A DNA stretch of 36,955 bases from a virus: IMG/VR virus record IMGVR_UViG_3300002231_000004, positions 1 to 36,955 of that record. One strand, written 5' to 3'. Of this stretch, positions 1-36,955 are shown piece by piece. Made by a program: the position numbers and the translations under genes. A model generated the notes under the pieces. It ran no database searches, was not told where the DNA came from, and worked only from the letters and a program-made list of their open reading frames with translations. Each line of letters starts with the position of its first letter. Positions within the stretch are counted from its first letter, which is position 1.

Positions 1-28
1 GGCTGGCGCCGTCGGGGCTTCGGGCGTT
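1..28. repeat. Terminal direct repeat, left copy
   Basis: Bases 1-28 are identical to bases 36928-36955. Overlapping the two copies restores an intact reading frame and start codon for the scaffold-like gene, so the window is a circular or circularly permuted molecule opened at an arbitrary point inside that gene. Whether the repeat is an assembly overlap or a physical end cannot be told from sequence alone. Its position inside a coding region favours an assembly overlap. Confidence 0.95.
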
Positions 29-63
29 TCCGCTGTTCCGGCTGGATTGGTTCCTTCGCTCAT
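1..63 (-). CDS. 5' end of scaffold-like head protein (continues at 36955)
   Basis: This is the first part of the gene whose remainder lies at 36406-36955. The ATG at 63-61 overlaps the TGA of the upstream gene (60-62) as ATGA and has AGGAG seven bases upstream. Translation begins MSEGTNPAGTAETPEAP and runs in frame into the repeat at 1-28, which is also 36928-36955. The joined gene encodes 194 residues. The N-terminal part is almost entirely Pro, Ala, Thr and Glu and is likely disordered. See the entry at 36406 for the rest. Confidence 0.9.
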   Translation of the reverse strand, partial: MSEGTNPAGTAETPEAPTAPA

Positions 64-497
64 TTCTTGCTCTCCTGCACTGCTTGGCCAATGCGCTCCT
101 GTAGGAGCTTGACTATGATTTTTCTATCGGCTGGCGATGCACCGAACCACGGAGAAACTCTCTGATTCCACAGGGCTTTTTTGTAATCCTGGGCGTTCGC
201 GAATCCGATCTCGATCACGATTTGAGACCGATCCTGGTTGACGCTCACGAGGTGGAGCGAGCGGAGCATAGAGCCGGACATCGTGAGGTTTCGGACACGA
301 GGATCGCGCCCGCGCTTCTGTCGGATCGCCGCGTAGGTCTTCGAGTAGCTGGGCATCTGCGAGTCATCAACGCCGACTCCACGAGAGGCGCGGCGCTGGA
401 TCTGTGCGATCAGCGCCTGGGCAGCCTCGACCAAGGCTGGGGTCAACCCGTCGAAGGCCTTGCTTGTGTCTGGTTTTTCGGTCGTCTCGACCCGCAT
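60..497 (-). CDS. Mu gpG-like virion morphogenesis protein
   Basis: 145 residues. A basic segment around residues 50-82 (YSKTYAAIRQKRGRDPRVRNLTMSG) is followed by a patch near 112-125 (RVSPWFGASPADRK). Both resemble the virion morphogenesis / tail completion family of Mu gpG. In Mu-like phages this gene sits between the gpF minor head protein and the scaffold/protease gene. Here it lies downstream of a gpF-like gene (with a lipoprotein between) and directly before the scaffold, which it overlaps by ATGA. The start is ATG at 497 with AGGA about eight bases upstream. Expected role: head completion or head-tail joining. The family call rests on motif pattern and position; another small connector protein is the alternative. 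Confidence 0.6.
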   Translation of the reverse strand: MRVETTEKPDTSKAFDGLTPALVEAAQALIAQIQRRASRGVGVDDSQMPSYSKTYAAIRQKRGRDPRVRNLTMSGSMLRSLHLVSVNQDRSQIVIEIGFANAQDYKKALWNQRVSPWFGASPADRKIIVKLLQERIGQAVQESKK

Positions 498-765
498 ATC
501 CCGTCCTGCGCGTAAAGGTGCACAGCTACAGGGTAGAGCGGCTTAGATCGGGCGCGCAAAAACCATTCAGGAATTTTGAGGCAAGGGATGAATTTTGGTG
601 GGGATTTTCTTAGACAGGGAGGGGGCCAGATGTAGAAAAACCGCGCTGATACTTGGCGGTCTCACGCGGTTCTTCTGCAGAAAGCTATTTACTCACAACC
701 CCTTACGGGCAGGAGCCGCGCAAGGTTGCAAGAGGATACTACCAACCCCTCGCGCTGCGGTCAAC
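498..765 (-). promoter_or_regulatory. Noncoding gap between lipoprotein and gpG-like genes
   Basis: 268 bases without a convincing gene on either strand. It contains the hairpin terminator at 636-671 and, downstream of it on the minus strand, a possible weak promoter (TTGCGC, 18 bases, TACCCT) before the gpG-like gene. The promoter match is poor and is offered only because a terminator in mid-operon would need one, unless read-through or antitermination occurs. The gap and the lipoprotein together look like an insertion between two genes that are normally adjacent. Confidence 0.35.
636..671 (-). terminator. Rho-independent terminator after lipoprotein gene
   Basis: On the minus strand AACCGCG pairs with CGCGGTT across a 19-base loop and ends in a run of five T (the A run at 636-640 on the plus strand). 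The 7-bp stem is GC-rich. The loop is long, so strength is uncertain. It lies about 95 bases past the lipoprotein stop codon and would end that transcript before the gpG-like gene. Confidence 0.5.
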
Positions 766-1212
766 CTATTTCTTCCGACAGAGGTGGTCGTAGCAACTCT
801 CTCCGCTCGCGCAGTCGGCGTTGGAGTAGCAGCCAGGGCGCCAGCAGTAGCCCTTCTTGGGGAGGGGCCGACCAACACTGCACACGTCGAGCATACAGTC
901 GGCCCAGGGGTCGCACTCTGAGGTCGTGTCACAGCGACCGAACCCGACACAGGGAGGCCAATCCTTCTTCGACAGGACGGGCCTCTTGACGCACGTTCCC
1001 GCCGAGCAATTCTTCGCCCATCGAGCCGCGGGATCGCAGCAGAAGAATCCCTCCTCACATGGGTGACCGTGCGAGCATTTGGGGGGCGCGTCTGCGACGT
1101 TCTCCACCGTGGACGCGTCGGCTGTCGGCTCGACGCTGGGACTGCTCCCACAGGAGGAGAGCCCCCAAAGAACCGCGAGTGTTGCCAGGGCTGTAATGAT
1201 CGTCCACCTCAT
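766..1212 (-). CDS. Cysteine-rich lipoprotein, probable cargo (moron) gene
   Basis: 148 residues. The N-terminus MRWTIITALATLAVLWGLSSC is a lipoprotein signal peptide: positive start, hydrophobic core, lipobox LSSC with the acylated cysteine at residue 21. The mature part has a Ser/Thr/Asp-rich linker and then 16 cysteines, enough for eight disulfides, in repeats of the form C(x)nDCxxGxxCxxxxC (for example CYSNADCASGESCYDHLC). This style is common in extracellular proteins of Myxococcota. The product should be an exported, lipid-anchored, disulfide-rich protein. It is inserted between gpF-like and gpG-like genes, has its own terminator and a good leader (AGGAGATAGACT before ATG). Superinfection exclusion, lysogenic conversion or adhesion are possible; nothing in the sequence decides. 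Confidence 0.75.
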   Translation of the reverse strand: MRWTIITALATLAVLWGLSSCGSSPSVEPTADASTVENVADAPPKCSHGHPCEEGFFCCDPAARWAKNCSAGTCVKRPVLSKKDWPPCVGFGRCDTTSECDPWADCMLDVCSVGRPLPKKGYCWRPGCYSNADCASGESCYDHLCRKK

Positions 1213-1215
1213 AGT

Positions 1216-1956
1216 CTATCTCCTACCGGCTGCGTTGGCGCGGGCGATCCGCGCGTCTGTGGCTTTGGGTACGCCAGCGGCTTTGATATAGGCCTCCGTC
1301 ACTGGCACCCACGAGTGGCGGCAATTATAGCCACCCCCGTAAGAATTGGTAGGGAGGCCCTGCCCGTTTTTCAGACGGCGCCGCTGTCCAGCCGCCAAGG
1401 CGTACCCCTCCAGCTCGTGACAGAACCCCCGCGTGGCCCGGTCGTCTGGCCCGACGTAGAGCCAGTAGACGTCACCAGGCAGCTGCGATGCGGCCTGCGC
1501 TGCGGTCTGTCGCTGGAGTCCACCGAGCGCCGTGCTGGTGACGGTCCGGGCCTGGGCGAGCGGCTGCTGTGTGAGGTCTGCCGCGATGCGGGCGAGCTGC
1601 CCGCGTGGGATCGGAGTAGAGGCCGCCTGGTTGAGCAGGCCAGCGAGGCCCTTATTGAGAGATTTTGTGACGACCTCCACCTCTTTCATGGCCCGCTGAG
1701 CAAACACGAGCTTCGCCCGCCTCGACACGGCAGGCACAGCCAACCCCAGCTCGTCGAGCAGCGGGGAGGCCGAGAGGATCGCCGGTTCCGAGAGCGCCCC
1801 GATCTGGGCAGCGACGGCGCCGGGGAGGTCGATCTCCTTCAGGATCGAGGTAGCCGAGCGCCCGCCGATCAGACCGTCAGCGTCCACAGGTAGGGCGCGC
1901 ACAGCTGCGACGATCGCCCGCTGGAGTGAGGCAAAGAGCGGGTCGGCCTGGCGCAA
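1216..1956 (-). CDS. Mu gpF-like minor head protein (head morphogenesis)
   Basis: 246 residues. The C-terminal third carries the gpF-type pattern: YVGPDDRATRGFCHELEG, then GLPTNSYGGGYNCRHSWVPV, with conserved D, TR, C and CRH. These proteins act with the portal in capsid assembly, and the gene directly follows the portal gene. The only in-frame near-start codon in the open frame is TTG at 1956, which lacks a good ribosome binding site. An ATG at 2008-2006 overlaps the portal stop as ATGA and has GAGGA nine bases upstream, but is in another frame. A one-base indel near 1957-2005 is therefore possible, and the true N-terminus is uncertain. Confidence 0.7.
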   Translation of the reverse strand: MRQADPLFASLQRAIVAAVRALPVDADGLIGGRSATSILKEIDLPGAVAAQIGALSEPAILSASPLLDELGLAVPAVSRRAKLVFAQRAMKEVEVVTKSLNKGLAGLLNQAASTPIPRGQLARIAADLTQQPLAQARTVTSTALGGLQRQTAAQAASQLPGDVYWLYVGPDDRATRGFCHELEGYALAAGQRRRLKNGQGLPTNSYGGGYNCRHSWVPVTEAYIKAAGVPKATDARIARANAAGRR

Positions 1957-2004
1957 GAGATCGTCGACGAGAGCTGCTCGACCGTCTGATCGCAGACTGG
2001 ATAC

Positions 2005-3384
2005 TCATGTCTCGGCGTCCTCAGTGGTCGGGCCTTCGGCGTCCATCGGCGGTGGCTCGGGAGTCAGTGGCTCCATCGCTGGGATCGCCAACCCTGCGCC
2101 CTCTTCGAGCTTCTCCTCTTCGATCTGCTCGATCTGCTGTGGGGTGTAGCCCTGCTCTCGCTGGGCCTGGGCGACCGAGATCACGCCGGAGCGCAGTTGG
2201 ATCTCGTGGAGCTGCGCGAGCTCGAGCGGAGAGGCTGACGCACCCAGCTCTGCCCAGTCGAGCTCGAGCCGCCCCTCTGGCAGTGCAACCCCCGCATCTA
2301 CAGCGAGGACAGCGCGCGCCACGCTGTAGAGGCGCTGCTCCCACATCTCCCAGATCATGCGCTGCTGCGCCCACACTGCCTCCTGAGAGCGGAGCTTGAT
2401 TGAGAGGGCGTATCCGCTCTGAGCATCGAGGGAACCACGCACAGACTCGGGCCTGATCCCGTAGAGCGCGAGCGTTTGGGCGGTTGCGTCAAGCATGGTC
2501 TCCAGGTGTTCGCGGAGATTGGCTTGCATGTCCAGCGCGCCGATCTGCGAGTTCTGCCCTCGCACATGGACCCACGAGGCGGGATCAGAGAGTACCTCGA
2601 ATGGGACTTCTCCGTCATTCCGCACCCACCCCTGCTTATGGCTCTGCAGGTGTCTCAGGTGGTTGTGTTCGGTCTTCGCGGTGGCTGCGAGGTAGGTGGC
2701 CTGCTCTAGCCCGAACGAATCCTCGACCTGCCAATACCCAGAGGCCGGGTAGCTCGCGAGCGCGACGACGTAGGGGATCAGCCCATAGCGGTTGGGTTCC
2801 CGGCTTTTAGGCTGGTAGGCTTTATCGAAGATCACCTGCTCCTCATCGTCCCACGCCTCGAACGTCCCGTCAGACCGCTCGATCACGATCAGGCGCAGCT
2901 TGGTGCGGTCAACGTGATCGTGTTGGACGAACACCCGATGTGAGGGGATCAGATCGACGATCACGCGCTGCTCACCCTCTGGCACCATCGGGCTGATTAC
3001 GATGGACCGCGTGGCGTAACAGATCCGGGCCGCCTGGTCGAGCGCCATGTCGAGCGCCCCGTCTGCGGTGTACGGATCGAGCGGGTCCTCTCCGTCCACC
3101 GACTCCACGCCAGCGACTGAGCGCTGCGGAGGCTTCGAGTAGATCTTCGCCAGCTCGTCAGAGGCCCACCGCAGCGGGTTGATTGAGATGTCGAGTTGCT
3201 GCTCTAACAGCCTGTATGTCTGGTCACTGAAGCGGGCCTTCAGGTACTGCTTGAGCAGATTATCCCAGTCATTGCGATAGATCTTGTAGGTCTCCCGCTG
3301 GCTCTTCATCCGCTCGCGCTCGTCCTTGGCCTCCCAGGCCTTGCGCCATCCCATCGAATCTGCTGCTGCAATCGGCTCTTTCAT
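2005..3384 (-). CDS. Portal protein
   Basis: 459 residues, a usual length for a siphovirus portal. The N-terminal region (residues about 30-90: YRNDWDNLLKQYLKARF, then INPLRWASDELAKIYSKPP) matches the start of SPP1 gp6-like portals. The C-terminus is acidic and Pro-rich. Portals form the dodecameric ring at the capsid vertex through which DNA is packaged and to which the tail attaches. It lies just downstream of TerL and upstream of the gpF-like gene. The start is ATG at 3384 with leader GGAGGAGATAGAGCG. Sequence motifs are diffuse, so the call rests on the N-terminal pattern, length and position. Confidence 0.85.
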   Translation of the reverse strand: MKEPIAAADSMGWRKAWEAKDERERMKSQRETYKIYRNDWDNLLKQYLKARFSDQTYRLLEQQLDISINPLRWASDELAKIYSKPPQRSVAGVESVDGEDPLDPYTADGALDMALDQAARICYATRSIVISPMVPEGEQRVIVDLIPSHRVFVQHDHVDRTKLRLIVIERSDGTFEAWDDEEQVIFDKAYQPKSREPNRYGLIPYVVALASYPASGYWQVEDSFGLEQATYLAATAKTEHNHLRHLQSHKQGWVRNDGEVPFEVLSDPASWVHVRGQNSQIGALDMQANLREHLETMLDATAQTLALYGIRPESVRGSLDAQSGYALSIKLRSQEAVWAQQRMIWEMWEQRLYSVARAVLAVDAGVALPEGRLELDWAELGASASPLELAQLHEIQLRSGVISVAQAQREQGYTPQQIEQIEEEKLEEGAGLAIPAMEPLTPEPPPMDAEGPTTEDAET

Positions 3385-3388
3385 CGCT

Positions 3389-4705
3389 CTATCTCCTCCG
3401 TGGTAGTTGCTCTACTGGTCTCACGATACTCACCGCAGGCATCGGGCAGAGGTTGACGACAGCGTACCGCAGCGCGTCGCGGACGTGGTCGTATTTCCCG
3501 TCTTTGATCGGCTGCCCATCCTGTGGTTTTCCCTTGCTCTCGTGTCGTCGTGACTCCTGGATCGACCGGACGATCCCGCGCTCTGTTGGGTCGTCGAGGA
3601 GGCGTGGGTGGAAATACAGCGAGGGCGGCCCGTCGTATGGCTTGAGCTTCCCACGCATCGCTGTAATGCCCGATGACACCGAGCGCTTCACTGGGTCAGT
3701 CGTCCACTTGCAAGCGAACCCTCGCCCCTCCAATACTGAGACAGAGGAGAGGTGCGTGGCCTCGCTGCGGTGGCGCCCTGCCACGTCGATATAGACGGTC
3801 CCAAGGCTGCGCCAGTTGCGCTCGTATTTCATGCGCTCCCAACGGTCAGGCATCCACAGTGTGGGCACGTCGTCGAGCATCAGCTCATCGAGTACGTGGA
3901 TGCAGTCTTTCGCCCCGTGTGTCCGGCACCATGGGTAGTGTTGGAAGAAGAGCGCGGCGCTCTTGTCGGCGGCCGGGTCGAGGGCGATGTCCACAGGATA
4001 GAACGAGTCATAGAGATCCGGGTTGGAGGTGTGAATCTCCTCGGAGTATTCGGGGAAGACGCCACCCCCCATGTGCATCCACTCGCCATTGACGTAGCTC
4101 TCGTATAGCTCCGGCGGCAGCGAGCGCTTCAGCCGATCGTAGTAGTCGGCCTGAAGGTTGGTGGCGTTCTCGTCGGTGCGCGCGACGATCTCCGCGAAGT
4201 CGGGGTTGTCGCGGAAGCGCCGGGCGATCCAGTTGAGTTCGGGTGTGGTGAACAGCCCCTCGAAGGGGTATGGAGCATCGACCCGGATGCGGCTCATGAA
4301 TTTGTCGTAGCTCGCTTCCGGCCAGTAGCGCACCTCGTCACCGAGCGCCCAAGCGACGTTGCGACCGTCGAGGCTGTCCGGCTTATGCGCCCCTGCCCAC
4401 TGGATTGAGGAGCCGTTATTGAGCCTCACGACCCGCTCGATCTTGTTGACGCTGCGGTAGGTTCCGGCCTGCTGGAGCATGAGGATCAGCGGTCGGATGA
4501 TTTCCAAGTAGCAGTGATTGAGATTGTGCGAGCAGATTAGCCCGCTGTGCCCAGGGTTGAGGTGGGCGAGCCGCTGGCCTGTAAAGATGGTTGTGTTAGT
4601 CTTCCCCGTCCCCACACCTGAGCGCCAGAACAGCCGACGACCCGGCCGCATCGCACGGAGCCAGCGCTCCTGCGCCGGGTTGGGTGTGTAGGGGATATGG
4701 CCCAT
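3389..4705 (-). CDS. terL: Terminase large subunit (packaging ATPase and nuclease)
   Basis: 438 residues from ATG 4705. Walker A is RSGVGTGKT (residues 28-36), Walker B is ALGDE (120-124). C-terminal nuclease-type acidic sites include VDIALDP and KYDHVRDALRY near the end. It cuts concatemeric DNA and pumps it into the head through the portal. The frame stays open upstream to 4837, but that extension overlaps the small gene at 4705-4875. The start MGHIPYTPNPAQERW at 4705 overlaps the stop of that gene as TAATG, and terminases commonly begin like this. It is followed four bases later by the portal gene. Confidence 0.95.
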   Translation of the reverse strand: MGHIPYTPNPAQERWLRAMRPGRRLFWRSGVGTGKTNTTIFTGQRLAHLNPGHSGLICSHNLNHCYLEIIRPLILMLQQAGTYRSVNKIERVVRLNNGSSIQWAGAHKPDSLDGRNVAWALGDEVRYWPEASYDKFMSRIRVDAPYPFEGLFTTPELNWIARRFRDNPDFAEIVARTDENATNLQADYYDRLKRSLPPELYESYVNGEWMHMGGGVFPEYSEEIHTSNPDLYDSFYPVDIALDPAADKSAALFFQHYPWCRTHGAKDCIHVLDELMLDDVPTLWMPDRWERMKYERNWRSLGTVYIDVAGRHRSEATHLSSVSVLEGRGFACKWTTDPVKRSVSSGITAMRGKLKPYDGPPSLYFHPRLLDDPTERGIVRSIQESRRHESKGKPQDGQPIKDGKYDHVRDALRYAVVNLCPMPAVSIVRPVEQLPRRR

Positions 4706-4875
4706 TAGCGCTGAATCTCCTCCAGGGTGAACCAGGTCGTGTTCTCGCGGCACTCGTCGTGATCTCTGCACAGCCAGACGAGCCCATACACACGGACCAC
4801 GGCAGACTGAGGGAGCCACCTCTGGCAGCAGCGACACTGATGGGTGGGCGCCGTGCGGTCACTCGTCTCCGGCAT
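4705..4875 (-). CDS. Small zinc-finger-like protein upstream of TerL
   Basis: 56 residues: starts MPETSDRTAPTHQCRCC and ends TWFTLEEIQR. Cysteines CRCC near residue 14 and C36/C42 with H39 could form one metal site. ATG at 4875 has GGAGG seven bases upstream, inside the end of the preceding gene, and overlaps that gene by 17 bases. Its TAA overlaps the TerL ATG as TAATG. This two-sided coupling shows it is a real gene and fixes the TerL start. Function unknown. Neighbours suggest either a packaging accessory role or membership of the run of small zinc proteins at 5673-7228. Confidence 0.75.
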   Translation of the reverse strand: MPETSDRTAPTHQCRCCQRWLPQSAVVRVYGLVWLCRDHDECRENTTWFTLEEIQR

Positions 4876-5176
4876 CGTCATCCTCCATCCATTCGACCTG
4901 GCCGCTTCGTCTTGCGTTCTTTTGCCGAACCTCTGCTCTCAATTGCTCATCTGTCATGTGTACCTTTCTCCAAAATACACATTCTGGTATCGGGTCATCA
5001 TGTCCCAACGACTCGCGCCGGAGAGACGCTGCGAGGCGAACGTGCTTCTTCGCCTCTTTGGCATACCCTCTACTGCGCCACTCTCTCGCCCAAGCGATGT
5101 GGGACCTGATTCGCCCTTTGAGATTTTCTTTCATTCCAGCCACTGCCTCGCTGGGGGATATGGTAGCTATATCCAT
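4859..5176 (-). CDS. Hypothetical protein with acidic tail
   Basis: 105 residues. The first half is helical and basic (MKENLKGRIRSHIAWAREWRSRGYAKEAKKHVRLAASLRRE), the C-terminus is acidic (VEWMEDDDAGDE). ATG at 5176 overlaps the TerS stop by one base (TGATG) with GAGGAG upstream; a GTG one codon earlier is less likely. The acidic tail is encoded by the same 21-base sequence that ends the neighbouring TerS-like gene. Not recognised. Its place between TerS and TerL suggests a packaging-related or DNA-binding role. Confidence 0.7.
   Translation of the reverse strand: MDIATISPSEAVAGMKENLKGRIRSHIAWAREWRSRGYAKEAKKHVRLAASLRRESLGHDDPIPECVFWRKVHMTDEQLRAEVRQKNARRSGQVEWMEDDDAGDE
4875..4895. repeat. 21-bp direct repeat, copy 1
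   Basis: Identical to 5195-5215. It encodes the EWMEDD acidic tail of the gene at 4859-5176 and supplies the GGAGG ribosome binding site used by the small gene starting at 4875. Confidence 0.9.
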
Positions 5177-5673
5177 CACTCCTCCTCGCCTCCCTCGTCA
5201 TCCTCCATCCATTCGTCCGAATACTCCGGTCCGCTGGTCACTTTGCTTGGAGGCGGCTTGTCTGGCTCGGAGGCTTTCGGTGGAGCCCAATCTGCGCGCG
5301 CCTGGTGCTGGAGCCATGCGAGTGCGTACTGTGGGTAGATCTCCTCGCGGGTCTCGCGAACCTCCTCGACCACGCGCATCCTGCCGTCCTCGCCTCGCTC
5401 CAGCTTCTTTCTGATGACCTTTTTCTTGGTGCCGGTGAATGCTTTCTTGATGCATTTCTCGGCCTGTGCGCGGGTGTAAGCCCTCGCTTCTTCTATAGTA
5501 TCCAGCAAGTCTATGTAGCGCTCGTCACCGCTGCGACCCCTCTGGAGCCAGCTGTACCACGTACTCCGGGGGACTCCACAGTTGAGGGCGGCGGTGACCG
5601 GAGCCTCCCCCGCTTTAATCCGTCGGACGATCTGGCCCTGTAGCGCTGGTGTCAGTGTCGTGGGTCGTCCCAT
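5176..5673 (-). CDS. terS: Terminase small subunit-like DNA-binding protein
   Basis: 165 residues. A helix-turn-helix at about 8-40 (LQGQIVRRIKAGEAPVTAALNCGVPRSTWYSWLQRG) has the form seen in many phage small terminases and related HTH proteins. A charged helical middle and an acidic C-terminus (EWMEDDEGGEEE) follow. Small terminases bind the packaging initiation site and hand DNA to TerL. Position two genes upstream of TerL agrees. The start is ATG 5673, overlapping the upstream stop as TAATG. A plain HTH regulator is the alternative, but the position makes TerS more likely. Confidence 0.75.
   Translation of the reverse strand: MGRPTTLTPALQGQIVRRIKAGEAPVTAALNCGVPRSTWYSWLQRGRSGDERYIDLLDTIEEARAYTRAQAEKCIKKAFTGTKKKVIRKKLERGEDGRMRVVEEVRETREEIYPQYALAWLQHQARADWAPPKASEPDKPPPSKVTSGPEYSDEWMEDDEGGEEE
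5195..5215. repeat. 21-bp direct repeat, copy 2
   Basis: Identical to 4875-4895. It encodes the EWMEDDE segment near the C-terminus of the TerS-like protein. The two copies lie 320 bases apart in neighbouring genes and in the same reading phase. Confidence 0.9.
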
Positions 5674-6008
5674 TATCTCGCAATCCTCGACTGCTGAATG
5701 TGTGCGATCGTGCAGAGTTCGCTACAAAAATAGTAGGTCTCCGGGGGCTTATCCGCAATGTCCCGATAGCTGTGGCCCTCGGACCACCAGGCGAACGGTC
5801 GGGAGCAGTAGTCGCACGGGCGGCTCGTCAGAGCGTCCCACCGATCGGCGATCCATGCGGTGGCTCTGTGTTCTCTGGATCGACACACGTGGTAGTTGAT
5901 CCAGGTCCTGCTCACCCCACACTTGCGCGCCGCCTGGGCAGGGGTGAGGCCCGACTCGATCAGCCCGTACACCCGCCGCAGCTTGGCCTCGTGATCCCGC
6001 CTCGCCAT
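5673..6008 (-). CDS. HTH plus zinc-ribbon protein (paralogue of 6615-7007)
   Basis: 111 residues. The N-terminal helix-turn-helix (LRRVYGLIESGLTPAQAARKCGVSRTWINYHVCRSR) is followed by a two-CxxC zinc site: CDYC near 66 and FCSELC near 94. The same architecture (HTH, then a W..R....(R/H)PCD.C segment, then YFCSE.C) occurs in the protein at 6615-7007, so the two are paralogues. Probably DNA-binding, role unknown; control of late genes or packaging would fit its place just upstream of the terminase genes. It overlaps TerS as TAATG and starts at ATG 6008. Confidence 0.7.
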   Translation of the reverse strand: MARRDHEAKLRRVYGLIESGLTPAQAARKCGVSRTWINYHVCRSREHRATAWIADRWDALTSRPCDYCSRPFAWWSEGHSYRDIADKPPETYYFCSELCTIAHIQQSRIAR

Positions 6009-6012
6009 CGGC

Positions 6013-6207
6013 TTACTCCTCCTCTCTTGGCACGAGGACCAGGGCCGTTACGGTCTCAACCTCGCCGTCCTCTCCCGCCATGAGGACATCGCGCACCAGG
6101 ATGTCCTCCACTTCTAAAACATCATGCTCCGGATCAGTCACTGGGAGCATGACGGGCGCGTCGTCGTCGAAATCTCGAAGGGCCCATCGCAACTGTTGAA
6201 CGTTCAT
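6013..6207 (-). CDS. Small acidic phage protein, unknown function
   Basis: 64 residues, strongly acidic, beginning MNVQQLRWALRDFDDDAPVML. This opening resembles a widespread class of small phage and plasmid proteins that start like M(T/N)VxELxxxLxxxxxDAxV, whose function is unknown. The start has AGGAGTAGGAGA directly upstream. It sits four bases before the HTH-zinc gene. No catalytic motif is visible. Confidence 0.65.
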   Translation of the reverse strand: MNVQQLRWALRDFDDDAPVMLPVTDPEHDVLEVEDILVRDVLMAGEDGEVETVTALVLVPREEE

Positions 6208-6211
6208 TCTC

Positions 6212-6415
6212 CTACTCCTCTTTTAGCTCGCCAAACGCCTCGATACACTCGACACAGATCCAGTGCTGGCGCACAGAGACCGATGTGGTCCCGTCACCGG
6301 CCGTGAGGCGTGACACGATCCGCACATCGTTATAGCCGCCGCAGATGAGACAGATCGCCTGATTTGTTGGGTCGATACCAGACGAGGTCATTAGCATTTT
6401 TGGGAGTACGCCCAT
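6212..6415 (-). CDS. Small CxxC zinc-binding protein
   Basis: 67 residues. CLIC at about 22-25 and CVEC at about 54-57 make a likely four-cysteine zinc site around a short beta region (DVRIVSRL, SVSVRQHWIC). ATG 6415 directly follows the TAA of the upstream gene. It is one of several tiny zinc-ribbon proteins in this stretch. Function unknown; a nucleic-acid or protein-binding finger is the usual guess. Confidence 0.65.
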   Translation of the reverse strand: MGVLPKMLMTSSGIDPTNQAICLICGGYNDVRIVSRLTAGDGTTSVSVRQHWICVECIEAFGELKEE

Positions 6416-6613
6416 TTAGCTCTCCTCCTCTTTTGGCGCAGGGGTGGCGCTCAGAGCCACGACCGATACGCACCGTGGACAGAGGTGGACCTCCACATCC
6501 CTCGGCGCCCCTCGATGTCGATCGAGTTTCTCGTCCTCCAGATCAAACGCAACGAGCGTCTTGAGCACCAACTCACGATCACACAGGTCGCAGTAGTATT
6601 TCTCTCGAATCAC
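6416..6613 (-). CDS. Small zinc-ribbon protein, GTG start
   Basis: 65 residues: begins MIREKYYCDLCDREL, with CDLC at 8-11 and CPRC at about 45-48. The frame is open further upstream, but GTG at 6613 has AGGAGG six bases before it and lies one base past the upstream stop, so this start is clearly better. The four-cysteine pattern is a zinc ribbon. Function not recognised. Confidence 0.7.
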   Translation of the reverse strand: MIREKYYCDLCDRELVLKTLVAFDLEDEKLDRHRGAPRDVEVHLCPRCVSVVALSATPAPKEEES

Positions 6614-6614
6614 C

Positions 6615-7007
6615 TCACACCTCCTCTGGTCGTCTAGTCTGGCTCCCTGTCCCGCCGAGTACGTCTCCGGCGGGCAGCCCCTCCTCTGCATCTAAATCGA
6701 GGGCGTCCCATTCCCCACGGCACTCCTCGCTGCAGAAGTACATCCGCATGACGATCCCCCCATATCGGTCCAGTCGGCTGAGCCACTCTGTGGGCAGCAG
6801 GATCTCCCCGCAGAGGTCGCAGGGGTGCGCCATGATCGCGGCGTATCTCTCGTAGATCCACGCGGGCGCCTGGCCCGCTCTGGCCTGGATCGCGAGGGGT
6901 CGGATCTCGTTGTAGCAGCGGGCCGCTCTCGTCGCCTCTGTCATCGTGAGGCCCTTCTCCGCGAGGGTGAGGGCCTTTTGAGCGCGCCTGATCCAATTTA
7001 TCGCCAT
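6615..7007 (-). CDS. HTH plus zinc-ribbon protein (paralogue of 5673-6008)
   Basis: 130 residues. The N-terminal helical region (RAQKALTLAEKGLTMTEATRAARCYNEIRPLAIQAR) matches a homeodomain-like HTH. It is followed by AWIYERYAAIMAHPCDLCG and YFCSEECR, the same order and spacing as in the gene at 5673. The C-terminus is longer and acidic, then Gly/Thr-rich. Probably a DNA-binding accessory protein. It overlaps the upstream gene by ten bases and ends with AGGAGG, which serves the next gene. Confidence 0.7.
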   Translation of the reverse strand: MAINWIRRAQKALTLAEKGLTMTEATRAARCYNEIRPLAIQARAGQAPAWIYERYAAIMAHPCDLCGEILLPTEWLSRLDRYGGIVMRMYFCSEECRGEWDALDLDAEEGLPAGDVLGGTGSQTRRPEEV

Positions 7008-7228
7008 GGCAGCGCATCCTCTCCAGCGGCCTCAAGCCGCTCGCTTCGGCACCAGCTGCACTCAGGCACCCGCTCGCGGAGGAGCCGCGTGTGAACGAGT
7101 CCACAGTCCATGCAGAGGCGATATTTGATGAGCACTTGAGGCTCTGTTGCGTCTGCAAAGGAGGCTGTCCCCACGAAGGGGGTGCGCCTCGCCCATCGTG
7201 CCCACGGGTGGGTTGTCGGCTGCTTCAT
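6998..7228 (-). CDS. Small zinc-ribbon protein
   Basis: 76 residues from ATG 7228, which overlaps the upstream stop as ATGA. A zinc ribbon is visible: CMDC at about 39-42 and CSWC at about 57-60. The open frame continues upstream to 7480 but would then lie entirely over the winged-helix gene, so the coupled ATG is preferred. The ribbon begins with YRLCMDCGLVH, like the first half of many small zinc ribbons in transcription or translation factors. Function unknown. Confidence 0.7.
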   Translation of the reverse strand: MKQPTTHPWARWARRTPFVGTASFADATEPQVLIKYRLCMDCGLVHTRLLRERVPECSWCRSERLEAAGEDALPWR

Positions 7229-7467
7229 ACCTCCCCCTGGTCGAACCGCTCGCGCCAAAAGTAATGCCAGATCCTCCCGACTCGACGCCGCACGATGCGG
7301 CCATCGAGGTAGAGTTTTCTGGTGAGGTTCTGGCAGTCGCTCGGGTTCATCCGCACGATCCGGCTGATCTGCGCCACGGAGACCGGATCCTCGGCCTCCA
7401 TGATCGCGGTCAGGATCCGCATGGGTTGGGAGGGCTGCCCCGTGGGCGAGCAGGCGATCTTCGTCAT
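7225..7467 (-). CDS. Winged-helix DNA-binding protein
   Basis: 80 residues. Pattern MRILTAIMEAEDPVSVAQISRIVRMNPSDCQNLTRKLYLDGRI, then VRRRVGRIWHYFW, is a winged helix-turn-helix: three helices, then a basic beta wing. It likely binds DNA as a small regulator. Starts and ends overlap both neighbours by four bases. The next upstream gene is another winged helix, making a pair. Confidence 0.7.
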   Translation of the reverse strand: MTKIACSPTGQPSQPMRILTAIMEAEDPVSVAQISRIVRMNPSDCQNLTRKLYLDGRIVRRRVGRIWHYFWRERFDQGEV

Positions 7468-7796
7468 AGCTCCGCCTCATCTGGATCTAGCTCCTCCATC
7501 ACGCGACCCCAGCGGCCATCGAGCCTGTATTCGTAGGGCACACGGCAGAGACTCTCTGTCTCGGGGTTACGGCGCCGCTTTCGCCTGAGCACCCCCATCC
7601 TGTGGAGGCGAGCGAGGTCCTGGTAGAGCACGGCGGGAGAGACCCCGATCCTATGACGCAGGAGCGCTGACGCGACCTCCTCCCGTGTCAGACTGCGGGG
7701 CGCCCACGCGAGGACGTAGACGATTTTGAGCAGCCTCTCTGCGGCCTCGTAGTACCGGTATCTATCTCTGGTTCGAGATTGAGCTGGTGCTGTCAT
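7464..7796 (-). CDS. Winged-helix DNA-binding protein
   Basis: 110 residues from ATG 7796, which overlaps the exonuclease stop as ATGA; the longer upstream frame is a shadow of that gene. The region LLKIVYVLAWAPRSLTREEVASALLRHRIGVSPAVLYQDLARLHRMGVLRRKRRR is a winged helix with a basic recognition region and wing. A PadR/MarR-like regulatory fold is plausible, but the family cannot be fixed by eye. The C-terminus is acidic. Confidence 0.65.
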   Translation of the reverse strand: MTAPAQSRTRDRYRYYEAAERLLKIVYVLAWAPRSLTREEVASALLRHRIGVSPAVLYQDLARLHRMGVLRRKRRRNPETESLCRVPYEYRLDGRWGRVMEELDPDEAEL

Positions 7797-8398
7797 CCTC
7801 CCACCCCTCCCCACTGTCGCGGTGCCTTCGACCGGACCGGCTGTGTCCACTCGACCCCACCAGGGACGGAGACGGGGAACGGGTAGCGAGCGCCGCCGCC
7901 CCTGGGCGTGGCCCAGAGCATCCCGTGTGTCCGAGCGTAAAAAAACAGGTCGCGGGTCAGGAGTACGTCGTCCATGCAATAGGTACACAGCTCACCCCAC
8001 CGACCCTGTCGGTAGTATTCGAGCGCCCCTAGCCCGTGGCCTGATTTCCCGCGCCCCAACGTGGCGCGCGCGACGTTCTCCAGCGAGAGCCGGTACCTGA
8101 GCGTGGTGACGATCGCGTCCATCAGGTCGCAGTGATCCACAAGTGGGAGGGCTGATGCGAGATGCCTGATCACTGGTAGGTCGTAGCGATTGCCGTTGAA
8201 TGTCACCCACAGATCGGCGGCCCTCAGCGTCTGCACCAGGCGCTCGATGTCCTCCTGGTCACCCTGGAAAAATCGGAACCTGCCCCAACGCCCAGCGCTC
8301 CAGCTGTCCCACGTGCAGCAGACGGACATCCCCGCCTCATGGGGGCGGTCGAAGTCGACCCGCTCTTTGGCCTCGATGTCGAGCACAAGGACCTTCAT
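7793..8398 (-). CDS. DEDD-type 3'-5' exonuclease (RNase H-like fold)
   Basis: 201 residues. Exo I is LVLDIEA with D7 and E9. Exo II is WVTFNGNRYDLPVI with D73. Exo III is YCMDD (Y140 to D144), the YxxxD form. These four acidic residues bind the two metals that hydrolyse DNA or RNA from the 3' end. The protein is a stand-alone nuclease: there is no polymerase domain. Such proteins occur in phage replication and recombination modules, and a RecT-like annealing protein is encoded upstream. It could also degrade host nucleic acid. The C-terminal 40 residues (RSKAPRQWGGVGG end) look disordered. Confidence 0.85.
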   Translation of the reverse strand: MKVLVLDIEAKERVDFDRPHEAGMSVCCTWDSWSAGRWGRFRFFQGDQEDIERLVQTLRAADLWVTFNGNRYDLPVIRHLASALPLVDHCDLMDAIVTTLRYRLSLENVARATLGRGKSGHGLGALEYYRQGRWGELCTYCMDDVLLTRDLFFYARTHGMLWATPRGGGARYPFPVSVPGGVEWTQPVRSKAPRQWGGVGG

Positions 8399-8928
8399 CG
8401 CTCAATCCTCCCTGCCCATCGCCGACAGAGTTCGGCGAGTGTTTGAATTTGCCAGCGTCGCTCGGTGTCCCATGCAGAGGCCCTGACGGTGTACCCAATC
8501 ACGGCCCAGGCGATAGACTCGACAATCCAAGGGTCGGCCGAGAGAGGAGCCTCATCGGGGGCTACCTCCTCCCCTCGCACCCATGCGAGTCGGGCCTCCA
8601 GGGCCTCCCACCGAGCCTCCTCGATCGCCCCGCTCGATCTCTCGTCTCTCGCCAGAGACCGGAGAGCACAGGCGAGCGCGAACCGACACAGCGCCTCCTC
8701 GGGGACGCCTCGCAGTAGGTTATTCCCCCAATCCGCCGCGTCCTCCACCGCCTCAATCCACACCGAGAGGCGCACCACAGCAGCCCTCCATTCCAGACTG
8801 TCTCCGTACCAGTCGCGCAGGTGGACGCGGGCATAGTCGCGCTCCCACGGCTCGCCCTCGTGGAGCGCGTAGGCGCGTAGGGCCTCAGCGGGTCGGGCTG
8901 TGCGGGTCGTTGTGATCAGGCTACTCAT
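8395..8928 (-). CDS. Hypothetical helical protein
   Basis: 177 residues, rich in Ala, Glu, Arg and Trp and almost all helical by eye (RWEALEARLAWVRGEEVAPDEAP). I do not recognise a family. Gene edges overlap the exonuclease and the next upstream gene by four bases each, so it is translated in the replication module. It has no membrane segment or signal peptide. Confidence 0.7.
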   Translation of the reverse strand: MSSLITTTRTARPAEALRAYALHEGEPWERDYARVHLRDWYGDSLEWRAAVVRLSVWIEAVEDAADWGNNLLRGVPEEALCRFALACALRSLARDERSSGAIEEARWEALEARLAWVRGEEVAPDEAPLSADPWIVESIAWAVIGYTVRASAWDTERRWQIQTLAELCRRWAGRIER

Positions 8929-9143
8929 GACGCCATCCCCCGACGCATTGCAAATCTTCGCGCCGCGTTCGTGACGACGTATCTGGATCCGTCCTCAAAC
9001 TCCACAAGCGCGTTGCGTGGCCCTGGGCTAGATGAGGAACAGATAACTTTACATCGCTGGCCCTTTCGACTCGACGAGCGATCCTTGAGATCCCACGAGG
9101 CACGGGGGAATTTGTGCCACTGCCAAACGCGATCATAGATCAT
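8925..9143 (-). CDS. Small SH3/KOW-like protein
   Basis: 72 residues. The core GQRCKVICSSS, then ALVEFEDGSRYVVTNAARRF looks like a small beta barrel of KOW/SH3 type, in which a V(x)FEDG turn is typical. A similar core (YLVRYEDGGAEIVPARHLEI) is in the next gene at 9140-9343, so the two may be distant paralogues. ATGA overlaps on both sides. Function unknown. Confidence 0.65.
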   Translation of the reverse strand: MIYDRVWQWHKFPRASWDLKDRSSSRKGQRCKVICSSSSPGPRNALVEFEDGSRYVVTNAARRFAMRRGMAS

Positions 9144-9343
9144 GACGCCTCCTCAACGATCTCCAAGTGCCGCGCTGGCACGATCTCGGCGCCCCCGTCC
9201 TCGTATCGGACGAGGTAGCTGTGGTGTGTCTCTGCGGTCTTTTTCGTCCGCCCGATCTTGGAGGTCAGGACGTTCTCGATCACACCACGACGGGGGACGA
9301 GTCGGACGGGGGTTCCCTCAGCGATGGGGGTTGCGTCGCTCAT
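9140..9343 (-). CDS. Small SH3/KOW-like protein
   Basis: 67 residues. The segment GTPVRLVPRRGVIENVLTSKIGRTKKTAETHHSYLVRYEDGGAEIVPARHLEIV resembles small phage KOW/SH3-barrel proteins, with an initial GxxVxLVPRRGV strand-turn and a second YEDGG turn. It overlaps the methylase gene upstream by four bases. No catalytic residues are visible; binding nucleic acid or a partner protein is the likely job. Confidence 0.65.
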   Translation of the reverse strand: MSDATPIAEGTPVRLVPRRGVIENVLTSKIGRTKKTAETHHSYLVRYEDGGAEIVPARHLEIVEEAS

Positions 9344-9897
9344 AACACCTCCAAGATCGTACCGAGCCGTCTGAACACCTCACGGAAACGCTCACGCTCC
9401 GGCCCGAAATAAAACACCGCCTGCCCCTGTCGTGGAGTCCCGCCCTCGTCGCGGGGCCCCCAGAATCGGAGGCGCCCACAGAGGAGACAGAGAGAGGAGC
9501 AGTCAGCGAGGAGGTCTCTAAACCAGCGCGTCTCGGTGGAGTTATTCACGAGCACCACGGCCTGCTTGGTGCGACCACTCGCCCACTCCTCTAGTAGTTT
9601 CTCGACGAAGAACGGTAGCAGATCCGAGCTGTAGGGAGGATTGAGAAACACTCTCCCACGCCACTCCTGGAGCAGCCCGTTGTCTTTCTGGGTGAAGAAC
9701 CAGTTGGCCTCAACCACGCTGTTGGCGCGCGCGCAGCTCGCCGGGTCGAGATCAATCTGACCCATCGCCGTACGAGCTGCCACGATGATCGGCTCGGGGG
9801 TGTACCAGTCGTTGGAGTCGGCGCTGGAGGCCTGGATCGTCAGGCCTGGGATGGTGAGCTGGATCGTCAGGCCTGGGATGGTGAGCTGGGTGGTCAT
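9340..9897 (-). CDS. dam: Phage DNA N6-adenine methyltransferase (Dam type)
   Basis: 185 residues from ATG 9897, which overlaps the upstream stop as ATGA. The motifs of the phage Dam family (PF05869) are clear: DWYTPEPIIVAA (about 30-41), IDLDPASCA (48-56), and catalytic VFLNPPYS (83-90). It transfers methyl from S-adenosylmethionine to adenine, often in GATC, to evade restriction or mark replication sites; the exact target cannot be read from sequence. GATC is frequent throughout this genome, notably at 19030-19071. The N-terminus carries a duplicated nonapeptide (LTIPGLTIQ twice) coded by a 27-base tandem repeat. Confidence 0.9.
   Translation of the reverse strand: MTTQLTIPGLTIQLTIPGLTIQASSADSNDWYTPEPIIVAARTAMGQIDLDPASCARANSVVEANWFFTQKDNGLLQEWRGRVFLNPPYSSDLLPFFVEKLLEEWASGRTKQAVVLVNNSTETRWFRDLLADCSSLCLLCGRLRFWGPRDEGGTPRQGQAVFYFGPERERFREVFRRLGTILEVL
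9832..9885. repeat. 27-bp tandem repeat, two perfect copies
   Basis: Units 9832-9858 and 9859-9885 are identical and in frame within the methylase gene, giving LTIPGLTIQ twice near its N-terminus. The unit length is a multiple of three, so copy-number change would leave the enzyme in frame. Confidence 0.95.
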
Positions 9898-10244
9898 GAT
9901 CCAACTCCCCGGAGCGCGTCCAGCAACTCCTCCCGATTCACCCACGCGGGGTGCTGCTCGTCTGGGACCTCGCGGTGGAGGCCGCGCTCATCGCAGCGTT
10001 TTCTGTAGAACTCTAGATCCCCGACTTCGTCACCGAGAGCCCATCCCGCCTCGCCGAGTTCCTCCACGTAGGGCATTCGCCTCATCACAAAGTCCGCGGT
10101 GCGGATTGCGCCGATGGGCTTGCCGTACCACTCGCAGTGATCGCACCAGGCGCCGTATGCCTCGCGGAGCAGCTGCCAGCGGTCTCGGGCGTCGAGCCGG
10201 ACGCGGTTGGGTGGGAGCTTGGGGTTGGAGTCTGGTGCGCTCAT
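9894..10244 (-). CDS. Hypothetical protein with one CxxC
   Basis: 116 residues. Contains CDHC near 34-37 and another Cys near 84 (RKRCDERG), so a metal site is possible but incomplete. The rest is charged: DRWQLLREAYGAWCDHCEWYGKP, then EELGEAGWALGDEVGDLEFY. Not recognised. ATGA overlaps with the methylase and with the upstream HTH gene put it in the same translation unit. Confidence 0.65.
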   Translation of the reverse strand: MSAPDSNPKLPPNRVRLDARDRWQLLREAYGAWCDHCEWYGKPIGAIRTADFVMRRMPYVEELGEAGWALGDEVGDLEFYRKRCDERGLHREVPDEQHPAWVNREELLDALRGVGS

Positions 10245-10789
10245 GATGCCTCCCGCTGCGCCAGAAGCGTGCCAGCTTTCAGATCGGGCCCCACGTCACT
10301 CAGCAGCCATTGCGCTGGTTGAGGCCAGTCTTTGGGGCGAATTTCGTCCGATTCGATCTGTCGGAGGGTGTCCACAGAGAGCCAGAGCAGGTCAGCGAGT
10401 TGGGAGAGCAGAAGGCCCTCTGCCATCCTCCAGCGTCGGATCTGCTCGCCTGGTGTCAGGTCAGCCCAAGCGATGTGTCCACAGAGATGAGAGGTGTCGG
10501 GATAAACAACGTCTAACCTCTGTTCAACCTTCTGGGGGGTTGAACAGGTAGGTTGAACGCCCTCTCCCCCTTGGTATTCCTTACTTTGTTCAACCGTACA
10601 ACCTTGATCAACCTGTATCTCCGCGCCCCTGCGCGCGCGGGGGCCCGTGTGAGGATTTGGGTTGTCGAGGTTGAACGGTTGAACAAAGCCGCTTGTACCA
10701 ACGCCCTGAGGGCGTTCAACCTCTGTTTTTGAGGTTGAACACAGGTTGAACGGTTGAACAGAGCCGCTTGTGCCAACGGTGTCAGACAT
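10241..10789 (-). CDS. HTH protein with origin-like repeats in its coding region
   Basis: 182 residues from ATG 10789, which has GAGGG six bases upstream (the ATG two codons earlier is too close to it). The C-terminal half holds an XRE-type helix-turn-helix: TPGEQIRRWRMAEGLLLSQLADLLWLSVDTLRQIESDEIRPKDWP (about 113-157). The N-terminal half is low-complexity and carries the repeated peptide GTSG(S/F)VQPFNL because its DNA is a dense array of GGTTGAAC sites. This layout, a DNA-binding protein with iterons inside its own gene next to a replicative primase-helicase, is like lambda O. It is a candidate replication initiator that binds its own gene. A transcription regulator binding the same array is the alternative. 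Confidence 0.65.
   Translation of the reverse strand: MSDTVGTSGSVQPFNLCSTSKTEVERPQGVGTSGFVQPFNLDNPNPHTGPRARRGAEIQVDQGCTVEQSKEYQGGEGVQPTCSTPQKVEQRLDVVYPDTSHLCGHIAWADLTPGEQIRRWRMAEGLLLSQLADLLWLSVDTLRQIESDEIRPKDWPQPAQWLLSDVGPDLKAGTLLAQREAS
10522..10759. repeat. GGTTGAAC array, candidate replication origin
   Basis: Ten exact copies of the 8-mer GGTTGAAC lie in 238 bases. Seven are on the plus strand (10538, 10551, 10669, 10677, 10733, 10744, 10752) and three are inverted (GTTCAACC at 10522, 10588, 10714). One-mismatch forms are at 10596 and 10606. Two pairs are back to back (10669/10677 and 10744/10752) inside a 35-base unit repeated 75 bases apart with two differences. By chance about 0.01 copy would be expected here. 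Iteron-like density next to the primase-helicase gene suggests an origin or a large operator. Confidence 0.75.
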
Positions 10790-12995
10790 TTTCATCCCTC
10801 ACGGTGTAGTAGGTTGAGAGGCGGCCCTTGGCGGCGTAACCTCGGCGATCTCTGTGTCGAATCCAGCCGATACGCTGCATCATCATCCCGACGCGGGTCT
10901 GCGCCCTGCGATCCTGTTTCTCCACAGAGAGGCCGATCGCGTCGCTGAGGATCTGGGCTGGCGTCACCTCGGCTTTCCCGAGGAGCCAGTTTTGGATCAG
11001 CTCCTCCCACGGGTCGTCCACCTGGCGCGCCTCCTGCTCCTCTCGGAGCAGCGCGCGCTGTTCGTTGTCTGTGGGCCACCAGCCGACTTTTTTTTTGAAC
11101 AGGTCTACCGCCTCGGCCCAGAGCTGGTCTCTGTCCTCGATCAGCCTCTGCTGATCGATGGCGGTACAGAGGACGGGCCAGTAGCGCCGCCCCCCGCTGG
11201 CGTCTCGGATATAGTCAGAGTGATTCACCGTCCCCGCGAACACGCAGGTCCGTGGGACCTCTGCCATGGTGCGAGCGTAGGGAGCCCGATACCGATCCAC
11301 GGAGGACGAAAAGAACGCCTTGCTCGCGCTGGATTCTGTTCTCATCAGCGAGTCCAGCTCTGCGAGTTCCACGATCCACTTGCCTCTAATGTGCAGATAT
11401 GCGTCTTTGTCGCCGATGCTCACCTGGGTATCGGCGTATCCCTCTCCTCCTAAGATGGCCAGACATCGGCTCTTGCCGAGCCCCTCGGCCCCCTCTAAGA
11501 CGAGAACATGATCGGCCTTGCAGCCAGGGCTGTAGGCTCGCGCCACGGCGCTGATCATCCACCAGCGGCCCACCAGGGAGAGATACCTATCGGACTGCTG
11601 TCCGAAGGGCTGGGCGCCCAAGTAGGACCGCAGCCACGTCGCCAAGCGCTCCGTCCCGTCCCAAGACAAGCCGTTGAGGTAGTCCTGGAGTGGGTGCCGC
11701 TGGTGATGTTTGGCCGCAACCAGCACAGCCCCCGCGATGGGCTCGGTGTTTAGGCTCAGCGCCCACCGCTCTGCGAGCCAGTAGGAGATCCGCAGGTAGT
11801 CGTCATCCTGGAGGCCACACGGGTAGTCTCGATCTGTCCCCCCATAATCCTGTGGAAACGGCGGGGCCTTCGTGAACACGGGCATCTGCGCTGCGGCGTC
11901 GTAGGCCAGGACTCCACCCCACCGGCGATCGTGGCTCAGGATGCGAGCGGCGTTCAGTCCCTCGCGTCGGAGGCCGATCCGCTCGCCGTCTTTGTCATGC
12001 TTCCACAGGAGAGCGTCGCGCCAGTCGGAGGCGCCCCCGTCTTCGGGAGGTGGAGACATGGGATCGTCGGGCGGTGGGGGCTGTGCACCATTGCTGCGCC
12101 GCCCCTCGAACACCTCGCCACAGTCTGTGATCGCTCGGTCGATCGTCCGATCGCCGTAGGTCCGGCCACCGCCAGCGTTGCGATCCCATTTTGGGCGCAT
12201 CAGGGCACTCGACCGAAACGCCCGATCCATCCGGCTGGCGTCGCGGTTGAACCAGAACGCCAGTGAATTGCAGAGCGCCAGGTCCGCGCTGCTGTGGTCG
12301 CCGCCGTGTGCGCCCAGGTCTCCACGATCGTAAAGCGCGACGAAATCAGATCCGTTGCGCGAGCGTCGGGCGATGTCGAGCAGCTCGCGATCGTCGAGGT
12401 CGATCGGCTGGCTGGGTGGCAGTGGAGCAGCTGCTCGCGGCTTCTCTCTGGGGAGAAAATATTTCTCGTGTAACCAGTCGAGCGCGGCCTGGCCCTCGCC
12501 GATCTGACCAGGCAGATCGGCCATCACGTCACCCGTGATCGTCAGATAGCGCGGCGAGCTGTGGTCATACAGCTCCACCCACTTCTCGTCGGTCCCCTTC
12601 CCGCAGCGATGGGGAGTGCCGAGCGTGATCAGCCGCAGGCCCTCACCGCTGGGGCTGCGCTCGATGTAGGCGCAGTCAGCGAAGTGCTTCAGGATCTCGG
12701 CCGCCGCCTCGTTTGGGCCGCCGTATCCGGTGCAGTGATCCAGGTCCACGCCCGTCAAGCCGTCCCCTTTACAGAAGACGAAGCCGAGGCCGTCATAATC
12801 GCCACGCTGGTAGGTGTCGAGCGCGCGCTCGAACGATGCCCAGGTGCTGGGGTCGTTCGATTTCCCCATGCCGCCGTGGGCGCTGTACGGGACCTTGGTG
12901 GGCTTGCCACCCTTTCGGGTCTCCCGCCGCCACAGCACCCACTGCTCCAGGGCTTTCAGCTGCCCCGGTATGCTCTGTGGGTATAGGCTGCTCAT
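10782..12995 (-). CDS. Primase-polymerase fused to VirE/SF3-type helicase
   Basis: 737 residues. The N-terminal PrimPol-like domain has ALEQWVLWRRETRKGGKPTKVPY, GVDLDHC with D84/D86 as metal ligands, and RSPSGEGLR (113-121), as in NrS-1-type primase-polymerases. A primase C-terminal helical segment is seen at about 238-272 (LCNSLAFWFNRDASRMDRAFRSS, then LMRPKWD). The helicase domain of VirE/D5 type has Walker A GAEGLGKS (502-509), an acidic strand IVELAELD (541-548), and FAGTVNHSDYIRD with GGRRYWPV. It should prime and unwind at the phage origin. No separate DNA polymerase is encoded, so host polymerase or this PrimPol must extend. It overlaps recT upstream and the HTH gene downstream. Confidence 0.9.
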   Translation of the reverse strand: MSSLYPQSIPGQLKALEQWVLWRRETRKGGKPTKVPYSAHGGMGKSNDPSTWASFERALDTYQRGDYDGLGFVFCKGDGLTGVDLDHCTGYGGPNEAAAEILKHFADCAYIERSPSGEGLRLITLGTPHRCGKGTDEKWVELYDHSSPRYLTITGDVMADLPGQIGEGQAALDWLHEKYFLPREKPRAAAPLPPSQPIDLDDRELLDIARRSRNGSDFVALYDRGDLGAHGGDHSSADLALCNSLAFWFNRDASRMDRAFRSSALMRPKWDRNAGGGRTYGDRTIDRAITDCGEVFEGRRSNGAQPPPPDDPMSPPPEDGGASDWRDALLWKHDKDGERIGLRREGLNAARILSHDRRWGGVLAYDAAAQMPVFTKAPPFPQDYGGTDRDYPCGLQDDDYLRISYWLAERWALSLNTEPIAGAVLVAAKHHQRHPLQDYLNGLSWDGTERLATWLRSYLGAQPFGQQSDRYLSLVGRWWMISAVARAYSPGCKADHVLVLEGAEGLGKSRCLAILGGEGYADTQVSIGDKDAYLHIRGKWIVELAELDSLMRTESSASKAFFSSSVDRYRAPYARTMAEVPRTCVFAGTVNHSDYIRDASGGRRYWPVLCTAIDQQRLIEDRDQLWAEAVDLFKKKVGWWPTDNEQRALLREEQEARQVDDPWEELIQNWLLGKAEVTPAQILSDAIGLSVEKQDRRAQTRVGMMMQRIGWIRHRDRRGYAAKGRLSTYYTVRDENV

Positions 12996-13894
12996 GCCGC
13001 CACCTCAGCCAACTGTGCGCCACAGATCCGCCACCAGAAGATCCGGCGCCAGGTCGTGCTCGCGACGGCCCGCGCGTCCTCTGCGACGGCCTCCACGGAG
13101 GAGTCGGCGATACAGGCCTGCGTGTAATCGATCCACTGCTGGTCCTCCTCAGTGAGGCCAGCAGTCAGCTCGTCGGAGATTTCGTCGAGTTCGGGAGCGA
13201 GCAGGGCTGTACTGCTCTCCTCACCGCGACCTCGGACCACCTCTTTCATCTCGTCGTTGGAGACGCCTGCCTCGCGCATGACAGCGCGGAGCCGACGGTT
13301 GGATCGCTGCCAGCCCTCACCTGGGTGGCACTCGACATCTGGGTCGAGGGGGACCAGCTCCGGCTGGAGCACTGGGTCGGCACCCCGAGGCATGGGATCA
13401 GGCTGGCGAGGCTGTGGCGCGTCTGCGAGTTCCTCCGGCAGATAGCAGCCAGCGAGGACCTCCGGGGCGTACCAGCGAGCGGCGTTACTTACGGCGCGAG
13501 CATAGAGCATGTTGCGCGTGTACTTCTGCCAGTTCGCCCCCGACAGACCGGCCTGCTTGGCGTCCTCTGTGGAGAATGATGAGTCTCCCACCTCCTCACC
13601 GTGGGGGTCACGTACCAGGATCGTGCAGCACAGCGGATCCTTCCCCCACACGACGCGGAGACGATAGCCAGCGCGCTTGAGGAGCGCCGCCATGAGACCC
13701 GCAGACAGGGTGATCCGGCCCTTGATGACGTTGATTTGGGTCATCGCCTGCACTGGGGGGAGCCCCAACTCTGCGCCGGCTTGGATCTTAATGATCGCCT
13801 GACTCGCATCCCGTGCGTCGGCGAAAAAACCAGAATGCACAACAGGCGCGACCGAGCTGCTCCAGGTCCCCCCATCGTTGCGGGGGATCGACAC
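12992..13894 (-). CDS. recT: RecT-like single-strand annealing recombinase
   Basis: 300 residues in the open frame. The pattern SQAIIKIQAGAELGLPPVQAMTQINVIKGRITLSAGLMAALLKRAGY, then DAKQAGL, NWQKYTRNMLYARAVSNAARWYAPEVLAG, is the core of a RecT family widely seen in phages. It anneals complementary single strands in recombination-dependent replication. The open frame begins at GTG 13894 with no good ribosome site. The ATG at 13934-13932 has the phage's typical leader GGGAGATAGAG but is one frame off; dropping one base in 13895-13934 would join them to give MSSNLPVRREQQL before VSIPRNDGG. A one-base indel is likely. The C-terminal part (residues 175-300) is variable. Confidence 0.8.
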   Translation of the reverse strand: MSIPRNDGGTWSSSVAPVVHSGFFADARDASQAIIKIQAGAELGLPPVQAMTQINVIKGRITLSAGLMAALLKRAGYRLRVVWGKDPLCCTILVRDPHGEEVGDSSFSTEDAKQAGLSGANWQKYTRNMLYARAVSNAARWYAPEVLAGCYLPEELADAPQPRQPDPMPRGADPVLQPELVPLDPDVECHPGEGWQRSNRRLRAVMREAGVSNDEMKEVVRGRGEESSTALLAPELDEISDELTAGLTEEDQQWIDYTQACIADSSVEAVAEDARAVASTTWRRIFWWRICGAQLAEVAA

Positions 13895-14093
13895 CGAGTT
13901 GTTGCTCTCGTCTCACTGGTAGGTTGCTGCTCATCTCTATCTCCCGTAAGAATGAACGATCCGTGTTGTTGACGTCAGCCGGGAGCCCCTATTGAGGGGT
14001 GGATCGTCCAGATGTTGCGGCCTCTCCCGTGGGCCGTGGGCCTCAATGGCCCGATATAGCGGGGGCAGGTCTCGCTCCTGCCTGGACCCAGCC
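13895..14093 (-). other. Leader and gap between recT and the next gene upstream
   Basis: 199 bases. The part next to recT (13895-13945) holds the recT leader and the probable true ATG (13934). The rest shows a short hairpin (CCCCT/AGGGG around 13987-14000) and GC-rich sequence. An open frame without an ATG, GTG or well-placed TTG start crosses it on the minus strand but is not convincing. No strong promoter is visible; read-through from the switch promoter would cover it. Confidence 0.4.
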
Positions 14094-14336
14094 TCAGCCG
14101 GTCTCCCGCGTGAGCAGCTCGTCAGCGATGGTCACGTCGCCCCCGTCCTCATGGTGAAGCAGCGCGCGCTCCAACTCCTGCGAATTACGGCGCCAGAAGT
14201 CGGCGCGCTCGGCCTCTGCAAGCGCATCCTTCAGCGCGAGGACTTCGGAGGCGGACAGGGTGAGCTGCCCCGTGAGCGATGGGCTCTGGCGGCTGAAGAT
14301 CTGCCATGCGCGGGCGATGGTTTCGTTGGGGCTCAC
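14094..14336 (-). CDS. Small hypothetical early protein
   Basis: 80 residues, helical, acidic C-terminal half (NSQELERALLHHEDGGDVTIADELLTRETG). It overlaps the Cro-like gene stop as ATGA and is therefore the second gene of the leftward early transcript. No family recognised. A partner or modulator of the Cro-like protein is possible from position only. Confidence 0.65.
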   Translation of the reverse strand: MSPNETIARAWQIFSRQSPSLTGQLTLSASEVLALKDALAEAERADFWRRNSQELERALLHHEDGGDVTIADELLTRETG

Positions 14337-14545
14337 GCCGCCTCCTCCTCTGCTTCTAATATGTACAGATCTTTAAAAGACACGGCCCCGCCTGTCGCCT
14401 CGACGATCCGGATCGCCAGCGGCCCACTCGGGCGCTTCCGCCCTGTGACGACGTGGCTGATCATCCCCTGAGAGACGCCGCAGACGCGGGCGAGATTGGT
14501 CTGCGTGATCTCGCGGTTTTTTTTAAGAAATTCTCTCAATGTCAT
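14333..14545 (-). CDS. Cro-like helix-turn-helix regulator
   Basis: 70 residues. MTLREFLKKNREITQTNLARVCGVSQGMISHVVTGRKRPSGPLAIRIVEATGGAVSFKDLY is a complete XRE-type HTH domain; the recognition helix is about VSQGMISHVVTG. There is no dimerisation or protease domain, so it is Cro-like rather than CI-like; the sequence also resembles YdaS-type proteins. GGAGG precedes ATG 14545. It is the first gene behind the leftward switch promoter and faces two identical 15-base operator arms, so autoregulation and control of both promoters is likely. Confidence 0.85.
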   Translation of the reverse strand: MTLREFLKKNREITQTNLARVCGVSQGMISHVVTGRKRPSGPLAIRIVEATGGAVSFKDLYILEAEEEAA

Positions 14546-14560
14546 AGCCTACCTCCAGGG

Positions 14561-14575
14561 CAACAATACCAACGG
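14561..14575. promoter_or_regulatory. Operator arm, left
   Basis: CAACAATACCAACGG is the exact reverse complement of 14640-14654. It covers the -10 element of the leftward promoter, so a bound repressor would block polymerase there. The likely ligand is the Cro-like protein encoded just downstream. Confidence 0.75.
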
Positions 14576-14591
14576 CATTCACGAGAGTCAA
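14563..14591 (-). promoter_or_regulatory. Leftward early promoter
   Basis: Minus strand TTGACT (14591-14586), 17 bases, TATTGT (14568-14563). A near-consensus sigma70 promoter about 18 bases upstream of the Cro-like gene. Its -10 lies within the operator arm. Confidence 0.8.
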
Positions 14592-14623
14592 GAGTTTTTA
14601 TTTGCCGAGAGTCATAAAATATA

Positions 14624-14652
14624 TTGACTCCTCTCGCTACCGTTGGTATTGT
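14624..14652 (+). promoter_or_regulatory. Rightward early promoter
   Basis: Plus strand TTGACT (14624-14629), 17 bases, TATTGT (14647-14652): the same hexamers and spacing as the leftward promoter. The -10 lies in the right operator arm. It drives the only plus-strand operon, whose first ATG is at 14690. Confidence 0.8.
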
Positions 14653-14654
14653 TG
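14640..14654. promoter_or_regulatory. Operator arm, right
   Basis: CCGTTGGTATTGTTG is the exact reverse complement of 14561-14575, with 64 bases between the arms. It covers the -10 of the rightward promoter. The identity of both arms predicts equal binding and joint control of the two promoters. Short direct repeats CGAGAGTCA at 14582-14590 and 14606-14614 lie between the arms. Confidence 0.75.
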
Positions 14655-14689
14655 GATCATGATCACGTCACCAAAAAAGGAGAACCCCC

Positions 14690-15070
14690 ATGAACGCAAC
14701 GAAACCAACCGGCCAGGCCGCTCCAGTCAGCGTCGACGATCGCCGCAGCACCCACTCGCCCACGTTCGACGACCTGCTCAGGTGCCCCGCGCTCCGAGAC
14801 GCGATCCTCCGCGCGGAGCGATCCCACAGGGGGCAGCGCGTCGAGTTCGTCCTCGATGCCGAGCTGGACGACTCGACTGTCTACGTTATCCTCGATCACC
14901 TCCTAGGCCTCGGCGCGAGGTGGGTCTATGACGTGGCGACGGTGGCGTCTGTCCACGTCGCCGTCAGCTTCCTTCGCTCTCGCGTCTCCGACTATTCCAC
15001 GCTGATTGTGTGGGCGCTCGACGATCCCCAAATTACCCTCCAGCGCATCGAGCGGGAGGTGCGGCCATGA
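14690..15070 (+). CDS. Hypothetical early protein, first of plus-strand operon
   Basis: 126 residues. A flexible N-terminus (about 1-25) is followed by an alpha/beta region with hydrophobic strands (VEFVLDAEL, STVYVILDHLLG, ASVHVAVSFLRSR, STLIVWALDD). I do not recognise it. AAGGAG precedes the ATG by seven bases. Being first behind the strong rightward promoter, it is likely made early in infection and may act on the host. The stop overlaps the next ATG as ATGA. Confidence 0.75.
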   Translation: MNATKPTGQAAPVSVDDRRSTHSPTFDDLLRCPALRDAILRAERSHRGQRVEFVLDAELDDSTVYVILDHLLGLGARWVYDVATVASVHVAVSFLRSRVSDYSTLIVWALDDPQITLQRIEREVRP

Positions 15071-15531
15071 TGCGCCCATTTGATCACCCCATCTACCTGG
15101 AGCGCCAGCAGAAGATCCGGTGCCACCTCCGAGCGCTTCAGCAGCCTCAGCCTCTGTCAGCGCAGCAGCTCGACGAGCAACCCCTCGACGATCCGCACTG
15201 GAGCAGTCGAGAGGACGACCTGCCGGAGCTGCTCCCGCCGATCCTGTCTCCACGCGACGAGGTGTATCAGGCCCTCTCCGTGTGGTGGCGACACGAGCAG
15301 TCACGCCGAGAGTTGCTGCGCGGCCAGGCGCTCTGGTCTCGTGAGGAGTGGGACCACTACCACGCGAGAGATGCGAGCCTGCGGGCGATGCAGGCCTCCA
15401 CAGTGTACGAGCTGAGCAGCGCAGCGCGAGCGTATCTCCGCGTCCACCCGCTCCTCCACCTCTCTGGCGTCGTGATCTGGGTGGGTGCCGACGGATCAGT
15501 CCAGGCTGCCCCCTGTGTGGATCTGCTGTGA
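15067..15531 (+). CDS. Hypothetical early protein
   Basis: 154 residues from ATG 15067, coupled to the upstream stop; a longer frame from 15010 overlaps the upstream gene and is unlikely. The protein is rich in Gln, Leu, Arg and Trp and helical in the first two thirds (YLERQQKIRCHLRALQQPQPLSAQQL, then VWWRHEQSRRELLRGQALWSREEWDHY). It ends in a short beta region (HLSGVVIWVGADGSVQAAP). No known family seen. Confidence 0.7.
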   Translation: MMRPFDHPIYLERQQKIRCHLRALQQPQPLSAQQLDEQPLDDPHWSSREDDLPELLPPILSPRDEVYQALSVWWRHEQSRRELLRGQALWSREEWDHYHARDASLRAMQASTVYELSSAARAYLRVHPLLHLSGVVIWVGADGSVQAAPCVDLL

Positions 15532-15597
15532 GCGATATCCGACCGCAATAAATCTTTACCCACCCCCTCTGCTTGGGGTGCCGATATCGAGGCTGAA

Positions 15598-16029
15598 ATG
15601 AAATACTGCCCACACTGTGGTCTGGATCTGAGCCTGAGAACCTGCCCCCATTGTGCCGCCGAGGTGCAGCCAGACTGGTCCTTCTGCGTCGACTGCGGAG
15701 GCTCGATCGACGACGATCCGAGTGAGCCTGTCGAGGAGAGCGAGGCACCGCCAGCCAAACAGTTCTCCGCCACGACGGTGATGTTGGGCTCCGAGCAGAG
15801 AGAGAAGCTCGAATACCAGATCCTTGGGACCGGCCAAAGTATGGGGCGGTTCCTCGGCGACCTCTGCCTCAAGATGCGAGAGGCTGGCTCGGTGCCGCCT
15901 CCTGTGGGGATGATGGGGAGCGCCGACGCGGCCCCCAAAATCAAAGTGCCCACCGACGTCTACGAGTGGATCAGAGCAAACACCACCAACCTGAGCGGGT
16001 CCATCAGGGCCGCACTGGAGGAGTTATGA
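15598..16029 (+). CDS. Double zinc-ribbon protein with helical C-terminus
   Basis: 143 residues. Four CxxC motifs in the first 35 residues: CPHC (4-7), CPHC (16-19), then CVDC (30-33) following FCVDCG. This is the double zinc-ribbon pattern found at the N-terminus of many bacterial and phage proteins. A Pro/Glu-rich linker follows, and the C-terminus (KVPTDVYEWIRANTTNLSGSIRAALEEL) resembles a ribbon-helix-helix segment, which could give DNA binding. GAGG lies six bases before ATG 15598. The stop overlaps the next start in ctggaggagttatgag, a junction repeated exactly one gene later. Confidence 0.75.
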   Translation: MKYCPHCGLDLSLRTCPHCAAEVQPDWSFCVDCGGSIDDDPSEPVEESEAPPAKQFSATTVMLGSEQREKLEYQILGTGQSMGRFLGDLCLKMREAGSVPPPVGMMGSADAAPKIKVPTDVYEWIRANTTNLSGSIRAALEEL

Positions 16030-16574
16030 GCCAGGAAAAGCTGATCATCCTACCAGAAGATGAGCGCGCCGCGACCTATCGCACCGATATTTGCGGCTGG
16101 GTGAGTCGTGGCGGTCGATTCTTCGGAGAACAGGGGGAAGAGCCCGCGCGATGGGAGGGAAGCACACATCACAAGTGCTCATATTGTGACGAGATCATCC
16201 CAAAAACCCCATATTCGGCGTGTCCGAGCTGTCGCCCAAGCCGTCTCTCTAGGAGACATGCAGAGAGGGAGCGTCGGGCCTGGGACGGAGAGAGCCCGAT
16301 TTACTCCGAGAGTGAGGATGAATTTTTCTACGACTTCGAGGAGGTTGAGGAGTTTTGCTTCGAGCACGAGTGCGCGGCTGATGATCTGCTTTTGCTCCTC
16401 TGTGAGCCTATTTCTCTGCCCGAGATCGAGCCTGACCTCTTCGATCTTCCTGAAGATGTCGAGCTCCCTGCTGAAATCCAGGCGAAGGTTGACGAGCTAA
16501 ACGCCATGCTACGAAGCTGCGCGCCTCTCGCGTGGGAGCCTATCGGCTACGCTGTCGAGCTGGAGGAGTTATGA
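16026..16574 (+). CDS. Hypothetical acidic protein with zinc finger
   Basis: 182 residues from ATG 16026 with GGAGGAG upstream. A zinc site is formed by CSYC (about 50-53) and CPSC (about 66-69). The C-terminal half is very acidic (YSESEDEFFYDFEEVEEFCFEHECAADD, then LPEIEPDLFDLPEDVELP) and could mimic nucleic acid charge. DNA mimicry is a known strategy for phage inhibitors of host nucleases or transcription, but here it is only a guess from composition. Ends in the same LEEL-stop / ATG junction as the previous gene. Confidence 0.7.
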   Translation: MSQEKLIILPEDERAATYRTDICGWVSRGGRFFGEQGEEPARWEGSTHHKCSYCDEIIPKTPYSACPSCRPSRLSRRHAERERRAWDGESPIYSESEDEFFYDFEEVEEFCFEHECAADDLLLLLCEPISLPEIEPDLFDLPEDVELPAEIQAKVDELNAMLRSCAPLAWEPIGYAVELEEL

Positions 16575-17137
16575 GCACGAGTCTGGTTCTCAACCCATGC
16601 GCCACGACAGCAGAGCGGCTCTCCGCCGAGCTGACCGTCTCTCAGGCCGTGAGGCTGTGCGACCCAATCATGGGACAGGGCTACCAGGAGGCGGTGGCCT
16701 CCTGGGCGAAATGGCTCGTGATTCAACGGCATAGCCATAGCGTAAAAGCCAGCGACGCGCTGGCGCTAGGGAACGCGCGCAGGGTGGCGAGGGACTGGAT
16801 GGTTATGAGCACAGAGGAAGGCGACGTCCGCTGGAGGCTCACCAGGACTCGATTCTACGCCAAATGGTGCCCCAAAGGCTCCTCCTTCGGGGACGAGAAA
16901 TTCTATGCGCGCACGACGCTAGATACCCTGCACCACAACACCGGTCATCGCCTGAGGCTGGGCCTGATCACGCTGCTTCGCGCGTGTGAAGACAAGGCGA
17001 CGCACGAAGAGCAGATCGCCTACGCGCGAGAGCTTCTCGCGGAGGGACACATGGGGGCGGCCGAGATCTTCGCCATGCGCAACAGGGCCAATCCTCTGAT
17101 CGGGCAATACGTCCGGCAACACCTGGAGGCCAGCTAG
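16571..17137 (+). CDS. Hypothetical early protein
   Basis: 188 residues from ATG 16571. A helical protein with conserved-looking aromatic and charged residues (QAVRLCDPIMGQGYQEAVASWAKWLVIQRHS, then RRVARDWMVMSTEEGDVRWRLTRTRFYAKWCPKG). No membrane segment or known catalytic motif. It is coupled to the gene before it by ATGA and followed two bases later by a small gene. Confidence 0.7.
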   Translation: MSTSLVLNPCATTAERLSAELTVSQAVRLCDPIMGQGYQEAVASWAKWLVIQRHSHSVKASDALALGNARRVARDWMVMSTEEGDVRWRLTRTRFYAKWCPKGSSFGDEKFYARTTLDTLHHNTGHRLRLGLITLLRACEDKATHEEQIAYARELLAEGHMGAAEIFAMRNRANPLIGQYVRQHLEAS

Positions 17138-17139
17138 CC

Positions 17140-17340
17140 ATGATCTCTGATCCAGTTGTACAAATCCCGCTTCCTGGCATCCTTTCGGAGACGGTTCGCA
17201 AATTCCTAATGCACGATGATCAAAGCGTATATTATGATTGCTATGAGATAGACGATCACGATCAGATCTTGCGTCGCTGGAGAGAGGAGCTTTGCTCTCT
17301 TGTTGAGTTTTGCGGTTGGGAAGCCGATAAGGATGGGTAG
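17140..17340 (+). CDS. Small hypothetical protein ending the plus operon
   Basis: 66 residues, acidic, with a cluster of Tyr, Asp and Cys in the middle (MHDDQSVYYDCYEIDDHDQILRRWREELCSLVEFCGWE). GGAGG lies about ten bases upstream of the ATG. Base use is richer in A and T than its neighbours, for example in 17200-17260, which may mark a separate origin. The TAG lies in a hairpin shared with the convergent minus gene. Confidence 0.6.
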   Translation: MISDPVVQIPLPGILSETVRKFLMHDDQSVYYDCYEIDDHDQILRRWREELCSLVEFCGWEADKDG

Positions 17341-17354
17341 GGGCCCACCTACCC
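17335..17354. terminator. Hairpin between convergent genes
   Basis: GGGTAGG (17335-17341) pairs with CCTACCC (17348-17354) across a six-base loop. It lies exactly where the plus-strand operon meets the minus-strand gene at 17349. There is no T run on either side, so intrinsic termination is doubtful; it might slow or block colliding polymerases. Confidence 0.3.
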
Positions 17355-17801
17355 CACCCGCTCGACCCGGTAGATCCCCACGTCGAGTCGGTCCTCCTCC
17401 GCCAGCCTCCGCATGACCTCCAGATCCAAGCTCCCCCTCTCCTCAGCCGATGCCAGAAAATCGACCTGGATTATCCCCGCCGCCAGACAGGCGAGGTGCA
17501 GGGGCAGAGCCCCTGCTACCACACGACCCTCGATGTCACGAGCCGAGGCGTGGGCGAGCTGCCGCGTGTGCTCGTTAGCCAGCTCGATATCGCGGAGAAA
17601 CGTGAGCAGGTCTGGGTTGCGACTGACCACGATGTCGGCGATCTCCTCCGCTCGCGCCTCTGCGACCAGGCGCTCCAGCGCCGCCGAGATCCCCCCAGGT
17701 TGCGCGCGCAGCCAGCGGGACGATGCCCCGCTGACCGTCGCGTGGAGGTGGGCGGTGTCCTTGCGGGGCCGTCCAACCCCGCGTTTTTTTGTGCTGCTCA
17801 T
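17349..17801 (-). CDS. Possible ribbon-helix-helix DNA-binding protein
   Basis: 150 residues. The N-terminus KKRGVGRPRKDTAHLHATVSG has an AT-hook-like GRPRK and a possible beta strand, followed by helices (SRWLRAQPGGISAALERLVAEARAEEIADIV), which together resemble an RHH domain. The remaining 100 residues are helical with ELANEHTRQLAHASARDIEGRV and an acidic end. A transcription regulator is likely; target unknown. It overlaps the upstream gene as ATGA and is last in the minus-strand order. Confidence 0.6.
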   Translation of the reverse strand: MSSTKKRGVGRPRKDTAHLHATVSGASSRWLRAQPGGISAALERLVAEARAEEIADIVVSRNPDLLTFLRDIELANEHTRQLAHASARDIEGRVVAGALPLHLACLAAGIIQVDFLASAEERGSLDLEVMRRLAEEDRLDVGIYRVERVG

Positions 17802-18013
17802 GGAGCGTCGTCCACTACGACGCCCAGGAGGGTGTCCATGCGGCGCGACTTATTCCCCATGCACTCGATGGCCTCGGAGCCCACGCCATAAACGGAAGCT
17901 TCGGGGCCGCTTTCCATAAACAGGACTAGCCCTTGCGGGCCCAGCCACTTGTCCTCGGTGGAGAGGTATGGCCTCTCCACATCACTCTCTGCCACGAATC
18001 TCAGGTCACGCAT
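17798..18013 (-). CDS. Small hypothetical protein
   Basis: 71 residues with a mixed beta-like composition (LRFVAESDVERPYLS, LVLFMESGPEASVYGVGSEAIECMG). The leader GAGGAGATAAG before ATG 18013 has the form shared by many genes of this phage. The stop overlaps the RHH-like gene. Not recognised. Confidence 0.6.
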   Translation of the reverse strand: MRDLRFVAESDVERPYLSTEDKWLGPQGLVLFMESGPEASVYGVGSEAIECMGNKSRRMDTLLGVVVDDAP

Positions 18014-18066
18014 CTCTTATCTCCTCTGCCCTTGCGGGCTCTTTGCGGCACCATCGCCGCTCACAA

Positions 18067-18104
18067 TCCCCGCGCCCGACTCGAACGGGCCGCCTGCCTA
18101 CAGG
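18067..18104 (-). other. tRNA 3'-half-like segment (T-arm and acceptor)
   Basis: On the minus strand GCCCG TTCGAGT CGGGC (18090-18074) is a perfect 5-bp T-stem with a canonical T-loop (TTCGAGT). It is followed by seven bases like an acceptor 3' strand (GCGGGGA, 18073-18067). Just before it, separated by two bases, is a small hairpin CCTG/CAGG (18104-18093), like the extra arm of Ser/Leu/Tyr tRNAs. No matching 5' half exists before the stop codon at 18128, so this is not a full gene. It could be the tRNA part of an attachment site, a tRNA remnant, or a chance hairpin. Confidence 0.3.
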
Positions 18105-18127
18105 GGCGGGAGGGGGGGTGGGGTGGG

Positions 18128-18358
18128 TCAATAATCCTCGTCCAGCACCCACTCCCCGTCCTGAGTGTCCCACTTTTCATTCTCGTCTGAGATGAAGCCC
18201 TGCCAGCCAGAATCACGAGCCTTTCCCCAATCTTCGAGCTTCTCTGGATCAGGAAAGCCCAACCCGTCCCAGGTGACTGGGGTTCCGTCGAGATACCCGA
18301 TGGCGGAGCCGCCGTTGGCGTGGTTCATTGCGACGATTTCAACCAGTGATTCGCTCAT
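18128..18358 (-). CDS. Small acidic hypothetical protein
   Basis: 76 residues from ATG 18358, which has the leader GGGAGAAAAGACG; the frame extends further up but that part is a hairpin region. Sequence MSESLVEIVAMNHANGGSAIG, then TWDGLGFPDPEKLEDWGKARDSG, and an acidic end. Net charge is strongly negative. Unknown function. It shares leader form and size class with its upstream neighbour at 18443. Confidence 0.6.
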   Translation of the reverse strand: MSESLVEIVAMNHANGGSAIGYLDGTPVTWDGLGFPDPEKLEDWGKARDSGWQGFISDENEKWDTQDGEWVLDEDY

Positions 18359-18442
18359 CGTCTTTTCTCCCGTCTTCTTGGCGCTCCCCATGAGCGCCTC
18401 ACACCCAGCCGGGGGCACGATCCCCGGTGCTGCCTATCTGGG
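18359..18442 (-). other. Spacer with two GC-rich hairpins
   Basis: Holds a perfect 7-bp hairpin GGCGCTC/GAGCGCC with a five-base loop (18378-18396) and a second stem CCGGGG/CCCCGG just after it. Neither is followed by a T run on the minus strand, so they may stabilise the mRNA ends or act as attenuators between the two small genes. Confidence 0.4.
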
Positions 18443-18826
18443 TTAGTCGACCACGTAGCAGGCACGTCCGTCCACCTCGATAACCCCGGCGCCGCCGTCA
18501 TGCTCGGCTGCCTCTTTGGATGCCTTGAGTTCAGCGGGGGAGGCCACGCGGATGAAATCGCCGGAGCGGTAGTCGTGGAGGGAGGGTGGGGAGAGCTTGA
18601 CCAGCTTCTTCCCCAGCAAACAAGCAGGCTGCCCCTGGAACTGGAGGGAGCCATCCGCATCCATCGTGTAATCCACGTCACACTCCACCTCCCACTCCAA
18701 CTTCGTGTAGAGGAGATAGCCCTCCTCGGGGCCGTCGGATCCCGGGAAGGCCATGACCAGGATATCCTCGCCGCCTTCGCCGGTGGTGTCTACGATCTTG
18801 TGAGTGGCTTTGAATTGTTCGCTCAT
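18443..18826 (-). CDS. Hypothetical acidic protein
   Basis: 127 residues, acidic and probably beta-rich (KIVDTTGEGGEDILVMAFPGSDGPEEGYLLYTKLEWEVECDVDYTMDADGSLQFQG). ATG 18826 has leader GGGAGATAAAAACG. It is the first gene below the AT-rich promoter region, with its own likely promoters, so it may be expressed separately from the lysis genes. Family not recognised. Confidence 0.65.
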   Translation of the reverse strand: MSEQFKATHKIVDTTGEGGEDILVMAFPGSDGPEEGYLLYTKLEWEVECDVDYTMDADGSLQFQGQPACLLGKKLVKLSPPSLHDYRSGDFIRVASPAELKASKEAAEHDGGAGVIEVDGRACYVVD

Positions 18827-18931
18827 CGTTTTTATCTCCCGTGTTGCTCGGCGTCATTGCCTCGACGAGAGATAATATAGCGCATGTTTTTGTATTTTGC
18901 AGAACTTTTTTACATAGAATTAACAAGTGCA

Positions 18932-18959
18932 AATAAACACAAGTCTTTTTAGCGGTCAA
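18932..18959 (-). promoter_or_regulatory. Possible sigma70 promoter
   Basis: TTGACC, 16 bases, TTTATT on the minus strand in the AT-rich region, about 105 bases upstream of the ATG at 18826. The -35 is five of six, the -10 four of six. Confidence 0.35.
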
Positions 18960-19029
18960 CTCGATGGCATTACGTGACGGTTGCACAGTGATTTACAGTG
19001 GCTATACAGAGAATAAAACGAGCAGGGGG

Positions 19030-19071
19030 GTGATCTCTGACGAGATCAGGAGATCATGATCGGGAGATCAC
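19030..19071. repeat. GAGATCA repeat cluster with dyad
   Basis: Four copies of GAGATCA in 42 bases: direct at 19042, 19050 and 19064, and one inverted (TGATCTC at 19031). The outer copies form an 8-bp dyad GTGATCTC/GAGATCAC. Five GATC sites occur in the same span, possible targets of the phage Dam-type methylase. Likely a protein-binding or methylation-sensitive site; no T run follows, so it is not a normal terminator. Confidence 0.55.
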
Positions 19072-19124
19072 GGCATGGTTTGCAAGAAAAACTATAGTGG
19101 AAACATAGACGTAGGCGTGTCCAA

Positions 19125-19574
19125 TCAGGTGAGGAAATCGAAATGCCACGCCTCGTGTGGGTGCTGTCGCCAGCCGTACTCCGTGAGCAGATCGGCCAGG
19201 CGGGACTGTGTGATCTCGTAGCCCCGCACGTCGATCGCCAGCCCCCGCGTGTGGTTCGACTGCTCTGGAGAGACAGCCAGGTGGGGCTTGCTGCGGAGCG
19301 CCGCTGCCTGCTCTGCTCGGCTCCGATAGGCGTCCACAATCAGGAGGCTGGCGTCCTGGTCGAGCAGCTCGCCCTGCAGATAGTAGAGCGACTCCACGGC
19401 CTCGGGGACCAGGTACCAGGTGTGCCAGTCTGGCTCGACTGCGTACCAGTTGGGCGCCCAGAATCCCTCCAGATCCAGCGCTCCGACGTCTGCGATCTTG
19501 GGATCCCCCTGCCGCTGGATCATGGGGTCCTCCCAGTGGGCCTCGCGGAGTTCGCATTCGACGTGCACGATCAT
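19125..19574 (-). CDS. Endolysin, M15-family peptidase
   Basis: 149 residues. The M15 zinc-peptidase motifs are present: SNHTRGLAIDV with H108 and D115, and EAWHFDF with catalytic E141 and H144. The upstream VDAYRSRAEQ matches the usual GYRS..Q segment. It should cut peptide links in peptidoglycan (L-Ala-D-Glu or D-Ala-D-Ala type). There is no signal peptide, so release through a holin is expected. It is last in the lysis cassette, coupled by ATGA to the three-segment membrane protein upstream. The first 40 residues lack recognisable motifs. Confidence 0.85.
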   Translation of the reverse strand: MIVHVECELREAHWEDPMIQRQGDPKIADVGALDLEGFWAPNWYAVEPDWHTWYLVPEAVESLYYLQGELLDQDASLLIVDAYRSRAEQAAALRSKPHLAVSPEQSNHTRGLAIDVRGYEITQSRLADLLTEYGWRQHPHEAWHFDFLT

Positions 19575-20332
19575 CTCACCACCCCCACGGCTGCGGAGAT
19601 CCCCCAGGCTCCTCCGACTGCGATCCCACCGAGCGCGATCCCTGCGAGGAGGTAGGGCCAGATCGGAGGGTCGAGGCGCCGCGCGATGATCGACCGCTGC
19701 GCACGACAGGCCCTCAGGTCGGCGCCGATTTTTTCTATCGCCGCCTGGTGTTGGATCGTGAGGCGCTTCACTTGGAGCGCGTGGTCTGATTTGAGTCTGG
19801 CGATTTTCCTCCGCGCCTTTTTCAAGACCCGGAGGATCTTCGCCGCTCGCGCCCGCTGCGCTGCTGTCGGGGGCTGTGCGTGGGCGCTACCGACCAGACA
19901 GAGGAGACAGACGATCGCCATCGTGCCGAGCAGGAGGGCCAGGAGGATCGTTCCGATCCGGCCACTCTCTCGATCGAGTGCGTCTAACTCTCGGTCGATC
20001 GCCGCGTCGAGATCAGCGGGGGTCCTCGCCCCATCCACCGTGGAGGCTGTCGCTGCCTCGTCGGATTTTTTGCGCTCCGCTTGGCGCTCGGAGACCTCCT
20101 TCGCCTCGCGGGAGACTCTGGCGAGCTGCGCGCGCTTCGCCTGCTCGATCGTCTGTGTCTCCCCCTCCCGCGTCCGCTCCGTGGCGACGTACTCCTTGAT
20201 CGCGCGACCGGCCTGACCGAGACCGAGCGCCCCAAACACCGAGGCGACGCCCCATCCGAGCAGCCACAGGAGGAGGAGGCCCCCGACGATCGCGAGAGCC
20301 ACCCAGAGGATCGCCTGTGTTTTTTTGCTCAT
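19571..20332 (-). CDS. Membrane protein of lysis cassette (spanin- or holin-like)
   Basis: 253 residues with three hydrophobic segments: about 8-40, 128-148 and 226-250. Between them are two charged coiled-coil stretches (about 45-122 and 155-215). The middle segment ends VGSAHAQPP, which looks like a signal-peptidase cleavage site, so the protein could be cut or could be a fusion of two membrane-anchored coiled-coil proteins. A membrane anchor plus coiled coil is the layout of inner-membrane spanins. An internal Met at 138 has no ribosome site. It is coupled to the endolysin and to the holin-like gene. Confidence 0.55.
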   Translation of the reverse strand: MSKKTQAILWVALAIVGGLLLLWLLGWGVASVFGALGLGQAGRAIKEYVATERTREGETQTIEQAKRAQLARVSREAKEVSERQAERKKSDEAATASTVDGARTPADLDAAIDRELDALDRESGRIGTILLALLLGTMAIVCLLCLVGSAHAQPPTAAQRARAAKILRVLKKARRKIARLKSDHALQVKRLTIQHQAAIEKIGADLRACRAQRSIIARRLDPPIWPYLLAGIALGGIAVGGAWGISAAVGVVR

Positions 20333-20664
20333 GGCGCGGACTCCTTCGCAGTTGTTGTCTTTGCCGTTGCAGCGCTTGGGGGTGCGGGTGCTGGGGGAGC
20401 TACGGGCGGGGTCGTTGCAGTCGTTGTCTTTCCCCCCGCGATCGCTGCCGTCGCGCTCGATGCCTGTCCGGCGCCGACGCAGCCAGCGACGAGCCAGGTG
20501 AGGTATCCGGCCAGCTCGACGATCGTTTTGCCGTGGGCTGGCTCCGCTGTGGCCCCCGCGTAGAGGAGTCCACAGAGGGCGACGAACGCGAGCAGCGCGA
20601 TCCAGCGGCTGCTACTCGGCGACCCGTTATGGTCGCGGAGGATCGAGGTGATATATTCGCTCAT
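20329..20664 (-). CDS. Putative holin (two membrane segments)
   Basis: 111 residues. Two hydrophobic segments: WIALLAFVALCGLLYAGATA (about 21-40) and VELAGYLTWLVAGCVGAG (about 49-66). The C-terminal tail is low-complexity Ala/Pro/Thr. The opening MSEYITSILRDHNGSPSSSRW is typical of small class II-like phage holins that begin with a short hydrophilic N-terminus. Position next to the endolysin supports a role in membrane permeabilisation. AAGGAG lies rather far (12 bases) from the ATG. It overlaps the preceding gene by 38 bases. Confidence 0.6.
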   Translation of the reverse strand: MSEYITSILRDHNGSPSSSRWIALLAFVALCGLLYAGATAEPAHGKTIVELAGYLTWLVAGCVGAGQASSATAAIAGGKTTTATTPPVAPPAPAPPSAATAKTTTAKESAP

Positions 20665-20968
20665 GGCGCGCTAGCTCCTTCTGCAGCGTCTGGTTTTCGA
20701 GACGGAGGACCTGTAAGTCCTCCCTTAGGGCGTGGAGATCCTCCTGGAGCTGCTCTACTCGACGCTCCGTGGATCGGACGCTCTCGGCGGTGACTTTGTG
20801 TGCGGCTTCGGATGCGCTGTGTCGTTCGCCGAGCTGCGCGATTCCCACCTCGATCGAGGACAGGCGTCGTGCCAAAAACCAGACGGCCCCAACGATCGCG
20901 CCCACGCCCCCTCCGATCGCGAGGAGATCCTTGAGCGAGATAGCGGCTGCTGCTGCGATTAGGTCCAT
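20627..20968 (-). CDS. Membrane-anchored coiled-coil protein, lysis cassette
   Basis: 113 residues. One N-terminal hydrophobic segment (about 14-33: LLAIGGGVGAIVGAVWFLA) followed by a long heptad-like coiled coil (about 36-105: SIEVGIAQLGERHSASEAAHK, then VEQLQEDLHALREDLQVLRLENQTLQKEL). This is the layout of an i-spanin or of phage holin-accessory proteins. No partner o-spanin lipoprotein is obvious in the neighbouring frames. Confidence 0.55.
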   Translation of the reverse strand: MDLIAAAAAISLKDLLAIGGGVGAIVGAVWFLARRLSSIEVGIAQLGERHSASEAAHKVTAESVRSTERRVEQLQEDLHALREDLQVLRLENQTLQKELARHERIYHLDPPRP

Positions 20969-20980
20969 GACCCGGCCCTC

Positions 20981-21244
20981 CTATATTGACTCTTCCGCCT
21001 TGCGGACGCCCAAGTCTTCGAGTTCCTTGGCGGCAGGCTTCTCTCCGCGCCACCGCGCCAAGATCCCCGCAGCCACGACAGAATCGACCGATCCCCTCTC
21101 TGCGATACGCTCCAGCCCATCGAAGGCCATGCGGCGCAGCGCACGAAGCTGGCGCTTGACCCTTTTTACTGACCCTTTGGGGATCTCGGCTCTGATCGCT
21201 GCTAGCTCGGCCTCAAGTTGGGTGACTCTCTCATCAATCGTCAT
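20981..21244 (-). CDS. Small coiled-coil protein
   Basis: 87 residues from ATG 21244 (AGGAGG six bases upstream; the GTG one codon earlier is less likely). The N-terminus is coiled coil (MTIDERVTQLEAELAAIRAEI), then basic helices (VKRVKRQLRALRRMAFDGLERIAERG). The gene lies between the last tail gene and the lysis cassette; such proteins can be tail-fibre chaperones or lysis accessories. Unrecognised. Confidence 0.6.
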   Translation of the reverse strand: MTIDERVTQLEAELAAIRAEIPKGSVKRVKRQLRALRRMAFDGLERIAERGSVDSVVAAGILARWRGEKPAAKELEDLGVRKAEESI

Positions 21245-22011
21245 CACTCGCCTCCTGAGATAATCCCTGACTCAATCGCCTCGTCGGGGAGTGCTGAGCC
21301 CCAGATCATGAGATCTTGCACACCCCCGTTCACCCGCGCCGTGCCGGAGGGATCGCCGCCGACGTACAGGAGGGTATTGGCTCCGCCGGTGCTGTCGGCG
21401 CCCGTCTGAGTCGTGGCGGGGAAATTCTTGTGACGCCCAACCCACAGATCCAGTTGGGTATTCGTCGCGTCGTAGATCTTTTTTCGAAGAGCGCACGTCA
21501 CCCACTCGTTGCCGCGGGTTGCGAGCTTCGCGTCGGTGGCGCCCCCGTACACGATGTATGCGGTGCTGCCGGCGCCATACTCCCACAGGGCGGCGAGGCC
21601 ACCGAGGTAGTTGGTGTCCGAGCTTGTGCCCCGTAGTAGCACCCACGGCCGATTATCGGCCTCAGCGCCAGAGGTGAGGCTATACATGCCCGCCAACACA
21701 CAGATCGCGTCGGTAAACCGGAACCGCCCGACGACAGTGATCTCTTGGAGGTTGAAATCTTGATTGTGCGAGGCGTTGATGAGGGTGAGCTGGCCCAGCC
21801 CCGTCAGGACACGAGCGAGTCTCCCATCGCGAGTGGCACCTGGCCCCCATGTGAGATTCGCGCTCTGTTGGAGGTGTCGCCCGTTCCCAGATTTGTCCTC
21901 GTCGTCACCGTCAAACGGGCAGTAAAGAAGGGGAGTTTCGGTCGAGAAAAAATCAGGGCTGAGGGCATGAAGCCCGCTCTCAGCCGGGTAGCCGTGCGGA
22001 TAATCGGACAT
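21244..22011 (-). CDS. LamG/concanavalin-like tail fibre or receptor-binding protein
   Basis: 255 residues from ATG 22011, one base past the upstream stop with GGAGG nine bases before. The sequence LYCPFDGDDEDKSGNGRHL, then ATRDGRLARVLTG, FNLQEITVVGRFRF, and YVGGDPSGTARVNGGVQDLMIWGSALPDEAIESG follows the LamG / laminin G-like lectin pattern: opening fold, jellyroll strands and closing ALPDEAI. The fold binds carbohydrates or cell-surface ligands. As the last structural gene before lysis, it is a good candidate for the receptor-binding tip. Confidence 0.75.
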   Translation of the reverse strand: MSDYPHGYPAESGLHALSPDFFSTETPLLYCPFDGDDEDKSGNGRHLQQSANLTWGPGATRDGRLARVLTGLGQLTLINASHNQDFNLQEITVVGRFRFTDAICVLAGMYSLTSGAEADNRPWVLLRGTSSDTNYLGGLAALWEYGAGSTAYIVYGGATDAKLATRGNEWVTCALRKKIYDATNTQLDLWVGRHKNFPATTQTGADSTGGANTLLYVGGDPSGTARVNGGVQDLMIWGSALPDEAIESGIISGGE

Positions 22012-22012
22012 A

Positions 22013-22795
22013 TCAGGAGTCCTCCAATACAAGATCGAAACCACCCGTCACATGAGTGTTGTTATCGCTGACGTAGTTGACTCGCAACCACAGATCAGTT
22101 TTTTCAGTAAATTTTCGCGGAGGATCAAACTCGTGCCGAATGTCCCCAGCGCCAGTGACGCCGACGCCCACATTATGACGCGCCCTGATTGCGTAATCGG
22201 TGGTGTCTACAGGCCCAGCGGAGTAGAGGTACACATCGGCCATCGCGCCAGCCGTAGCGCCCTGGCGGATAATCGACGCGTGATACTGCGTCATGTATGC
22301 CGTCTTCCCCGCTGGCACCGTGAAGATTGCCATCTGAGTTTGCCCCTCGGCAAGCTCAATTGCGGCTGTGACAGTCGCGTCCGTCTGTGCCGTTGCTGTG
22401 ATAACGCCAGCGTTGATGTGAGAGCTACCCGCGGTGAGGAGATACATCCGGTAGATGCGAGTGTAGGCGTTCGCCGTAGCGACTGGCGTTACACCGTTCA
22501 TGGTGACGGTCTCAGACTGCTCCGCGAATGAGGCGTTGAGCCCAAACACCAGGATCGTCCTGGCGCCCGTACCTGCCGCGGCATCGGCCGCATCCGTGCT
22601 AACGATATCGTGGATTCGCGCGGTGGTGGGAGGCACCCACACTCCGCCCTGACTCCAGATATCTTCCGGAAGGGTGCCGGTATCCACGTCGGAGTTACGC
22701 CCGAATTTGTGGATGACGGAGAGCGACGGTGCGCGGCCAGAGGCGACGTCTAGCCAGGACAGGCTCTGCGCCATCCCGTGCTGATAATCAGCCAC
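22013..22795 (-). CDS. Tail-tip structural protein, unknown type
   Basis: 260 residues from GTG 22795, just past the upstream stop; the frame is open upstream to 23119, but that part is a shadow of the neighbour. The sequence is beta-rich with no charged clusters (ADAAAGTGARTILVFGLNASF, AIELAEGQTQMAIFTVPAGKTAYMTQYHASI, RKFTEKTDLWLRVNYVSDNNTHVTGGFDLVLEDS). Alternating strands and glycine turns fit a virion surface or tip protein. Family not recognised. Confidence 0.6.
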   Translation of the reverse strand: MADYQHGMAQSLSWLDVASGRAPSLSVIHKFGRNSDVDTGTLPEDIWSQGGVWVPPTTARIHDIVSTDAADAAAGTGARTILVFGLNASFAEQSETVTMNGVTPVATANAYTRIYRMYLLTAGSSHINAGVITATAQTDATVTAAIELAEGQTQMAIFTVPAGKTAYMTQYHASIIRQGATAGAMADVYLYSAGPVDTTDYAIRARHNVGVGVTGAGDIRHEFDPPRKFTEKTDLWLRVNYVSDNNTHVTGGFDLVLEDS

Positions 22796-22796
22796 C

Positions 22797-23141
22797 TCAA
22801 CCCCCTCTCGTGGTTGCGGTAATTTGGATCTCGCGGACCCCGGGCTGCTCGTTGACCGTGACGAGCTGGAGGGAATCCCCCGGCTCCAACGGCGTCCACT
22901 CACCCACAGCGTAGGTGCCGGAGGGGATCGTGGTCCGCAGCGGGATCGAGTTTCCGCTGGCGAGTTTTTTTGTGATCGTGACGGTCTCACCGGCAGGGAC
23001 GACCACCTCGATCGCCAACAGGACACACGGGGTCTCCGTGGTGACGTCGTGGGTGTCCACGACGAATGGGACGCCGGTTGCGAGGGCTTGCGTGACCGAG
23101 ACGATCGCGCCGCGGTCACGGGGATTCAGAGTTTCGGCCAT
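22797..23141 (-). CDS. Small beta-rich tail-tip protein
   Basis: 114 residues. Strand-rich sequence: VSVTQALATGVPFVVDTHDVTTETPCVLLAIEVVVPAGETVTITKKLASG, ending VREIQITATTRGG. Looks like an immunoglobulin- or jellyroll-like domain, common in tail accessory proteins. The leader AGGAGATACGATC before ATG is of the phage's common type. No known family assigned. Confidence 0.6.
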   Translation of the reverse strand: MAETLNPRDRGAIVSVTQALATGVPFVVDTHDVTTETPCVLLAIEVVVPAGETVTITKKLASGNSIPLRTTIPSGTYAVGEWTPLEPGDSLQLVTVNEQPGVREIQITATTRGG

Positions 23142-23152
23142 GATCGTATCTC

Positions 23153-23788
23153 CTATAATGCCGAGTACGTCGTAGTCCCCGGCGAGGTTGGGTGAGTCAC
23201 TGTGTCTTCGTAGAGACAGAGTCCGAGGATGTCCATTGTGTCAGCGATGGACCCCCGGCACTCGATATCGAATCTGTTGTACTGCCCCGCCACCAGGGGG
23301 ATGTCCGTGAGTTGCAGGTGTTGGGCTGAGTTGGTCGTGGTGCTCGTTGCGTGGGTGCAGTAGGTGCCGGTTTCCAGGTTTTTGATCCGCACGTCTACCG
23401 CATTGGCGTAGGTGCGGACGACCAGCTCCGCCGGGAGAGTCCCGGTCAGCCCAGGCGTAACGAACGCCTGGAACGCGAACTCTCGCGACGATCCAAGGAA
23501 CGACTCCCACGTCGCGCCCGCTGCGAGCGTGTGGCTGAATCTCCCGCCGTTGCCGGTGCCTCCAACATCGAAAGAGAAGATCGTCCCACGTCCGAGCGGC
23601 GCTCCGTCCACAATATGCTCGTGCGGACGAAACGCTCGCACCTGGGCGCCTGGTGGCGCCCCTGCGGTGAGGCGCTCGTGCTGGGCGTTGAGGCGCGCCA
23701 TGGGTGCCGCTGCCACGTTGACGGAGCCTTTTGAGGCGATCCTTACGGCGTCTTGAGAGAGTGTTGGGAAGCCTCGGTTGATACCCAT
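23153..23788 (-). CDS. Tail-tip protein with HEH module
   Basis: 211 residues from ATG 23788, overlapping the upstream stop as TGATG. Residues about 30-75 (MARLNAQHERLTAGAPPGAQVRAFRPHEHIVDGAPLGRGTIFSF) match the pattern of the two HDH modules of the next upstream gene: APxGxQV, then H(D/E)H, then GaPxxRG. The remainder is beta-rich (FAFQAFVTPGLTGTLPAELVVRTYANAVDVRI). The H-x-H motif could bind metal, as in T4 fibre tips, but this is inference. Probably a virion tip component. Confidence 0.6.
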   Translation of the reverse strand: MGINRGFPTLSQDAVRIASKGSVNVAAAPMARLNAQHERLTAGAPPGAQVRAFRPHEHIVDGAPLGRGTIFSFDVGGTGNGGRFSHTLAAGATWESFLGSSREFAFQAFVTPGLTGTLPAELVVRTYANAVDVRIKNLETGTYCTHATSTTTNSAQHLQLTDIPLVAGQYNRFDIECRGSIADTMDILGLCLYEDTVTHPTSPGTTTYSAL

Positions 23789-25171
23789 CACGATCCCCCT
23801 GACGCGAGAGCCGCGAGCGCTGAGTTTGTCTTGGCCCCAACTCCGGGGACTTCGTAGATCGTGAATGCGATCAGGTCGATATCCACAGTGATTGAGACGC
23901 CGGTCATCTCGACCTCGAGTTGAATCTCGTTTACGGCGTTTCCCACACAGGGGATCTTGTCGATCTCGATCCAGGCGTCATACGACGGCGCCGCCGACAC
24001 CGAGGTGACCGCGCTGTAGTTGCCGCTCGCGATGTGCAGCGCTCGAAAGTTGAAGCTCGGGACGCCGCTTGCTGCCGTCCATCTGACGTGTAGCTTGGCG
24101 GTCAGGTAGGGTGGATTCGTCGGAGGGCTCCCAGAGCTGCTCAGCCCTGGCCCGACCCAGAACACGGCCATCCCCACAGAGGCGGCGCTGCGACGATCTA
24201 CCCCGTCGTCTAGATCCCAAGCGTAGTAGCCAGAGTAGGAGGCTCCCACCCAGGCGATCCGGTAGAGATAGGTCGTGTCCAGGATCGTCGCGGTGTAGCA
24301 GCCACCGTGCGCGATGGCCCGGCCTCCGTAGTTACTCGCGTCGTGGTCGTGTCCTCGGCAGACTTGCGACGAGGCACCAGGGGCGCGCTTCTCCTCGATC
24401 CCTTCGTAGAGCGCGTTTCCGAACTCGTAGAGGCTCCGTAGGGCGTAGGCGTGGGCAAATTCGTCAGCGTCGAACAGGGTCTCCTCCAACGCGGGGAACG
24501 CCGAGCGGATCGTGTCTCCTGTGCGAGCCGGGCTCTCTGCCTCTGGCGCCCCGTTGCGGTCGAGCACGTCGGGCAGCTCGTCGAGCTGTAGCGAGCAAAT
24601 CGACACCGTGGGGACACTCGCCGAGTCGTACGACCCGCAACGTATCCACAGATTGCGAGCGCGCCACTCGCCCGGATGGACGATCGGGAACACAAACCGT
24701 TGCCAGTTGATCTTCTCCCCAGACGGGGATGGGTAGGTCCAAATCGTAGAGAGACCCGTTGACCTCCATCTCCAGCCGGAATTTGTCGGAGTTCCGGGCG
24801 TAATAGCAGATCCACCCAGAGAGCAGGCTCACTCCGCGCAGCCCTGGAGAGGGGTGGATATAGGCCGTGTCACTTGTGCTACTCGGCGCAAGGATCGGCT
24901 GCTGCTCGTCTTTCGCCGAGAACGACAGATCCGCGATCGGGGTGAGGCCGCAAGCTGACCACAGGCAGCCGCGATTGATCGGGCCGCCCCCGCCGCCTGG
25001 CGTGTGGTCGTGTCCGGCGTAGACCTGGGCGGCAGAGCCGGGCGCCGCTGCGTCCCAGGTGGCCTCGTAGAGCGCAGAGGCAGCAGCTGCGGCGCGCCGC
25101 AGCCCTGTCTCTGTCACCGTGTCCCGAGGCAGCAGCAGCTCCAGCTCATCGTATTTTGCCGAGACGCTCAT
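23788..25171 (-). CDS. Tail-tip protein with two HDH modules, frame disrupted at about 24715
   Basis: Reads as two open frames: an upstream part from ATG 25171 (MSVSAKYDELELL) and a downstream part that is open to 23788. They meet at about 24715, where the minus strand is GTCTGGGGAGAAGATC. Reading TGG, skipping one G, then GAG AAG ATC AAC gives a smooth join, DLPIPVW then EKINWQRFVFPIVHP. The total length of 1384 bases is one more than a multiple of three. Both halves have a GHDH module (at residue 53 of the first part and after VCR in the second), so the parts belong together. Either an extra G in a four-G run (error or mutation) or a rare +1 shift. Confidence 0.6.
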
Positions 25172-25172
25172 G

Positions 25173-27548
25173 CTACAGCCCCCATAAATAAGCTTCGTCT
25201 CCGGCTCCAAGATCTGGAGGCGAAGCCGTCGAATCTGCCAGCGCCAGGTAGACCCCCTGTCGCTCTGCCACGTTGGGCGATGCGCTCGTCCCTGGCCAGT
25301 CTCGCAGCGTGATCAGGTCGCCAGCAGCCAGCCAGCCAGGGAGCGCCGCCGACATCGTGAGCTTGCGCGCTGCGTAATCGATCGAGGAAACAGTCCCGCT
25401 CGCTGTCGTGACCGCGCCGCCGAAGGTCGAGACGTCCCAGAACGTGATCAGGTCGCCCTCAAGAAACCAGTCGATATCCTCGATGCCATCCCCCACAAAC
25501 GCCGGATACGACGAGCCGATATAAGGCGACGCCTGCGCCATCTCTGTGGTCGCTGCCGCCTCGATGATCACGTCTGGCGATCCAGGGAGAGAGCTAACGA
25601 TCCCACTCAGCGAGACGTAGCCCAGGCGCGGCGGGAGTCCTCGATAGATCAGGCGCAGGTCAACGCGGCCCTCCGCGTCTGAGGGTGACACCTCGATGAT
25701 CTCCCACGACCCGGCGAGCCCTTTCTCGCCGGCCATGTTGGGCAGGTGGGAGAGGATCATGGAGACCGTATCGCCGGGGCGGTAGGTGATATTTTCATCG
25801 AGCACCGCAGAGACCACGACCTCCGGGTAGGGGAGACCACGGTAGAGCAGCCAGCCATAGAGCGACTGCTGGAGCCCCGCCTCTGACGATCCGCGCCAGA
25901 GGCCCGCGTCTGAGATTTGGATCTCGCGCCGTCCATACCGAGCGATCGAGTCGCTGAAGTTGATCTGGAGAGAGTGCCTCGGCTCACCGGTCACAGGGTT
26001 GCGATCCATGGGCGCCACGGCCGCGTTGTAGACGCGATCCATGCGCACCTCCAGCCGGGGGATCGCGCCATCTCTGTGGGAGCCTGGAGAGAAAACTTGA
26101 GTGTCCTGGTGGCCGGGGTAGAGGTCGTCTCTCAGCGTGGCGGTGAGCTGCCCTGCCTCAGACCAGAAGATCGAGGCGTTTATTGTCTGCGCGGCTCCTG
26201 TGAGCAGTTCGGAGATACTCACCGGTGCCGTGTACAGATACCTCCGAAAGCTCGGTCGCCCCGACTGATCGAGCTTGAGCAGCGCGGCCATGTCGAGGAA
26301 CGACGAGTCGAGCGCCAGCCCCCATCCGTCGGGGAGGATATCATAAGCTCCGGCGGAGGGCCCATGCGTCGCGCCCCCGTCCACAGAGAGGAGGAGAGGG
26401 AGAAGGATGTCTTGCGCCAAGTCTCCCTCAAAGACACGCACCTCGTTTGCGTCCGCGCCCTCTTCGTGGTCGAGCTTCTGCGTCCCGAACTCGCCCCGTT
26501 TGAGTCTGCCCACAGGGATCAGCGACGTGTAATTCGCCGCGAGGAGATCGCCAGAGGCCCAGGTGTAGGACGTGATCCCGGTGACCTCGACGTAGCTCGT
26601 GGCTGAGGAGTTGTCGTAGATTTTCGCGACGGTGACACCTGTGACCTTGACGGTCCCGCTGCTGTTGGTGATATCGACGATCTGCCCCACTTTGAAGAGC
26701 GAGGGGAAGCCGACGAACAGCCGGTTGGGTGAGGCGTAGGAGCCGATCGTCTGCTTGAATGCTGGCGTGATCGTCTGCTCGATCCGGATGATCTCGTCAT
26801 CGATCTGGACGTGTGAGAACCCCCGCGTGTTGGGGTATGCCGTCCATGCCGTGTCCCCATCGTGGTCGAGGTACAGATCCACACTGGAGGGGAAGTTGTG
26901 CAGCAGCGAGCCCGTGATGAACTCGGTGGCCAGGGCCTTCTCGTCCATCGCCAGCTTCTGCGCGCTGATCAGGACGATCGCATAGTAGCCATCCTCCCAC
27001 GCGAACGAGTCGATAAACCCGACGAAGCGGGTCTGCGTGGTCGTCGAGGGAGTGTATCCATCTTGCCACAGCAGCGTTGCCTTGCGCCCAATGATGTTTG
27101 GGTTGGAGGCATAAACTTTATCACCGACAGAGTGTTGCGCTGCGACTGTCCCGAGCGCGGCGCGAGTACAGCCTGTGAGGGTGTTGACTGTGACGCCGCT
27201 GTAGGCGATGGCCTCGCGTCCGATCCAGACGTAGCCAGAGGCCGCGAGGCCCGACGCATCAGCCACGGTGATCGACGTGTCGCCGGTGTCTGCTGCGGTC
27301 GCGACGGTGGTGGTGTGGAGGACTCCGATATCGTTGAGGAGGCTGCTAATGTCGGTGCATCGGAGCGTCAGCCCACCCGCGTCACTGCTGCCAGTCGCAG
27401 GGTCCACAGAGAGGGTGATCCCGCTGGGGATCTGTCCCGCTGCGAGGGCCGGGAGGATCGTGATTGCCCACGTCCCGACGCCCCGGCTGCTCGATGACAG
27501 CGCGGTCAGGCTCCCCTCGATGTCGAGCGTGAGGATCCGGCTGCTCAT
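25173..27548 (-). CDS. Large tail-tip / baseplate hub-like protein
   Basis: 791 residues. It follows the Dit-like gene, the position of the tail hub or Tal-type protein in siphophages. Several beta-rich regions are seen: the N-terminus (SSRILTLDIEGSLTALSSSSRGVGTWAITILPALAAG), repeats of SITVADASGLAASGYVWIG-type strands, and near the end GEKGLAGSWEIIEVSPSDAEGRVDLRLIYRG. Segments such as TFWDVSTFGGAVTTASGTVSSIDYAARKLTMS form beta sandwiches. No peptidase motif was seen. Starts by ATGA overlap with the upstream gene. Confidence 0.65.
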   Translation of the reverse strand: MSSRILTLDIEGSLTALSSSSRGVGTWAITILPALAAGQIPSGITLSVDPATGSSDAGGLTLRCTDISSLLNDIGVLHTTTVATAADTGDTSITVADASGLAASGYVWIGREAIAYSGVTVNTLTGCTRAALGTVAAQHSVGDKVYASNPNIIGRKATLLWQDGYTPSTTTQTRFVGFIDSFAWEDGYYAIVLISAQKLAMDEKALATEFITGSLLHNFPSSVDLYLDHDGDTAWTAYPNTRGFSHVQIDDEIIRIEQTITPAFKQTIGSYASPNRLFVGFPSLFKVGQIVDITNSSGTVKVTGVTVAKIYDNSSATSYVEVTGITSYTWASGDLLAANYTSLIPVGRLKRGEFGTQKLDHEEGADANEVRVFEGDLAQDILLPLLLSVDGGATHGPSAGAYDILPDGWGLALDSSFLDMAALLKLDQSGRPSFRRYLYTAPVSISELLTGAAQTINASIFWSEAGQLTATLRDDLYPGHQDTQVFSPGSHRDGAIPRLEVRMDRVYNAAVAPMDRNPVTGEPRHSLQINFSDSIARYGRREIQISDAGLWRGSSEAGLQQSLYGWLLYRGLPYPEVVVSAVLDENITYRPGDTVSMILSHLPNMAGEKGLAGSWEIIEVSPSDAEGRVDLRLIYRGLPPRLGYVSLSGIVSSLPGSPDVIIEAAATTEMAQASPYIGSSYPAFVGDGIEDIDWFLEGDLITFWDVSTFGGAVTTASGTVSSIDYAARKLTMSAALPGWLAAGDLITLRDWPGTSASPNVAERQGVYLALADSTASPPDLGAGDEAYLWGL

Positions 27549-28387
27549 GGGGCCCTCCGCATCTCTAGCTCAATCGTCCACAGGGCATAGCCGGAGAGCC
27601 GAACGCCCCGACTCGCGGCGCGCAGAGAGTCTCCGGTCAGACGGTAGGTGTAATAGGTCGCAGAGTCGGAGCGGTCAGGGTAGTACTGGAACGGGATCCC
27701 CGCCCCCGCCGCTGGCCCCCAGAACTGCGACAAAAACCACGTTGTGGTGGTCTGGCTCTGTCGCTGGAATTGGACACGGCGCCGTTGCCAGTTGCCCCCG
27801 TACAACGGGAACTCAGAGGCGCTGTCTTCCCACGGTGAGAAGCTATACACATCCCCCGATCCATCGAGCGCGATCGCCTCGACCACCGTCCGCTCGAACG
27901 TCTCCTCGCTGTCCTGCGAGATCGTCAGGTCAGGGATGAAGGATCCAAAGACCGCCTGGTCGGACTCAAACGACGTGCCAGCTGCAGGGCTCGATGCGGC
28001 GATGATCCAACCCAGGTGATTCTGCCCATAATCCCCGATAGCCAAGGGGGTAAAGGCCGTGTCCACGCCGCCGCCCGTCAGGATGCTGGCAATCTCTGCT
28101 GCGGTGACCTTGGGGTAGAACGTCGCAGTCCCGCCGCTGCGGGTGATCGTCACCTTGCCCGTGGACACGTCCATCGATGCGCTGTAAGAGTTGGTCGCGC
28201 CCGACACGCCCGACTCTACGGTCATGACAGACGCGACGTGCTGCGCGAGCGCGAGGGGGTAGTAGTTGCCTGCCGTGAGCGTGCCAGATAGATCGAACGG
28301 TCCGGCCTCCCACCAATAGATCTGGTCATTGATCCCCGCTGTTACGACGATCTGGCAGTATAGCGCGGGAGGTGTTCTCAGTGACAT
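27545..28387 (-). CDS. Distal tail (Dit)-like protein
   Basis: 280 residues, just downstream of the tape measure gene, the usual place for the distal tail protein that links the tube to the tip. Beta-rich with Trp/Tyr (NDQIYWWEAGPFDLSGTLTAGNYYPLALAQHVASV, and a C-terminal part GGNWQRRRVQFQRQSQTTTTWFLSQFWGP). The final strand LSGYALWTIELEMRRAP resembles the closing strand of tail-tip hub domains. GGAGG precedes the ATG. The Dit call rests on position and size rather than sequence motif. Confidence 0.5.
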   Translation of the reverse strand: MSLRTPPALYCQIVVTAGINDQIYWWEAGPFDLSGTLTAGNYYPLALAQHVASVMTVESGVSGATNSYSASMDVSTGKVTITRSGGTATFYPKVTAAEIASILTGGGVDTAFTPLAIGDYGQNHLGWIIAASSPAAGTSFESDQAVFGSFIPDLTISQDSEETFERTVVEAIALDGSGDVYSFSPWEDSASEFPLYGGNWQRRRVQFQRQSQTTTTWFLSQFWGPAAGAGIPFQYYPDRSDSATYYTYRLTGDSLRAASRGVRLSGYALWTIELEMRRAP

Positions 28388-28390
28388 CTG

Positions 28391-30841
28391 TTACCTCCCC
28401 GTCGCGCCGAGAGCGCGCTTGTTTCGATTCATGAAATTGCGCATCCATCGGGCTTTTTGCTGTTCGTCACCGAAGGTCAGCGCAGGGTCTCCGACGAAGA
28501 TGATCGTCTGGGTGGGCTGCTGATTGCGCGTCGCCCTGGAGCCTGGGAGCCCCTGGCTGGGGCTGGACGTGCTCCCCGATCCGGTCGAGGTGGCGCCACT
28601 GGAGGGCTTCGCCGCGCTCGGTGCCACCAGCGATCCAGCCCCCTTGAGGAGACCGCCTACAGCGGCGAGGCCAGCCGCTGCTGCGAGTAGTCCGATCCCG
28701 TTGGCTGCGCCGCCAATCGTCCACAAGAGGGCGACGCCTTGCGCTGCGAAGAAGGCTGCGAGCTTGAAGGCCAGGTCGCCGAACGCCGAGAGGATGTTTG
28801 CGCCGAGGCTGGCGAGCGCATCCTGTGGAGCCGTCAGCACGTCGCTGAAGAGCTGCCCGATCGTCTGAGTCATCCCTTGCGCCAGACTCGTCGTGGTGGC
28901 CACTCGCTGCTTCAGCCAGGCGTCCTGCTGCTGCGCCTGTAGCTTCGCCAGGTCGGTCTGTTTTTTCATCGTGTCAGAGAGCTGGATCTCTAGCGCCATC
29001 CGCTGCTTCAGTCCGTCCATGATCTGCATCTGAGCAGCCGCCTGAGCCTGGAGCGCGGTCTTCTTTTTTGGGTCTGACGTCGCTAGAGCGAGCTGTCTGT
29101 TCTGTTCGATTAGAGCCTGGATCGCGCGGATCTCGATAGACGTGGCTGAGGCCGCCGCTGCAGCTGCCGCCCCTGCGTTCTGCACTCGCCGCCCGCTGGC
29201 CTGAGCGATCTTGTCCTGGAGCGCTTTGCGCTGGTGGGCGAGGTCGAGCAGCTTCTTCTCTTGTTGGAGGCCTGCTGCGACCTTTGAGAACGACGCCTTG
29301 ATCTTGGCGATCCGATCCTCTTCTCGGCCCCGCGCCACCGCGATCTTGACCTGCTCTCGCTGGAGGTCTCGCTGCTTTTTGAGCGCGAAGAAGATCCCAC
29401 GAAGCTTCTTGATCTGGCTCTGAGCGAGTTTGTCCTGGCGTTGCGCTACGATCAGGATGGCGCGCTTCACGATCTCCCGTGAAGCGGCGAGGGTTAGCTC
29501 CAGCTGGCGCGCCTTGACTCGGCCCTGGATCGTCGCTCGCTCTTCCTTCGAGGTCGCCAGCGACGCCGCGACCATGTCGCGCTGATCGGCGAACGTGGCG
29601 AGCAGTTTCTTTGCTGCAAAATCGCCCTTTTGAAGCTCCAGCCGCATCAGCTGGGCGCCCTTGCCCGAGCCTGTGATATTTCGCCCTAAGACCTTTGACA
29701 GCTCGTCGATCCTTGCGATCGAGCCGATCGTCTGAGAGAGGCCGCGGATCCCAAAACCAGCGAGGCTGGTCAGCGCCTCCCGCTGGAAGTTGCGGACCAG
29801 GCTGCGCGCTCGCGAGAGCCGGCCCTTGATCTCAGAGAGGGCCTCTTGCCTGGCGATAGCGCGGCGGGCTACTGCCTGCTCCGCCGCTATCTGTGCCGCA
29901 GTCCGCTTTTTGATTTCCTTCTTGGTAGCTGCGGTGATCTTCCGCTGAGTGCTCTTTGCCAGAAGCTCCGAGGCCCTCTGCATGTCCGCAAAGATCTTTG
30001 CCGCCGCGCGCGGCCCCTCCTTGATTGTCACAAAGATCGCAGCGACAAATTTCCCCACCCCTTGGAACCCGGCCTTTGCGGCGTTGAAGACCTTGAGGAG
30101 AGCTGGGGCTAGGACATCTCTCGCATCGTCGGAGAGGCTCTTGATGTCTTTCTTGAAGACCGTGAAGGGGTTGGCCTTCCCCACGTCACCGAGCTTGGCT
30201 TCTAATTTTCTCGCGTTCTCGGCGGATCCGAGGAGAGCCTGCATAACTGCGCGAGACCGCTGGGCGACCGTAAGGGTCGCCCCGCCGTGTGCGATGCTCG
30301 CCTTGGTGATGGCATTCTGAATGTCGAGGATAGACTTGTTTGTGTGGGCGATCTTGTTGATCACCCCCAGGTCGCGCTCCGTGATTTGGGCGCGCCTCAC
30401 CCTCGCGAGGACAGAGTCTTTCTCCTCACCTGTGGCCGCTGCGATGATGTTTGCATACCGGGCCGCTCTGGTGATGTCCTCCTCGGTGAATCCGAGCTGC
30501 CGGAGTTCTACCACATCGGCGAGTGCCTCGGCTGAGGAGCGCACGTCGTTGAGGATATCGCGATAGCCTCTGGCGTTGTCGGCCTGGACCTGCCAGATGC
30601 GCGCGCGGCCGAGCAGATCGAACCGATCCTGTGCGAGTTGGAGGACTTTTTCGAGCGCCTGGAACGCTACGACAATCCCGCCGACTGCGCCCGCTGCTAC
30701 AGCGGCAGCCTTCGCCATCGACTGCAGACGGCCTGCCCCGCCACCAAAAGCCTTGTCTGCCTTGTCCGCGACCTCGCCGAGCTTTTCTTCGGCAGGTCCG
30801 GTATCGAGGAGCAGCTTGAGGGTGAGATCTTCGACGGCCAT
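28391..30841 (-). CDS. Tape measure protein
   Basis: 816 residues, by far the most helical and repetitive gene product. The N-terminus MAVEDLTLKLLLDTGPAEEKLGEVADKADKAF is typical, then long Ala/Lys/Gln/Arg helices (about 300-680), one hydrophobic segment near 720-770 (AFKLAAFFAAQGVALLWTIGGAANGIGLLAAAAGLAAVGGLL), and a low-complexity Ser/Gly/Pro tail. Tape measure length scales with tail length at about 0.15 nm per residue, so a tail of roughly 120 nm is expected. Its ATG overlaps the stop of the GT chaperone product as TAATG. Confidence 0.9.
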   Translation of the reverse strand: MAVEDLTLKLLLDTGPAEEKLGEVADKADKAFGGGAGRLQSMAKAAAVAAGAVGGIVVAFQALEKVLQLAQDRFDLLGRARIWQVQADNARGYRDILNDVRSSAEALADVVELRQLGFTEEDITRAARYANIIAAATGEEKDSVLARVRRAQITERDLGVINKIAHTNKSILDIQNAITKASIAHGGATLTVAQRSRAVMQALLGSAENARKLEAKLGDVGKANPFTVFKKDIKSLSDDARDVLAPALLKVFNAAKAGFQGVGKFVAAIFVTIKEGPRAAAKIFADMQRASELLAKSTQRKITAATKKEIKKRTAAQIAAEQAVARRAIARQEALSEIKGRLSRARSLVRNFQREALTSLAGFGIRGLSQTIGSIARIDELSKVLGRNITGSGKGAQLMRLELQKGDFAAKKLLATFADQRDMVAASLATSKEERATIQGRVKARQLELTLAASREIVKRAILIVAQRQDKLAQSQIKKLRGIFFALKKQRDLQREQVKIAVARGREEDRIAKIKASFSKVAAGLQQEKKLLDLAHQRKALQDKIAQASGRRVQNAGAAAAAAASATSIEIRAIQALIEQNRQLALATSDPKKKTALQAQAAAQMQIMDGLKQRMALEIQLSDTMKKQTDLAKLQAQQQDAWLKQRVATTTSLAQGMTQTIGQLFSDVLTAPQDALASLGANILSAFGDLAFKLAAFFAAQGVALLWTIGGAANGIGLLAAAAGLAAVGGLLKGAGSLVAPSAAKPSSGATSTGSGSTSSPSQGLPGSRATRNQQPTQTIIFVGDPALTFGDEQQKARWMRNFMNRNKRALGATGR

Positions 30842-31628
30842 TACTGCCCCCCGTCTGAAGGCTGAGACTGCTTAGAGTACCACGCCTCGGCCTCTTCGCT
30901 CAGCGCGCCGCAGATGCGCATCGCGACGCGGTAGGCCGCTGTCTCGCCGGAGATCCCACGGGCGCGAGGGGTCACGCCTCTTCTGTGGGAGCCATACAGA
31001 TCGAGCGCCGCCTCTGTGTATGGGGCTTTGATCAGGGCCAGTGGGCAGCGCATGGTCTCGACACCTCCAAGATCATAGACGAAACGATCACGAGCAGGGA
31101 GGGGGCTTTTCTCGTCACACCCCCAGGCATCTCTCAGGGCCTGACCGCCTGGCCCTCGACACAGGCGGCAGTCGTTGCCGAGCTTGCGAACCTCCCGGAT
31201 ATAGGGCCAGAATGCTGCGGCCCTTAGTCCTTTCCCTCCACGTCGCTGACTGTGCTTTTCTCGATCAGGTACTCTCCGATCATCCCGATCTGTGGGGAGA
31301 GTGCGACCTGCGCGGCCTCCGTGAGTTGAAGAAGGCCCAGGCGATTCCGCTCGCGGAGCGGGTCACAGGGGGCAGGGTCCACAGCCTCCACACAGAGGGC
31401 GCCGAGCAGCTCATAGGCGCGCTCCATTTTGGCCGCGGCCTCGATGGTTCCGTCAGAGATCCTGCCCTCCGACGCCTCTGAGATCTCATCCTGTGAGACC
31501 CCCGCGAGCGCCATCGAGGCGGCGATCTGTGCCTGGGTTGGGTGCCGGTAGGTGTACGCGACACCGCCGGCCTCTACGACGTTTGCAGCGCCCTCAAGGC
31601 GGGCGATCAATTCCATGCTTGGAGCCAT
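30841..31628 (-). CDS. Tail assembly chaperone GT, made by -1 frameshift
   Basis: 262 residues if translated through the shift. The first 133 residues are those of the G-like protein (31224-31628). At GGGAAAG (31236-31230) the ribosome slips back one base and reads GGA CTA AGG, continuing without a stop to TAA at 30841. The second part is 129 residues (GLRAAAFWPYIREVRKLGND, and near the end ICGALSEEAEAWYSKQ). Lambda uses the same slippery heptamer to make gpGT, which recruits tail tube protein onto the tape measure. An ORF starting at 31053 would be only the tail of this frame. Confidence 0.85.
31203..31236 (-). promoter_or_regulatory. Programmed -1 frameshift signal
   Basis: Slippery site GGGAAAG (31236-31230) in phase G GGA AAG, then a five-base spacer, then a stem AGGGCC (31224-31219) / GGCCCT (31208-31203) with a ten-base loop. 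The zero-frame TAA (31226-31224) is two codons after the slip site. Heptamer, spacing and stem fit a canonical -1 stimulator and match the lambda G/GT signal. Confidence 0.9.
31224..31628 (-). CDS. Tail assembly chaperone G
   Basis: 134 residues. Helical, with a Leu-rich middle (SMELIARLEGAANVVEAGGVAYTYRHPTQAQIAASMALAGV, then AAKMERAYELLGALCVEAVDP). Between the major tail protein and the tape measure gene, as lambda G. AGGAGAG is upstream of ATG 31628. The last sense codons GAG GGA AAG GAC contain the slippery heptamer, so most ribosomes stop here and a few make the GT form. Sequence similarity to lambda G is not obvious by eye; the identification is from gene order and the frameshift signal. 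Confidence 0.8.
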   Translation of the reverse strand: MAPSMELIARLEGAANVVEAGGVAYTYRHPTQAQIAASMALAGVSQDEISEASEGRISDGTIEAAAKMERAYELLGALCVEAVDPAPCDPLRERNRLGLLQLTEAAQVALSPQIGMIGEYLIEKSTVSDVEGKD

Positions 31629-31637
31629 GGCTCTCTC

Positions 31638-33059
31638 CTAGAAGCGCACCAGTTGCGCCTTCTCAGGGTTGTTTGAATCGGTCTGGTCGTCACGAATGGC
31701 GAAGGTGGCATCGTAGTAGCGATGGCCCTCAACGTCCGTGGACTCAGCCGGGTCTTGGATCTGTGCCTTGCCGCCGATTGCAATCGCGGCAGTGACAGCG
31801 TTTCCGACCTGCACCGTGGCCAGCGCGTGGGTGCCGTTGGCCTCCCATGTCTCTTTGGGGGCCAGGCTCTGATTGCGATACACGAGCTTGAGGGTCGAGT
31901 CTCGCGTGGTGATAAACTGCCGCTGGCTCGCCGACGTGTCGCGCAGCTGCTGGCGCCCGTGTCCGAGGGTGAACTCGAAGCTATTGAGCGCCAGGGCGGT
32001 CGAGTTGAAATTGCTGCTCCCTGCCACGAAGGGCAGGGTCTTCTTCGCCGTCTGCTCGAAGTCGAAGGTGAAGCTGTCCTGCATGTCCCAGGCTTCGCCG
32101 TCGAACTCACAGGATGCCTCGACGTTCTTCCCGAAAGTCCCGAACACTCCGAAGGAACAGACACACCCCTGACACTCGACCAGCTGCACGTCCTGGAAAT
32201 ACAGGAACGTGTGGCTCTGGTGACCGGTGTCATCGGGCGTGAAGGTCTCGCCCATGAAGACCTCATCTGTAGGAGAGGGGGTGGCACTGAGCGCGGGAGA
32301 GATCGTCATGTAGTCGGTGTCAGCCGGGTCTACGTCATAGACCGCTATCACCTTCGCGGCCTCATTGTTGATCATGACCCAATCGCCCACAGACGGGAGG
32401 CTCCCCGCTGTGACGTTGACTGTCGTCGTGGAGTTGGCCGGGGATGTCCCGGCGTTGGCGATCACGAGCGTCCCAGCCGGGGCGCTGCGAGCGCCGAAGG
32501 CCCGGAGCAGGTGGGAATACACATCGAGGCGCGGGGTGTCGCCGTTGCCGTTCTCCTGGGTCAGGCCGGGAAGCTCGAATTTAAATGAGCCGGTGGCGGT
32601 CTTGAGGCCCTTGTTGGAACTCGGCATGTCAAGGGTTTGCCGCTCGAACTCTGCGCGGGGGAGGTTCTCGTAGCCCACAGAGACGGACACGTCGGAGGAT
32701 TGGACCACGCCGAAGAGGATGAAGGTCTCGGTGCCAGCCGGGGCCGCAGCCATCGTCTCTCCCACGTTGAGGGTGACGACGCCCAGTGATATCGTCGTCA
32801 GGGCCAGCGGGTAGACCTTGCCCTGGAGCGCCGCCGTCGCGGTGTTCGAGTAAAAATACACATAGAGATAATCGAAATCCCCATCAGCCATCGCGGCGAG
32901 GTTGTCGTTGTGCGTCGCCCCGCTGGTGGTGTCCACGAGGATCTTTGTGGTGGTGTTGACACCGCCGTCTGCGGTCAGGTTCCAGTTGGCTGTCCCCTGC
33001 GTGACCTCGGGACAGAACACCAGGCCGCCGATTTTGGTTGGTTTGAACGCGTTACTCAT
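31638..33059 (-). CDS. Major tail tube protein
   Basis: 473 residues, strand-rich. N-terminus AFKPTKIGGLVFCPEVTQGTANWNLTADGG; the middle DVSVSVGYENLPRAEFERQTLDMPSSNKGLKTATGSFKFELPG is typical of tail tube subunits. The length exceeds a simple tube protein, so an extra domain is likely (about 200-290, TLVIANAGTSPANSTTTVNVTAGSLPSVGDWVMIN). Leader GGAGGAGATAGACG is upstream of the ATG; the stop of the small upstream gene overlaps its start. It comes before the G/GT genes as in lambda. Confidence 0.8.
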   Translation of the reverse strand: MSNAFKPTKIGGLVFCPEVTQGTANWNLTADGGVNTTTKILVDTTSGATHNDNLAAMADGDFDYLYVYFYSNTATAALQGKVYPLALTTISLGVVTLNVGETMAAAPAGTETFILFGVVQSSDVSVSVGYENLPRAEFERQTLDMPSSNKGLKTATGSFKFELPGLTQENGNGDTPRLDVYSHLLRAFGARSAPAGTLVIANAGTSPANSTTTVNVTAGSLPSVGDWVMINNEAAKVIAVYDVDPADTDYMTISPALSATPSPTDEVFMGETFTPDDTGHQSHTFLYFQDVQLVECQGCVCSFGVFGTFGKNVEASCEFDGEAWDMQDSFTFDFEQTAKKTLPFVAGSSNFNSTALALNSFEFTLGHGRQQLRDTSASQRQFITTRDSTLKLVYRNQSLAPKETWEANGTHALATVQVGNAVTAAIAIGGKAQIQDPAESTDVEGHRYYDATFAIRDDQTDSNNPEKAQLVRF

Positions 33060-33213
33060 CGTCTATCTCCTCCGACTCATCGACGGTTTCAACGGGTTGT
33101 GACTCTTTTTGTGGAGCGGGTTGAGCGGGAGGCTTGGGCTGTTCTGCCTCGGCCTCTTGTCGCCGTCGCGCGGCCTCTGCCCGTCGCTCCATCTCACCGA
33201 TCTGTTTGCTCAT
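33052..33213 (-). CDS. Small charged protein between tail terminator and tube genes
   Basis: 53 residues: basic first half (MSKQIGEMERRAEAARRRQE), Pro/Gln middle, acidic end (ETVDESEEIDDE). ATG at 33213 overlaps the upstream TGA as ATGA and the TAA overlaps the tail tube ATG, so it is coupled on both sides. Too short to be called by default gene finders. Its opposed charge blocks suggest self-association or binding to a tail protein. Function unknown. Confidence 0.7.
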   Translation of the reverse strand: MSKQIGEMERRAEAARRRQEAEAEQPKPPAQPAPQKESQPVETVDESEEIDDE

Positions 33214-33626
33214 GGTTCATCCCACCTTGCGTTGAAGCGGACGCCCCAGACGAGGCGTTTGTCTTGTGGTGACCGTGTGATTGTTGGAGCGTCCCACCCG
33301 TAGAGCTGGCGGGCGACCGCCGTCGTGGGATAAACGAGCGCCTCGAACACTGCGCGCGCTCGGCTCTCGACGGTCTGGCTCTGGGTCTCCACAGAGGTGC
33401 GGAGTTCGGTGCCCACCTCGATGCGGAGCTGCCCGCGCCATTGCGCGGGGGAGAGCGCCAGGTCGGGCCAGGGCTGCGCGCCGGTCTCGTTGATAATCAG
33501 ATAACAGCCGTCGAAGTTGCCCCGACCTGCCGAGGCCAACGACCCATCACGCGGCTCTGCTGCCGCCGTGAGGCCAGCACCTTGAAGCGCCGAGTTGATG
33601 GCGGTGAGCAGCTGCGCGTAGGTCAT
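33210..33626 (-). CDS. Tail terminator-like protein
   Basis: 138 residues. The opening TYAQLLTAINSALQGAGL, the middle WRGQLRIEVGTELRTSVETQSQTVESRARAVFEALV and the end WGVRFNARWDEP follow the layout of phage tail terminator / minor tail proteins that cap the tube. Its place just before the tail tube gene also fits. Overlaps both neighbours. Sequence support is moderate. Confidence 0.55.
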   Translation of the reverse strand: MTYAQLLTAINSALQGAGLTAAAEPRDGSLASAGRGNFDGCYLIINETGAQPWPDLALSPAQWRGQLRIEVGTELRTSVETQSQTVESRARAVFEALVYPTTAVARQLYGWDAPTITRSPQDKRLVWGVRFNARWDEP

Positions 33627-34375
33627 CGAAACACTCGAATCCCCGAGAGGTGCTGCTCCTCCGTGGGAGCCTCCACGATCCCGTCGTCGTCGGTGTCGAT
33701 CAGCTGGCGGGACATGGCCGCCTCGAAGGCGCCCTGACCGAGCCGCTCAAACTGCTCGTGCTTGTAGACATCCTCCGAAAGCGCGGCGCCGTCGAAGGAA
33801 TTGTTGAGGAAAAAGTCTGACAGCGTCCAGTACTCATGGGCGCGACTGAACGTCTCAGGCAGGAACAGATCGCCCGCGTGGCGGCCGGTCTTTTGCTCGA
33901 CGAGCTGCGTGATGCGATCCCACGCGCGGGCTCGATACGCGGAGAAGTCGCTCTCCGTGCTCGGCAGCTGCGCCGTGAGATACGGGTGACGGGCTGTGAA
34001 ATCGGTGTCGGTCAGCTGGCTGGCGAAGCGCCGCCGGACGACCTCGAAATACGTGTCCCGGAGGTACGCCGCCGTGTTGAGTGACCACCGCGCGCGGTAG
34101 TACTCGCGGGTGCCAGAGCGTTGGTCTGAGCTGTACTGATAGGATCGGGGAAACGTCGCCGTGGTCCACGTCCGGGTGTAGGTGGCTGTGTGCCCAGAGG
34201 TGGTGATACCTGTGGACGTGGCCGCGACGAGTTCCGCACCACCGGGAGAGTAGATCGTGATCGTGTGCGTCCCGCTCAGCGTGATCGCCGCCTGCGTGAT
34301 CGGGTCAAGGAGACGCAGTAACAGCGAATCACTCTGACCCTGGACCACAACCTGCGGCATAGACGCACTCGACAT
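33623..34375 (-). CDS. Head-tail connector or tail completion protein
   Basis: 250 residues. N-terminal beta sandwich (VVVQGQSDSLLLRLLDPITQAAITLSGTHTITIYSPGGAEL) of the type found in phage structural proteins, then mixed helices including SDFSAYRARAWDRITQLVEQKTGR, resembling head-tail adaptor segments. Near the end HEYWTLSDFFLNNSFDG. In the neck-gene region. Exact role not fixed. Confidence 0.5.
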   Translation of the reverse strand: MSSASMPQVVVQGQSDSLLLRLLDPITQAAITLSGTHTITIYSPGGAELVAATSTGITTSGHTATYTRTWTTATFPRSYQYSSDQRSGTREYYRARWSLNTAAYLRDTYFEVVRRRFASQLTDTDFTARHPYLTAQLPSTESDFSAYRARAWDRITQLVEQKTGRHAGDLFLPETFSRAHEYWTLSDFFLNNSFDGAALSEDVYKHEQFERLGQGAFEAAMSRQLIDTDDDGIVEAPTEEQHLSGIRVFR

Positions 34376-34378
34376 GAT

Positions 34379-34861
34379 CTATTTCCCCTTGGCTTTGCTG
34401 GCCTTGCTGCCCTTCTTGGCGGCGGCCTGCTCGGCGAACTCTTGGAGGGTGAGCAGCTTGAGCTTGCCCCGCTGCTCTAGGCTCTCTGCGTACGGTCCGT
34501 ACTGGAGCAGCGCGTTGATTGCGGCGCGCGCGCTCAACTGCTCTGGTCCGGCGATCGTGATGTGCTCGCGGATGCCGAGGTACGTCCCATTCTCGATCAT
34601 GACGGGCTTGCCCACAGGCGCGACGATAAAGGTTCTCCGGCTCTCTTTGATGTGCCGTTTGCGACAGCCGATCAAGAACGAGAGGGCCTCATATCGCCAC
34701 TGTGGCGGGAGTTCGAGCGCTTCGTTGAGATCGAAGTCGTCGGACTTTTCCCACGCCTCCAACACCTCGCGGCGCTGGAGTTCGTCGCGTAGGGCGAGCC
34801 AGGCGCCACGAGCGCGTCCGTCAGATCGAGACAGAAATTCTTGGAGCAGAGAGTCTTGCAT
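34379..34861 (-). CDS. Hypothetical virion-region protein
   Basis: 160 residues. Helical and acidic N-terminal half (SRSDGRARGAWLALRDELQRREVLEAWEKSDDFDLNEALELPPQWRYEALSFLIGCRKRH), a beta part (TFIVAPVGKPVMIENGTYLGIREHITIAG) and a Lys-rich tail (AAKKGSKASKAKGK). A connector-associated or head protein is likely by position. A 6-bp hairpin (34874-34890) lies just upstream of its ATG. Confidence 0.55.
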   Translation of the reverse strand: MQDSLLQEFLSRSDGRARGAWLALRDELQRREVLEAWEKSDDFDLNEALELPPQWRYEALSFLIGCRKRHIKESRRTFIVAPVGKPVMIENGTYLGIREHITIAGPEQLSARAAINALLQYGPYAESLEQRGKLKLLTLQEFAEQAAAKKGSKASKAKGK

Positions 34862-34910
34862 TGGTTCGCCTATCGCCCGTCAATCGGGCGGTTGGGGTTG
34901 TGGCCGAGGG

Positions 34911-35270
34911 TTACGCCTTGGACGCTTCCCACTTCAAGCGGAATGTGTGCCCGCTCAGGTCGGTGGTGCCTGCAGCCTCGGAGCCATCGGCCGGATCGTA
35001 GACGATCAGCTTCTTGTTGGCGTAGTCGTAGAGCGCCACGTAGTCGAGCACATTCGCCGTCTCCTTAGGGGTGCCGCTCGCGTCGCCGACCTGCTCACAG
35101 ATCACGGAGTAGGGGTCGTTCCCCAAGCTCTCGTCGGTGGCCAGGTCGATCGCGAAGCCGCCCTGGACGTAAGACGCGGGGCCTACGGTGCTTGCGACGC
35201 CGCGCGCGATGCCGTCATTCTCGCCGCTGGCGAGGCTCTCGTTTGCTCTGAACACGGTTGTGGTTGCCAT
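34911..35270 (-). CDS. Probable capsid decoration or head accessory protein
   Basis: 119 residues. It directly follows the major capsid gene and its terminator. Beta-rich, Gly/Ala-rich, starting MATTTVFRANESLASGENDGIARGVASTVGPASYVQGG. This size and position are typical of head decoration proteins. GAGGAG lies about ten bases before the ATG. No specific motif, so decoration is an inference. Confidence 0.5.
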   Translation of the reverse strand: MATTTVFRANESLASGENDGIARGVASTVGPASYVQGGFAIDLATDESLGNDPYSVICEQVGDASGTPKETANVLDYVALYDYANKKLIVYDPADGSEAAGTTDLSGHTFRLKWEASKA

Positions 35271-35289
35271 GTCTCATCACTCCTCTGAA

Positions 35290-35328
35290 GAAAAAAGAAA
35301 AAGCGAAACACCCCGACTCATCGGGGTG
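35290..35328 (-). terminator. Strong intrinsic terminator after major capsid gene
   Basis: On the minus strand CACCCCGA pairs with TCGGGGTG (35328-35309) with a four-base loop, followed by TTTCGC and T-rich sequence (the A runs at 35290-35303 on the plus strand). An 8-bp GC-rich perfect stem with a T tract is a classic rho-independent terminator. It lies about 20 bases past the capsid stop and likely makes capsid mRNA more abundant than tail mRNA. Confidence 0.8.
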
Positions 35329-35346
35329 CGTCAGGTCAATCGCTCA

Positions 35347-36390
35347 TCAGGGAGCGGTGGTGGCCAGGCCGGTGATCGCGCTCTGGTGGTACGGGCTGGT
35401 ACAGCAGAGGTTGCCGTAGACTTTGAGCATCATGGCCTTCGAGTCCGTGCCGGTCTCGACCTTCTCGAAGCCGATCGGGCTGCCCTCATACATCATCTCC
35501 TCGTCCTGGAGAGGAAGCTCGTCCTCTGGGCGGTGATCGAGGAATCGGAACTCCAGATGGTCCGTGTTCACCATCCACACCTCGTCCGTCGGGACGGAGC
35601 GCATGTTGTAGATCGGGATGTCGAAGCCCGAATCGACGAAGCGCGGAGCGACGGATCCACCCACGCCACCGGGGGCGAAGCGGATGTCGCCAGAATACAG
35701 CGTCATGTAGCGTTGGAGCTGCAGGGTGCTCATCCACAGTTCGCAGTTTGGTCCGATTGCGCCGCGATTGTCGGCGTTTCGGACCAAGGTTCGCAGCATC
35801 GTCTTGGTCAGCGTGGCTGCGCCGCCTGCCACGATGTTCGCCTGCCACAGCGGCTGTCCGCCCTGGGCGATCGTCGCGTAGGTGTTGCCGGTCGAGAGAA
35901 ACGCCTTGAATCCGTCGATATCTTTGCCGCCGTTTCCGGTGCCGTCGGAGGCGAGCTGGTCGGCGATCGCGTCCATGATCGACTGGAGCGCATCCTTGAT
36001 CTGGCTGGTCATGGCGGGGATCGCGTTGCGGGTGGCGGCGCCACCAGTGGCGAGGCGGATCAGGTTGTCTGTCGCGACCATCTCGCCCACGCGTTTCCAC
36101 CCGATCGAGGCGTCGTCATAGGTCGGCTGCGTGGCGACCGGATACGCGTCACCAGCGCCGAAGGATGCGGCGCTTTTGCCCGCGACCTTCAGGCCCCACT
36201 CGCGGACGTAGCGGTTGTTGCCATCAGCGCCGCCGATGAAGACTTTGCCAGCTCGTCGCAGTCGCCCAAGCAGCGAGCGCTCAGGCGCGAACGAGTTGCC
36301 TTCACCCTCGCGAACGACGAGGTCAACGAACAGTTTGCCATAATTCTCGTGGAGCAGATCAGTAAGATCCGAAAATGCCATGTCAGCCAT
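35347..36390 (-). CDS. Major capsid protein (HK97 fold)
   Basis: 347 residues. It follows the scaffold-like gene and precedes a strong terminator. The sequence is typical of HK97-fold capsid proteins: a helical N-terminus, AIADQLASDGTGNGGKDIDGFKAFLSTG, then an LQRYMTLYSGD...PRFVDSGFDIPIYNMRSVP segment and a C-terminal FEKVETGTDSKAMMLKVYGNLCCTSPYHQSAI. The start ATG 36390 has AGGAG six bases upstream. There is no obvious cleavable delta domain, so the scaffold is likely separate. Expected the most abundant virion protein. Confidence 0.85.
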   Translation of the reverse strand: MADMAFSDLTDLLHENYGKLFVDLVVREGEGNSFAPERSLLGRLRRAGKVFIGGADGNNRYVREWGLKVAGKSAASFGAGDAYPVATQPTYDDASIGWKRVGEMVATDNLIRLATGGAATRNAIPAMTSQIKDALQSIMDAIADQLASDGTGNGGKDIDGFKAFLSTGNTYATIAQGGQPLWQANIVAGGAATLTKTMLRTLVRNADNRGAIGPNCELWMSTLQLQRYMTLYSGDIRFAPGGVGGSVAPRFVDSGFDIPIYNMRSVPTDEVWMVNTDHLEFRFLDHRPEDELPLQDEEMMYEGSPIGFEKVETGTDSKAMMLKVYGNLCCTSPYHQSAITGLATTAP

Positions 36391-36405
36391 GATGTTCTCC
36401 TGGGT

Positions 36406-36955
36406 TTACCAGGCGATCTTTTTGCCGCGCAAACCTGCTGCGACTCGCCTGGTGGCCTCTTCCATGTTTTTGGGTGGGGCTGGCTTCGGATCGCTGGCCC
36501 CTGCTCTTGCTCTTGTCATCGGATTGACGGACGGTTGCGCGCCGCCTTCGGGTGTTTCCGGCGCCCCGGCCTGCCCGATCTTCCCTCCGGCCTGGAGCGT
36601 CTGCATCGTCTGGAGCTGCTTGACTGGATCATCGCCAGCCAGTGTCTCCACAAGTGAGCGGTCCTCGGCGCTCAGGCTCGCGAGCGCGGCCTGAGTAAAC
36701 TGCTCCATCTGAGCGGCGGCAGCAGCTGCCCAGTCGGGGCCCTGCTCTGGCGCGGGAGGCGTCGGTGTTTCGACCTTGGGTGTCTCGGCCTTCGGCGCTT
36801 CGGGCGTCTCGGCCTTGGGTTTCTCTGGCACAGCAGGAGGAGCGGGGGGGACAGCGGGGATAGCTGGGGGCGCCATCAGAAACACGGGCTGCACCGGCGC
36901 GGGGGCGGGTGCTTGCGTGGGGGTTGGGGCTGGCGCCGTCGGGGCTTCGGGCGTT
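36406..36955 (-). CDS. Scaffold-like head assembly protein (5' end at 1-63)
   Basis: 194 residues after joining with 1-63. The N-terminal two thirds are Pro/Ala/Glu-rich and low-complexity (PKAETPEAPKAETPKVETPTPP), followed by helices (PDWAAAAAAQMEQFTQAALASLSAEDRSLVETLA) and a basic C-terminus (PPKNMEEATRRVAAGLRGKKIAW). This is the layout of phage scaffolds: disordered, helical, with a basic capsid-binding tail. No protease motif was seen, unlike Mu gpI. It is directly before the major capsid gene. The internal GTG at 36894 is not the start; the ATG at 63 is. Confidence 0.75.
   Translation of the reverse strand, partial: TPEAPTAPAPTPTQAPAPAPVQPVFLMAPPAIPAVPPAPPAVPEKPKAETPEAPKAETPKVETPTPPAPEQGPDWAAAAAAQMEQFTQAALASLSAEDRSLVETLAGDDPVKQLQTMQTLQAGGKIGQAGAPETPEGGAQPSVNPMTRARAGASDPKPAPPKNMEEATRRVAAGLRGKKIAW
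36928..36955. repeat. Terminal direct repeat, right copy
   Basis: Identical to bases 1-28. See the left copy for the circular-join evidence. Confidence 0.95.

Follow-up and report, generated by a model that had tools for sequence, protein, structure and literature searches.

A Dyad of Opposed Iterons Directly 3' of a VapE-type PrimPol-helicase Gene Is a Putative Phage Replication Origin

Introduction

PICI replication origins lie immediately 3' of rep and consist of two sets of iterons with an AT-rich centre (PMC6092414). In SaPIs the C-terminal domain of Rep is reported to act on iterons directly downstream of its own gene, and the C-terminal domain of Cch2, a protein related to SaPI Rep, binds the direct repeats of its own system (PMC7581432). 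In pRN1 a 100-nt stem-loop 3' of the PrimPol-helicase gene is, besides the operon, all that is needed in cis (PMC4234260). In P4 the crr element, with repeats in both orientations, starts 46 bp 3' of the alpha gene, and replication needs a further site, ori1, about 4.5 kb away. Here we describe an iteron array at the corresponding position in IMG/VR record IMGVR_UViG_3300002231_000004, analysed over its whole length of 36,955 bp (the window). Modules of this kind, pri-rep-ori, have been described before; the present one varies from them in its dyad layout, in its GC-rich spacer and in overlapping an open reading frame.

Results

An Iteron Array Follows the PrimPol-helicase Gene

The record resembles a tailed phage and not a phage satellite, with genes for large and small terminase subunits and tail proteins and a weak match to a portal protein. 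Other genes encode a RecT-like annealing protein, a Dam methylase and an exonuclease. The upstream part of the Dam methylase ORF (9340-9945, minus strand) encodes a short tandem peptide repeat, QLTIPGLTIQLTIPGLTIQ.

The array lies on the 3' side of the PrimPol-helicase gene and starts 23 bp after its stop codon. Table 1 lists the features of the locus. A recount agreed with the preliminary description in both number and coordinates: ten exact copies of GGTTGAAC, seven direct and three inverted, fall within 238 bp. The two near copies it mentioned were also found, each with one mismatch (GGTTGTAC at 10596 and GGTTGATC at 10606, both on the minus strand), and its repeated 35-base unit proved to be a pair of 36-bp repeats. 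The proposed genome-wide count gave 11 exact copies of GGTTGAAC, compared with a mean of 0.57 and a maximum of 3 copies per shuffled window; 10 of the 11 lie in the array. The one remaining copy sits in a palindrome-like sequence, GGTTGAACC.

Table 1. Features of the locus and of related arrays. In the layouts, read on the VapE strand, < and > are site orientations, numbers are gaps in bp and the spacer is set between double lines.
Feature	Position	Strand	Remarks
PrimPol-helicase, 737 aa, proposed initiator	10782..12995	-	NrS-1-like PrimPol/HBD N-terminal part, VapE-type helicase, C-terminal winged helix
VapE-like helicase domain, residues 440-658	11022..11678	-	PF05272, E 2.9e-70
Predicted C-terminal winged helix, residues 662-732, proposed iteron-binding domain	10800..11012	-	
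Sole GGTTGAAC outside the array	12245..12252	+	Isolated, within the primase-helicase gene
GAGGG Shine-Dalgarno-like sequence	10796..10800	-	6 nt ahead of ATG 10789
HTH ORF overlapping the array	10241..10795	-	ATG at 10795 or 10789; coding signature in 10244-10519 only
Iteron array, putative replication origin	10522..10759		10 exact GGTTGAAC + 2 one-mismatch; two opposed halves, central spacer between
Exact GGTTGAAC sites	10522-, 10538+, 10551+, 10588-, 10669+, 10677+, 10714-, 10733+, 10744+, 10752+		
Array half adjoining the primase-helicase stop	10669..10759		10752+, 10744+, 10733+, 10714-, 10677+, 10669+
Distal array half	10522..10613		10606-, 10596-, 10588-, 10551+, 10538+, 10522-
36-bp direct repeat, copy 1	10668..10703	+	
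36-bp direct repeat, copy 2	10743..10778	+	94% alike
Central spacer, 55 bp	10614..10668		69% GC; at dyad centre (about 10636)
Short alternating purine-pyrimidine tract TGCGCGCGCG	10630..10639		Weak counterpart of relatives' longer tracts
Layout, window			< 0 < 3 < 11 > 29 < 0 < ==55== > 2 > 0 > 29 < 5 < 8 >
Layout, L107			< 9 < 14 > 24 < 1 < ==86== > 1 > 1 > 24 < 14 > 3 >
Layout, L106			< 10 < 12 > 26 < 1 < ==95== > 1 > 26 < 11 > 2 >
Long alternating tracts in relatives	L030 124, L093 323, L099 130, L090 94, L108 279		bp after VapE stop

The preliminary description missed that the array is an imperfect dyad of ~230 bp. The region aligns to its own reverse complement. One pair of arms (10584-10607 and 10665-10688) is 92% complementary, and a second pair (10550-10576 and 10696-10722) is 81% complementary. 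Two sets of iterons are present, as in pri-rep-ori modules, but the sequence that they flank is GC-rich and not AT-rich.

As single-stranded DNA, the array has a folding energy of -71.4 kcal/mol, against -35.6 +/- 3.8 kcal/mol in shuffles. A predicted fold of this strength would be expected of an RNA-level structure, such as an attenuator or terminator, and could also be a chance palindrome. We consider both extremely unlikely: an Rfam scan gave no match, a consensus scan of 10200-10900 detected no terminator-like site, and the iteron counts are far above those in shuffles. A single large RNA-like structure was likewise rejected, as the strength of the fold comes mostly from the inverted iterons. 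Columns outside the iterons are paired at 43% in the dyad register and at about 25-37% in neighbouring registers, a modest excess.

Similar Arrays Recur 3' of VapE Genes

Eighty related viral contigs were scored and dereplicated to 33 VapE loci, including the window. An array was scored where a 300-bp stretch held four or more identical 8-mers, and the 3' zone was taken as 0-700 bp past the VapE stop codon. Such arrays occur in the 3' zone of 21 of the 33 loci and anywhere else in 4, even though the flanks are several-fold longer. With at least six copies required, the figures are 10 and 0. An exact array is absent from the 3' zone of 12 of the 33, among them L004, the closest match of the first search. 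In the relatives the next plausible gene begins just past the array.

Marinobacter phage PS3, Paenibacillus phage Bob, Komagataeibacter pKNA06, Gluconobacter pGO128 and a Roseomonas plasmid also have an array immediately behind the VapE gene; in Pseudomonas phage Haddon it follows after one more gene. Each of these six has its own motif. The array of PS3 (L024) occupies 5240-5473. Of eight further phage records from distant hosts, six show arrays within the 3' zone: those of Staphylococcus, Listeria, Corynebacterium, a Streptococcus satellite, a Streptococcus phage and, more weakly, Rhodobacter. The motifs of the arrays share a loose core, as seen in GGTTGAACA, GGTAGAACA, GTAGGACAG, GTGGGACAG, CTGGGACA and TGGTGACA. 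All 20 arrays folded as single-stranded DNA were more stable than their shuffles (z from -2.0 to -10.8), with most control segments near 0.

In 19 of the 33 loci, the 3' zone contains the strongest alternating purine-pyrimidine tract; random placement would put about 10% of such tracts there (binomial p = 2e-11). Several VapE relatives have alternating CG/CA/GT tracts of 24-48 nt, the strongest of their loci, within or beside the iteron array. A Z-DNA tract was rejected as a feature of the window itself, where the tract ranks second of 90 in 8 kb and fourth in the whole window; the feature is strong in the relatives only.

Some individual loci deserve separate mention. L093 has fifteen CTGGGACA sites at 27-282 bp after the VapE stop, with the sub-pattern '< 12 > 3 >' occurring three times, and resembles a locally amplified origin. 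Two Pseudomonas-group relatives contain small clusters of GGTGAACA or GTGAACTG that resemble the P4 type 1 repeat (L063, +1214 to +1373, and L068, +1308 to +1363, after the VapE stop). Bordetella phage BIP-1 (L109) was not counted as support, since just four inverted copies of CGAGGCAA follow its replication gene, at a distance of about 470-560 bp; on its reverse strand (4791-4894) these appear as two tandem TTGCCTCG and two inverted copies. Iterons have been discounted for BIP-1 and a stem-loop proposed (PMC4234260). Exact tandem GGTTGAACGGTTGAAC was tried as a marker in viral contigs and abandoned, since only one of the 18 loci it found has a recognisable primase-helicase relative and most are chance occurrences.

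Spacing Depends on the Relative Orientation of the Sites

Layouts were drawn from exact 8-mers together with those having one mismatch, taking the longest gap as the spacer. The search for conserved spacing proposed in the preliminary description was productive. Across 20 arrays with different motifs, the gaps depend on how neighbouring sites are oriented, with medians of 1 bp for tandem sites (pairs lying 0-3 bp apart), 13 bp for diverging sites and 26 bp for converging sites (Kruskal-Wallis p = 7e-17; within-array permutation p = 2e-4, the minimum possible with 5000 shuffles). The two halves have opposite majority orientations in 14 of the 15 arrays that could be scored. A few arrays (L025, L026, L062 and L093) fit the layout poorly.

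The spacing rules also bear on a reading that had been offered as the alternative to an origin, namely that the array is a novel autoregulatory operator; by way of it, either the HTH protein or the PrimPol-helicase would control the operon. Initiators of iteron systems often act as regulators too, and the array does place dense candidate DNA-binding sites within the operon, with the HTH gene adjoining. Nothing further was found in its support. The same spacing rules hold whichever genes lie downstream, arrays are always placed 3' of the helicase gene and not at a conserved promoter, and the scan of 10200-10900 detected no promoter-like site any more than a terminator. We regard an operator as very improbable.

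The HTH Reading Frame Is Probably a Bystander

The ORF that overlaps the array also overlaps the primase-helicase ORF by 14 bp; the HTH gene lies directly downstream of the PrimPol-helicase gene, as first described. Its assignment as an XRE-type HTH protein is retained in a weaker form: the match to XRE-type models is below the curated cut-off (HTH_3, E = 2.8e-4). The preliminary description likened the locus to lambda O, with the HTH protein as an initiator that binds iterons in its own gene. A frame that stays open through the array and begins with a Shine-Dalgarno sequence and an ATG, together with the weak HTH match, speaks for such an initiator. Nevertheless, the iteron part of the frame scores as non-coding in a codon-usage test, with -0.16 per codon; the HTH part reaches +0.10, and other genes range from +0.10 to +0.22. 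The frame remains open in 15% of shuffles in which the iterons are fixed, and its GC3 is 0.52, compared with about 0.7-0.8 in most neighbours. From these three values, selection for coding has probably not acted on the array; it may be translated within the HTH frame. There is no in-frame ATG, GTG or TTG between 10789 and 10426, and translation of the HTH protein may begin upstream of the array or at a non-standard codon. The iteron part is predicted to be disordered, at low confidence, by a single-sequence model.

The comparison with relatives also speaks against an HTH initiator. Searches of phages and viral contigs gave no close relative of the HTH protein. In the relatives of the locus, which keep the array without this gene, no XRE gene overlaps the array; the long ORFs that cross their arrays have no HTH domain as judged by reading. 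In addition, the motif follows the winged helix of the helicase, as described below. An initiator role for the HTH protein is thus highly doubtful, and its gene is probably a bystander.

The Iteron Motif Varies with the Winged Helix of the PrimPol-helicase

The PrimPol-helicase combines a VapE/Rep-class helicase with a primase, as shown by matches to PF05272 and to the NrS-1-type HBD (PF22763) and by homology to 7pds ('PriRep1 with dsDNA', from SaPI), the nearest solved structure (E = 2.8e-88, TM 0.76). The C-terminus has the H-b-H-H-b-b order of a winged helix, confidently so in the predicted model.

Over 34 arrays, motif similarity correlates with winged-helix identity (rho 0.70). With helicase identity allowed for, the partial r is 0.45, compared with 0.10 for the converse, shared ancestry being incompletely removed from both. 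These correlations suggest that the iteron motif tracks the C-terminal winged helix of the primase-helicase. Because the motifs track this domain and the arrays of relatives are free of overlapping XRE genes, we take the PrimPol-helicase to be the probable initiator, as for SaPI Rep and P4 alpha, and not the HTH protein.

Discussion

Many phages and plasmids have an array of the same type just 3' of the gene for this enzyme, as in SaPI/PICI, pRN1 and P4. On this comparison, which gives good support to the origin proposed in the preliminary description, the array is very probably the replication origin of the phage or an essential cis-acting binding site for its initiator, recognised by the winged helix at the C-terminus of the PrimPol-helicase. 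Some observations count against an origin: GC skew does not turn at the array, 12 of the 33 loci lack an exact array in the 3' zone, and there is no AT-rich region for melting. The first came from a check proposed in advance, which was uninformative.

We propose that several copies of the PrimPol-helicase would bind the two opposed sets of iterons through the winged helix, and that the fixed iteron spacing would set two helicase rings face to face across the central spacer. The duplex would open at this spacer, and the PrimPol domain could then prime both strands.

As P4 needs ori1 as well as crr, an array on the 3' side alone may not be the start site. The array could instead be an auxiliary site like P4 crr, needed in cis while synthesis starts elsewhere; the equal placement of crr, 3' of alpha with ori1 far off, favours this. 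Conversely, the window contains no second GGTTGAAC cluster of the kind that P4 would predict, in a record that may be incomplete, and the 3' site is described as the origin itself in PICIs and pRN1. An auxiliary role is therefore unlikely, and we retain the reading of the array as an origin or essential initiator-binding site.

We tentatively suggest, as a possibility that falls somewhat short of an even chance, that the arrays represent a single undescribed origin design common to VapE replicons, whether phages, satellites or plasmids. The design would consist of mirror-image iteron halves with gaps of 0-3 bp (tandem), about 13 bp (diverging) and about 26 bp (converging), on either side of a spacer that is not plainly AT-rich and in which an alternating purine-pyrimidine (Z-DNA-prone) tract is frequent. 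The winged helix and the iteron sequence would drift together while the geometry stays fixed, and in the present phage the origin would also lie within a translated frame. If so, the origins of a large class of tailed phages and cryptic plasmids could be read from sequence, just 3' of the VapE gene. The PICI iterons, P4 crr and the pRN1 stem-loop, which were described separately, would then be instances of one design, and a large stem-loop and a set of iterons would be different aspects of a single dyad. The design would also permit direct tests of how a self-loading PrimPol-helicase assembles and melts DNA, GC-rich spacers included, and a simple origin-decoy test. The phages and plasmids compared here have much the same arrangement.

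Among the known systems, pRN1 orf904 shares with this locus an archaeo-eukaryotic PrimPol-helicase with a C-terminal winged helix and a large dyad or stem-loop origin 3' of the gene (PMC4234260). The difference is that pRN1 is reported to be without iterons, whereas the dyad described here is largely built of them. The P4 alpha/crr system is similar in having a primase-helicase with a DNA-binding winged helix (cited in PMC4234260) and repeats of mixed orientation 3' of its gene; on the alpha strand the P4 type 1 repeat is GGTGAACA, close to GGTTGAACA. P4 differs in its Toprim primase (PMC4234260), in having two direct 120-bp crr repeats instead of an inverted dyad, and in its additional need for ori1. 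As in lambda O, iterons lie within an ORF of the replication region. Unlike in lambda, the ORF that overlaps them probably does not encode the initiator, and the predicted DNA-binding domain is on the helicase-primase itself. By description, the array may also be likened to the Streptococcus phage Sfi21 ori, a short noncoding element of the replication module (302-bp, PER) that behaves as an origin when cloned (reviewed in PMC6356513).

SaPI/PICI pri-rep-ori modules have the same VapE-type helicase, homologous to 7pds, the same origin position 3' of rep and two sets of iterons (PMC6092414, PMC7581432). Iteron binding by a C-terminal domain, as in those elements, is what the predicted winged helix and its co-variation with the motif point to here. 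In contrast to SaPI/PICI, the present locus belongs to a seemingly complete tailed-phage gene set, its PrimPol is fused to the helicase, the centre is GC-rich and the array overlaps the downstream ORF.
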